64,000 nt of DNA from Neelides folsomi (taxonomy: Eukaryota > Arthropoda > Collembola > Neelipleona > Neelidae), in NCBI GenBank assembly GCA_034687125.1, contig JAQGBZ010000293.1, positions 1-64,000 of the forward strand. The letters are read 5' to 3'. Under the pieces are notes generated by a model. It saw only the letters and a list, made by a program, of their open reading frames with translations. It was not told the DNA's origin and searched no databases. The first letter of the stretch is position 1. Each line of letters opens with the position of its first letter. Shown piece by piece: positions 1 to 64,000 of the stretch. The position numbers and the translations under genes are program-made.

Positions 1-2287
1 CTGTTCGAATAAACGCCCGGTCAGCGAAGGGCCTTTTTAAATAAACGCCTAGGCGTCTAATCGAACTTTTACGGTACATATTTATTGTACATATTTTATT
101 GTACATAGTGTATAGTTTTCGGATACTTATTTGTTATTTAGTAATTTAGAATTGGGGAAATATTGAAATGTGAATATTCCTATATGTATTTTGAATTACC
201 AACCTCTTTGGATTAATTATATCATGAGCATTTGAACCAGTCAAATCGAATTTCCTCGCCCTATCTTTAATCGACCGTTAAAGGCTTCTATTCAGATCTG
301 TTCAATTCACATACCTAACCTATACTCATTTTATATTTTCGCCATTTTGATATAATATGAATCATATAGGTAGATATGTGGCCATGATCTATAGGCTCTT
401 TGAAGTTGAAATATTCTCTATGTTTAATCATATTTCCCATTCAATTCCAATAAATTAATTAATATGAAATCACAAACCAAAATGAATTGGATTAAATCAT
501 GCAAATTTGAATGATTTTCTATTAGAGTTCACAATTTCACTGATATGATAAAAAATTACCCTATTAAATGGCAATTTTTTTATCATAAAATAAAGATTCA
601 AAGTGTTCTTCTATATTTGCAGATTTTCCAAAAACTGATATTCTTTTAACAAAATTTTTGCCAATTTTAGCAAAAAAAACATAATATGTGTATAGTGTAT
701 ACAAAACTTTTAACCCCCATAACTTTTATTCTGGCAAAAGTTTGTCATTTTGAACACATTGACAAATCGTACACTAAAGATTATTTAGGTTGTAATTCTC
801 GTAAATGATTTAATTTACAACGTAATTTCTCGAGCTAACAAAATCACTGGCCCAATTACATTTGAAGTACTTATTTAATTTACCAAACCTCTTGCTCATC
901 CTTACAATGTGAGCCAATTCAGCCAATTCTTTAAATATTGGAAAATAAAGTGAAGTGAGCCATTTAGAATCTCTACGTGTTTATCCTGAAATTGTCAAAT
1001 CCTCACCCAATTATCTGAGAGCTGCTGGGTTGATTAAAACTGGAGGGTGAAGAGGTTGGTGATAATCATCACAACCCCCTTCACATCTCAAGAGCCAAAG
1101 TTCAATGAAGTTCAATGAAGCTGTGGCGGATCTTTGAAGAGCTTTTCCCAAGGATTGCCCTTAATGGTACATTTAAAACCCACAACTCTTTCACTCAAAA
1201 TCTCCTCATTCTATTAACGAACAAAAAGCAGTATTTTGGTCCTTATTCTCCTTATACACATTTCTCCTATCCTTTATAAACACTTTTCCCATTTTTTTAT
1301 ACTCTTTTTATACTTTCTATATTTTTGTCCTGTTTATACACTTTAGATATTTTGAGGGCTGTTTTTATACTTTAGATATTTTTGGGTTGTTTTTATATTT
1401 CATATATCTTTTCATTCTTCACTTTAGTTTTTTGTATTATCAACTTGAATGCTTCATATAAGATTACTTTTTAAAGTATATTTTTGACTGTTTTAAAGAA
1501 GGCTTTAAAGTGTTCACTATGGGTGTAAGTAATGGGTATAAAATAAGAGAAAGTGTTGAAGAGGATTTCCTTTGTCTCTCCTTAACTTCACCGGAGATGA
1601 GGAGTCGACGGAGCCTGTTGGATCTCCGAGCTACTGGGAGGAAATGGGGAGGGTGGGCCAACAGAGCCCAATTTATACAGCGCCCTACTATACACATCCT
1701 ACAGATATAAATCCAAAGGGAGAGAAAGGACAATTTCAAAACGGCGCCTTACGTTCTTCCTCCCATACATCCGCCAGTTTGGGAGAGAGAAAAAAATCCT
1801 AATCTTTTTAATACGATTATTGCACCTGATCCGCTGAATCTTAATAATATCTTCTTATAACTACTTGTAGGTAATTCCCCCAATTCTATAAGATATATAA
1901 AAGTAATGAAACTACCTACTTAAAATAATTGCATCTTTTCCCTGAAAAACTTTGGATCAAAAGATCAAATTGAAAATACATGTGTTAAAGTTAGGATAAA
2001 AAGTTTCTCGTTAAAATATTCAAGATAAGGGTAAATTAGCTTACGCACCGAATTTGAGATCAAAATAAGAAAGAAAAGTTCAATATGCCTTTATATAAAA
2101 TAGAGCAATTTTCTTGGCTATTTTGGAGAGAGAAACAGCAATTTATACAGTTTTATATAGAGAATTTATATGGGAGACGGTTTTGGTTATTTTATTGGTA
2201 ATTGACAATTGAGGTTAAAGATAAGTGTAAGTTCCTGCGGGGGCGATTGGAAAAATCATCTCATTTCCTCTTCACTTTCTCCTTCAA

Positions 2288-2333
2288 CCAACGGGAGTTT
2301 GAATTGGACTCAATGGGGTTCAAATCCCGTTGG
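2288..2333. repeat. Short hairpin, arms about 15 bp
   Basis: The left arm 2288-2303 (CCAACGGGAGTTTGAA) is complementary to the right arm 2319-2333 (TTCAAATCCCGTTGG) apart from one unpaired base, with a loop of about 15 bases. The right half contains GGTTCAAATCCC, which resembles a tRNA T-loop, but no cloverleaf can be drawn around it. Function unknown. Confidence 0.5.
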
Positions 2334-2501
2334 TGGGTCGAAGGTCTTTTCCCAAAGATATTCCTTCAAAGAGAAAAATTCCTCCTCTGCGTTGAAGTTA
2401 ATAAAAGCTGAAGCTAAAAGTCTGTCACATAAAATTTATTTTATGATGTGTGTGTAAAGTGGTTGGAAGGGAAAAGACACCAAATGAGGAATCATATATA
2501 C

Positions 2502-2516
2502 AGAGAGAGAGAGAGA
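2502..2516. repeat. GA dinucleotide microsatellite
   Basis: A short uninterrupted (GA)n run lies in non-coding sequence. It is an ordinary simple repeat. Confidence 0.7.
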
Positions 2517-3393
2517 TCGGCTGAGATATTCAAAGGAGAAAAACTGGATCGCCTTGTCGTATACTTTTCATTCCCACTCACTTTGACTTCTTTTCACAAG
2601 GAGATCTTTTTTTATTTATTTTGAATGTCAGCCCCCTTTGTGTGGGGAATCTATAAAATGAGAATGTCTTGTGCATCTATGCATATTCATTTATTCATTT
2701 TAAAACATGGTCTATGTGTAATGGAATAATGTCTCTTTATTATATGCAATTCCCGCTCCATTAAAATTTCAAAGGTTCCTATAAGAGATTTCTCTTATAT
2801 TAATCATATCTTTCCATTTTACATAAATGATCAATGCATAAAACCCGGGATTCTAACACAATAAAGTTTTATATTCGCACATTATGCTGCAACATTTACA
2901 AGGTTATTAAACATATACCTAGTGAAAGTCATATAAAAAGAAATCACAGTGTTCTGAGTTCTGTGCAAGTGTTACATACTTTTATGCAATAGATAACATA
3001 GCAAATTGTATAGCTGAAACTCTGAAAACATTTACTGAAACTGACTTATGTACCATATATAAAATATTTACAGAACAAGTTCCCAAATATGTAATATTAT
3101 AAATTGTTTAATCTTTCAAAACATTCAAAATTTTACTTTGCCATTAAAGTTGATGAATTCAAATGTTTTATTTTAATTGAAATATTTGAAATTACGAGGA
3201 GTGGAGTTGATAAGCCCAGAGGGAAGATTTGTTTTCAAATGCTTACTTTCACCCTTCACTTAAATTTATTAGCATAAACGCAATTTATGATATTTATGAT
3301 ATTTTATAGATATTTTATGCATTCTTCTCATAATATTAAATTACTTATAAATTGAGTAAAATTGATATTTAAATTTTTTTACCATTCTTCAAT

Positions 3394-3538
3394 CATACAA
3401 CGTGACTCAAATTAATCAAAACCCTATGGAGAAAGCCATATACAATAAACAATGCATTAATTACATTTCCTTATCTTAATGCATTAGATGGCTTTCTCCA
3501 TAGGGTTTTGATTAATTTGAGTTACGTTGTATTGTATG
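3394..3538. mobile_element. Hairpin MITE-like element
   Basis: Two long arms form a near-perfect inverted repeat. The left arm (3394-3439) and right arm (3488-3538) share about 43 bp, including ACTCAAATTAATCAAAACCC and TATGGAGAAAGCCAT, with about one mismatch and a short length difference near the outer ends. The spacer is about 48 bp of AT-rich DNA. The compact foldback structure with no coding capacity fits a miniature inverted-repeat element. No target duplication is clear enough to assign a superfamily. Confidence 0.7.
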
Positions 3539-4386
3539 GCATTTTAAAAATAGAAAGCTCACATTCACTTCTGTAGTGTATTACACGAGTTATTAAATAT
3601 TACATAACTAGGTATATGACAAAATCAGTTGATAATAAGAAATGAAGAAATAATGTATGAAATCATAACATTTTTTACAATGACACAATAAGGACAAATA
3701 AAGGACAGACTTATTGTTAGTCGTACATATAAGGACTCGAGAGGAAAAAAGGCCTGTGGAAGTTTGGGCGTTGTAAGTCATTTGAAGAACCTCTCGAGCT
3801 TATTCCACACATCGTAATTCCTCGGCCCTGTCAAAGAACTTTTCCCTCAGCTCCCTCTCATTTCCAGATTCATTGGGCCACGTAAAAGAAACTGACTACT
3901 CTGCATAAAAAAACACGTCAGCTTTTGCTCCTTTCAGACACTCGCAGTTTCGGGTTTCTTGCTCCCTCGTGGCTTGCCATTTCCATCCAACTCAAATTGC
4001 ATCTTTTTCTTTCTCAACAATTCCTCCAATTACTTCAACTCTGACCGATTCACTGGTGGAATGGGCAACTGACTCTGTATTGGGGAAGAAGAGTAATGGG
4101 AAATTAGATTTAAAATTTTAAACTCCATTGCCATCTTCATTGCATTCATTAGGGTGATTAAGACTGTTGATTAAAATGAATTATTCCTTAATTGCTCTAC
4201 AATGCTAATTTGAGGAACATTCCTTAATTCATAATTTATTAAATCTGAGTGAGCATTTAAGCAAAACCTTCACTTCCTCGAAAGACCTCTCTTGGCTCAA
4301 GTCGAGCTTAATCTAATTACTTCATTTACATACAACATTTTCAAGAGACATTTCGGTTTAAAAGGATTTTCTATCTACTAACCATG

Positions 4387-4479
4387 TACGGAGTGGCCCA
4401 GGGATCGATAGGTTTAAACATATGCAATTGTTATATAAATATATATGTTTAAACCTATCGATCACTGGGCCACCCTGTA
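4387..4479. mobile_element. Tc1/mariner-like foldback MITE, 93 bp
   Basis: The element is bounded by TA on both sides. Its right end, read inward on the minus strand, begins TACAGGGTGGCCCAG. The two arms (4387-4424 and 4442-4479) are complementary over about 35 bp, with only a few mismatches near the left tip, and the loop is under 20 bp. TA boundaries and a CAGGGTG-type end are typical of the IS630-Tc1-mariner group. There is no transposase, so the element is non-autonomous. Confidence 0.75.
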
Positions 4480-6334
4480 AGCATAATATATTTATACACA
4501 GCTTTATGCAACATTGAGAGTGAGAGTGAGACATATTATTTATACTTATTTGTTATATAAATTATATAGCATTGCTTACATACATACCTAATAACTTTAT
4601 ATAACTATGTATATATAAGTACTACATAAGAATGCTTATTTAAACTATATATCTGTAGTACTATCCTAAGTAAGTAGGTATTCTTATTTGATACACAAAT
4701 ATTTGTGCAAATATTTACATAGGGCGGCGACCTTACCATTAAAAATACAGTGAAGTAAATCTGTTAAAGTATACTACACTTTAACATCTTGGTATTCAGT
4801 ATCCAAAAAATCTTATCAGAAATTGCATTGAGATGTAAAAGGCCTTGGTATATTTTTTGGGAGTTGAGGCCGTTGAGTAAAATAGTGCGGATCCTTCCTC
4901 TATCTTTTCCCTATTATCCCATTACTGGGAGTGGAAGCTAATGAAATTAAAGTGTGTAGAAAGGAGAAAGAGACTTTTACACAAAAACGTGAAATTTATT
5001 ATTCAAAACTTTAACAATTTCTTCTTTCACCATAACTGAAAAATCATCGTGTGGTTTTTCCCACACACTCAAAATAAACATTAAAAAAATAGTTGTAGTT
5101 GGGATTTGTTATATAAAAAATAATTAAGTATTAAGTCGCAAGCTTTTAAATTAATTTAGCACATTAAATCAAATTATTCAATTTTTATATTATAGTTACT
5201 CCGTAAACAAAGCATTGTATGTTAGTTCTGTAGTTAGTCTGTTTGTATTGTAGTTGTATTGTAAGTAGTAACTGTATTATGTAGTTCTCTAGATTGAGTT
5301 TTGGTTGTTTACGAATCACGATTTCTATTAGAATAAGTAAAAATAAATAGTGATGAAAAGTGCATTTTCTATGAATTCATTCATTATATCATCATGTTTT
5401 TTGTGTATATGCAAAAAGTATAAAAACTGAAAAAGCAATTTCCTTCCCTTTCACTTTTTCACTTTTTCCTCTTCCTTGACCGACTCTTTTTTCGGAGTAA
5501 GAAAAAACATTGGGTTTAATGGAGGTAACGACGTAAGCAAAAATATTTAATACCCGTGAAGGGAAAACCAGCTGTAAAGTAGAGGAAAAATATAATTTGA
5601 AAGAATCTCTGGAGAATATTAAGAAAATTTTTAAGGAAAAGTGGCAGGAGAAATTTCACAAAGAGCAAGCAGAGAGGAAGAAGGTGAATGGCGGATATGT
5701 GTAATTTAATTTAATGTGTCTTCAGTTGGTCCATTTGGTGGTTTTCCTTTGAGTCCTTTGGGTGATTTGAAGGTAAATGGAGGAGTGAGGGGATTCATTA
5801 TTCAAATGAAAACTCCTCTCTCCTAGTGATATTTCATCCTCAACTTAATTACTAATTAACATCATCATCACAAAATCCCTTGCTCAGCTTTTGACCAAAT
5901 TCGTATGGGGCATCTCGATTTGTATCCAAAATAATTTAATAATCCAAACAGCCTTCCATTAAAAACTCATTTAATTCATTCTTAATTAAATGTGAAATTT
6001 TAGCAGCTTTATTTTATATTTATTTAGTAAATCCTTTTTATAGGAATTCAACTCACTACTATTAAGCTATTTTGGAGTAATTAAAATTTTATAATTTTAA
6101 GTTTAATTATATGTTATGTATGTAAATATATTAGTAAAGTACTTACAAGTTTACAAGGCTTAAAACGATTGTCCAATGACTTAAATTTGACATGTATAAA
6201 AGCGATTAAGAGATTACTTTGATTATTTTGATTCAATGTTCAACCTCACGAATGCATTTGACAAATTAAAAAAAACAAATCGATACAAAATTCCTCATTA
6301 ACTTACATGGATCCATTAAGCTTTCACAGGGAGC

Positions 6335-6854
6335 ATATGTGGGTTTGCAATTTAAAAAGGGGTATCTCAAAATTAGAATTTATTTTCACAGTTACTAACG
6401 ATTTGAATTTTACTAAAGTTATATTTTTATTAAATACTATGATAGTACAGCAATTTAATGATGTGTTTAAACCCAATTATGATCAATTTGCCAATCTTTT
6501 AGAACATATAAACTGCATATTTATAGGGTTTACATTTATCTTTAACCCTATGTACTCATTAATCGTTGAAAAACCATTTGATTAGTTTAATAGTTGAATA
6601 TTTAACATGTATTAAAAAGAATGAAAATAGGAAATAAAAGATGTGAAAATTGAAATTTTTCTCATCAAGAGCTAAACAAAGAGTATCGCATTCTGTAATT
6701 TGTACACATCAGCAATTAATTCATTAAATCCATATTTGGTTTAGTATCCGAATAACAACTATTAATTAAATTTTTTTAAAATTCAATTTAAATATAACTT
6801 AAGTAACGATTTAAAATTTTGAGATACCAAGTTTTAAATTGCAAACCCACATAT
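6335..6854. mobile_element. Inverted-repeat element of about 520 bp
   Basis: The left end 6335-6375 and right end 6815-6854 are inverted copies. They share 23 identical bp (ATATGTGGGTTTGCAATTTA and the following AAA), then a short divergent patch, then TATCTCAAAATT. A TA dinucleotide sits at each tip, compatible with a TA target site. The interior is AT-rich; its only longer open frame has no recognisable similarity. Probably a non-autonomous DNA transposon. Confidence 0.7.
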
Positions 6855-8341
6855 ATATAATTCTTTGCTATGCTTCTATACTATCATCATAAAGTATCTT
6901 CTTACATGTTCAAACGGATTTTGACTATCTTTGGAATGGGAGCGACCAAGTGAAAATTGATATTCCCCAATTTGCAAGGTTGTGATAAAAAATGAGATTT
7001 GAATATAAATGATGAGGCCGTCGTTGATGGGTTTTGATGGGGTTTCGGCATTTTGGGTAAATTAAAAATGTCAACCCTCATTACCTCATCAATCTATCAA
7101 ATTTCGTTCAGTTCCTTCAACATCTACTTGACAATGCAGTTAGATTTTGTAACGAAATTCGATCAGTTATTATCCACTTTATCCATCACTCTTCATGCAA
7201 CCTATTAACTTTCCTCAATTTCCTAAATATTCCTGTGGTTAAAAGGCCATTAAAGTTTAAATTTTACCATTTGTCTTAACCCCTTAAATATAAATGCTAT
7301 GCCATAAACATTTTTCATCATTTCTTTTTTGACCATCTACATAAATGCGCAAGTACACATAAATCTCTTGAAAAAGTCCGGATCCGAATATTATATGAAC
7401 ATTATGAATTGCTGAAAAAATGTAAATAATAAACCTATTTAGATTAGATAAGAAACTTTTGAAGAATGGTTCTGTATTTAAATAATAGAATATAAGCAAA
7501 TTTTTATAAAAACAAAAGATCTCTCAAGAAAGATTGTTCTACATATATGACAAATAGTTCTTAATAAGACTATAATAATATTTATAGTTATAATATTTAA
7601 CTTATTACGCATTATCGCATCGTATGAAAAACCAAACTTTATATCTATATTTTGACTTGTATATAGTTGTTATACATTTTGAACCAATTCTAAAAGTAGA
7701 TCAATATAAAATAAGATATATGGAAAAAATCATAATTTATATTTGTATAAGGATGAATACCTAGTTATATAGGCGGAAGTTAAGGAGGAGATAGGGAAGT
7801 GGAAATGTATGGTTAATCTTCAGTTCTACAACATAAGAGATAGACAGTTGGGGGAGATCAAAAGATCCTCTTTGGTAAAGGAATGGATGAAAAAGGAATT
7901 TTATGCTCCGTCCGGGAGAATCGGTAAAAAATCAAATGGTGTTTTAATGTCCCACTATACAAGATTGAATGGACCTATGGGACAGAAAAAGAGAGTTTAA
8001 ATACTCACAAGACTCCCACATTATTTTTGAAAACATGCCAAGATCAAGCAGTTTTAGCCCACAAAATTTTCAAACGTTCACACGCTATTTCATCTTCTCT
8101 CAATCTCCTTTTCACTCAATCATCATTTTTGTTTTATTACATTTTACTCCAGTTGACTATTAAAGTTAATATAAATGCTTATAAGAATTACTGTGATGTC
8201 ATTATTTTAAAGTGATGAATAATGATAATCCAAATTACTGAATGAAAATAAAAGATAATTTATTAACGATATACATAATATCCATTTGTTAAAAATGAGG
8301 AAAATCTCAATTTGATAAAAATTAGTAAAATCTCATTTGAT

Positions 8342-9606
8342 TTAACCAAGTTGTTCAAGAAGTCCTCCAATTGGAATATCCTAAAATAAAAAAAGAATTT
8401 AATTTAATTATGTATTTTTATAATTAATTGATCATTGAATATTTAACTATATTTTCAATTAAAGTTTTATTAATTTAAAATTTAAGTTAATTTGAATATA
8501 TAAAAAATTGTATTGCAGTTAAAGTTGAAAATTTACTCTTAAAGCATCTTCGAGTATAGCTATCAAATAGTCGTGAATAGCGGCTTCTCCAGCTACGAGT
8601 ATTTGGAGTCCAAAGTTATTAATTAAATCAATTATGGCTTGCCCTGCTTCTCCACCCCCAAGAAATCCTTCCAACTGAACATCGAAGCCTCCGAATTTGA
8701 CATTGTAAAACAATTCGGTGATTGTGAGATGGGTCGGAATTAATCTGGTGGTCAGAAAACCTCCAAGGACCAAATCGATTTCTTTAATAGCAACAGTAAA
8801 GTTACCATCTCCGTGGATTGGGAAAAGATACCCGATGAGTCCTTTGGTTAAATAATCACCTAATAAACAATTTTTACATTAAATCTAAAAAAGGACGCTA
8901 TTTCGAATAACTGAAATTATCAATAGACATAATTTATGGAATAAAATTAATATTAATTAATATTTTCAGAATTAGTTATGAATATTTCTTTTATTAACCT
9001 GAGAGAGAAATTTCGGAAATTTTGAGCGTGACATTGAACCTTCCTTTAAGAGGGAGAATTGGAAGAACGATTTCAGCTCTCACTTCTGTAAGGTTGATTT
9101 TACTCAATCCATTTAACTTAAACTCACTATTAATAACCAACAAATAATAAAATTGGCCTTATGTCAATTTATATCTAAAAATTGATCATGATTAATAGAA
9201 TTATTGAATTAATCTTAAGAACTATTTAATTTATTTAAATGGAACAATTACGAGAGATCAAGATCAAGTTTTAAACCAGGTTCATCGATGTTAATGGACA
9301 AATCCGTAACATTTACAGGGTCGGGTAAATCATTCAAGATACCATCAAGAATACCTTTGATAAAATCCTCAAGAGCATTTTGAGGAAAATTTGACCGCAA
9401 TGAAATTTCACTAATTTCAGCTGTCGAATAAATGTATAAAATTGGATTAAATTAAGTTTATTTTATTTGCGAATATCCTTAGACTTTAGTTAAAGTTAGA
9501 GTTAAAATGTATTTGATTTAGATTAGATTGGGAAATTACCTGGAAGTTTGCTTGAGAGAGAAACTCCTACGAAGGAGAAAATTATAGAGAAAATTATAAG
9601 CTTCAT
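8342..9606 (-). CDS. Secreted takeout/JHBP or group-7 allergen-like protein
   Basis: Five exons (9540-9606, 9252-9420, 8999-9126, 8537-8859, 8342-8380) join in phase to give 241 aa. Residues 1-19 form a signal peptide starting MKLIIFSIIFSFVGVSLS. The body alternates hydrophobic beta-strand-like segments with the pattern L-x-L-x-L, has four N-x-T glycosylation sequons, and ends in DIPIGGLLEQLG, which resembles the PxxxL tail of takeout/juvenile-hormone-binding proteins. Size, signal peptide and C-terminal tail suit the TULIP-fold families that carry small lipids outside cells (takeout/JHBP, mite group-7 allergen). The protein has no cysteine, so it lacks the N-terminal disulfide of takeout proteins; this favours a group-7-like relationship. 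The ligand is unknown. The start is chosen because it is the only ATG giving a signal peptide. Confidence 0.75.
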
Positions 9607-12059
9607 GGTGTTAGAAGTTTAAAGTAAATGGATTTAACGCTCTCGTTAGATTTATTTGTGTTATAAGTGCAAGCTAATTGTCGTTTGAATTTGATATGAA
9701 TATATTGATTTCAATGTCATCACATGTAAAAGGTAAAACTAACCTTTAAAGATTAAATTCTGGAATTTTGACACATTATCAAATCAATTGATGCGAAGTT
9801 AATTAAAATATCAATTGAATGGTTTTATTATCTTTTATATTGAAGGGTTTGTTAAAAATGTTTCAATTACAAGGTCTACAATATTTATCTATGTAAAATC
9901 ATTAAATATCTTATTGAGTAGGTAGTTAATTATAAATACTAATTTATTTTCATATGCTTACTATATAAATAAAGTGAAATAAGCAATACCAATAAATATG
10001 TACTTTATGCAGGAAACTTTACTCATATTGTAAATTGTGATATAGAATACTGTCAACATTGTTCCACTTGAAATTGGGCTGATTGATTTTTTCTAACAAG
10101 GGACTAAGATTCTTATCAGTTTTTTGTGTTTATTATGTTCTTGTTAAAGGTATGATTACTTGTAAGATATTAAAAGCTATTGTATTACTCTTACGATCAA
10201 ACGAAACAAATATCTATATATTGAAATAAAATTTTAATACATGGCCGTACAATAATATACAGCGTGAGTCTAAAGTCGTTTCCGATTCCGAATCCGAAAA
10301 GATTAGAAATCGGAAACGACTTTAGACACATCCTGTATAAACCGTACAATGATGTATGTATGTATTACAGTATATATGTATTTAGGATATGTATGTATAC
10401 TAAAAAGACCATTGATAGTTTCTTAAATTGATATGAATGAACATTATATGAATTTAATTTTTAATGTTGAATATTCAGATTTATGGATATAACGCAGAGG
10501 TTACATTCTCTGAATATTATTATTATTGGCGTTCTTTTGTTCCGTTTTCCTTGAAAAAAGATGACCAAAATTCAATTTGTTGTCCGGTTGGGAAAAGTAT
10601 GGGGAAAGAGGGAATGAAGAATGAGATTCTTGATTAACTTCATTTGGGATATTTGTTCAAAGAGACATTGGGAATGAATTGGATTTCGGAGCTTAACATT
10701 CAGTCCACATTCTGGCCCTATTGAAGAATTTAACTAGACCTTCATTGTCCCATCCTATTTCTTTCACATTGGACTTCTATGCATTTACATAATTTAATTA
10801 ACATACATTAATACAGGTACTACAATACATGCAGTATTTTTTGTTTTAAATGGAATTAGTGTAACAAACAAAATAACGTTATTTAAGAAATTTAATTTTT
10901 ACAACTTGTAGTTTTACCTTTTACATATGCTGATATGTTGATACCTATACTATACAATATACTGATAGGAATGTTACAGTGTAATATCTGTAGGTAAGTA
11001 CCATATACGAAAGAAAGTAAAGAGATTTGGTTTCTCCTTGACCCAAAGAGAAAATGAAAAAGTTTGAGATTGGATCAAAGAATGCAATGAAGGATTTGGA
11101 AGGTTTTTTACAACTTGAAATTAATTTTGAATTGGCAAATTCAAGAAAGCGCAGCTTTTGACAATACACCTAACATTCATACGTCTTTCATTTTCAACCA
11201 CAATGTCCAATTCACAGCTGGATATTTTCAAAAATTCTTATGAAAAATTGAGCGAAATATTTTCAATTTAACTTCAATAACTTTCATATCAAAAGTTATA
11301 AAAAATATTAAAACAATTCAATTTTGGTCTTGAGAAAACTTTTACAATTCAATTACTTTGTTGCATTTTTATTTCATCCTTGGTTAACACCATATATCTC
11401 ATCTTTACCTTAATTGCAATATTTAGGAACATTTAAAAAATTTGGTTATATGTTATACCATGCATTAAGATCACTATTTTTGTATTTAAAGACGCTATAA
11501 ATGAATAAAACCCTTATGATTTCATGATTTAAATTGAGCTTGCAATAATCCAAGATGTGATTGATGAAAATCAAGATAAACCTTATTGTGGGACTCGATG
11601 AACGAATAATACGAAATTGGTTTTCTACTATTTAATGGATTCTTCTGTTTTCCCTCTTGTCCGTCTCCAATTTCTCCCTCCAATCCCTCCGTAATCCCTT
11701 TGGCTTTCACAGACTGCCCGGAAATTGATGGAAACCGTTTATTGTCCACAAGGAACTCAAGGGATTTATGAGGTCCATAAAGATGGAATAAAAATGAGTT
11801 TTGGAATTAGACAAAAATGACCAACATTCAAAGAATCACCAAACGATATGACCCTCAATGTCTTTAACAGCGATAATACCTAAACGAGTATAATATAATA
11901 GAGTATACTATAAATAATGCTAAAATTTAAAAGCATTATCGTTTTATGATTTTACGAGTTGAGCAAAAAATGATAAAACAATTGCATCAATAAAAATTGG
12001 TATTAAATATAAAAAAGTTTACTGCAGCTTCATTATAATTTTGTAATAATTAATGTATT
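9607..12059. other. Intergenic, one MITE
   Basis: No supportable gene lies here. Open frames at 10945-11169 and 11522-11749 are short, lack domains and do not extend by splicing. A small foldback element lies at 10258-10337. The 5' side presumably contains the promoter of the lipid-binding-like gene, but no core promoter motif is convincing in this AT-rich sequence. Confidence 0.6.
10258..10337. mobile_element. Tc1/mariner-like foldback MITE, 80 bp
   Basis: The arms GTCTAAAGTCGTTTCCGATT (plus) and its inverted copy (AATCGGAAACGACTTTAGAC) flank a spacer of about 20 bp. TA dinucleotides bound the element. Read from the right end on the minus strand it begins TACAGGATG, close to the TACAGGGTG end of the element at 4387-4479, but the internal arm sequence differs, so it is a different family. 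It carries no coding sequence. Confidence 0.75.
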
Positions 12060-14351
12060 TTATTCAGGTTTTTTAAATTGTATCGTTATAATTGCAAGAG
12101 TAAGTAAAAGTCCAACAATCTAAAAATGTTAGAAAAATTAGATTATAAAGTGTTTTATTAAATTATTCCAATTTATGTGTATATTCAATTTCCTCACTTC
12201 TCCAACAAATGTAAAGTTGATGGTGAAAATTCCTCGTATTCCAACTCTCTCACTTGTAATTTCGTTCAAAATGAGGCTCAATTTTTGTTTAGGGATATTT
12301 TTATATATCCCATTTTTATTCAACCATTCTTTCATCACATTTATGGCCTAGAATTAAAATTCCATTTTCATTTGTAACTTATGATCATTTACTAACCTTA
12401 AAATTATTTATATAGTAAAATCAACTTTCAATAAAAATCCAATTAATAATTGTTTAATTAAATATGAAATCAATTTAAGTTAATATAAACTATAGATTTA
12501 AACTATTGTACTACATATTAAGTCATTTTAATTTTTGTATGATTTGACCATTGTGTTGATTTTTGATCCAAAATAAAGACTCGCAGACAAATTGCTCAAG
12601 TAAATAATCATTGAGAACCGATTAAGTAATTCATCATTATTGAGCAAATCCACCAAATGAGTAGCATAATAAGAAATAGGGTCTACGAAAATAACATGGA
12701 AAATTAAAATGATTTTACACTCCGAGCACAATATTTATTACTAATTATAAAGGTATATGTATTTAATATACAAAAGATTCCCCAAACGCGTGCTGTTTAG
12801 TATTTTAATAAAATCAACATAATAAGAATAATAATGTAATTCATATCTTACAAGTAAGAAAAACGCAAGCAGCCAATCCAATAGCGCTATTAAACTTTTC
12901 ATTGATTCGTTTGAAAGCATCATAGTAAACCAGAACCTATCAGTCCAAAAATTCAGGATTTGGAAATATCTTTACATCAAGATATTCTTAAATTAAATTA
13001 TAATTAAATTATAATTATTCCAATTAAAATTGCCTCCTGGTCGTCGACCGTTCCATTCTTGATTGAGGTGAAAAGGTCAGTAGCCACGTGGTTGAGGCAG
13101 AGGATCGACGTGAGGACTGAAAGGTCCGCATAGTGCCAAAAGAGACTTTGGTAATAAGTGAGAAGGGTGGAGAATGCCACGAGGAATGGAAACAACGGTG
13201 AGGATTCATCCAAATCCCCCAGAAAGAGGGTTGATCGAGCGTGGAGTTTCAGAGCTTCCAGCGAGTCGTTCAAATTCCTCGAATCAATCCCAATAACGAG
13301 GAAGAAGTAGCAGAGAGAGGGAAGTAAGTAAATTGTGCACATCAACGACTCCATCAATTGAACCTTTCAAAATTTCACATTTAGCACGGATTGACAATTT
13401 TGACAATTTCCCCCCTCACATCATCGCTCGATTTCTTTTTCAATTCTCTATTTGATCTTGTAAATTTGATTTGGTTCAAAATTTCCTTCTTTTTATGATT
13501 TCTTGCATTTTCAAAAAATTGATCATTTTTTTTCATTTTAAGCTTTTTAAGCTTTTTTTCATATTTTTTATTAACGATGAGTTTTATATTAAATATGGGA
13601 TTAAATTTAAATAAACTTTAAGTGCGTATTTATTGTTTTACGTATTTATTGTTACTTATGTGCATTGAGTCGTGAATTTTTAGTTCAATAAATTCAAAGC
13701 TCCCCTTCATGGATTACCTTTCTGTATGACCTCACTGACTTGAGTGATAAATTGATCAATGGACTTGACTGGATCTCTTGAATGAAATGAAGGAATCTGG
13801 CAGAGTGAAGCCAGAGACATTTCTTCACAACAATGTCGAATCCGTATAGGAGGATGTAAAAGGCGAGATCAAAGTAGCTCAAGGGATCACTTCCACTCTT
13901 CACGTAATCCAACCCAGCAGAGAACGTTGCTCGAATGTAAAGAACTCCGCAAACTTGCAGCAACACACAAACACACTTTCAGATAAGAATAAAAATATGA
14001 AAAAATTAGCATTAAATAAATTATTAGCATTTCATAAATTCACACTTATATTTTTTAATGCATCCAAATTAATTTTTTAATATTTTTATTACATATTCTT
14101 AGTTTAAAAATTTAAAGTACAAAAAATTGGCTTTCATTGTGACTAATATTAAAGAAAACCTTTCTTGGTAAGCTCGTTCTGAGGATGAATTTCTCCGTTG
14201 AGGTATCGTAAGTGAAATAGAAAGGGGCAAAGCAGAGCGTGGAGGCGAATCGAAAGTAGATGAGGTAATATTGAAACCAACAACAATCTCGAACCACAAA
14301 TCTCCGCTCTTCATCGGCCGATTTAATCCGCCAGTCCCGGAATTCGCTCAT
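12060..14351 (-). CDS. Gustatory receptor (7TM_7 family), copy A
   Basis: Seven exons (14160-14351, 13718-13975, 13049-13363, 12852-12936, 12549-12682, 12198-12347, 12060-12119) join with intron phases 0,0,0,1,0,0 to give 397 aa. The protein is strongly hydrophobic with about seven membrane segments, is led by a charged cytoplasmic-type N-terminus, and ends in LLLTLAIITIQFK. That tail corresponds to the TYhhhhhQF signature of insect-type gustatory receptors. These receptors are ligand-gated cation channels in sensory neurons with an intracellular N-terminus. Length and exon plan match the three receptors at 24762-32260, though the sequences are quite divergent. The third donor (ACG|GTCGAC) is weak and is the least certain junction. 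The ligand cannot be predicted. Confidence 0.8.
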
Positions 14352-15298
14352 CCTTCACCTAACAAACAAATGCTTTTAATAAAAACAATATCAAATACCA
14401 CGATTTATCCCACAATATGTATATGCTTCAAATTCAAGCTATTTATATTTACTTGATATGGATTTAATTATCCAAACACATACTACATACATTCAAGTAC
14501 TATAAAGTACAAATATCTACTATCAAATACGCTTACATTTAATAAATATTTACTAAAGTTAACAAAGTTAATTTCATTTTCACCTTTGGGATAAAGTTCT
14601 TTGTTCTTCCAATAAGAATAATGAATTGTATACACTTAACTATTAAATTTTAATTATATTAGTATAACTAGGTACATTAGTATTGATACCTGTATCATAT
14701 TTCACCTAAAGATTATATTCTATCTTATAAATTGGAGAAAGCGATTTACCATTTTAACTTTCCATATTTAGTAAATTAAATATTATTTAGGATGAAAATG
14801 GCGGTAATTTAATATGCATTTCCTACCGGAAAAAGACAAAAAATGGATTAAATACATAAGGTGGATGATTCATTTGGATTGTATTTTAAAATTAATTTAA
14901 CGTTAGATAGCGGAACCCCCAAATTAAGCTTTTGATAAAACCACCACTCTTTTATTCAAATAGCGTGAGTGGAAAGCATTATAAAATGAAAAGCATGGGG
15001 AAAGTTTAGTCATCAATTACACAAGAAATTGAGTCATAGGTAATCGATACACGAATTATAGCTGTCAATTATCCTTAACTTTTTTTTAAATGGGCCAGAT
15101 GACATTAAGTTTCATTATAAAAGTAAAATTTATTTTTATACATAAATACACAAATTCATGAAATACATGTAACATTGTTATTTATTAAAAAATAAAGATT
15201 TGATATAACATGAGAATTTACAATTAAATACAATTAAATAAATATTAATAATAAATATAAAGTATAAATTTGGGTATATTAACAAATGGGTAAATAAA
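14352..15298. other. Intergenic, nothing recognised
   Basis: AT-rich spacer between the 5' end of receptor A and the 3' end of the Arg/Ser-rich gene. I see no gene, RNA or repeat of note. It should hold the receptor's promoter. Confidence 0.6.
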
Positions 15299-16984
15299 TT
15301 AACTAAAATTTGGTTTATTCTCCAAGAGCCGGGCAAATTGCTTAGTGAAATTGAAATTGGGGACATAAGTTGAGTCAGTGACTTTTGATACAATTTTGCC
15401 ATTTTCACCAAGTAGCCTCAGGGACGTTGTCTTTTTCTCCTCGCTGTTATTCCTCGCTTCCCAATAACTTCCATTCCCAAATAGAGGATTTTCCCCACTG
15501 CCGTATAAACCAAATCTGTTCATTCCTCCTCCAGTTTCTCCATCAATTCTCTTTTCATTAGAATAAAAATTCTCTTCTTTATTTCTCCCTTCGTCCACAC
15601 CCCGCATGGCTTTTTCATACCGTTGCAAATATTCAGCTTCATAATCCCAATATAGGAATTCCTCTTCTTCATCTTCTTCTACTGAACATAAGTTCCTCAT
15701 GAGGGTTTCAATCCCGCGTAAAAGACGCTGTGGCGGACCGTGGGATCTCCGTCGCAATGGTTCATTTTTAAAAATTAATTTAAACCCATAAGCAATTGGA
15801 TTAATCCCATTTTTCATTTTGTAATAATATTCCTCGTTCTTCCTCCGCCGGTTCCATAAAAAGGGATTGTAGGGGGAAATGACTTTGGTCATTCGCATCG
15901 ATAAGGAATGGATAGAAGAGAGGAATCGACTTTGGGAGTTGGATGTCGGAAGTTCTGGGAATTTCTCAACCCGTTTTAATTTTCTGTGAAGTCGTTTCTT
16001 CATTACTCGGTTTTTGCCACTTTCACCCGGTTTGAAGAACTTTTGTGATGGAGAGGGCGAAAGTGGAGGATTTGTCTCCTTTTGAATTTCCAAGGCCTCA
16101 TCAATCCGAATTTTGTCTCGGTCATTTAACATTGATTGGGGGTCTTTAATCTTCGTTTTTTCTCTGGGCTTTGGTAGGCGGAGATGAGGATGGGCCCATT
16201 CCTCATCATTTAAAGCAACGTTTGCCTCGTCTGTTTCGATTTGCTCTGTTGTTCCAACTGTTGGTAGTTTCCTCTGGAATAATTAAAATAATTTTAAAAA
16301 CAGTTTAAAATCATTAAACGATTTAAATATTATTGGATAGGTATGCTGATATACTCATAATTCAATATTAAAGACTTGATAAAATATTAAGAAATTTTAA
16401 AATATACAAAAAAAATGAATGTAAATATAGTAGTGTCATTAAATTAATAGCATTTTTTAAATTCTATGCATTACATTGATCATATAATATTTTTTTTGGT
16501 TCTCTTGATCTGAATTTTGATCGTAGCAGCTGTCTCCAACAAAGAAGTCGACTCGTCTTGAAATTCCCATTAGCGTGTCTGAAAATGAGATTCGGTCTTC
16601 ATCTCCTCTCGCGATGGAATTGAGGGAGTCGGGAGACTTCACGGCCCTCTGCTTGCTCCTTGTTCTCCTCGACCTCGCCCGTCGACCACGGGATGATTTA
16701 TTCTTCTCCATCCCAACGGCTCCTTCATCTTCCGAGGGGTCTGGTGATGATGACGAGGATTCATCTCTCCTCTTTCTCCTCCGCTCATTCCGGGAATCTT
16801 TCCGCGATTCAGTTGGGGAATCAGTTGGGGGATCTTCCGGGGTCTCGAAAAGCTCTTTGGATCCGAATTGGGTAAATTTTGAGACAAAGTCAGAGATTTC
16901 ATAAGAGACTCGGAAGAGGCGGAGTTTTAATAAATCTCGACGGGTTGGCGAGGGTCTTCTCACTTGCTTAATTTTGCTTCTCAT
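15299..16984 (-). CDS. Unrecognised Arg/Ser-rich low-complexity protein
   Basis: Two exons are proposed: 16475-16984 and 15299-16273, giving about 494 aa. The second exon is open for 325 codons and begins after a good acceptor (TTATTCCAG). The donor of the first exon (AAT|GTAATG) is weak, so this junction is uncertain. The N-terminal third is highly charged, with Arg/Lys and Ser/Glu runs (for example RNERRRKRRDE and a five-serine run) and looks disordered. The C-terminal part has an acidic stretch (VEEDEEEEFLYWDYEAEY) and aromatic-rich segments. I recognise no domain, signal peptide or membrane segment. The start at MRSKIKQVRR is the first ATG in the open frame; further 5' exons are possible. 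The basic/acidic composition would suit a nuclear or RNA-associated protein, but this is only a guess. Confidence 0.55.
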
Positions 16985-17787
16985 GGCCAATGGAATTATT
17001 TGCTTATTTTGAGTTATTTGATGTTTATTCAGTGGTTGGGTATTTACATGAGATTTTAAGAGGATTTGTTTAATCAATGAAGAAATTGAAACGCCATGCA
17101 CACAACAATCATTTGAATATTGAAAGCGGAGTAATTGAAAAGTTTAATTTAAAAAACCAATATCATAAAATGTAAATAAAATAATAGAGTACTCACATTG
17201 CATAGGTATATACCTAATAATATAAAATATCCTTTCTGATAGTTTTTATTACTTTAAACAAATCATCATTGTTCGCATAATATGGCATATTAAAAAAATC
17301 TTTTAATGTAATGTTAAACTTGAAGTAAACTTACTTAACAATGTAGTAGATATACCTATTACTCATAAAAACTATTACAGATATATTGTATGTAGAGTAT
17401 TAGTATAAATTAAAACTCAATTTATAGTAACTGCTCAAATTCATCTAAGCTCTTTAACCGAATTTGTATTTATTATTTATCACAAATATGAAGATTATGT
17501 TATAATCCACATTTATGATTATTAATTCTCTTGCATTCAAGTAAACATTATGTATACAACAATTCATACAGATAGGTAATGGATATCTCTGTAATCTGAA
17601 ATAATGGTTTTCGGGTGATTATAGTTTAAAATTTCTTCATCACTTGATATGAATGAATATTCAATTGATTAGATTTAATACATTGTCTAGCTTTTAATTT
17701 TATTACAAACCCAAACAATATCCCTTTGTGCTACACACTATAATTAATTAAAAGTTAGTTGTCCCTCACAAGCTTCCAAGTTCAACT
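16985..17787. other. Divergent intergenic region
   Basis: AT-rich spacer between two divergently transcribed genes, so it should contain both promoters. No motif is distinctive enough to call. Confidence 0.5.
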
Positions 17788-20700
17788 ATGGAGGAAACTG
17801 ATATTTTGGCGGAAAGATTTGGTGTCGGTGAATATTTGGTGTTTGGGGCCGTTTTGGCATGTTCCACAGCTGTGGGAATTTTCTATGGATGTTCCGGAAG
17901 TCGACAGGCGAGCAACGAAGAGTTTTTAATGGGAAACCGAAAAATGACTCCATTTCCTGTTGCTCTTTCGCTCGTTTGCAGGTTTTTGAATTTTAACTTT
18001 AGAATAGAAATTAAGTTTTAAAATAATTAGTAATCAGATAGGTTCTTAGGTTAGATAGATCTCTTCATTCGACTCGATTGAGTTATTCATTTAATTCATT
18101 ATTGATTGTCTTGATGCGTTTTAGTTTTCAATCTGCCATTTCCATACTTGGAAATCCTGTGGAATTGTATTTGTATGGAATACAATACTCTTTGATCCTC
18201 GTGGTTTTCATCCCACTCACTTTAACCTTGGCATATCTCTATGTTCCGGTTTTTCTTACACTCAAATTAACATCGGCGTTTGAAGTAAGGCGATTATTTT
18301 TATTATTTTTGAAATTGTCAATTTCTATAAATTGGAACTTTAACTTTTTTCAGTATTTCGAATTGAGATTTAATAGCAAGAGAATTCGAAGATTTATTTC
18401 AGTCATATCAATTCTCGACCTCGTAAGTTTAATGAAAAAGATAACTACTACAGGGTAACCCTTAAGTAATGCAACACCCTTAAAAAGATTATACCTTTTT
18501 AATATTTGACTCTTGCGAGGCTGTAGAGGGTAGGTTGAGGCGATGCATTGAAGTTAATGGAGGTCAAATTACCAATTAAAGTTTACGTACTCATTATTAG
18601 ATGCACTAATTGTATGTACAGTATGCTAATTGTAGGAAAAATTGATTAATAAATAAAGATTATACGATTGATTGAATCATGTTGCGTTACTTAAGGGCTA
18701 CCCTGTATACTTATATAGTAGTACAAATTATTTATGTATTTGCGAATTTACATACGTTTTACATACAAATATATGGTACCATACATATATTTATGAAGAT
18801 TGAAAATTCTCATAATTCTTCAATATTTTATTGATAAAAACTTAATTGAGATCATGGGCTCATGCTTTCATAAATAATAACGTTTCAGATTGTTTATATG
18901 CCCATGGCCGTCTACAGTCCAGCACTTGCATTAAGTCAAGGTATGAAAATAAGAAAAAAAATTTTCAAAACTACTAATGGTATTTCTATTTGATTAATTT
19001 AAGTTTAATTTTTAAGTGACTGGAATTCATCATCGAATCTCAGTAGTGGCAATATTCATTGTTTGCATTTTTTACTCAACTTTAGGTGGTTTAAAGGTTT
19101 CTTTAACTTAATTTCTGTTATTCTTAATGTTACTTTATGTCAAGTTCTATCATCGCATCTTATTATTTTATTCTTAGGCAGTATTATGGACTGATGCTTT
19201 CCAATGTATTATCATGATTGGCTCTTTGGCTCTCATAGTATTCAAAGGAGTAGCTGACGTTGGAGGTCTTTCATTCATGTGGGAAAAAGTACAAGAATCT
19301 CAAAGGGACAATTTTTTAAAGTATGTTAAATATTCTAAATAAATATTGGATATAAATGTTAATATTATTTACCTTATTTAAAGTTTTGATTTTGATCCTC
19401 GCACTCGCCACACTGTGTGGACTTCCCTATTTGGTGGATATTTCTTTTGGCTAACTCTCTATGCGGCAAGTCAAGCAAATATTCAGAGATTCTCTTCACT
19501 TCCAGACTTGGCAGCCGTCAAGAAGTAAATCTTCCTTCATTCATCTCCAATAATCGAAAAAATAGGCCAATACGAAATAACAATATTTATATAAAATTTC
19601 CTAAATTCTATCAAATTTATTATATAAAATATATATCTAGGTTAGTATAGTATTTTTCTCAATATATTTATGTATATCTTGGAACATATCTAAATATATT
19701 CTAATCATACAGATTGATGTAAATTGTATATTTGTGAAGATGTTTGGCGATCAATGTGGTCGCTTTGTATCTCCTTCTAGTCTTTTGTTTATTTACTGGA
19801 CCACTTATCTTTGCTCGCTACTTCAACTGCGATCCTGTTACCATCGGCCGAGTTTCAACATCCGACCAACTCCTTCCACTCTTTGTGATGGACACTCTCG
19901 GGGAATATACAACATTACCTGGAATATTTGTAGCTGGAATTACATGTGCAAGTTTAAGGTTAATTTAATTTAAAATATGGATCATGAAAGATAAACTACT
20001 TTAAAAGTTATATAAAATTAAATATAATTAATTTAACTTTTAATAATAAAATGATTCGGCAGTTCCGTTTCTTCAGGATTGAATTCTTTAGCTGCTGTGA
20101 TCACTGAAGATTATGTTAAACAATGGAAGTCCAACTTGAGTGATGAGAAATTGTCCTTCATTTCCAAAATGATCTGTTTGACCAGCGGCGTCCTTTCGCT
20201 TTCACTCGTTTTTGTGGTGGAACGGATGGAAAATATTTTACCAGTACATTTTCACAATAGTTTTATGATCAATTTTTATATGAATTTTTATACCATTATA
20301 CACAAATACATACAATCTTTTGCATACATCTTATATGACATAAGTACACATACAACATTTAGTATTTATGAATTTTTTTGTATGATTCGAAATATTGTTG
20401 AATGTGACAGTTGAGGAATAATGATAGGTGACAGTTTCCCTCGTGGGTGTTGTGTCCGGGCCTGCCCTTGGCATTTTCACTCTTGGAATGTTTTTCCCCT
20501 GGGCAAACTCAAGGGTGAGTTTTTATCTTCCAATTCGCAATTCAAATATATATTTTATTTACTTTTTTCCTTATCATAAAACTTTTATTTACAAAGTTTT
20601 TCAACCCTCAATCTCGAATATTTATATGCAAATGAGTAAGTATATTAAATAATCATTTTTATAAAAGAAAATTTTGCAATAAAATTATTTATTTGGATGT

Positions 20701-22118
20701 ATAATAATAATATTAGGGCTGGACTTCCGTAAACCTGAACACCATGGTGCACCATTCAAAGTCCATAGTTTTTCATGGTGCACCATGTAAAATTCCACCT
20801 CACCATGGTGATTTTAATGTTGATTTTCCTATCTCGAGTTGGGGTATTTCTGACCTCACCATGGTGCACCATTTTTGATCCATGGTGCACCAACTCCATG
20901 GTGAAGCTCTCCATGGTGCACCATTTTTCACCATGGTGAGCGCAAAAATTCAGAGTTCAGCCTTTAGTTTTACGTTACAATAAATATCTTTATTTACCCA
21001 TTTCTATTGAATCCATGTGCTTTTAATGATTTTCACCTTCCTACCTGTTTTCTTTAATTGGGAAATAGAAAAATCTTACAAATTATAATACTATTACAAG
21101 TGACTGTTTCCATCTCGATTATCTTAAGTATATTTAAGTATTTTGCAATTTTACATGACAGGGCTGGGGAAGACTGGTTTTTTACAAACTGTTTAAACAG
21201 GTGTTTAAATAGGGTAGGCTCAGCCTGTCAAAACGGTTACATTTTCACAATATTCCATCATTGTAATTAAGAAATAATACTTCCTATCGTCCCCATTCAT
21301 TATAAGAAGCTCTAATCCGCCCAATATTATGCACATTTGATATTTTATCATTTTTCTCATTGACATTTGGCCTGCAACATAGAAGCTTAGTTAATTGGGA
21401 AAAAATATTGGAAATCATGGATCAAAATGCACCATGGTGCACTATGGTGTGCAGGTTTGCGGAAGTCCAGCCAATATTAGTACATTTAATCTAGGTACTA
21501 TGATATTTTCAATACTTAATTATTTTACTTAAAATAATAGATCAGGTGAAAAGAGATCAGTAATAGTTAATAAACAATAGCGGGAAAATTAACCAATTGT
21601 GTAAAAATGATTTGATGAATCGAGTGAACAACCAATGATTAATTGGGATGATTCATTTTGTATTCTTTCAGGGTGCAAGTTTGGGGCTGGGAGCTTCATT
21701 TTGCTTCATGCTGTTTCTCTGCATTGGTTCTCCTATAATTGGAGATGATCTTCCAGATCAACGTCTTTCCCTCTCCACTGAAGGATGTGCCCATAACGGA
21801 AGTTTATTTCCATCTCACGAACCCATTGATTGGAAAGGAGCCGACGATGGATTGCTGAAGAGAATTCTCTCCGTTTCCTACCTTTGGTATCCGGTTTATG
21901 GGACGTTGACGGCATTATTGGTCGGACTGATGGGAAGTTTCGTCTTCTCATCGGCCGGATTCTCAGACAAAATCGAGAGAAAAGTATTAAGAAAATGTTC
22001 GAGTCCTCCCTTGGTCAATCTTTGGACTTTCCTCTTTCCCTCGTCCGTGTTTGCACTTCTGGGAGATGGGAAAGGAGAGGAAGAGCCGGAAGGGTCGAGT
22101 TACTCAATACAAAAATAA
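17788..22118 (+). CDS. SLC5-family sodium-coupled solute transporter
   Basis: Eleven exons (17788-17981, 18125-18284, 18354-18422, 18889-18940, 19017-19096, 19178-19320, 19384-19524, 19740-19958, 20063-20243, 20428-20514, 21672-22118) join in phase to give 590 aa. The sequence has the multi-membrane-span pattern of the sodium:solute symporter (SSS) family. Family landmarks include [16 protein letters not shown] after TM1, [17 protein letters not shown] in the middle, [17 protein letters not shown], and [18 protein letters not shown], which aligns with the conserved sodium-site serines. The combination resembles the sodium-coupled monocarboxylate/multivitamin branch (SLC5A5/6/8/12-like) rather than the glucose transporters; the substrate is not determined. 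Intron 3 holds a Tc1-like MITE and intron 10 a hAT-like element. An AATAAA overlaps the stop codon. Confidence 0.9.
18449..18707. mobile_element. Tc1/mariner-like MITE in SLC5 intron 3
   Basis: Terminal inverted repeats of about 27 bp begin TACAGGGTAACCCTTAAGTA on the left and, on the minus strand from the right end, TACAGGGTAGCCCTTAAGTA, with only two mismatches over the repeat. TA bounds both ends. The element is 259 bp, AT-rich inside and has no coding capacity. The structure fits a non-autonomous IS630-Tc1-mariner element. It lies wholly within the intron and does not disturb the splice sites. Confidence 0.85.
20709..21480. mobile_element. Non-autonomous hAT-like element with 8-bp duplication
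   Basis: The element body runs 20717-21472. Its ends are 21-bp inverted repeats starting GGCTGGACTTCCG with a single mismatch. An exact 8-bp direct repeat, AATATTAG, flanks it at 20709-20716 and 21473-21480. An 8-bp target duplication with short inverted ends is the hallmark of the hAT superfamily. There is no transposase frame. The outer regions are packed with the palindrome CACCATGGTG (five complete copies) and the related CCATGGTGCACCA, which probably serve as subterminal transposase-binding repeats. The insertion lies inside intron 10 of the SLC5 gene. Confidence 0.85.
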
Positions 22119-24761
22119 ATGTTGTATGTTAATGGATGGATCGATAAGTAATATTGAGAATATTTGGATGATATGTTATATGCGTATAATAGTGTACTTT
22201 TGATTATAAATTTTTTAAAGCAATTATATTTTAATTTTTAATAATGAATGATGATAGTATTTAATGCAAACTTATGGTAAAATTTTAATCTTTATAAAAA
22301 ACTTATGTAAAAATAACACGTTATATTACTTATTTAATTGTATTAACAATTTAAATAAATTCAAGTTTGTAGATGAATAATTTACTATTTCACATTTTCA
22401 GCCATCCCAATGATGTTCGAAAAACCCAATCAAAATCTATAAATCCTTTAAAATGACAAACCTGTCAAGCTATCGCTCAATTATTAACATATAAAATATC
22501 TATATACATATATTAAATAATTTTAAAAATGTCAAAACAATAATTTTATTTGGAAAACCTTATTAATTGAAAGATTGAAACACACAAGAGAAATAATATT
22601 TAAACATTCCCCATAAAATTGAATTTTAAATATAATACTAGATAAATGCTTGTATAAATTTTCTTGAACGAAAATAATATAAATAGAAAATATTATTTTA
22701 AAAATTGCGAGTATATAATTTTAAATATTTAATTTCGGATATATAACAATGTTTAAATAATTATTCATCATTGATAAAATTAAAATTAAAATTAAAATGC
22801 ATATATTTTTAAATTTTTAAAATATATGCTACTTATATTAATTTGTACAATAATTCAAATTAAGTCTTTGGTATTATTTAGACATTTCGAATTGCAAAAT
22901 GCTACATATATTTGGTTCAAATATTTCGAATTTATACAACAAATATTTTTCTTATGCAAACGCTTCTCAAATTTTGCAAAGCAACGATAAAAATGGAATC
23001 ATATTTATGGAAAATTTAATAAATTCAACTAAAATCAACTTACAAAAATTTTCTTTTTACAAAACAAAGTTTTTAAGCTGCTCGACAATTTTCTAAATTT
23101 TCCTCTTTTCAAATGAACAACATTATTGGCGTTTGAACAAAGAGTCAACTCGAATGGGAGAAATAAGGGTTAAATTATCTCTAAAAATTAACCCAATGTT
23201 TACTGTTTTAGTTTTTAACCAAGACCTTGGAGAGGATGGAGAGTTTTTCGCATTAAATTATTTATATATTAGTAATATTAAATCAATCTTTTTTGTTTTT
23301 TATTAAACAAATGATAGAAGGTCAGATAACGCTTTCATAACAAATAATATTACTTTTTGATATTAAAACGTACATAGATTTGGAACAAAAGATTTATCGA
23401 ACTCCTAATGAAATCGAATTTGTTCTAGAAATTCGATATAACGAAAATGGCCATTTCAAAGAAAAAATTCCAGAAAATTTTATTATAGTTGATGCATTAA
23501 TAATTATGAGCAATTGTTTAAAATATATTCGGATATATCTGTAATTAGAAATAATGACCAAAATTCGAAACTAGCTTTAAGAAAACATTGGATATTTGAA
23601 AGAAATTTAGTGTTCCACATATTTTCCAGAATAATTTATTTAATTGGTGAATCAGGGATATCAAAATTTTGGGGAAATGAACACAACAATTTTGCAAAGT
23701 CATTATTCAAGAGATTATATATAAAACGCGCCAATAAAATCGTTAATCAAAATTCGAGTAGCCATTCCAAAATAAATTCAAAATATAAAAAAAATTACGA
23801 AAAAAATTCCATCGAATTTTATTCTTTAAACTCTGTTTATATATTTTTGCGTGCATAATTGTAATAGCATTAATAATAATATCTTGTGAATTACTATTTT
23901 GATTCAGTACAAAGTTAATGAATTTCACAAAATATTTAAAATATCTTTATCTTATTTGAACAAAAATCTTAGGATTTAATATAATCTATTTAAACTATTA
24001 AACTGGTGAATAAAATTAAATCCTCTTGGTTAAAATTGTTTCCTACATATTCTAACATAATGATATTCAACTTGTAAACCATTCATCCTTTACATCGATT
24101 CAATCCATCCAAATGACCCAGATATAGGGAAATGGAATGCAAGTTGAATTCAAATGCATTTCGCTCTTATTACTCGGCCATAAGATATCAACTTCCACTT
24201 ATTTTCTGTTTTTTCTTTCTGTTTTTGTGGCAAGAAAAGTATATTTCAACTTGGGTGGAGTTCAAGTTTCAAGATGAGTAAATCTGTCCAATGGTCTTTT
24301 CCCTCTTTCACTAACATTAACTGTAAGAGCCGGGATAGAATGAATGGTTCATGTCATGGGATTATTGAAGAGAGGAAGTGAAAGATTCTCTCCGTCAAAA
24401 TATCCCAAAATTCACTTTCATTTCCTCGTGCTCAATGGACGTCAATGGTACGGGTTTTAGTTTCAAGGTCATTGAACTAAATGATGCTACCTACTAAATA
24501 CTTACCAAATTGCAGTTATAAATTGTCATAGTACTACTCTACATAAATTGCCCGCTACTTGTAAAAGGTTAATGGTAAGCGCAACGAAATCACACGACTC
24601 CCCATCCAATTCAATTCTTTAAGAGAAGCAGAATAACAAAATCTTCTCAAATATGTTCAATCCTAGAAGTAAAGGTCGCAAAGATTTGCATACATATTAA
24701 GTAGTACTTTTTGGTGCGTAGTTTTCACCAAGGAGTGTTTTGAAATATTCAATAAATTTAT
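22119..24761. other. AT-rich intergenic region with a possible decayed coding stretch
   Basis: This spacer follows the SLC5 gene. Most of it is very AT-rich with no recognisable feature. The segment 22899-23858 has long open frames with an unusual Asn/Lys/Ile-rich composition and is described separately. The part from about 24000 to 24760 looks like ordinary flanking DNA of the receptor array. Confidence 0.5.
22899..23858 (+). pseudogene. Possible decayed Asn/Lys-rich coding sequence, unrecognised
   Basis: Open frames occur at 22899-23096 (65 codons) and 23514-23858 (114 codons). A third coding-like stretch of about 60 codons (roughly 23355-23541) in another frame runs into the last of these through an apparent +1 shift near 23514. 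The predicted peptides are rich in Asn, Lys, Ile and Phe, unlike the neighbouring genes, and contain no domain I recognise. Either this is chance openness in AT-rich DNA or the remnant of an inserted foreign or mobile gene. I cannot tell which, and I assign no function. Confidence 0.25.
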
Positions 24762-26599
24762 TTATTCTGTTGGAGGTAAGGCCCCTTTGAATTGCACCAC
24801 AAGAATTGCATAAGTCAATATGAGGCTCAGGATCTGCAAGATATAAATTAGAAATCACAATTTGTAAAAAAATTGTAGAAATGTCGAATGTAGAGGAAAG
24901 AAAGAAAATGAAAGATTAAAGATTATTTTATATTGTTTTTTTACTACATGGTCCTCATATGGTAAGCTCTGAGAGTGAAGGGAACTTACTGCTCCTGCAA
25001 GACCTGAAGTAACGTGAAAGAAGCCGTAACCATTGAGACTGATTTCATTGGTCGTGATGTCGTGCATCATTAACTCCACTTTCCCAGAATGGACCTTGTA
25101 AAACTTGTCAGATTCCATCAGCCAGCTCTTCACATCTCCACTCTGCAAATCCCAACATGTGTGGATTAATCAAGAGGATTTTTTAATTCTCCTCTTTACG
25201 ATGATATTTGCATAAATGGCAAAGAACACGGCAGCAATGAAATTTCCCAAAGGCAAGGCGGTGAGGAATAAAAAGATCCCGTCTTTCATTTCCAACATTT
25301 CCACAATGTTGATGGCATAGAAGGGAACTCAAAAGAAAATGATAAATTTTTTAATTAATTAACATCATGATTAATATAATAATTATTATTTATATTTAAT
25401 TTAATCATGTTATGATTTAATTATTATCGGAAACCTGATCCAAGAAAAAAGAATAAAATGTGCATTCCAATACATTCGTTCAATAAATCAATAGTTCTTT
25501 TTAGCCCATCGTAATGGATGAGAAACTGAAATGTATTTTTATATAAAAAATTTAATTTTGAATAAAACATTATTAAGGATGGTTTCTAAATTCATTAAAT
25601 GACCTCATCAGTTGTATAACGTTCACTTTTAAGATTTGACAAGAAATCTTCAAGAAGATGCCAAAACGTGATTGAACCCAAAAGGACAAAAATATCAGAG
25701 AAATTCCTAAATAAGTTATTGGATATTCGAGCAATTGTGAATAAAATCATTAAGAAAACTGAAAGAATTTCATTGATCTTTTCATTGTCTTTGTTAAGGA
25801 AAAACATTGGTTTCGTTCTTATCCAAAGATCCCCGCGAGTGGAGAAGCCGTAAATAAATGACACAACAACGTGTAAAATCCCAATGACACAAAAAGTTGT
25901 AGATATCCATTTTGCCTAAATTTTATACAGGTATTAGGGATTAAGCCAAACCAAGATTTTAAAAAATGTTAAATAGAACCATTATAATTAAATATTTTAA
26001 TAGGTTCTAATAATTTCCACTTCATATATTTAGCTAACCACTTGTGACTTTTTAACATAATTGATTTTAAGATTTGAGGTCCTAAAATCATTCATTAGTT
26101 GGACGAAATTCTCTCGTTTAGCCCAAATCCTTACAATGATGAAAATATGGTAAAGAGAGTAAATGAGAAAAGAAGAAAGCTCAATGTATAAAATAGAATT
26201 CTTTTTAAAACTTTCCAGATTGAGATCTTTCAAGTAGACGAAAATTGTAAACAATGCCAGGAATTGGGTTATGATGCAGAAAATCTGTAAATTAACAAAT
26301 TGGACGATTGATGAAATGTGATCAATGTAATTAACCGAATTTCGATGAAATATGTATTTGTAGAGAGAAGTATTCAGACTAATTTTTTAAGTTGTTCTCA
26401 TTACCTTCTGAACAAAGTATTCTTTGATTTGGTATGTTCTGTCCGAGTTGTCAAATTGAATGAAATAAGGCGTGATGAAGCACCCAAAGGTGAATTTGAA
26501 ATATGTGGCAAAATATTGGTAACAATTACTTTGATTCTCCTCATTCTCTGAATCATTGTTATTTAATGAGCTCCAAATTGAGAGCAACTCGCGATTCAT
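24762..26599 (-). CDS. Gustatory receptor (7TM_7 family), copy B
   Basis: Seven exons (26405-26599, 26042-26284, 25604-25915, 25435-25525, 25200-25327, 24990-25142, 24762-24833) join with phases 0,0,0,1,0,0 to give 397 aa. About seven hydrophobic segments are visible and the C-terminus carries the family signature ILTYAILVVQFK (TYhhhhhQF). Gustatory receptors are ligand-gated cation channels in chemosensory neurons. This is the 3'-most of three same-strand receptors separated by only a few hundred bases, which indicates tandem duplication. Intron positions and phases equal those of copy A at 12060-14351. It appears intact: no frameshift or stop, and all splice sites are GT-AG. Confidence 0.88.
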
Positions 26600-27059
26600 A
26601 ATTACTAACTTGTTTAATTGGGAAAATTATTTCGAATTAAAATTAAATTATTTAGAAATATTGGAAATATAAACGCGATCAAAAAATCAACCCCCAAAGC
26701 AAAAAAGGTCGTTAGAATTAAAATTTTATTTCAAAATAATATCCATACAATACTTGTATTTGTGTAGTTTAATAAATTCAACGGTTTAACTTTATCTATA
26801 TGCCAATAATATTTAAGAAGAGTATTTATTTTTATTTATTTGACTTTCTTTGGGTAATCTTTGAAATTTTCGTGATCGAATACAGTCAGGTTTTTATTGT
26901 GACATTTATGTATAAACGAAACAAAGGCTCTTTATTTATTCATTGTATAATCAATACGATCATTTAATGATACACAGCATTTACCAGACACTTAAAAATC
27001 ATATCGAAATACCTTTTAAAATTGACATTTTTCCAATTTTATTAGGTATAAATAAGGAA

Positions 27060-29070
27060 TTATTTAACTTGGGCGTTATCAATGAAGGCTTCAACTCCTG
27101 ATGCATCAGATAATGTGTCATCCGTTTTAAATTGAACTACCAGAATTGCATAAGTCAGAATGAGACTCACAATCTAAATAGTGACAATATTAAGAAGAGT
27201 TTTATCAATATTACTCTATACACATCAATATTTAATTATACTTTTAGAGATAAATTTTTATATATAAGTATATATATTTCTTGTTCTTGATCGTAATATT
27301 TAAATTTCTGTACCGTTCCAACTACTCCAGAAGTAGCGGAAAAATACCCACTCCCGCTCATGCTGATTTCATTATTAGAAATCGTATGAAGAACCATGGA
27401 CCATTTGGCTGGAGGGATTTGTTCAAATTTCTCTTCTTCGGTCATCCAGTCAATGATTTCAAAAGACTTTAAAAATCAAATATTTATACAGTTTTTATAT
27501 AGTATTTTTATTATTAAAAATAATTTATTGGGTATATAGTGTCAATTTCCATACTTTATTATTAAGCCTAGCAGAAAGAGCCAATGTAAGGAAATATTGG
27601 AGAAGCTTCATTGAATTGCTCAAGAGCAGAAAAAGATCCGAAGCCTCCATGATGTTCACAACCTTCAAAGATCAAAACCATTCAACCCAAGGGACGATTA
27701 GTTCATTAATTAAAAAACATTCCTTACAACCTACATTGATAGAATAAAAGGCAATTGGGGCCAAAAAGGCAAAGAAGATGAAGAGCCCTCCAGCAGAATT
27801 AATTGAATTGAGAACTTCCACGAATTCATCAAAACATTTCATCATCTTTAATTAATAAAAGAAATTAAGATTCCAATCTTTTAGCCCACCATTATTTGAA
27901 ACATTTCAACATTATCATTACAACAAAAATGTATCATTAAAATCATTGTATTTAGCTATTTATAGCAAGTTAATTTTAATTAATTAGCAGGAATAGTTAA
28001 TGGTGCTTTAATGGAGTGTTTTATATTACCCGCCCCGGCGATCCTTTTTCTAGTTTCATTTGAGTGAAAGCATCGGAGAGACAATGGGAAGCCGCGATGA
28101 CACAAAGTATGGCGAAAGTATCAGAAATATTTTTCAACAATTTCCCTTCCAAGCTTGCAATTATAAAGATGAATGAAATGATACCATTGAGGCTTTCAGG
28201 TCCATTGAAATTCGGATTAATAAAAAACATAAACTTCCCTTGTTGGGCGATGGAATCAAAATTCCCGGTGTTTGACAGTGATTTGTTGGATTTAATATTT
28301 GAGATTTGGCCTTGGCCAATTTCATAACAAACATTGATAATAGCTTGTAGAACGGAACCAATACATAATAATGATGTTACAGCCTTTACCTATTATTTAT
28401 AAAAATTCATTCATACTTATCTGTATATGTATGCATATATCATACAAGTAGTAGAATGTAAATTTTGTTTGTGATATTTTGTGCAGATATATAATTTATT
28501 GATAATTTACAGTTCTCGGCCGACCGGAGCTTCTGGAATGAAATATTGTATTTAATTGTAATTGATTTACAAGCGTGATGAAGACATCTGCTTTGACCCA
28601 CAATACCCAAATAATTCCAATGTGATAAATCGAATTCATGGCGAGATCTGCAAGCTCAATGTAAAGCGTAGGTTGCTTCTTCAGATCTTTCTCTTTGATC
28701 AGGCGGAAGGTCGTGGTGAGGGAAAATAAACCGAGGAATTGCAAAATGAAGCATAAACCCTTCAAAATCATCAAAATAAAAATTATTAGTTTTATAAATG
28801 ATAAATCTTTATTTTATGTAAAAGTGTATTTACACGTGTAACAGTCAGTATGAATAATATTGATATTTTACTATTTATGATATAAAATTAATTAACCCTT
28901 TGAAGAATGTTTGATTTCACTTCAAGCCTTCCGGTTTGTTTCTCCAAATCAAAGGAAAATGGGCAGAGGAGAAAACCATGAGCAAATTTAAAGTAAATTT
29001 TGAAATATTCGACCCAACTTGTTTGAATGGAAGTGTGGAGGAACGCAAATTCATTCATGTAAGACTTCAT
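27060..29070 (-). CDS. Gustatory receptor (7TM_7 family), copy C
   Basis: Seven exons (28897-29070, 28511-28759, 28030-28383, 27735-27845, 27555-27662, 27314-27466, 27060-27173) join to give 420 aa. The tail IVSLILTYAILVVQFK is nearly identical to those of copies B and D. The start is the first in-frame ATG (MKSYMNEFAF); the longer open frame has no ATG upstream. The fourth intron lies inside FYSIN|VVNIME, about seven residues downstream of the phase-1 intron of copies A and B, and is phase 0. The C-terminus after the QF motif is longer and acidic. The gene is intact and sits in the middle of the array. Confidence 0.87.
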
Positions 29071-29873
29071 TGAAAAACACTTTTTAATCCCCTGATCAAA
29101 ATCCAAAATAACAAAACCAATGGGGAAAAGACTTTAACAGTTATAGGATAGCCCCTGCATCTGCATTATTTAAATTTTGTTACCAACTAAACGAGAATTT
29201 TTATTAATGCACATGATGGGCCAATGTATAACTTAAGCGCAAATTCACCGTGAATGAATTATAATTAACTAAAATTTTAATTATATAAAATTAACTAATT
29301 AAGGTATATAAAACATTCAAATCCCCATAAAATTGTGCATTGCAAAAAATGGTAATTTGGTAAACTTTGAATGACGTTGAGAATTTTTTGATATAAATTA
29401 TTAACTGATTCCACAACAGTTGACAATTATGCGAACGATTGTGTCATTAAGGCGATTTCCGAATATGGAAAGTTCACATGAAAAGATTAAATTTTAAAGG
29501 TCTCATCTATAATTCACAAAAGTCTCTCTTTATCACATTTCATCACTTGTCGGTCAGTTAAGATTAAGATGTTTAGTAATTATTAATCAGCTTCATACAT
29601 TAATTATAAATTTCATACTCTTTATCTTTGCTTATTAGTAAATGTATGTAAATTTTGAATGAAGGTAAATTATTAAGAATTTGGAAATCCTATCAATCAT
29701 ATTGTCGTTTTGAGTATGAAATTAGAATTAAGATTAAAATCCACTCAGGTCATTAAAATTATCATATAAATTGAATATTTTATGGTTCAAAAACTAATAA
29801 AATTGCATATTTTCTAAAAACACTCAACATGTGTAAAATTTTTATTTATTAAATTATTAAAAATAAATTGAAT

Positions 29874-32260
29874 CTACAAAGTTATTGTTCCATTTCCAGC
29901 ATTTTCACCAAGGGGGTTGTTTTCATCTCCACCAAGTGAAGTGGCTTCAAATTGAACCACAATGATGGCATAAGTCAAGATGAGACTCACAATCTACAGA
30001 AATATTCCAGATATACTCTCCATATAGGGAAATATTTGAAAATTCAAAATGTTCGATTTTTAATGTAACATTTATAAATATTTGAAATGTTACACTTTAA
30101 GAATATTGTAATTTTGTAATGTTAATTAAAACAATGTGTATGTGTACCGTTCCAAGCAAACCAGAGCTCGCCACAAAATATCCTTTAGCATTCAATCCAA
30201 TTTCATCATTTGTCAGATCATATAAAATCATGCTCAATTTTGCTTCTCCAATCTTCTTATAATTCTCATTAGTTTCTAGCCATTCTTTAAATTTAATTTC
30301 CTATGAAATTCAAATCAAGTCAAATTAGTTTATTTATGTAATTAAAGTTATTTACGTTTCCAATTCTTGCAATCATCATTTCCTATCTAGAAAGAATAGC
30401 TAGTAATAAGCTATTTATTATAAGTAAAATATTTAAATGTGAATGGACGCATAGTATTTACTTAAAATTAAACTGCACAATGGACAATAGCTTTCAACAT
30501 TTCCAAATTAAAGTGCAAAACATCAAAAAGGAAAAAAAAGTTTGTCTAAAAGGGGAAATTTCGATTTAAAAAGGAGTTTGATGAAAAGAAGCATTTGGTA
30601 AATTGAGAGTTCCATCTGAGAAAGGAATCTTCCCATTGTCCTCCACATTTCCTATACAAAAGGAACGAGAGGGATTGTGCAGATGATATTTCTCTATTTG
30701 CTTATTGCTATCATTGTCGTCCTTTCCCCACCACATGTATCCGCCTGATTGACGTCCATTGTGTTCCTTCCACATTTCGGTCCTAAATATTTGGGACATT
30801 TGGGATTGTTCCGATGTGTTCCCAACCTTGTTATTGATTCTCGCTGCGAGGATGAGGGTCGTGAAGTAAAATCCGAGATTTATGCATTTGTTGAGAAGCA
30901 GAAGTTTCTCTGACGTGTGGAGGACCTTCACTATATTGATAGCGTAGTCAGGGACGGGAGTGAGGAAGATGAAAAAAATAAATTCCCCAACAGATCCATT
31001 CAAAAGGTTCACAAAACCCTTCAATCCATTGTAGCTTTCTTCAAACTAGGATATTTAATAATAACAATATTAAATAATATCAACATTGCTGAAATTCAAT
31101 AAAATCATACCTTTGTATTGTATAGCTACAATAATACAAATATTGTTATATTGTTTTGATATAAAATAACAATAAAGTATATCAATCAATTCATATGATT
31201 TTCAAACATATTATTAAATTCCGCAGTGGTTGCCAATTTTGAAATTTTGAAATTCTATTTTAATTTTGGTATTTTTGTGTTAGTTAATTGAACGCAATAA
31301 GGCATTTGAAAATTTACCGTTTCCGGACTCATTTCATTTTTAATCGCATGGAGAAAATCGTTGATGACATGTCTGAAGAGGAGAACGGAGAGGATCCCAA
31401 TTGTGATAGAAAAGTTCTTGAGCACTTCGTGGAATAATTTGAAGATGAGGAAAAGGAAAGAAAGGAAAATGGTCAATGGGAAATTTCCATTGTGAGCAGA
31501 TTGAGGAACGAAGAACATGTATTGGGCATTAGAATAAAGATCACTCAAGAAACGGTCACTTGAAAATGGATCTTGGCTGATTTCATAAAGAAGCGAAATG
31601 ACCGATTGGAGGAAAGAAATTGTTAACAAAAATACGGCTACAATTTTTGTCTGGAATTTAAGTTTACATTAAATTAATAATCACATGTGATTTTTAATTT
31701 ATTAAAATTGATTTTATTAATTACCTGAAAAATAGTTCCAGAAAAATAATTGTTTAAAATATTTGCTTCAAGGTTTTCTATTAGGCTGAGAAATAAATTA
31801 GAATTTGTCCATAACATGAAAATGACTCTTATTGTAAAAAAGCTTCCAAGGCCGATATTAGCTAATTGGATGTATAAAAGAGGATTCTTGGTGAAATCGG
31901 CTTCTCGGATGATCCGAATATTTGTGATAATGCATAAAATGGAACATGAATGGGAAATGATGACAAGAAGCTGTATTGATTAAAAGTAAATATGATTTAT
32001 ATTACATCATTATATTAATTTGTTAATTAATTTATTTGTAAAGTGAAATAAATTATTTCGATTACTTTTTGAATTTTACTTATTTTGATCACATTGTTTC
32101 GAGTTTCATTTTCTTTTCCAAAACGAAAAGGACAACAACAAAAGTAAAATCCATATTTAAAGTAGATTAACAAATATGCTGAACATGATTTTGTCTTTTC
32201 TTCATCCTTCACATTGATCAATTTTTGTAAACAAGTTTCAATAAACTTTAAAAACTTCAT
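29874..32260 (-). CDS. Gustatory receptor (7TM_7 family), copy D
   Basis: Six exons (32066-32260, 31725-31970, 31318-31650, 30827-31045, 30148-30300, 29874-29993) join to give 421 aa. The family signature ILTYAIIVVQFE closes the last membrane segment. The fourth exon corresponds to exons 4 plus 5 of the other copies, so one intron is absent. The following intron (30301-30826) is unusually long for this array. Start is MKFLKFIETC. The polar C-terminal extension is rich in Gly/Asn/Glu. The gene looks functional: no stop and GT-AG junctions throughout. Confidence 0.86.
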
Positions 32261-32988
32261 TGTCAAATAAGTTTATGTACCATGTAGGTATATTATGACT
32301 ACAAAACTCAATTCGTTAAGACCCACCATGAAAATATTAATTTACCAACATACTTTACATGACAAGTATTACATTACGGTAAATTAATTGTATTGTAATT
32401 AAAGGTATGATAAATGAACACAATTTTCTTGTCTACCGTCTGTACAGTATATTAAAACATGTGAAAATTACAAAGACACATCGCTTTGATAGGAAATGAA
32501 GAAACTTAGCAAATAGCAAGTGAAATGATTAAAAAATTATAATATGCCTTAATTGCGTGTTCCCATAAAGATATTAATGGATGAAAAGAAATGGACTTTT
32601 TGAACGAGTAAATAAATACATAATAAACGTTAATAACCCCCCGTTAGAAAGTTAGCTCTTAAGTTCCAGCTTTTAAGAACGTCATTTAGATAAGCATAAT
32701 TTATATCTAGCACAATTAAGACTAATGTTAATATAAATGATGTTTTAAAAGCGGGAACTCATGAGCTAGCTTTCTAACGAGACACTTATTGGTATTGTTA
32801 GCAAATATGGTTTATTTATTTAACATTCCTTATTTTGTGTATAAATGCAAACATTCTCATTCTAATACTCTATATTATTGTAATTAACTATGGATGATCA
32901 AAATCAGTATTGTATGATTTTTTATTTATTTTAATAAGGAAAATTGTTAGTTTATACAATAATTTTTATTTGTCATTTTTATTTTAAT
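32261..32988. other. Intergenic, one inverted-repeat element
   Basis: This spacer lies between the METTL7-like gene's 3' end and the 5' end of receptor D. It contains the inverted-repeat element at 32641-32780; otherwise nothing recognised. Confidence 0.6.
32641..32780. mobile_element. Inverted-repeat MITE-like element
   Basis: The left arm 32641-32676 starts CCGTTAGAAAGTTAGCTC and the right arm 32742-32780 is its imperfect inverse (ending GAGCTAGCTTTCTAACG). Pairing extends about 35 bp with a handful of mismatches. The centre is AT-rich and non-coding. No clear target duplication was found. Confidence 0.65.
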
Positions 32989-34107
32989 TTACTTAAATGC
33001 CTTCCCAAATAAATGTGGAGTGACAAGATTTAAAAGGCTGAATTTCCCTACACGGAAATCAAGAAAGACTTTTTGACTTTCCACAGAACTGAAACGAGAT
33101 CTTTTAATGATCGACCCAACATCACGGAAATGACACCCAAACAACAAACAAGGCCAAATTCTCAATTTGTTAAGGACCATTTGACAGAAATATTTCACAG
33201 TTCCAACATCGTCCAATGAATGTTCTATAAAATAATATTGACCTCCCTAAACGAAAATATGATAATATACCATATTTTAAAAATATGAAAATATGTAAAC
33301 ATCATTATATGGTATATAATAGATAATACATGTTTTAATAACTTATAAATCTTTTTACCCTTTTTAGCACTCTTTGAATTTCAATAATTATTTCTTCATA
33401 ATCATTGCAACATAGGAATCGATTTGTGACCACAACGTCAATTGATTCATCCCCAAATTTCCTTATTTCTTCAATGGAATTTGGAATGCAATGAACAGTT
33501 TGATTCTAAAAATTTAATTTCAAATTTTTATCAAGTTTAAAATTAAAGTTTTAACGATGACTCTTACATGAACATTTTCTTCAGAACCACTTGACCCTGT
33601 TGCATAAACTGTAGAATTCTCAGGATAATATTTAAGATTTGTTGCTGAAATAAATATATTTTTAATTCATACATATCCTATATCTATAATATTACAAATA
33701 CTTCAAGTATTTATTCAGTATATATTTACAAATATCTGTAGCATTATTAATTTTTTGAATTGTAATATTACAGATAAATGGGTCATTACATGGAAAAACT
33801 CCAAGTTGAAGAATCTTCAGATTGCTTTCATTTATTAAAGAACTGAAGAGTGGAATCTTAAACTCATCGTAATATTTCTCAGTTTTGTCATGCAATTTAG
33901 AAAATAATGCTTTTCCTTTCCTTCAAATAAATTAAAATACGACTATCAAAATATTTAATTAAAACTTAAAAATTTTACAAGTTGCGCTTACTTTTGTTTA
34001 TCTTCTTCGTATTTCTTTGTTTTAAAAATGAATTGTAGAAGAACGGTCCAAAAAATTGACAAAAGATGTAAATCGAACCAATAGCGAATATTTATGTCTT
34101 TCAACAT
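32989..34107 (-). CDS. METTL7-like methyltransferase with degenerate SAM site
   Basis: Five exons (33992-34107, 33730-33920, 33568-33644, 33359-33505, 32989-33246) join in phase to give 262 aa. Residues about 10-29 are hydrophobic (WFDLHLLSIFWTVLLQFIF), like the membrane anchor of METTL7/TMT1 enzymes. The C-terminal half matches that family well: SIDVVVTNRFLCC, IQRVLKRGGQYYFIEH and the ending LVTPHLFGKAFK. METTL7 proteins are SAM-dependent thiol methyltransferases on ER and lipid-droplet membranes. The glycine-rich motif I is replaced by LQLGVFPCN (residues about 76-84), and the acidic ribose-binding residue after strand 2 is not seen (VYATGSSG). The region between is longer than usual. The gene is intact but may encode a non-catalytic paralogue. 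Confidence 0.82.
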
Positions 34108-34892
34108 CTTCAACGGCTCATCGAGTCATCGACAATGTAACAGAACTTTTCATTTCACTCACCCAATTGACTTTTTTTCATTCAACTTGATTTACCTGAT
34201 TGCAAATTACCTTACCCCTTATCGAGTCAATAGGCTAAAATTCCCAGTCAGACAACATTGAATTTCTTAATAGACATCCTAACAATTTAAATTTACCATT
34301 TGTTCATATATGCCAATTTGCCAATATTCATTAACCTCACATAGCAATCTTTGCCTTCCTACTTATTGTTAGTATATTCTATTGTATGTATGCTGATGTG
34401 TGGTAATATAATAAAACTTAATTTTCCTTATACTAATTCATCTTATGTTAATATTCAAATGGTAAAGTTTAGCTTAAGTTTGAGTTTCAACTTAAGTATT
34501 TATTTATTTTGTCAATGATGATGTGATGAATGAATGAAATTTTTTGGCATTTGTAAACCAGGTTTATTTAACTATTTATTTTATATTGAAACTTACAAAC
34601 AAATTCATATATGAATCAGTTATTCGTAAAGGGAGCTTAACATTTCTCAGATTTTTTAAAAATGCGTTTCTAACACGAATTAAATACTTTTACCATACTT
34701 GAGTATAGACAATTTTTGAAAAACTACATTTTCAAAAAATAAACAAATTTCCTAAGCTCCCTTTACGATTAAATAATTCATATGGTAATTCTTGAGATAA
34801 TTTACATTTTATTATTTGGTTATACATATTTAAATGTAAGTGCCCATAATTATTTATATTATTGAAAATGAAAATCAACAATATATTTATCC
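34108..34892. other. Intergenic, one inverted-repeat element
   Basis: This spacer lies between the 5' end of the METTL7-like gene and the 3' end of the modular protease. The inverted-repeat element at 34624-34768 is the only structure seen. Confidence 0.6.
34624..34768. mobile_element. MITE-like element with about 16-bp inverted ends
   Basis: The ends share CGTAAAGGGAGCTTA as an inverted repeat (left from 34624, right ending near 34768), followed by weaker similarity. The interior of about 115 bp is non-coding and AT-rich. TIR length and size suit a small non-autonomous DNA element; no target duplication is certain. Confidence 0.6.
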
Positions 34893-37800
34893 CTATTCGT
34901 TATTCTCATTATCATTTACATTATTAAATACGTATTTGTTTAAAATATCTAAAATCCAAACATTAAATGAGTCAACATGAGTAAAGACGTTGTAACTTTC
35001 ATCACTGCAATATTCCCCTTTTGGTTTTTTTCCAAAGCTCACGATCCCCTAAAAGTTGAATTGAATTAGTATTTTAAATTTAATTATTCTAACTTAATAT
35101 TCAAAGTTTAAAGATACAATATACTTCATTTCCGTGAATTTGTAAATTTAATTAAAAAGTATAAAATACGAACCTTAAGGACGTATTTTCTATGGGAGGC
35201 TCTGACTGTTTCGGTAAAGACAAATCCTCCTCCTGAATCTCCTTGGCATGTTGAGATTGAACCTAAAATTTCATATTCAAATTATACATTATATCAAATA
35301 ACATTAAATATTTTGAATAATTAAAATTAAAAGCCTTAAAGTTATTTTCAAGTAAGCAAGTGTAATTGACCCACCATTATGAAAACCTCCACAAAACATT
35401 GCTTGTGAAAGTTTAACATTTAGATTTTTCTCACAGGCCGCCGGTGCAGCGGTGGGAATTTGAGCAAAGGAAAGATATTGGGATACTTTATCAAATTTGG
35501 TAGCTCCGAATCCCGGAACTTTTCCCAATTTCCCAACAGGTGGTTTTTGTGATAAATTGGACATTAAATAGCAAACTGGGCGAATGAAGGATGTGTAATT
35601 AACAGGTTGATCAAGCTGAATTAGACTAATGTCTGATCTCACTAATTGAGAAGAACTTTGGAATGTTCTTGGTTTCCAAATCCCTTTAACGCTAAAGATT
35701 TGGGCATGGAGATCTTCAACATTATCTTCGTAATTAGGATTCAACGGTGCTAAAACAATTTGCAAGGAATCGAATTGAACATAATTGTTGAACTCGTCCG
35801 TGACACAATGAGCGGCGGATAAAATCACGTTTTTCTCAATTAAAGATCCACCACAGATATATCGGAAACCCCCATTGGCATCTTTTTGAAATATGGCGGC
35901 ATGCCATGGAAAACTGTTTTTGTTATTTACAGGTCGACCATTTGCAATAAAAGGAGCAATTTCTTCTCTATTTATAATACCGCAATCTGAAATGTCCAAA
36001 AAATAATTACTTTAAAATTATGAAGTTTAATATATAAATATGTAAATACAATAAAAAGTTTAATTAATCAGTTTAAAGATAAAATGCCATTTTTGTCATA
36101 TAAACTTTGAAACTAATCAAAATAAATATCATTGGAATAAAAAATAAATTGTAATTTTGTCAAAAAGTTATACTGTTTTTTAATAAAATTGTTAATTATT
36201 TACTGGATTGTTTACGAGAGAATAAATTAAATGGCTCGCGTCAATCCAACAAATTATCCACCACCACTACCATACGATGAAATAGCCTTTAATAATCCAA
36301 ATGTATGCTAACAAATTATTAATAAACCAAGTTTAATAATATTGTTTTTTGAATACTACTATTTAATAAATGGCATATTCTTTTAATCACTACATTAAAA
36401 CATTCCTTACTCTTTTGTGTGAATTACAATAAATATTATAATGATTTGATAATTATTTTTAAGATTAATTCAACACTTCCTGTCGCATCTCAACATTTTG
36501 AGTCCAGCGGAGAAATTTCTCCTCAAGATGTAAACCCAAATGAATCCACATTGGCTCCAAGCTTACAAGAGAACATTCCAGTGGTAGAGCCAAGTTTAGT
36601 GAGAAATCAACGCCCTGTCGAAAATACCGCCGTTGAAATCATTTCTCTTGCTCGATTTCGTGCTGGTTGGGATAGTTATTGGGATAGACCCGGATACAAC
36701 AATTATGGGTTTAGAAATAATGATGGCTTTGCAATGTGTTGCGGATCAGCTGGAATGTGCTGTTTTTCGTACATCGTCGCTATTTGTTGTTGCTACTGTG
36801 CAATAATAGCCCTCGCTTTAGTGGGAAGTTTAATGGGATTTGGACCTGATATGGGAGAAACGACAACGACAACAACAAATTCAGTATGGTAAAACCAACT
36901 ACAGATTCAACTCTGTCATGATTATACTAAATATAATTAAAAGTATTATTTTGAAAAGTAAAGTCAGGATTGTCATATTGAATAAAACATAATTAAAAGT
37001 TATTGATGCTTGTTTATTTAAAATATAATTTATCGTTAGGTTAATCATACATACCTAGGCTTGTTATATAATGTAGGTTGTAATAGTAGGCTTTTTATCA
37101 TATTGATCAATTTTTCATTGATAGATTTTTGGATATTTTTTAAACTCAAAAATTTTTCTTACCAGCTTTGCATACAAATGCTTTAAAAGGAGTCCATTGA
37201 CCATCAGGTCCGCAAGTCATTCTCCAATATTTGTAGCGTTGTTTTGAAACAAAGAATTCTGCACAAGAGCGAGTCAAAATGGTTCCTTCCTCAGCAACTT
37301 CACCACATGGAATTGGCTTTTGATTTCGATCATGACAACTCAATTTTACACCCTAAATAAAAATTAAGATTAAAAAGATTAATCAAAATCTTTCCAAAAG
37401 ACAATAACGTTTAGGGCAAAAGGGCACTTTCTTACCCACCATCTATAAATGCCATTGATAACATGATAACCCAATGGTCAATCGGGTCAGAAATACTAAT
37501 GTTAGGTGGCGCAAAAGATTGTTCTATAATGCCCCAATTTAACTAAAGCCTCGCCTCGCTCACCTCATAATGTGGAATTGCTAAGCAAGAATTCCTCTCG
37601 CTTTTCTTGATCGTTGTTGAAGGAAGTTGGAATTTGGCCACGTGTTCTTGGATCTTTCTTGTTTTGAGACAAAGAGCGAATTCCTCATCAGTTCCACTTG
37701 GACAATCTTCCTTCCCATCACACAATTTTTCTTTCCGAATGCATTTCCCATGCAGATGACATTGATGACCAGAGGAACAATTGGATCCAAGACTTGCTTT

Positions 37801-39542
37801 ACAATAACTTTCATCTTCATCAGATTTGTCATTGCAGTCATCCTTGAAATCAAAATTATTTAAATATTTATATACTACTTAAACGAAACAAATCTTTTTA
37901 TTTGAATGATAAATTTTTAATTTTATAAAATTTTATAAAAATAATTTTGGCTTTATATTTAATGTTTATAAAATATAAATACTTTTCCATTGCACACGCT
38001 TATAAAAGGGATACAAGTTCCATCTGCACAAGCATACATTTCTTTTTCACTGCAACTATATATAAAGAATATTTATTTTAAGAATATTTATTAAATTGTA
38101 TAAGATTGTTCCATAAAATGGTTAACTTATAATATAATTAATAATAAATATTAAATTCATATTAAATATTCATACTAGACATTCTTCGAAATCCAAATTG
38201 AAATAAATTGAACATTCCCAAAGAAATATATTGTATTCGTATTGCATTTCCCCTTTGTCCTTTTGGGAATTAAAGCCAAAATTCCAACCACAGTCTGAGA
38301 ATTCTTTGCCATTAAAGAACTTCCATGCAAAAGACATCTCTCATTTCGGTTCCTTAAAGCCCTAAGATCAATCCCGTGGTCATTTCCTCCTTCAAAATGA
38401 ATATTCGTCCTTTTCGAATCTCCTCTCCCGCATATCAAATTCGTATTTGATTCCTTATAGTAAAACTTGAACGCTTCGGAACACTCTTCCACGTTCTCGG
38501 TTTTAATGCTACTCTTGTAAAGTGGAAAACCGCCCTTTTCCGCCGTAGCTGGAGAGGAAAATCCTCCAAAGAAACCATCACTTTCAATTACCCGCAGGTC
38601 ATCTTCACCAGATTTCGCAAAATCTTTATATTCTCTTTCCTCATTATTTCCTCTCCTTGGTTCTTCAGAACCGGGAAGACAAGCACTTCGAGCAAATGGA
38701 CTTGACAAATCCAATTTCCTCTTAAGGTGAAGAAGAACATAATGATATTTATTGTATGATCCGTCATAGATGGTTTCATTCAATAATGGATTTCTCAAAG
38801 TGGCGGATGTTTTGAGAGAGAAATAAGGAAGGACATGAGAAACATAAGAGATCTGAGTGTTTTGATCGCCATCACGAAGATTTGTTGATTTTAGCCCAAC
38901 GGCCACAAGGTAATTTTCCCCATCTTCAATCCTGTAGTTGGGAGTGGGAAAAGGGCCGCCGAATAAAGTAAGGATCGTATTTTCTCCCAAAATGATCCCA
39001 CTTGTAAGGAACTTGAACGGAGAACTCCTTGAAGGCCGTGTGTATAATCCCGCCGTCCATGGCACTTGAGTTCGGATATCGTTTGAGAGAAGCCCGGGGA
39101 TTTGGCCGCAACCTGGATTTTAAAAATTCGATATGTTCTTAAAATAATTGAAAAATGATTTTTTTCTAATATAGACTTTTTCTAGTGTATTTATTTTCCA
39201 TTTTCCAACTGAGCTCTACAGTACTCTCTATAGAATTTATTTACATTTTATTATTTTTTTTATATATTTAGTTTATTTTTTTATTTATTTACAGTTTATT
39301 ATTTATTTTTTATTATTCCTTTGTTTGATTTATCTATTGAATTTTTTATATTTTAACTCACGAGAGGAAATTTCATGAGACGACACGAACTCCGAAGCAC
39401 CAATGACAATATTTGGGAATGTGAGGAAGAATAAAAGGCAGCAATTGGTAAATAAAATTGAACAATTGAGTAAACTGAAACACTTTGTTAAGATCAAATT
39501 ATTTGGGAAAATAAAATTATTGGTGGATTTGAAGGTAAACAT
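34893..39542 (-). CDS. Modular serine protease: SP-homologue, LDLa x2, CCP, trypsin domain
   Basis: Eight exons (39362-39542, 38176-39112, 37983-38055, 37564-37842, 37163-37352, 35375-35986, 35174-35262, 34893-35048) fit in phase to give 838 aa. Order: hydrophobic leader (about 26-46); protease-like domain (about 61-372) lacking the AAHC histidine motif; two LDLa modules (about 373-450; CNGK/DDCNDKSDEDESYC, then CDGKEDCPSGTDEE); a CCP/sushi-type module (about 475-553); and an S1A protease with SAAHC, SDISLIQL and STCQGDSGGG, so the triad is complete. LDLa-CCP-protease order is that of ModSP/HP14-type initiators of Toll and melanization cascades. Position 189 is Ser, suggesting chymotrypsin-like specificity, and the likely activation site IAPF|IANG has Phe at P1. 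The extra N-terminal domain is unusual; the link to it (CTA|GTATGA donor) could instead be a gene boundary. A nested opposite-strand gene lies in the intron 35987-37162. Confidence 0.75.
36231..36892 (+). CDS. Nested Cys-rich single-pass membrane protein, unrecognised
   Basis: Two exons (36231-36302 and 36464-36892) join in phase 0 to give 166 aa; donor AAT|GTATGC and acceptor TTTTTAAG. The start MARVNPTNYPPPLPYDEIAF lies in good context. The N-terminal two thirds are polar (Ser/Pro/Glu/Asn-rich) with a proline-tyrosine patch. A segment of about 40 residues near the C-terminus is a cysteine-packed hydrophobic stretch (MCCGSAGMCCFSYIVAIC, then CCYCAIIALALVGSLMGF), probably one membrane span with palmitoylatable cysteines. 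The tail is a short Thr run. I recognise no family. It lies entirely inside an intron of the modular protease on the opposite strand. An AATAAA follows about 90 bp after the stop. Confidence 0.7.
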
Positions 39543-40556
39543 TGTTGAGAATGAGTGTAGTGGGAAACAAGTTTAAAGGAGGAAGTATTGATAATTCATT
39601 TTCCTCTTATACCAATTATAAGGAGTTTCATAGAGTAGAGAAGAAACAACTTGTGGAGAATCATGCTGAAAACCAAGATGAAAATGAGCAAAGAACAAAA
39701 TACAACTCCGTAGATAAAGACATTAACCATTACCTATGGACATTGAATCTTTCAATTGATCTTGATAGAAAAAAGTTGGAATAAAAGTTGAACGTGAATT
39801 CCAATGCTGGAGGGGATAATCTCATTTGAATAATACAAGTGGTTTAGCACAATTTGATACTATAGGATTTGTTAGGTAGGTCATTTGTATATGTTAGGCA
39901 GATCAACTTAAACTACTTGATCAACTTGATACAATAAATTGATGATTTATTTCTAAGAACAAAATCGTAATTTTTAATATCAAGAGTGAAACGGGATTGT
40001 TCATTCATTAACTTATGTCTTATTTATATTCAAGACTCGTAAACTCATAAACAGCCATAAAGGATAAGCTAAACGTTTAAAAATGATTTATTCAATACAT
40101 GAATGAAGTAACGCATAATAATTTTGTTTTTAAAAGTTTTTGATCAAAATATTTATGTGTAAAATTATAATTATGTTAATTTTGTTCAATAGAATGTAAA
40201 GATGTAAAATATATTAATTAATGATCTGATTAACTAAATAACAATTAAAGGCATTCCAATTTTCATTTTCTTAAAATTTCATTTTCGCATTAAAGTGCAT
40301 TGGTTATATTAGGTTAAAAAGAAGAAGGAATTTGAATTTACTGGCGCGTTGAAAGATTAAATTGTCTAAAATTGATAGAATTGCGGTTTGCGATTTGCGA
40401 ATTGCGAATATCTACGACTTAAAGTCCAAGTCACTAAACTCGAATTACAAGTTAAAGGTAAATTAGTTAAAGATTTTGAGTTAATCTTGACCTACTTTAA
40501 AGATTGTAAATAATTCCGAAGACGTCAAGCTGAATCAATTAAGACCAAAGGCGAAA
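39543..40556. other. Divergent intergenic region
   Basis: Promoter-bearing spacer between the protease (leftward) and NAE1 (rightward). A frame of 80 codons at 39542-39784 (+), rich in Asn/Lys/Glu, has no domain and begins where the protease begins. I treat it as probably non-coding. No other feature seen. Confidence 0.5.
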
Positions 40557-43030
40557 ATGTCAACAGCCTCAGCTTCAGCTTCACCTTCGCCCAAGTCGCC
40601 GGAAGTGTCAGAAAAGAGTAAAAGATATGATCGACAGCTCCGGTAAGTTAATTACAAACACAATCAATTCAATCCCCCCAAAACCTTGTGCAATTTAGGC
40701 ATACTATCAATGTTAATTTACTTTTCTTTTAATAATCATTAATCATTAAATTGTTGTAGGTTATGGGGAGATCACGGGCAAACTATGCTAGAAAACAGCA
40801 ATATTTGCCTCATTAACGCGAATGCTACCGGGACGGAAATAATGAAGTCTCTTGTGCTTCCTGGAATTGGAAACTTTACTATTGTGGATGGAAATAAAGT
40901 GACCGAAGAGGACATTGGAAATAAGTAATTGATTAACTAATTGATTTATTTATCACAATTTAATTAAAACATTATTTTTTTACAATTTCTCCATCATTTT
41001 GATAAAAACAATTCTTGTATATTAACCACATAAATTAACTTAAAATTTTAGTTTCTTCTTGGAAGCCGATTCATTAGGAAGGAGTCGCAGCGAATGTGCA
41101 ACTCGACTTCTCAATGAAATGAACCCAGATGTGAGTGGGACGAGCATTGAGGAAAATCCTTCAACTCTTCTGGCACACAATCCTTCTTTCTTTACTAACT
41201 TCTCTGTTGTTATTGCATCTCAATTAAACGAAAAGTAAGATTAAGATTAGCCCATTCCTTTTAATAATTTTAAGATATTTTATTAATGATTTTATAACTT
41301 TAACACAGATAATTGGTAGTTATATTAAAATTTAATTTAAATTTTTTTATGATTTAAGGACTTTGTCTCAGCTGAGCGGAATTTTATGGGAAGCTAAAGT
41401 TCCCTTCATTTACTGTCAAGTGGTTGGGCTTTTGGGTTGGGTTCGAGTTCAGCTGGTTGAACATCTAATTATCGAATCTCATCCTGACAATATTACCGAT
41501 GACCTGAGATTGGAAAATCCGTTTGATGAACTGAGGGAGGCCATGAACAGTATTGAATTGAATGGACGTGACGAATCTGTTAGCACCCCTTGGTTGGTTG
41601 TGATGTACAAAGGACTTGAGAAATATGTGGCTGAACATCATTTGTCCCATCCTTCACACAATCCTGCCAAGAAACAGGAATTTAAAACTTTTCTTAGAAA
41701 GTGTAAGAAATTTATAAGCCCTTTTGAAAACAATTGTTGTTGAGTAAATTTTTTTAGCCATAATTCAAAGGTTTTTGCATTATTTTAACATTAAATAATT
41801 AATTTAGACCTTGAAGACCTTGGACTCCATGACGGAGACGATACATTTGAAGAAGCCATAAAAGCAACAAATAGAGCATTTCCTTTGGCCGCAAACGCAA
41901 TTCCTTCATCGATTCGAGCTATTCTTGATGACCCCGCAATTAAAAAACCAGAGGTGAAATAATTTTCATTTGATCTAGCTACTTAATAATTATAATTTAA
42001 TAATTGAATGTTTTTGTAGAATAAATTCTGGCTCATGTGTGCTGGGTTGAAAGAATTTATTGAAGAAACTGGGAATTTCCCATTGAGCGGACGTTTACCT
42101 GACATGACAGCCAACTCTACCAAATTCATTTCACTTCAAAACGTGTACAGAGACAGGGCAAACAAAGATGCTGAGGATGTTTTTAATCGTTGTCAGTTGA
42201 TGATTGAGAAAGAAGCAAGACTCGCCAAAATCTCTCTTACTCCAAATAATGTAAAGTTGTTCTGCAAGGAAGCCAAGAATCTGATGCTTATTCGGGGCGA
42301 AGAACTTGCAAAAGAACTCAATTCCGCTCCTTCGGCTATTCTTCCACAATTGGGTCTCATTTTAATGAATTAATTAATACCTGGATTTCTCTCAATTAGA
42401 ATTTATATTACTGGGAGTTATAATCTTATATTGGTATTGTCAGTTATGCTAATTTAATTTGATATTTTAGCACAAAATACAGAAGAATGTGAGCAGAATG
42501 AAATTGCTTATGTGATGATGAGGGCAATTCTCCGGTTTGAAACTGAATACAACACTTACCCTGGAATGAATGATCAACATGTTGAATCGGACATTGCTCT
42601 GTTTAAGGTATTTGGATTAGTTTCATTGGTTCAATTTTCAGAAGAATTGTTCAAATTCATTATTATTCTCATTTTTCGCTTTTAGGGATCTGTCAATAAA
42701 TTATTGAACGAATGGAACTCTAATTTGGCCGTTGATGAAGTTTTTATTCATGTGATTTGCCGATATGGAGCTGCTGAAGTTCACTCGGTTGCAGCTTTCA
42801 TTGGTAAAACCACTGTTCAATTTTAAAACAACTTTTCCCGTTTTTTTCAATTTGTTAAATTAATAAAGTAAATGAAAACTAAATATTTAATATAATGAAC
42901 AGGAGGATGCGTCGCCCAAGAAGTGATTAAGATCGTGACGGCCCAATACGTTCCATTATCAGACACTCTCATCTACAATGCGATCAACTCGACAACAACC
43001 GAAATGAAAGCAATCGTCCCTGCTCAATGA
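40557..43030 (+). CDS. NAE1: NEDD8-activating enzyme E1 regulatory subunit (APPBP1)
   Basis: Nine exons (40557-40642, 40760-40924, 41052-41234, 41359-41702, 41808-41953, 42020-42353, 42471-42607, 42686-42803, 42903-43030) join in phase to give 546 aa, close to the usual length of about 530. The N-terminus has the E1-family opening [16 protein letters not shown], followed by the pseudo-Rossmann segment [17 protein letters not shown] and [20 protein letters not shown]. The C-terminal adenylation-domain part ends with [20 protein letters not shown] and [21 protein letters not shown]1 pairs with UBA3 to adenylate NEDD8 and load it on UBE2M, which drives cullin neddylation. As expected for the regulatory subunit, there is no catalytic cysteine domain of the UBA3 type. 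AATAAA lies at about 43264. Confidence 0.96.
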
Positions 43031-43455
43031 GGACTTACTTTAACTTTTCTATTAATGTTATACCTTATTTACCACAGATGAGAAATATTCCTTGAAATAA
43101 TTGATTATCACATCTTTACATCACATTTAAATAGCTTTTAAGATGTTTTAATTCGCACATTCAGTTGTTATTTAGCCAACATTCGAGTTTGTGATTACTG
43201 ATTACTACCTTTTAATATTATGCATTGAAATTAGTGAATGACAATTGTGTAAATGAGTCATATTAATAAAACATCAAACTTTTTGAATCGTCAACTCCTC
43301 CAGAATTCAGTGACATTATCAAGGGTTAAGAAAAATCAAAATCATGTTTCTAGTATCATGTATCATTCATATTTCTACATAGTTATGCATTCATGTATTG
43401 TACTTTGATATAAATAAGTTCAATTTTTCTTATGGGAATTTTTTATATTTATTTC

Positions 43456-45826
43456 TTATCCTTTTGAAGACATGAGAGCTTTGGCTGAAAAGTATCCTGG
43501 AAGTCCCATGACACCTCCACCAGGATGACATCCGCTCCCACAAAGGTACAATTTTTTCATTGGTGTTTCCGGGAACCAACACTTGTCAGTTAGAATCGGA
43601 CGGAGCCAGAATAATTGATCGAAACTCATTGACCCGTGGAAGATATTCTGTAAATGACAAAATTACAGCTCAAAAATAATATCCCGATAACTTATTTTTT
43701 AATGAACAAATGTAATAATTCCATTTATTAGTAATTTAATTAAACAAATTACTCCTCCAGTAAGCCCAAAAGTTTCTTCCAAATGATAAGGAGACAAAAC
43801 TTCTTTTCCCACAATACTCGCTTTAAACCCAGGAGCGTAAGCTTCAATGGCGTCAAAAACTGTTTGAGCATATTTCTCCGTATAACTCTCGTCCTTCCAA
43901 GACCCATCCGAAGGAGAAAAGGGCGTGTATTGTGTGAAAAGTAAACAGACGTGCGCTCCCTTTGGAGCTAGTGTTGGGTCAAGACTGGATGGAATGACCA
44001 TTTCAATCATTGGCTTCCTCGAAGGGACATTTTCCTTTGAACAGACTGAAAAAGAATCTTCAAGATCCGCCATGGACTCACAGTTCAAATGGATGGTGCA
44101 TTTGTGAGGATTTCCAACTTGGCCTGAATTGGAAGGATCAGCAGAGAAATTTGGGAGTTTGTCAACCGCCACTGGAAATATTAATTTTAACTTAAATTAA
44201 TCAATGTTGATATTAAACATTTCATCAGATAAGTAAATAATTAAGTTTATTCAATAATTATTAATTAAAATAATATTATTTAATTCCAAAATCAAATCAC
44301 CATTTATTTTAGTCACAGGAGATGTGTAATCAATGGAATTGACCGCTTTAACAAAATCAGTTCCAAATACAGCTGTGGGATCTTTAAACAAGTTTTTGAA
44401 CGTTACGTGGGGCGTCGCTCCTGAAAACACGGCCTTTGTAGCTTCGATCATTTTCCCGTCTTTTGTTACGACTCCTGAAGCTTCCAAGCCTGACTTCCCA
44501 TCTTTGTATTCAATGCTTTGAATTTCCTAAAATCATTTCTTATTAATTAAAATAAAACCAACCCAGTAATATATTTCTTACATAATATACAAATAATTAT
44601 AACATACAATTTAAAGTATTTTTATTTGTGAAATATTTCTTTTTTAATATTTGAACTTTTAATTTATTTTACTTGATTAGTAAAAATGTGAACTCCAAGA
44701 CTTGCTGCACTTGAAGCAATTGCCTGACTCACTCCGCCCATTCCTCCTTCTGGATAAGCCCAAGCTCCCGCTTTCCCATTCACGCCACCCATGATATGAT
44801 GAAGAAGAACATAGCCAGTGTCAGGAGTATTCGGTCCAGACATTGTCCCAATAAGAGCATCAGTGGCCAATGTTGCTTTCAAAGGCTCGGAAGTAAACCA
44901 TTTGTTTAGGACTTTGGCTGCAGAAGCTGTCAACGTTTCATGAAATTGTGGGAGATTTGACCCAAGGGACAAAAGTGCTCTGGCACTTGAACCCGCAGCT
45001 CGCATTCTCTCCATCGAGTAAAATCCTTCTTTCTTGGTGAGGTTAGGCGGGCGATTGTCCAACAGCTTGTTGATCGTTTCAACAAATTTACCCATTTCCT
45101 TCTCATATTCATGATAGTTCCGAGCGTCTTCTTTAGAGAACTTTCCAATCTCGGCAGAGGTCAAATCGGCTGAACTGGAGAGAAGGAGTGATTTGGCTGG
45201 AAAGGATTCCCAGAGAGATTCTCGAATTGGAGTATACGAACTGTATGGCTCACGCATGTAGAATTTAAGCCCGTGCTCCTTTTAAAAACATTAAGATCAA
45301 CAAAAGTAATTAAAACTCAATTATCATTTTGGCATATTGGTACTTAAGATTTTATTAATTGTGAGAATGAAACTGTAAGGTAAGGTCTTTACTTTTAATT
45401 TGAGATCCTCAATGATAAACGGACGGAGTAAACTGAGGACGTAGGAAGCGCGAGAGAATTTGAATCCCGGAACGATTTCTTCAGTCACCGCCGCCCCGCC
45501 AACAACTCCCCGCTTCTCGACTACACAAACGGAGTAACCCGCCTTGGCCAGATAGGCCGAAGAGACAAGGCCATTGTGACCTGATTAATCAAACGAAAAA
45601 TTATATCATTTTACAAATGTAATTCTGCATTAATGAAACAATTAATTAAGCTATTTAAGATGAAATTGAGAAAACCTCCGCCCACAATTACAACATCATA
45701 AGATGATTTCAAATCCTCAATATTCTTAACAATTGAACTTAAATGTCTTGTATGATAAAAATTTGGTTTATTTCTTGTCAAAAGATTCACTGAATTTACT
45801 GAAAGTTTACAAAATGAACTCCTCAT
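43456..45826 (-). CDS. PYROXD2: PYROXD2-like FAD-dependent oxidoreductase (mitochondrial)
   Basis: Six exons (45676-45826, 45393-45580, 44673-45278, 44301-44526, 43753-44171, 43456-43647) give 593 aa, against about 580 for the family. The N-terminal 40 residues are basic and hydroxylated ([20 protein letters not shown]), fitting a mitochondrial presequence. The FAD Rossmann motif [20 protein letters not shown] is split by the first intron. Later family signatures include [18 protein letters not shown] and, near the C-terminus, [17 protein letters not shown] and [26 protein letters not shown]2 belongs to the phytoene-desaturase-like amine-oxidase fold and sits in the mitochondrial inner membrane/matrix, where it supports complex IV; its substrate is not settled. 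The gene is tail-to-tail with NAE1, with 425 bp between stops. Confidence 0.95.
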
Positions 45827-46692
45827 TTTGATTCACAAGATTTTTTTTAAATTACTCTAAAACTCTAAATAAATAATAATGAATGTGAATTTAACGAATA
45901 TTTAAGATTGAAATGGAAGCATGTGTAGAATTCCATATCTATTATCTCATCTTTAAGTCCATCGTCTTTATATATAATTCTATTAAGCCATACAAGTAAA
46001 TAACATAATCTTTAAGGATATTGATCTTGGATAAGGATATTGTACATTGGTATTTAGTATATCTGTATAGATATATTTATGAGTTACGACGAGTATAAGT
46101 GCTTACATAACGTAATTATAATATCTAGTTTGACATAAATATATTAGCATTTAACACGCTTACAACTTCATACTTCATTTAAAGCATCCTTGAAAGTTTT
46201 AAATCAACCTTAAAAGTTTATATTTATTTGAGATGAAAAGATATAGGTAAGTTAAGTATACATATATGGCATATGGTATATAATATTATTTCTTATAATA
46301 AATATAAATATTGAACTTGACCCAACAAGGCCAGTGCCACAGGCCATCATCCATTTAACATGAATTTAACTATTAATTAAACCTGCATGGATTCAATAGA
46401 AATGGAATATCTTCTACAGTTAAAACGAAAGTGCGGCTTAGTGAGGTTGAACTTCAACCCTTGGCTTGAAGCAATGTAGCAAGTTAGCAAGCAAAAAGCT
46501 AAAGCATGGAATTCTTTCAAATAAACTTTTATGCATATTTTTATACTTTTTATCAGAGAAAAATTATAGAAGTTAGAAGTTTCTGTTTTTGTTTGTATTT
46601 TGTATTGACTATTGACATTAATTACATAATTACTCACATTGCTTCTTTTTCGGTGATTGAGTTTGGTTCGCGGTTGTTAATTACCTATCAGT
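45827..46692. other. Divergent promoter region, PYROXD2/ZNG1
   Basis: 866 bp of AT-rich DNA separate two divergent start codons. No gene or repeat is seen; it must contain both promoters. Confidence 0.55.
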
Positions 46693-48681
46693 ATGAGTTT
46701 TGAATTAGAAGACGATGACGAGATTCCCAATTTGGTCGAAGGCGAGATGGAAGTGGAAAATGAAGATTTTGATCCGGTGCCTGTGACAATTTTAACTGGA
46801 TATTTGGGAGCTGGTAAAACAACACTCCTCAATTACATTCTTCACGAACAGAATCAAAAGAGAATTGCTGTCATTTTAAACGAATTTGGAACAGGTGATC
46901 ATTTACAACTCAATTATAAAATATTACTGAACATGTTTGGATAGCAGAATTATAATCTTTTTGTTTTGTGATGTATAGAATCATCAATGGAAAAGAGTTT
47001 AGCTGTTGGAGAAAAAGGAGAACTTTTTGAAGAATGGCTTGAATTGAGAAATGGATGTCTCTGCTGTTCTGTTAAGTAATTGACCCATGAACATTTAATT
47101 AAAATCATGTAAAATTGTCTTATAATTCAGTCAACTTATGAATTCATTTCCCTTCAATATTAGGGACAATGGGGTAAAGGCGATTGAAAATCTTATGAAG
47201 AAGAAAGGAAAGTTTGATTATATTCTCATTGAAACAACCGGGTTAGCCGATCCTGGTTAGTTTTAATATTCATGATTTCTTTAAAAGAGCTAAAAAAGTC
47301 ATTACCTAATCTTTTTTGTTGATCCAAGGACCAATTGCATCATTATTTTGGATGGATAAAGAACTCGGCAGCGATATTTTTCTAGATGGAATTGTCACAG
47401 TTATTGACGCCAAATATGGATTACAAGTAAAACATCATTTTTATCATTATTTAACTAGCATACATTAATTTCAATATTAATATTTTATTTTATTTATATT
47501 ATATATTTTTATTTAAATATATTGATTTTTAGAATCTCCAAGAAGAATCTAACGGTGGATTTAGTGCGGCCGTGAGGTTCGAAATAAGTCAAAAAGTTAA
47601 AAACAAAGACTAAAGATTTTAATGAGATTATAAAAATATTTCTTTTTAGACAAGCTGCGTTAGCCGATTACTTAATTATTAACAAGGAAGATTTAATTTC
47701 AAAAAACGAATTGAATGATTTGGAGAATGCTATTAACAAAATTAATCAATTAGCCAAGAAGGAATTTACACAATTTTGCAAGTATGATATAAGTGTAACA
47801 AACATATTAATTTACTTTTATTCAAATCGCGATTATACATAATTTTAATACATAAATAGTTTAAATTCAACCTAGTCTAAAACTTTTTTATGGTGAATTT
47901 TATTAGAGTAAAGTTGGACAAAATACTCGATCTCAGAGCATACGATGGAATTCACGAAAAAAGGTAAGGGATTTGATACATTAAAGTAAAATTCTTTACT
48001 TCCAGTAAAAACATTTTTTATTTAAGATTAAAAGAAATCGCCATGTCTGAAGCAGAAAAGCTAAAGTTCTCATCCAAACACCACTTAGATGAATCCGTTG
48101 GAACAATCAGCCTCAAAATTCCCAATGGACTTGACAAAGCCATAGTTGAAAACTTTTTAGGAAAAGTTCTCTGGGAGCGTGAAAATCACGGAATTTCCCA
48201 TTCAGAAATATGGAGATTAAAAGTAGGATAAATTATAATTATAAGAAAATTCAATTTTTGAAATGTATGGTACAATGGTACTACATATTATGTCCTAATT
48301 GTAATTATTTCACTGACAAACTGACAACGAGTCGGCTTATTAATTTGTGTTTTTATTTCAGGGCCTTGTTTACATTAATGAGATCCATTCAATGAATTCC
48401 TTCATGATCCAAGGAGTTAACGAAACTTATGAGATGAATCAAGTTGAAATTAAAGACCCAGAAGAAATTGCATTTCCAACAAGCAGAATCATTCTTATAG
48501 GTAAAAATCAGAGGAATTAATCAGTAATTTAAATAAATATTCATGTTCTAATTAACTTATAATCTATATTTAATGAAATCCAGGAAAGAATTTGGATGAA
48601 AAGAAGTTCATGGACATTTTCAATTCGTTGATCGACTCAACAGAAGAAACAAAAATGTCATTAATGTCATTAAAACTCTAA
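46693..48681 (+). CDS. ZNG1: Zinc-chaperone GTPase ZNG1 (CBWD, COG0523)
   Basis: Ten exons (46693-46894, 46979-47075, 47164-47255, 47329-47426, 47533-47576, 47650-47781, 47907-47963, 48027-48222, 48362-48500, 48584-48681) give 384 aa, near the usual 390-395. Walker A is [16 protein letters not shown] and switch I is around [10 protein letters not shown]. The metal-binding CxCC appears as NGCLCCSVK, Walker B as [11 protein letters not shown], and the base motif as INKED. The CobW C-terminal domain follows ([19 protein letters not shown]). ZNG1 delivers zinc to METAP1 using GTP hydrolysis. The short N-terminal lead that in homologues contains a CPELVPI motif reads EIPNLVEGE here: the cysteine is missing but PxLV is kept. 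Other exons look intact. Confidence 0.95.
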
Positions 48682-48861
48682 ATTTTAAATTCAACATTTT
48701 GTAAAATTTTGGTATTTATTCCAATTTGTTTAATTATTTATTGTTAATTATACTTTTATCGTCAAATCGTGAATTACATGAGTGTAAACAATAACATGAC
48801 TATAAGTTGATTATTAAATACAAAATATTTATATGCTAAATAATTTACAAAATATTGACTT

Positions 48862-49876
48862 TTATTGGGCTCTATTTGTTTTACGAGTAAAGAATTGTTC
48901 CTCAATGACATTTTCATCATAATATTTGTTATATTTCTTCCACTGGAACCTCTTTTTGGGATCTTTCTTACTATGAGCTGGTCCAAGGTTGGGCATTAAA
49001 CCTGATCAAAAATGATTAAATAACATTAGTTAAGATAATTATACGTGATGCAATTTAAGCTTAAACTATTTTTATAGTATTAAATTTTGATACTTACCAG
49101 CTTTATGAGCCATTGCAACCAAATATGTGATTGTTCGCTGTTGCTTTTTACAAAGTCCTGTGATTCTTGCAGGTAAAAGGCATCCATCTGATCTGACAAA
49201 TTGGCTCAAGATCAACACGTCCTATATTATAAATAATTTATAATATAACATTCCAATATTATATGATAGTTATTTAAATTATTGTTATACAAAATATTTT
49301 TATTTTTATTGATACTTACAGTGTGTTTGATTCTAACTGGTAGATTGAGACGACAAATGGGACAATCGGTGCATGTGTTGTGCCAGGGTACATCAGCTGG
49401 GATGAGGAAATCTTTCCTGGGTGAATCCAATGTGACCCCTTCGACCAATGTCACATTGCCATTCTCAGTCGCACGTACTATTTAAAAAAGAAATTAAATA
49501 TTATTATAAGATAATATGGCATATAAGAAAAAATAAAATTATTCATATTTGAAAAATTTATCATACTTTCTTTTATGTTTAATATTGTCGTTGTACTCAA
49601 TTTCCGGTTAAGACCTAAGTAGGTATCTGGATATATTCTTAAACAAGTTGACAAAGGTAAAAAGACATTTCGATGATTCTGACCCTGTAAAGTTATAAAT
49701 CAAATTCGGTTATAGATATTAAAAAATTTAGAGAATTATCTCAAATATTATAAATTATAGGTATTTTACATTTCAAAATGTTCGAATAGTAGAAGAAAGA
49801 TATTTAATCGTTATTTAAAGTAAGTAATATTAACAATTTTTACCTCGTTAATCAATCTTCTAAAGAAGAGGTTCAT
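48862..49876 (-). CDS. MRPS18A: Mitochondrial ribosomal protein bS18m (MRPS18A type)
   Basis: Five exons (49844-49876, 49567-49684, 49320-49477, 49098-49221, 48862-49001) give 190 aa. The first 50 residues are basic and lack acidic runs (MNLFFRRLINEGQNHRN), consistent with mitochondrial import. The S18 core is CPICRLNLPVRIKHTDVLIL, SQFVRSDGCLLPARITGLC and KKQQRTITYLVAMAHKAGLM. The tail is lysine-rich and has KDPKKRFQWKKYNKYYD. Cysteines in CTDCPIC and the downstream GC and GLC could bind zinc, as in several mitochondrial S18 forms. It is convergent with ZNG1, with 180 bp between stops. Confidence 0.93.
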
Positions 49877-50695
49877 AATGCCAAATTTTAACTATGAAAT
49901 AATTCTGTTAATTTATTGATAATTATAAGTGTAATGTGCTAAAAATTAAGGCGGGCTTAGGATAACTTTAACTCAAACTGAACTCTTGAACCCAGAATGA
50001 ACCGATCGAAGAAATAAAATTAATTGCAATTGTTTTGTAAGTTAAAGTTAGTTAAAGTTAAAAGTAAAATATTAGATTGGAATTGGATTAGAGTCAAAGT
50101 TGAGCATGAATTTCGCAATTTTTAACTTCTACTTCTTGTAAATTCTCATTTGAATTCATTTATTTGAAAAAAAACATTTTGATATGCTTCCCTTCCCTTT
50201 GTTCAGATGATTATGAGTATGTTTGCTTAAATCTACTTTAACTTTTCTTTATTCATTGAGTTAAGCCAATTTTGAAACTAAGAATTTTATTCATTTAAAT
50301 AAACTGAATAATATATTATAGACTTGTAATGTACAAATTGAATACACTTCATAATTTTGATTTAAATGGTATAATTAATTTTTTAAAGATCCCCTTTTTT
50401 GTATTTTGTACAACTAAAATAAAACTTATGACACTGAATAGCATTAATTTCAACTTGATCTTTTTACGTAAGATCAAAGATAATACAAATAATACTTAAT
50501 AGTTGTTGAAGGAAAGGCTTTATAGTAATTGGGTTTATTGTATTAGTATGTTTTATCCTTATGTGATGAGTTCGTTCTTGTACAAACAGTTCATTTCGCT
50601 AAAATTAAAAAAGTTCAATAAATAAATATTTTCGTTTGTGTATTTTAGCATTTTAAATGATAGTTAAGGTTGAAGTCTAATTTATAACACATTAA
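49877..50695. other. Intergenic, nothing recognised
   Basis: AT-rich spacer upstream of bS18m and downstream of the FMN reductase-like gene. I see no gene, RNA or substantial repeat. Confidence 0.6.
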
Positions 50696-51813
50696 TTATG
50701 TTTTAATACTTGGTGGTGGCTGAATTTGCTTTTGATTGGAAAGAGCTGCTGCGTACCATTTCACTTCATCAAGAACTCTTCCAACAGAACCCTCAATGGT
50801 TTCATTTGAACATCCCCCCTTATCATCGATTGATTGTCCCACTGAAAATGAAAAATAATGTGAATTATTTTTTTGTATTAGTATATGAATGAGTTTGAAT
50901 TTGAAATTAATGAATAATGAATTATAGAGCCACTTCAACTCACTCTAATTTCTCAATTTATTTAATTATAAAATAATTAAATTACCAGTTGGAATGACTG
51001 TATATGCAGGTACAGTGATCATTCCAAGTTCGCTCAAAAACGGTCGACTGATTGTTGAAGCCCGGGAGCCGCCCATTTGACCTATTAATAACCATTAGAG
51101 TTGATTAATAACATTATTAAAATAGCAATTATCTTTGATCACTTACTGGCAGAATAAGAAATGATTCCGCATGGACGATGTTTGTATGAAGATGGTGAGA
51201 AATGGTCAAGCATGTTCGTCAACGCTGGACTGAAAAAGTAAAAACGCCTTGATCTTAACTTCTTTCCCAAATATATTTAACCATATTGATTATACTAATT
51301 ATTGAATTGAGTTTATTGTTACATTTTAATATCTTATATGTATAGTTTAGCTTACGGCAAAGAGCAGTTGTATTCCGGAGTGAGGATAAGGAATCCATCA
51401 GCTTCTTGAATTTTCTTATTTGCATCCTGCATCCATTGGGGCGCTTGGGTTGGATCAGGCATGAAGTGAAGAGGCATTCGAAGCATCTCAAACTTCATTT
51501 CAAGCGGATCTATTAATTAATTAAAAGTAATTAAACGAATCCATAAATATCTTTAAATTCATGGACGTGTCAGTGTATGTATTATACCAAAAAGAATTGG
51601 ATTCATTTCCCGTTCTTCAACCTTCGGCTTAATGAACTTCCAGACCCTGTCGACCATCCTCCCATCCCGGGTAGATCCCAAAAAGACGATGATATTTGCT
51701 CCTGTCCCCATTCTGGCCTCTGCTCCTTTCGATGTGATCCCGAGACTCAAATGATTCACGTTGGCTTCAGGACTCGATTGAAACAACCGTCTGTACATCA
51801 AAAAAATAAACAA
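50696..51813 (-). CDS. NADPH-dependent FMN reductase-like flavoprotein
   Basis: Five exons (51588-51813, 51356-51509, 51147-51229, 50986-51081, 50696-50841) give 234 aa. The flavodoxin-like fold of the NADPH-dependent FMN reductase family (PF03358) is seen as IIVFLGSTRDGRMVDRV (phosphate-binding loop), then ADGFLILTPEYNCSLPPALT, then LDHFSPSSYKHRPCGIISYS and ASQMGGSRASTISRPFLSEL. These correspond to the FMN/NADPH site segments of bacterial and fungal azoreductase/quinone-reductase-like enzymes. The start could be the first ATG (MFIFLM) or the second one five residues later; the 30 or so residues before the domain could be a weak targeting sequence. The substrate is unknown, perhaps quinones or flavins. 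Four introns show it is a resident gene, whatever its deeper ancestry. Confidence 0.85.
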
Positions 51814-54186
51814 TGTTACAATATCTACGGATCAGCTAAGCTAAAGGACAAATATAAAAGCTAAATAAAAATTAATGGGACGGTTCGAGAAAATAAAACA
51901 TGGTCAATGAATTAAATAATATTGATTCTCCATTAAACCATTAAATTAAACACACGGTTGGGAGTTTATGAACATAGAATTTGAGTGTATATTAAATATT
52001 ATGTATCTATTTAGTTTATCCTGTAGATAAAAAACTTTTGTTAATGTATTTTTTATAAGGAAATTTACTTATTTATGCATGAATACCTTGCATGCATATG
52101 ATATGAAGATATGATGATTCGAGAGCTTATAAATGATGGTTTAAAAGAAATATAGTTGATTAACAAGATAATGTAAAGACAAATTTGATTAATGGACACA
52201 GCGGGAAATTGATAATTATGATAAAATGACCCTTTTAGAAATAAAAATTATCTTCTGAGTTAACTGGCTTACATAAAAGAGAGAATAACATTGGAAAATG
52301 TATTCTCCTATTTGTTTTCTGGCAATTATGACTCATGTTGAATATACAATAAAGTGAAGCGGAACGAATGGCACAAATCAATATCTATTGATTAAAAACT
52401 TCATCATTAAGAATTGTGACTTTTGTTGAAGAGGAATTACTTAATGTTGGTATAATTGTACTTTTACTTTGTTAAATATGAATTTTATACAGATATGAAC
52501 CTAAATTTTAATAAAGTTTGAATAAATAATATATTATCTACTATATTCTTTTATGTTGTAATTTGTGATGGTGCATTTTTTATAAGAACATGAACGAAGG
52601 TGTTATCAAATCGAAGGATAATTCAAATTAAGGCTATCTAAATTATATGTAAATGTAAATTTGACTAACGATGGAGCGTTTCATATGTATATCAATACGA
52701 TGCAAGTTGATTTAGGTAACATGATTTACGTCATTTATAAGAAAATAATAATTAATACGAGATGCATTATAATGAATTGCAAAAATTATACACATAAGGG
52801 ACGGCGAAATTTTAAGTAAAATCTATAAAAACCAAAGTAAAGCTAAAGATGATCAATGATCAGTCTGAGTAGGGAGTCCAGGTCCAGGGAGCATCTTTAT
52901 TTAATGTAAATTGCAACCCAAGTTGGAAAGTGTTATGCCAAAAAGGAGATGAAAAAAGTTGAAACATTTTTTGTCACTTACTTGAAGCAGGAGGTAATTG
53001 TAACTTTGTCCTTGACCAGATTGAATCCTGGAGAACTTGAACCACTGGCCCAACAGCGAGAAGTGAGAGACAAAACTAAAGTTTTACTCATTTTTAGAGA
53101 ACATACGAAGGTCATTTTTCCTCCTCTGCTACCTGCAACCATGCAACCAAAAATTATTCTTTTACACTTTCTTACATGCGCTATTCATATTCACATGTCT
53201 TATAAACTATGAAAAATCAAAACTATCAATGTAAAATCTACTCATTAGTCATTACTGCATTTCTCATAGACCAATTTTAAGTAGTAATTTGTTAATGATC
53301 AACACATGCTGCTATATTCTAATATTCTTCACATGTAAATATATTGGTAAATAAACATTAATACTTGGAATGATATTTCGACAGTTGTAGAGTTAGTTGT
53401 AATGAACTAAAAGACTAATAAAGATATTAATAGGGTATTACTAAATAAATACAGCGAGTTATATGTACCAAGGTAGGTATAAGTACTTACATAATTACAG
53501 ATACAATAAACCTAAATATATAAAACTATTCTTAACTTCAACGTCAATGTAAAACTCATGCTAGCATAAATACATAGGTTCAGAGATACAGACCATTAAG
53601 ATTGGGATAAGAGATCTTGTTTCTATTTTGAGAATTGACATTAGCTTAGGCCTACGAATTTTCCCAAATTCATAATAACACTAAAAAAACTTGAATATCT
53701 TAATAATCAAAAATCGAAAAATACGTACCTTGAATTTTTAAAGTGACTTCGTGAACTTCAATGGGATGAAAATACTCACTTTATTTTAATATTTTTTTTG
53801 TGCTTTTAAATCGCAAAAATTTAAAATGAAAGTTACGTCTATAAACAATTATTAAGGTTTTTGTCTTGGTATTTTGAATGAATCAACAATTATTAAGGTT
53901 TTTGTCTTGGTATTTTGAATGAATCATTGAATGCAATTTAATGATTTTTTAAGTAAAATCTATGAAATGAAAGATGAAATATGATAAAAAATAAACCAGT
54001 TAAAATAATAATGATTTATAAATTTTCCCTTTTTACAAAACGAATTTTGAATGCTATCTTTAATATATGATAGCTGATTTGAAAATGAATAGCTCCTGCA
54101 ACATCGTTTGTAAATACTGATGCTAATAATACTCACTCACATGTCATGTCATGTCAGTAATTTTGATTAGATTCGAAACACGTGTA
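51814..54186. other. Intergenic with one 41-bp tandem duplication
   Basis: No supportable gene. A frame of 87 codons at 52949-53212 (+) lacks any domain or splice partners. A 41-bp unit is duplicated in tandem at 53844-53925. The rest is AT-rich DNA without visible structure. Confidence 0.55.
53844..53925. repeat. Tandem duplication, 2 x 41 bp
   Basis: Two perfect or near-perfect consecutive copies of a 41-bp unit starting AACAATTATTAAGGTTTTTG. It lies in non-coding DNA and looks like a recent duplication. Confidence 0.9.
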
Positions 54187-56050
54187 TTAATAATCTCCTC
54201 TGACAAGGATGTATCCCGACTCTTCACGCTCAACAATGATGTCGAAGAAGGGAAGAGCTTTGGGAAGGTTGAGAATTTCAGTAAGGATTCTTTCTGTGAA
54301 CAATCGAGACTGTGCTCTTCTCCCCTCAATCTAAATAAAAATAATTATCCATTAACCATAATTATTTTTTATATTACTAGATGATAGGATGTTCAATATT
54401 TCACATTTACTCAATGAAAAATATTTTCCGTATAAATACGTTGATATTTATAAACTATAAAATACTCAAAAACTAATATATTTTTATTTGTCCAAAATTA
54501 GTTTCATTAAAAATGAGGTTACTTTCAATGTGAAATCACAATCATCCAATGTCAACGTTATCTCAGAATCAGTGAAGCCTCTGAAGTCGCTATACTCAAA
54601 ATAGCCTGTGTAACCCTTTGGTATCTTGTGATTTGGCGACTTCCTTAATTCCAATTATATTAATATTTATGTATTCAATTTAAGTACAATATTCATATAA
54701 ATTTATTCACTGTATGAACTACCTTTAAATAACAAATAAACTTTAACAATTATTAAAAATGATTTAATAAATTTACATCATCGTTTTGAGAACATCTTTT
54801 CTGAGTGGTCCATTAAAGGTACAATTTGTCTTCACAAATCCAGAATTTCGCGGAAATATGACGAGGGGATAAGTTTTTGAAATTTTCTTCTTTCGGATCT
54901 GATCAGCGGCTGTGAGGAATTCTAGCTTGTTTGGACCAAATTCATCGACTGCGTTTAAAGGGCGAATCTATACAAAAGTGATTCTATGAATTCCACAAGT
55001 ACATATTATTGTCATGAAGTATCAAATACATTGTAAATAGTTTATTGTAGTCAATTCATAATCCAAAATTTTGATTCATAAATATTTGTTCGTAATAAAA
55101 AAATTTTGAAAAATTTATTTACCCGTGTTTTAATCATTCTTGGAACGTAAACTTCTTGAACTTCTGGAATGACTGGAACTTCTGAAGTTTCTGCACCCTC
55201 TGGAACGCCTTTGTCTTTTTGATCATCTTCTTTCTTTTGTTTTGGTTGAGGTGTCGGAGGAGTTGAATCTTCTTCTGACTCCATTTCTGAATCCTCTGAC
55301 GTTTCAGTCTCTGAATCGCTATGTGTGTAAATGATCTTATCTTCTGTTCTGACTCCATTTGGCACCAAGATTCCAAGCTTGGTTGTTTTCAGCTCCAAAG
55401 TTGTGCAAGCCTAAAAGATCCATACTTACATATTTTAAATATTCTTAAATACAGGTATACAATCGTAATACTTATAATTAAATAATTTCTAATCATTTAA
55501 TTTAATTTCTATTTAATTAAAAAATTTAATTTATCTATACCGATTTTGGCTCCAATTCTCTTTTGAATTCCTCAAGTTCCGCATCATTTTTACTGGCATC
55601 TCCGATCAAATCTGGCTTTGTGAAAGTTTCATTTTCCTTCATCTTTGGTTCTGATTCCTTGGCCAAAAACATTGTGTTCAAATGTGTTGAAAGGGTCTCG
55701 GGGAGTGGGATGTTTTCAATGAATCTTGAAAGCTCTTTTTTTCCACTGCTCCTCTTCGTTGATTTGACCGACTTTCGTTCAGGGTTTTGAGTTTGAGGTT
55801 CTTGATGGTGTGATTTGATGCTGTTGAGGGAAACCGATCCGCTCTTCAAACGCTGAAATTGATTTGCTTGTAATGATTCAGCCCATTCCCGCATTGAACA
55901 ACTCGGGATTTGCTTCATTGTGGTAGGAGTGAAGGAGGAAGTGCATTTGCCCAGTTTCTTCTTTTCTTGAGATCTCTGGGAAAATGAAGGACTGAAACTG
56001 GTTGATGGACGCGTTTTGGATTTTCTCCCATCTTTACCGGCTTTGTCCAT
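54187..56050 (-). CDS. Unrecognised protein, disordered N-half, folded C-half
   Basis: Five exons (55541-56050, 55123-55410, 54777-54967, 54523-54643, 54187-54330) fit in phase to give 417 aa. Residues 1-170 are Ser/Lys/Pro/Thr-rich and probably disordered (MDKAGKDGRKSKTRPSTSFS). Residues about 190-250 contain an acidic Ser/Glu run (DSETETSEDSEMESEEDS) and a Pro/Gln patch. From about 265 the sequence looks folded: KLEFLTAADQIRKKKISKTY, PLVIFPRNSGFV, GYTGYFEYSDFRGFTDSE, ITLTLDDCDFTLK, and a final ILTEILNLPKALPFFDIIVE. There is no signal peptide, membrane segment or known catalytic motif. I do not recognise the family. Every exon junction is GT-AG and the frame never breaks, so a real gene is likely. 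Confidence 0.72.
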
Positions 56051-57381
56051 TATGGCTAATCAAACAATTTTATTAAAATAATTAACAATTAAATTATTAA
56101 AAAATAGTAATTAAATTTTAATTGGTGATTAAATAATGTAATTTTACCATTTACTTTAATAATTAATAAATATTTTACCATTTAATTAAGTTTAAAAAAT
56201 TGCAATGATTTATTTTAATTAAATATTAAATTAATAGTTAATTAAACATTTTGGGTACATACCTGTACTTAGTTATAAGGCATGCTATCCTTTTCTAATG
56301 TAAATTTAAAAATTTGTATATCTAAAAATTTGATGAATAAATCGATATAATAATAATAAAAAATTAAATTATTGGTTAGTTATATGCTAGTTAAATATTA
56401 ATTTTAAGTTAATTACTTGAGTATGTTGAATAGAAAGATCTGACTTTGATTTTCGGATTTGTATTTATTATTGACGAGACAAGATTTTTATTTTAGTTGT
56501 TGGTCATTTGGAAAAATTTTTTTCTAGGAAAAGTTGGCGAAAATAAAAGAAATTCATTCTTTGGCAACTGACAGAAAGCTTGGGAGAACAAAGGGAGGGA
56601 AAATCCGCAATAAAGGGAAATGAAAGAAAGCGGTTTCTTTTTATGGCACTTCTGATTCTGATGTTCAGGATCATTTTTGCCGCATGTTCCCTTCATAATT
56701 CAGTGGTGAAAAAGTTTTTTAAAACTTTTGAATAAAATTCTGTTAAATATTAAATGTGACTAAATCATTGTGGATTTATAATACGATTTACAATACTCGT
56801 ATTATAATGCTTAACTAAATATTTAATTTATCAAATAAAAAATTGTGGTTTTGAAGTAAAATTGAGTATTTGTCTTTATTTACAAACAATGTCAATTATA
56901 TTATTACTCACATGAAATTCACATTATTAAATTGTGACGTTGTTCATTAACATGTATACCAGAGACATACGCACTTCTGTTCATCTACTTATAAAGTCTC
57001 ATTTTTACAATATTTTTATAAAGTCTTTAATTTACATTTAGTTAACTCTCATTACATTTATTCATTATTATTTTTCATTTAGGTCATTTTTGAAAGTGAG
57101 TGTTTTTCATGTATATATGATTTTGCACAAAATCTTCCAAAATATACATTCCATTAATTTGTGTCATTTTCATTACTGTTCCATTAAGCTTTGGTTCATC
57201 AACTTTAATGATTTAATAATAATTGAGTCCACTTACACAATTATTGCTCATTATTAACATTTAACAATTATTGATAAAAAAGAAAAACCGGCCCATTTTG
57301 TCAATGTGCATATAAATATTGAGTAAAATCACAATTAAAATTTACATAGTTTTGGTCAGGTATTTGGAAAAGAGGCGTTTT
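56051..57381. other. Intergenic, nothing recognised
   Basis: AT-rich spacer with no gene or strong repeat. It should contain the promoter of the 417-aa gene on its left edge and the 3' UTR of the cystatin gene on its right. Confidence 0.55.
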
Positions 57382-57933
57382 TTAATACACAGGTGTGGTA
57401 TTTGGAGCAAAATACTCCAAAGGCTCGTCCAGACCTTTGGGCCCATCCACGGCAGTGTAAAAATAAAGGCAATCGTTGTTTTTCAAAGCTCTCAAATGCC
57501 AAATGGTCCCATTTGGATCGGAGATTTTAATGAAGAAGTTGATTCCCTCCACTTTCTGCATCCGGAAGGCGAGGGTTTTGAACGGCCCGCTCCCGCCGAT
57601 AACTTCAATCACTTGAGGACTCAATCTCTCAACAATGTGGCAAACTTCGTCAGTTGGTGGCAATTCCAAACCAAGCAAACGTGTCTTTGTAATGGCTAAT
57701 ATCAGGAGCTAAAAAACAATTTTTTCAATAAATAAATACAATTTTGATTAAATTACAAATAATCAAAAATTTTAAAATATAATTATTATTTATGTTAAAT
57801 GTTTGCAATTTTGCTGAATTAAATTATTAGAGTTTGGTCTTACAACTACTGCAAAAAATATGAGTGATCCAATCATAATGTAGAGCAACATCTCCACCTT
57901 TTCTTCCTTTGGAAGCATCAACACTTCACCCAT
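57382..57933 (-). CDS. Stefin-type cystatin with N-terminal membrane anchor
   Basis: Two exons (57844-57933 and 57382-57708) join in phase 0 to give 138 aa. Residues 1-13 are polar (MGEVLMLPKEEKV). Residues about 14-37 form one long hydrophobic segment across the exon junction (MLLYIMIGSLIFFAVV then LLILAIT), followed by KTR. It is therefore an uncleaved anchor rather than a typical signal peptide. The remaining 98 residues are a stefin (type 1 cystatin) domain: the hydrophobic LGLELPPTDEV lead-in, QKVEG in place of QVVAG, INFFIKI, and the tail LDEPLEYFAP like the stefin LTYF end. Stefins inhibit papain-like cysteine proteases, normally in the cytosol. An acceptor-like AG just upstream (about 57957) suggests a 5' UTR intron. 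Confidence 0.83.
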
Positions 57934-60900
57934 TGTGAATTATGTCTAATTCAACCTGAAATTGAAAATGTTATTAGTTTTTTAATCTAATTTAAAATGA
58001 TAATTAAATAGGTAATAAACTTCCTAGTTAGAGTCATAATATGAGAAATACAAATTTAGGGAAATTTTCTTGTTACATCATTAAAAATAATTGTCCAATT
58101 TGAGTGTTAATTAGGGAGATTCAAAATTATCGCAATATAAGATTTTACGATAATACCCTAAAATTACGTGTTAAATTAAGTCTGGCTATTATAATTAACC
58201 ACCATTTTAATTAATGTGAATGTGAATAACAATAAATGATAAAATCTTGTAATTTATTAAATTAAAATTAATAATTTAAAAAAATAATTCTATTCAATTT
58301 ATGATAATTATCATCCAATTATATCCTAATTTAAAATAATTTTTAATTAATAATGCTAAATATCTAATAAGAAATTGTATATTTGATTTAAGCAAGTGTT
58401 AATTATCATTTTGTCATTAATGGAATCAAAGATTAATTCTCATCTAAATATTGAAGATATGAAAACTAAAGTCTTAAGCAGTTAAAGTAATAAGGCCGAG
58501 GATTGTGAACTTTTGACCCTTATCTTTCACATTATTTACACTATACAAAACGCCACGATATATCGAGATATGCAATATCCCCGGGCATATGGAATAAGGA
58601 AAGAAAAAAACTAAGTTAATTAGTTATATGCACGGTTATGGCACGAGCATGCTTCCGTTCAATTTGAACCAACTATAAACAATTAAATCCAATATAGTCT
58701 CATTTACTTTCACTAGCCAATAGACCACACTCTATACATTTTGACCCGTATGTGTTGATATATAATACCCGGGTCTGATTATTTAGTCCTTATAAAACTA
58801 TTGCTCAACATGGATTGCGATATTCGCAATGGTGCATGAGAGTCATAAATTGCTTTCACTTTCATCTCCCAACTTCCACTAAATAATAAAACGGAATTCC
58901 ACACAATCAATTCCCTCCAATTCCAAACGACTCCACATAATAAAATGAGTAAAAATAGGAGTAAAATATTTAAATTCCCAATTAGCAACCAATTAATTTT
59001 TTATAGTTAAATTAAAATGATAATAAATCTCAGTATTTATTTTTCCTAACTGTATTTATTAAATTAAAACCAAATAAACTCTTAATGTATTAACCAATAG
59101 TTAATTATATCTTACAAAATTACAATATTTAAATATTTAAACAGACAATTAAATATTTAAATTGGAGAACCAGAATGAAAAGAAGTGATTTTACCTTGAA
59201 TTTTATTTTGCTCCTCTCTTGGTCCTCTCCGTGTACTGCATCTTCTTCCCACCGTTGTTTATCCGCATGAGAAAATAAAATTAAGCCTGTGGGAACTGAT
59301 GCGAAAGAAGGGGAATAAATTTATCAAATACAAATTGCGGAAGAATTTGTCAAAACTTGTCTCTCTCGCTATCTCTTCCTGATGCTACATCCAAGACCAC
59401 CACACAGGGTTGGATTAAAGTCAGAGCAGAGACGGAGGAGTTGGTTTAATAACACTGCCCACGTCGATTGCTGCAACGAGGAATGCATTACAGAGACATG
59501 TGTGCGGCGTGGGGGGCCAAGCCCAGGAATTTAACTTTTAAGCTGGAATTTTCCGACGATTTGGCCGCGAGTGGGTCCATTATCTTAATCCTCGGATCCA
59601 TTAAGACATTCGGACTGCTAAATTCCAAGTCTCAACTTACTTCCTATTAGGTATATTAACTACTTTACTTTCTCCAATCTTGTTACATTTTCCGCGAATA
59701 TATTTAAATTGAAATAATGAGCCAAACACACACACACACCAAAACACACACTCACACCATCACACACTCCGACAGTGAGGAGAATTATGAGATAAATATA
59801 TGTTTCGGAGGTAGCGTCATTCCTGGCGTTGTGTCGGGCTTTTCTTTTCTTTGACTGGTGGTGGGACTGCCGATGGTGAGTGTTTGGTGTAGAACCAGCA
59901 GAGAGGTTTTGTCATAGCCAATTCCCCTATTCTTCTTCCCACCACCACCCTTCCACTACCACTGCGGCGAGAGAGAAAAGAAAGTGGCAAACTGGGTCGG
60001 CCAACTCCCCCCATTCACTCTCAAACCAAAGCAGATTCCCTGAAAAAATCCACACACTTATGATTTATTCACCCTTTTTCGCACATTACCGACATTTAAA
60101 TATCCATTGACCAAATGTTCATCCATCCTTCATTAAATACTCATTGGGGTAATTATCATATTATACCTACAATAGTGTGAGTAAACACTTAATTTAGCTT
60201 TTTAGATCGTTGCTTAATTAACAACTTCATTAAAATCAGATTTAAGTCTTTGGTGAGAATGAGTTGAATCATATGGGGATATGAGTTTATGTGTATGACA
60301 CTCGCCATTGTGCTCTGCTGCAGCTCATTAACTTTCCAAAGGCATAGAATCTAAATGCTTTCCTATATGGGGAGTATTTATGGATGGCTCTGCGCCTTTT
60401 GGAGAAACGAAGTGGAAAATTTGAGATAAAGTATCTCTTCAAATACTCAACCTCAAATCACCATTCATGCTTCTTTAACCATGAATAGAAATCATTTCAA
60501 AAACAGAAATAAAAAATTTAATTTATTGACATATGATGGGAAGATTTTGTATTGAAGAATTATTTTATTTATTACTTTAAATCTAATCTATTGGGCTGGA
60601 ATTGTAGGAGATATCCGGGATATGAAACGTTGCAATTTGGACGGAGAGATGAAAATGGTGCAAATTGTGATTTTACGTTTTATCAATACTAAATAATTAC
60701 CGGGGCTGCCATTTACCCTTTTAATTGCTTTCAAACGAGTTCATGTGATACATTTATGCATGTGTGTGCGAAATAAGATGAAATAGATTTTATTATTTAC
60801 TATACAAGGAATGTAAAGACAATAAAACTAAAGTATTATTGTGAAATTCATGTTTAGCTAATATTTATTTATATTAGAATGTACAAAACCCATACATTGT

Positions 60901-60964
60901 GAAATACTGTATAACCAGAAACGTGATTAAGATAGAGAATTTAAATAATTCACAATTTGAATTG
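57934..60964. other. Intergenic, possible 5' UTR exon of the cystatin gene
   Basis: No coding gene is supported. A donor-like CAAG|GTAAAA on the minus strand near 59197 and an acceptor near 57957 could delimit a long 5' UTR intron for the cystatin gene. A GC-richer stretch at about 59200-60060 has no ORF with domain support and may be a promoter region. A CA-rich microsatellite lies at 59725-59770. Confidence 0.45.
59725..59770. repeat. CA-rich microsatellite
   Basis: An imperfect (CA)n tract with small interruptions lies in non-coding DNA. Confidence 0.75.
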
Positions 60965-63900
60965 TCAATTGAAAATATTCTTCAATGGAGATATTAGAGG
61001 ATTTTCGAGATCGACGAGTTCGTTTTTATTTTCCTTGCTCTTGATCTTCAATTTGATGAAGAATGTCGAAGTTGGGGAATCTCCGTCTCCTTCCGCAGTG
61101 ATGTGAATTGTCGACCCTGAAACGAGTTGTTGGTTTTCATGTGCAGCGGCCAATTGATTTACAACCCGCCGTTCAACTTCGTGTTTGATTGATCTCGCAC
61201 CATAAGGAATTTTGTACCCTTCTGAAAGAGCCACCAAAACGGCGTTGTCCCACTTTAATAAAAAATTATTATTATTAATTATAGAAATACAACAACCAAT
61301 TAAATAGGTATATAGTGTTAAGTGTTAACGCATAGAAGAATTGGTGCAATCTTTTATGTTTATAACTCAAATGGAAACCTTTAATTCAATATCATGTTTC
61401 TCTTTAGCTTTCTTTCCCCAGTAATTAAGTTCTCGGTTAATCAGCTCAAAGATTTCATTCCGAGAAAATGGTAAGAAGTAAACGATTTCATTGATCCGTC
61501 CAAGAAATTCATCTCGTTGAAAATGGGCTTTGAGAATTTTTCGCACAACATTGTCTTTGAATTGTGAAGAGATTGTGATCTTTTCAGAAACTTCCTTATC
61601 ACCTGTTCATATAATGATAATAATTTAAATCACAATTTACAATATGGTGAAAACAAAGAAAAATAACTTTTAAACCAATAGTTAAAAATTTCACAATATT
61701 AAATAATTAAATAATCGGATTATTTAATGATTTAATATTGTGAAATTTTTAATAAATATAATACCAATTTTCCCCGAGTATAATTGTTTTGAAACTTCTT
61801 CGGCCTCTTTCCTCAATTGCATTCCATGGTGAGCAATTTCCTCCGAAGCTAAGTTTGAGGTCATGACGAAAATTGCATCTTTACATGTGATGGTTTTACC
61901 TTGTCCATCAGTGATTCGACCCTATTTTAAAAAATTAATATATTAGCGCTTATGAATTAAATTGTTTAATATAATAAAATATTTAAAAATGTTAGTTTAA
62001 AAATTAATTATGTAAAATATTTTTGAAAACTTCGTCAAAAAGCTGAAGTAGAACTGTAAGAACGTCAGGATGAGCTTTCTCAACTTCATCAAATAGAACA
62101 ACAGCATTGGGAGTTTTGTTCAATTTCTTAGTCAATTGACCGCCGTCTTCATGTCCAACATATCCAGGAGGAGAACCAATTAATCTCGCCACCTGCCAAT
62201 AAATTTATTTTAAATCCTACTAATAATAGCAATCAATATTAGAAAGGAGATTCAAAAAGTGATAGCATTTTTATTTAAATCTAAAGATAAAGTTTGTATG
62301 CATAAAGAAGACATAACATAATTGTTTAGAAATAAAAAACTTAAAATTATTACTGAATGCTTTTCTTGATATTCCGACATGTCAATTCGAATAAAAGAAT
62401 CTTTTTTGTCTTTGTGCAAATATGATGCCATTTGCTTAGCTAATTCAGTTTTCCCAATTCCAGATGATCCAAGGAATAGAAATACAAGCGGATGTTCTTC
62501 ATCAACCCAACCATTTTCCTTTCTTCTTATTGCTACGAAATCATATAATTTCGTCATTTTACATCATTTTTTGTAACATACAATAAAATGAAAAGATGAT
62601 TAGATATTTATTTTAGGCATGTAGGTTTGAATAACTTACTCGAAGCGACCGTTGTAATTGCACCTTCTTGACCGACAAGATATTGTTTGAGTCTTTGCTC
62701 CAATGGAAATCTCCGACGTTCTTCCGCTTCTCTTTGTTTTAAAAGTTTTTCATACTAAAATAATAAAAATTCGAATAATATTATAGCAAATGTGAATATT
62801 TCAAAATCTGTTGAAATATTGGATTAAGTGTAAATAAGATTAAAAAAACTCACTGTCACAATATGCTGTTTAATCAATTTCACAATAGCTGGATCTTTAG
62901 CATAATGAAGTGGCACATGACCAGAGTCATTTTGTTGATTTGGATTTGCTCCCCTTTCTAATAAAATCCTTACAACGTCCACATCATCGGCCAGTGTGGC
63001 ATAATGAAGGGCTGTGCAACCGCGGAAATTAATTCGATTATTCAGTCGATCGCTAAATTCATCTTCACGGTCAATTTGAACTGTAAACGAACAAATTCTA
63101 TTAATTTATGAAAATATTTTATAATATTGTAAAATGAATTTTAATCATATTTCCGACTCGTTATTTTGCTTGAGTCTTCGGAGATATATTAATTTTAGTA
63201 TATTATGGAATATGATCAATTAAATTTTCACTCATCTATTATTTCTAATATCTAAACTAAACTTTAAGACATTCATATTTTTAATTGAGTTGACTCAACT
63301 GACCATGAGCGAGTGAGTTCAACAAATGAAAATCAAACCTTGAAGAGAGTGAATTTTCGTTTTTGCAGCCATGAGGTAAACAGTTGTGAATTCATCTCCT
63401 AAATTCGGATCAGCACCATTGTCGAGAAGTATTCGGACAACTTCGTAATGTCCATTCATTGAAGCCACTTGAAGGGCTGTCCATCCAAGCAAATGTCTCC
63501 CGTTGATGTCAAGATCTTCATTTTTCACAAGTTCATTGATTTCCTTCAGGTGACCTTTGAAAGCCGCGAGTAAAAGCCGGGATGTTAATGCATCTATTAA
63601 TCCATAAAGTATATTTTAAAATCTTTATTTAAATCACTATAAAGTCGTATATTTTATATTAAATAAATATTTAATAAGCAAATATTTATAATTATTTGTA
63701 AAGTTTGGTTTGTTTTTCTCGAATAAATTACCTGTTTGTGACATTCTGGCTTCTGCTTTGACATTAAATGTTGTTAAATATACCCCACTGATGACAATTC
63801 CAGCTCCCCAAATAATCTTCTTATAAAGTGACGTGTAATTAAAAGGTTTGGGAAAAGACACCAAAGAACTTTTGCTTCTCAAAGGAGGAAAATTGATATT

Positions 63901-64000
63901 TTTCCCTGATTGGAAAACTGAATGGTTTCGACATTTCAATGAAATTGTCTTTAATCGATTGGAATTCTTAAATGAGATAAAATGGGAATTTTGTAAGTTT
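60965..64000 (-). CDS. CLPB: Mitochondrial disaggregase CLPB (Skd3), 5' partial
   Basis: Nine exons are visible (>63732-64000, 63339-63593, 62854-63080, 62640-62754, 62354-62532, 62031-62192, 61765-61921, 61379-61602, 60965-61252), giving at least 624 aa. The first exon stays open to the window end without an ATG, so the start lies beyond it. Order: presequence-like basic region; hydrophobic segment ([14 protein letters not shown]), as at the PARL-processed site of CLPB; ankyrin repeats ([40 protein letters not shown]); then one AAA+ module. That module has Walker [13 protein letters not shown], pore loop [14 protein letters not shown], Walker [14 protein letters not shown], sensor [20 protein letters not shown], and sensor 2 [17 protein letters not shown] is an ATP-dependent disaggregase of the intermembrane space that keeps proteins such as HAX1 soluble. 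Confidence 0.96.
61682..61752. repeat. Near-perfect hairpin in a CLPB intron
   Basis: Arms 61682-61716 and 61718-61752 are inverted copies of 35 bp with about one mismatch and a single-base loop. The hairpin fills nearly half of the 162-bp intron 61603-61764 between two AAA+ exons. It carries nothing recognisable as transposon ends. Confidence 0.85.

Follow-up and report, generated by a model that had tools for sequence, protein, structure and literature searches.

A locus on the minus strand of a 64,000-nucleotide stretch of the Neelides folsomi genome (contig JAQGBZ010000293.1; hereafter the window) is predicted to be a single gene encoding a secreted serine protease of several domains, in which a leader is followed by an S1-type pseudoprotease, two LDLa modules, a Wonton-like module and an active S1 protease. 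We consider this probable, a judgment that applies jointly to the whole of our best explanation, including the inferred origin and role of the pseudoprotease.

Structure of the Gene and Its Family

Eight minus-strand exons were rebuilt between positions 39542 and 34893, with GT-AG at all borders and phases that agree throughout, as the first-pass annotation of this DNA had proposed. The spliced coding sequence of 2517 nt consists of 838 codons and a stop, contains no internal stops, and specifies, in order, the leader, a protease-like domain (PLD), two LDLa modules, a six-Cys module and an S1 protease. The features are as follows (inner positions of exon 4 and codon positions in exons 6 and 7 were counted by hand):

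39362..39542, minus strand: exon 1, with the start codon and a leader resembling a signal peptide, its hydrophobic core starting near residue 33; phase 1 at the 3' end
38176..39112, minus strand: exon 2, the entire PLD, with catalytic residues substituted
38056..38175, minus strand: junction intron, phase 2; read-through gives an immediate TAG (38177-38175)
37983..38055, minus strand: exon 3, first part of LDLa 1
37564..37842, minus strand: exon 4, end of LDLa 1, LDLa 2 (~37779-37669), linker and first Wonton-like Cys (from ~37587)
37163..37352, minus strand: exon 5, remainder of the six-Cys Wonton-like module
35375..35986, minus strand: exon 6, linking Cys-Gly, predicted activation site APF|IANG (Phe codon 35951-35949), His57 (35810-35808) and Asp102 (35633-35631)
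35174..35262, minus strand: exon 7, GDSGGG with the active-site Ser codon at 35236-35234
34893..35048, minus strand: exon 8, last part of the protease domain, then the stop codon

Five paralogous loci, to which the 838-aa protein was aligned with splicing, all returned the same domain order, and the genome contains at least six genes of the PLD-LDLa-Wonton-like-protease type (the window gene and C115, C216, C346, C438, and C582). At the level of sequence, the architecture is thus shown to be that of a gene family and not a lone case. None of the six gene models contains a stop or frameshift. For the paralogues, the leader exons are predicted: two candidates were available in each of C115 and C216, and one was chosen; that of C582 was placed by eye at a weak donor, and the start of its PLD exon was also shifted; and in C115, C216, C346, and C438, small 5' exons placed before the PLD by the spliced aligner were replaced by scanned signal exons.

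The PLD Is Fused to the LDLa Modules

The PLD exon ends at the donor CTA|GTATGA, whose letters include an in-frame TAG (38177-38175). Rebuilding the splice and its phases bore out the earlier proposal that this donor bypasses the stop and that the next exon continues in phase into LDLa 1. The junction lies at the same point and in phase 2 in five of the six family genes (the window gene and four paralogues). In C346 the junction intron is absent; the PLD and first LDLa share one uninterrupted exon, and a single 206-aa open frame carries both the PLD match and the LDLa match. In all six genes, an equal number of residues separates the last Trp of the PLD from the first-Cys position of LDLa 1. 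Because five paralogues keep the domain order and C346 is intronless at this point, the fusion does not depend on any single splice prediction, and the joining of PLD and LDLa in one frame is demonstrated as far as sequence can do so.

It is very improbable that the locus instead comprises two genes, a small one for a secreted pseudoprotease that stops at the TAG at 38175 and, after it, an independent LDLa-Wonton-protease gene. Such an arrangement would account for the stop codon at the junction and the AATAAA words in the AT-rich 120-nt interval. In addition, a candidate signal exon lies within ~250-260 nt ahead of LDLa in C39 and C236, both ModSP-like, so stand-alone genes of that kind exist here. 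The same two genes show how a leader exon looks, whereas a leader scan at the window gene found none in the 120-nt junction intron, in keeping with the annotation's remark that the LDLa exons have no signal peptide of their own nearby. A separate gene is hard to reconcile with a junction phase kept in five of six genes and a continuous exon in C346, and it was rejected on the paralogue models and the leader scan. The main donor of exon 1 ends in phase 1 and exon 3 requires phase 2, so skipping the PLD exon from that donor would shift the frame. Weak phase-2 donors within exon 1 occur at 39483 (score 1.1, before the hydrophobic core ends) and 39390 (score -0.2), and the leader scan also lists a frame opened by an ATG at 38779, out of frame, that reaches a phase-2 donor at 38591 (score 3.6); as leader routes to LDLa, all of these seem unlikely.

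A single gene could also yield two products, the full-length protein and a free secreted pseudoprotease generated by intron retention or early polyadenylation, though we regard this as rather unlikely. If the junction intron were retained, the frame of the window gene would end at once (TAG), and by eye C115, C216, and C438 likewise stop just past the donor on read-through; however, phase-2 donors starting GTAA or GTAG yield such stops automatically. Since C582 has no stop directly past its donor and C346 has no intron, a free PLD would not be a family-wide product.

The PLD Is a Serine Protease Homologue Domain

By profile comparison, the PLD is a genuine S1 relative without catalytic residues, i.e., a serine protease homologue domain. 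A PLD profile matched S1 proteases with a best E of 4.8e-10, and hhalign aligned it with the family's own protease domains at 99.0% probability (E 3.6e-18). Individually, three of the six PLDs matched Pfam Trypsin (best 1.1e-5); the PLD of the window gene gave no Pfam match at E up to 10. The His57 and Asp102 positions are substituted in all six genes. Ser195 is also replaced in the PLD alignment used, yet this depends on a gap, as four of six PLDs have a Ser one column past the invariant Gly; the His57 and Asp102 losses are independent of that gap. These results uphold the suggestion that a real S1-type pseudoprotease domain heads the LDLa-Wonton-protease frame. AlphaFold, run on the PLD exon as a single sequence without an alignment, gave a mean pLDDT of 33.7, so the fold assignment rests on the profiles. 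The C438 PLD had weak extra matches at C220, C385, and C43 (E 0.001 to 0.05). On viral contigs, the PLD profile produced 64 pattern matches and no confirmed relatives.

Middle Modules and C-Terminal Protease

The order in the earlier label LDLa-CCP-protease was correct, but the term CCP was not. The module in question has six conserved Cys rather than four, all invariant, together with a linking Cys, and it is the only Cys-rich module before the protease. Pfam Sushi matched two of six family members (best 1.9e-4) and left the module of the window gene unmatched. Wonton is defined, in the available sections of PMC10036332, as a Sushi-like module with six Cys; the module is better called Wonton-like, a hallmark of HP14/ModSP, by an assignment that uses the Cys count alone.

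The catalytic triad of the second, C-terminal protease domain is intact in three of six genes, including the window gene (AAHC, DISL, GDSGGG), and catalytic residues are lost in the other three. The window gene has Ser189 by register and the predicted activation site APF|IANG, read by eye. All seven modeled triad-intact genes (three from the PLD family and four ModSP-like genes, also read by eye) have Phe or Tyr at P1 and Ser or Ala at residue 189. The C-terminal enzyme thus looks like the HP14/ModSP initiator class, a resemblance in triad, GDSGGG, uncharged residue 189, aromatic P1, and Wonton-like module. To that extent the earlier designation as an initiator-type protease holds; cascade initiation itself would be an analogy, and the sensor or scaffold role proposed earlier for the pseudoprotease is likewise conjectural. 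Further traits of the ModSP/HP14 class are autoactivation by pattern-recognition complexes and cleavage of a clip protease.

Probable Origin by Internal Duplication

The PLD and the family's protease domain share introns, which suggests, with good support, that the PLD arose within the gene as a copy of the family's own protease module. A phase-0 intron occupies one shared alignment column in four of six PLDs and five of six protease domains, and both domains begin with a phase-1 intron, located 0-4 residues ahead of Cys-Gly. The models of C39, C236, and C379 have neither intron; the same holds, with less certainty, for C136, whose model has doubtful small exons and of which the protease domain alone entered the analysis. 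PLD introns without a counterpart occur in C346 (column 193 vs. 203) and C582 (phase 1 vs. phase 0 at the next column); internal introns are absent from the PLDs of the window gene and C115. The proposal draws on the introns and not on the tree, which placed the PLDs in one group (100/100) and the protease domains in another (85/92) and left a sister relation between the PLDs and the family's protease domains unsupported (long branch). The duplicated module was probably inserted behind the signal peptide of a ModSP-like gene.

Conservation and Possible Role of the PLD

Judged by mean identity over 15 gene pairs, the PLD is on average conserved as well as the enzyme (PLD 34.8%, protease 35.2%, middle 34.9%). 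Among the three triad-intact genes, the PLD falls below the protease in every pair (31, 32, and 26% vs. 44, 40, and 47%). This pattern, the nonworking catalytic site, and the long PLD branches of C438 and C582 in the tree would fit a passive leftover of duplication with no function of its own. We nevertheless think a leftover unlikely: the PLD carries no stop or frameshift in any of six gene models, its 15-pair average equals that of the enzyme, alignment A1 retains six invariant Cys, and among the three genes with a damaged second triad it shows higher identity than the protease (44, 48, and 37% vs. 30, 37, and 28%). Conservation in these genes also bears on an intramolecular brake, in which the PLD would pack on the protease or activation site and hold the zymogen inactive until ligand or proteolysis removes it. 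Fusion to the zymogen and the constant length of the PLD-LDLa 1 linker would suit a brake, but because the PLD is kept where no active protease remains, a brake alone is hard to accept and seems improbable.

We tentatively favor, by analogy and at somewhat short of even confidence in the combination, a ModSP/HP14-type zymogen that would cleave itself after Phe at APF|IANG, with a Cys1-Cys122 disulfide then holding the chains together and the noncatalytic PLD docking recognition proteins or sister molecules onto the zymogen. The three genes with lost second-domain residues could be silent partners employing their PLDs. A more speculative extension, to which we give limited credence, is a two-tier family in which the PLDs of active and doubly dead paralogues bind each other or a common recognition protein; dead members would serve as platform or decoy, and active ones would fire by mutual cleavage after Phe/Tyr. 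The genome also contains CLIP, Spaetzle and hemocyanin/prophenoloxidase-type sequences. A search for CBM39, one kind of recognition protein, found no matches in the genome, and the search control was equally silent.

Comparison with Known Proteases

The comparisons here draw on the available sections of the cited papers. Toll/melanization initiator proteases in the insect examples begin with LDLa, and immune pseudoproteases are separate proteins. HP14 and its orthologues have LDLrA repeats, Sushi, Wonton, and SP, and the honeybee orthologue SP49 has GDSGGG, SKTL|IVNG, and the specificity letters E(SSS) (PMC1761132); ModSP is termed chymoelastase-like (PMC10732536). The window gene shares with ModSP/HP14 the LDLa modules, a Wonton-type module with six Cys immediately preceding the protease, GDSGGG, absence of Asp189, and a non-basic P1, and it is predicted to have the chymo/elastase-type pocket and non-basic activation site (Ser189, APF|IANG). 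It differs in having two LDLa modules rather than 4-5 N-terminal repeats; its family has a pseudoprotease ahead of LDLa, lacks a separate four-Cys Sushi, and includes three of six members that lost catalytic residues.

Nudel likewise combines LDLa, an active protease domain, and a protease-like domain in one polypeptide, in the order LDLa-PD-LDLa-PLD-LDLa (PMC10036332). Its PLD therefore follows the enzyme, whereas that of the window gene comes first, and Wonton is absent from the Nudel architecture listed there. Honeybee SP17 and SP27 (SP-SP) also have two S1 domains per chain, but both domains are listed with enzyme specificities, not as dead, and without LDLa or Wonton (PMC1761132). Among immune serine protease homologues, Drosophila Spheroide has a triad-dead S1 domain and a positive role in the danger branch of Toll activation, as a separate protein unfused to an active protease (PMC5718610). 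The available sections of two Collembola papers mention no serine proteases (PMC4468109) and no modular proteases (PMC10051947), respectively.

A search of a library of open-access full texts found no description of the same domain order, and within that literature the earlier statement that no precedent was known stands. What appears new is a pseudoprotease before a ModSP-like protease in one chain; modular initiators and mixed proteases such as Nudel are known.

With both parts in a single chain, deleting domains from one protein becomes a way to test what a pseudoprotease does when a cascade begins. The six paralogues, in which the enzyme is damaged in half and the pseudo-domain retained, could show how pseudoproteases steer immune cascades, and internal duplication marked by shared introns would give such a module a traceable origin. 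If the family is indeed two-tiered, it would represent a template-and-executor system whose parts all derive from one duplicated protease module.

Gene structure in the window

The window gene has the following layout:
39542 to 34893, minus strand, eight-exon gene encoding a leader, an N-terminal protease-like domain (PLD), two LDLa modules, a Wonton-like module, and an S1 protease domain
38177 to 38175, minus strand, TAG at the end of the PLD, split by the donor CTA|GTATGA
38056, minus strand, end of the intron at the PLD-LDLa junction

With exon borders located and the strand re-read, the eight exons splice into 838 codons plus a stop; all introns are GT-AG, with phases 1, 2, 0, 0, 1, 1, 0. 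The first-pass annotation had proposed that the stop after the PLD is bypassed at this donor, fusing the PLD to an LDLa-CCP-protease. Rebuilding the exons bore this out: the spliced frame continues, and LDLa 1 then reads Y-CSEKEMYAC. Since exon 1 ends in phase 1 and exon 3 requires phase 2, a transcript spliced from the main exon-1 donor straight to exon 3 would lose the reading frame; exon 1 also contains weak phase-2 donors.

The fusion in paralogous genes

The genome holding the window (75.1 Mb, 840 contigs) was searched with three parts of the window protein. PLD matches were found at five further places (contigs C115, C216, C346, C438, and C582), each adjoined downstream on the same strand by LDLa and protease matches. 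A second search, using the C115 and C438 PLDs as queries, revealed no seventh clear PLD; weak matches fell on C220, C385, and C43 (E 0.001 to 0.05). Spliced alignment gave models without stops for all five paralogues (721 to 788 amino acids). A phase-2 intron marks the PLD-LDLa junction in the window gene, C115, C216, C438, and C582. C346 lacks it, and a single 592-nt exon reads ...HLDWIYQSYNCSPFKFACSDGTCIP... across the junction; the window's predicted splice thus falls at the point expected from a paralogue that has no intron there. All six genes have equal spacing between the last PLD Trp and the position of the first Cys in LDLa 1. Upstream of every PLD a leader-type exon followed by a phase-1 intron can be predicted, two of these exons being picked from two candidates each and that of C582, whose donor is weak, being identified by eye. 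The C582 exon at 18283-18601 has both the first and third Cys of LDLa 1 replaced. These residues are disulfide partners in LDLa modules, and their joint loss is what such pairing would predict.

Nature and origin of the PLD

The window's PLD alone gave no Pfam match, and single PLDs matched Pfam Trypsin in three of the six genes (best E 1.1e-5). The six-member PLD alignment found S1 proteases among PDB chains (best, factor X, E 4.8e-10) and aligned end to end with the family's own protease domains (247 columns, 99.0% probability, E 3.6e-18). In the joint alignment, the His57 and Asp102 positions are substituted in all six PLDs. The Ser195 position is also substituted but lies beside a gap, and four PLDs have a Ser one column past an invariant Gly. 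By chymotrypsin numbering and disulfide pairings, Cys42 and Cys58 are both missing from every PLD, and the Cys expected for 1-122, 168-182, and 191-220 are retained. No IVGG-type activation motif is left in the PLDs.

Intron positions were mapped onto the same alignment. A phase-0 intron occupies an identical column in four of six PLDs and five of six protease domains. A phase-1 intron marks the start of both domains. It lies immediately before Cys-Gly in three PLDs and all six protease domains; in the other three PLDs it lies two to four residues before Cys-Gly. Neither intron has a counterpart of equal position and phase in the models of the PLD-less ModSP-like genes on C39, C236, and C379, or in the less certain model of C136. 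A third intron (phase 1; two PLDs, six protease domains) agrees to within one to three columns, in a gapped stretch; it also occurs in C39, C236, and C379 and is therefore not peculiar to the family. In C39 and C236 the LDLa is immediately preceded by a candidate signal exon whose donor is in phase 1. The simplest reading of these sequences is that the PLD arose as an internal duplicate of the family's own protease module, inserted into the phase-1 intron that follows the signal peptide. Against duplication count one PLD intron each in C346 and C582 without exact counterpart, and the absence of any internal intron from the PLDs of C115 and the window gene. In a 19-domain tree the PLDs form one group (100/100) and the protease domains another (85/92), which fits a fused gene multiplying as a unit; the tree gives no clear sister for the PLD.

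Catalytic state and conservation

Three genes, namely the window gene, C438, and C582, keep an intact triad in the C-terminal protease domain. Of the triad residues, His and Ser are missing in C115, Asp and Ser in C216, and all three in C346. Mean identity over all 15 pairs is 34.8% for the PLD, 35.2% for the protease, and 34.9% for the part between. The three triad-intact genes have the better conserved protease (44, 40, and 47%, versus 31, 32, and 26% for the PLD), whereas the three damaged genes have the better conserved PLD (44, 48, and 37%, versus 30, 37, and 28%). PLD/protease tip-length ratios, computed by hand from the tree, are 0.40-0.46 in damaged and 0.92, 2.8, and 2.9 in intact genes. 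With six genes, a clean split by triad state would arise by chance in 1 of 20 cases, so the pattern is only suggestive.

Other genes in the window and genome

Further genes were observed in the window:
about 36231-36892, plus strand, small gene apparently nested on the opposite strand within the 1.2-kb intron that precedes the protease exon, with a proline-rich start (MARVNPTNYPPPLPYDEIAF, by eye), then a Cys-rich membrane stretch; main ORF without Pfam match (E up to 0.01)
24800-32000, minus strand, several similar-looking hydrophobic open frames, perhaps, as a guess, a tandem array of chemoreceptor-type genes; none of three searched exceeded the Pfam cut-off
8519-8878, minus strand, exon with a match (E 1.5e-7) to JHBP, the juvenile-hormone-binding-protein family

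ModSP-like genes lie on C39, C236 (perhaps two tandem copies), C379, and C136, and also on C351, C166, and C202; C351 and C166 have a Wonton-like stretch before the protease, and for C202 only the protease part was seen. No PLD was found in any of them. This genome seems to have an expanded set of initiator-type proteases; it also has CLIP-domain (7 matches), Spaetzle (10 matches), and hemocyanin/prophenoloxidase-type sequences (3 matches, one locus).

Relation to ModSP and HP14

In the portions of the open-access literature covered, no protein with a PLD preceding LDLa-CCP/Wonton-protease was found; the nearest known kinds are Nudel, SP-SP proteins, and SPHs. We rate the window gene a ModSP-like variant and not a ModSP orthologue, because the LDLa count, Sushi, and N-terminal order tested all proved unlike those of ModSP. 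GDSGGG is present in the window enzyme, residue 189 is Ser by register, and the enzyme's predicted activation site (APF|IANG) carries Phe; by eye, Phe or Tyr occupies this site in the three triad-intact members and in all four ModSP-like genes that were modelled. These features fit self-activation. HP14 and ModSP are described as LDLa-Sushi-Wonton-protease zymogens that self-activate once recognition proteins have bound microbial polymers (PMC1761132, PMC7215089, PMC10732536, PMC10036332). SP49, the honeybee HP14 orthologue, is listed with GDSGGG, SKTL|IVNG, and an elastase-type pocket (PMC1761132), and ModSP is called chymoelastase-like (PMC10732536).

HP14 binds the recognition protein through its N-terminal LDLa domains (PMC7215089), whereas in the six-gene family the PLD takes the N-terminal position. 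Because it stands there, our best guess, by analogy, is that the PLD would serve as a docking or assembly module of the zymogen. A pseudoprotease, Spheroide, has a positive role in Toll activation (PMC5718610), and the silent, triad-damaged paralogues may best be read as partners or decoys.
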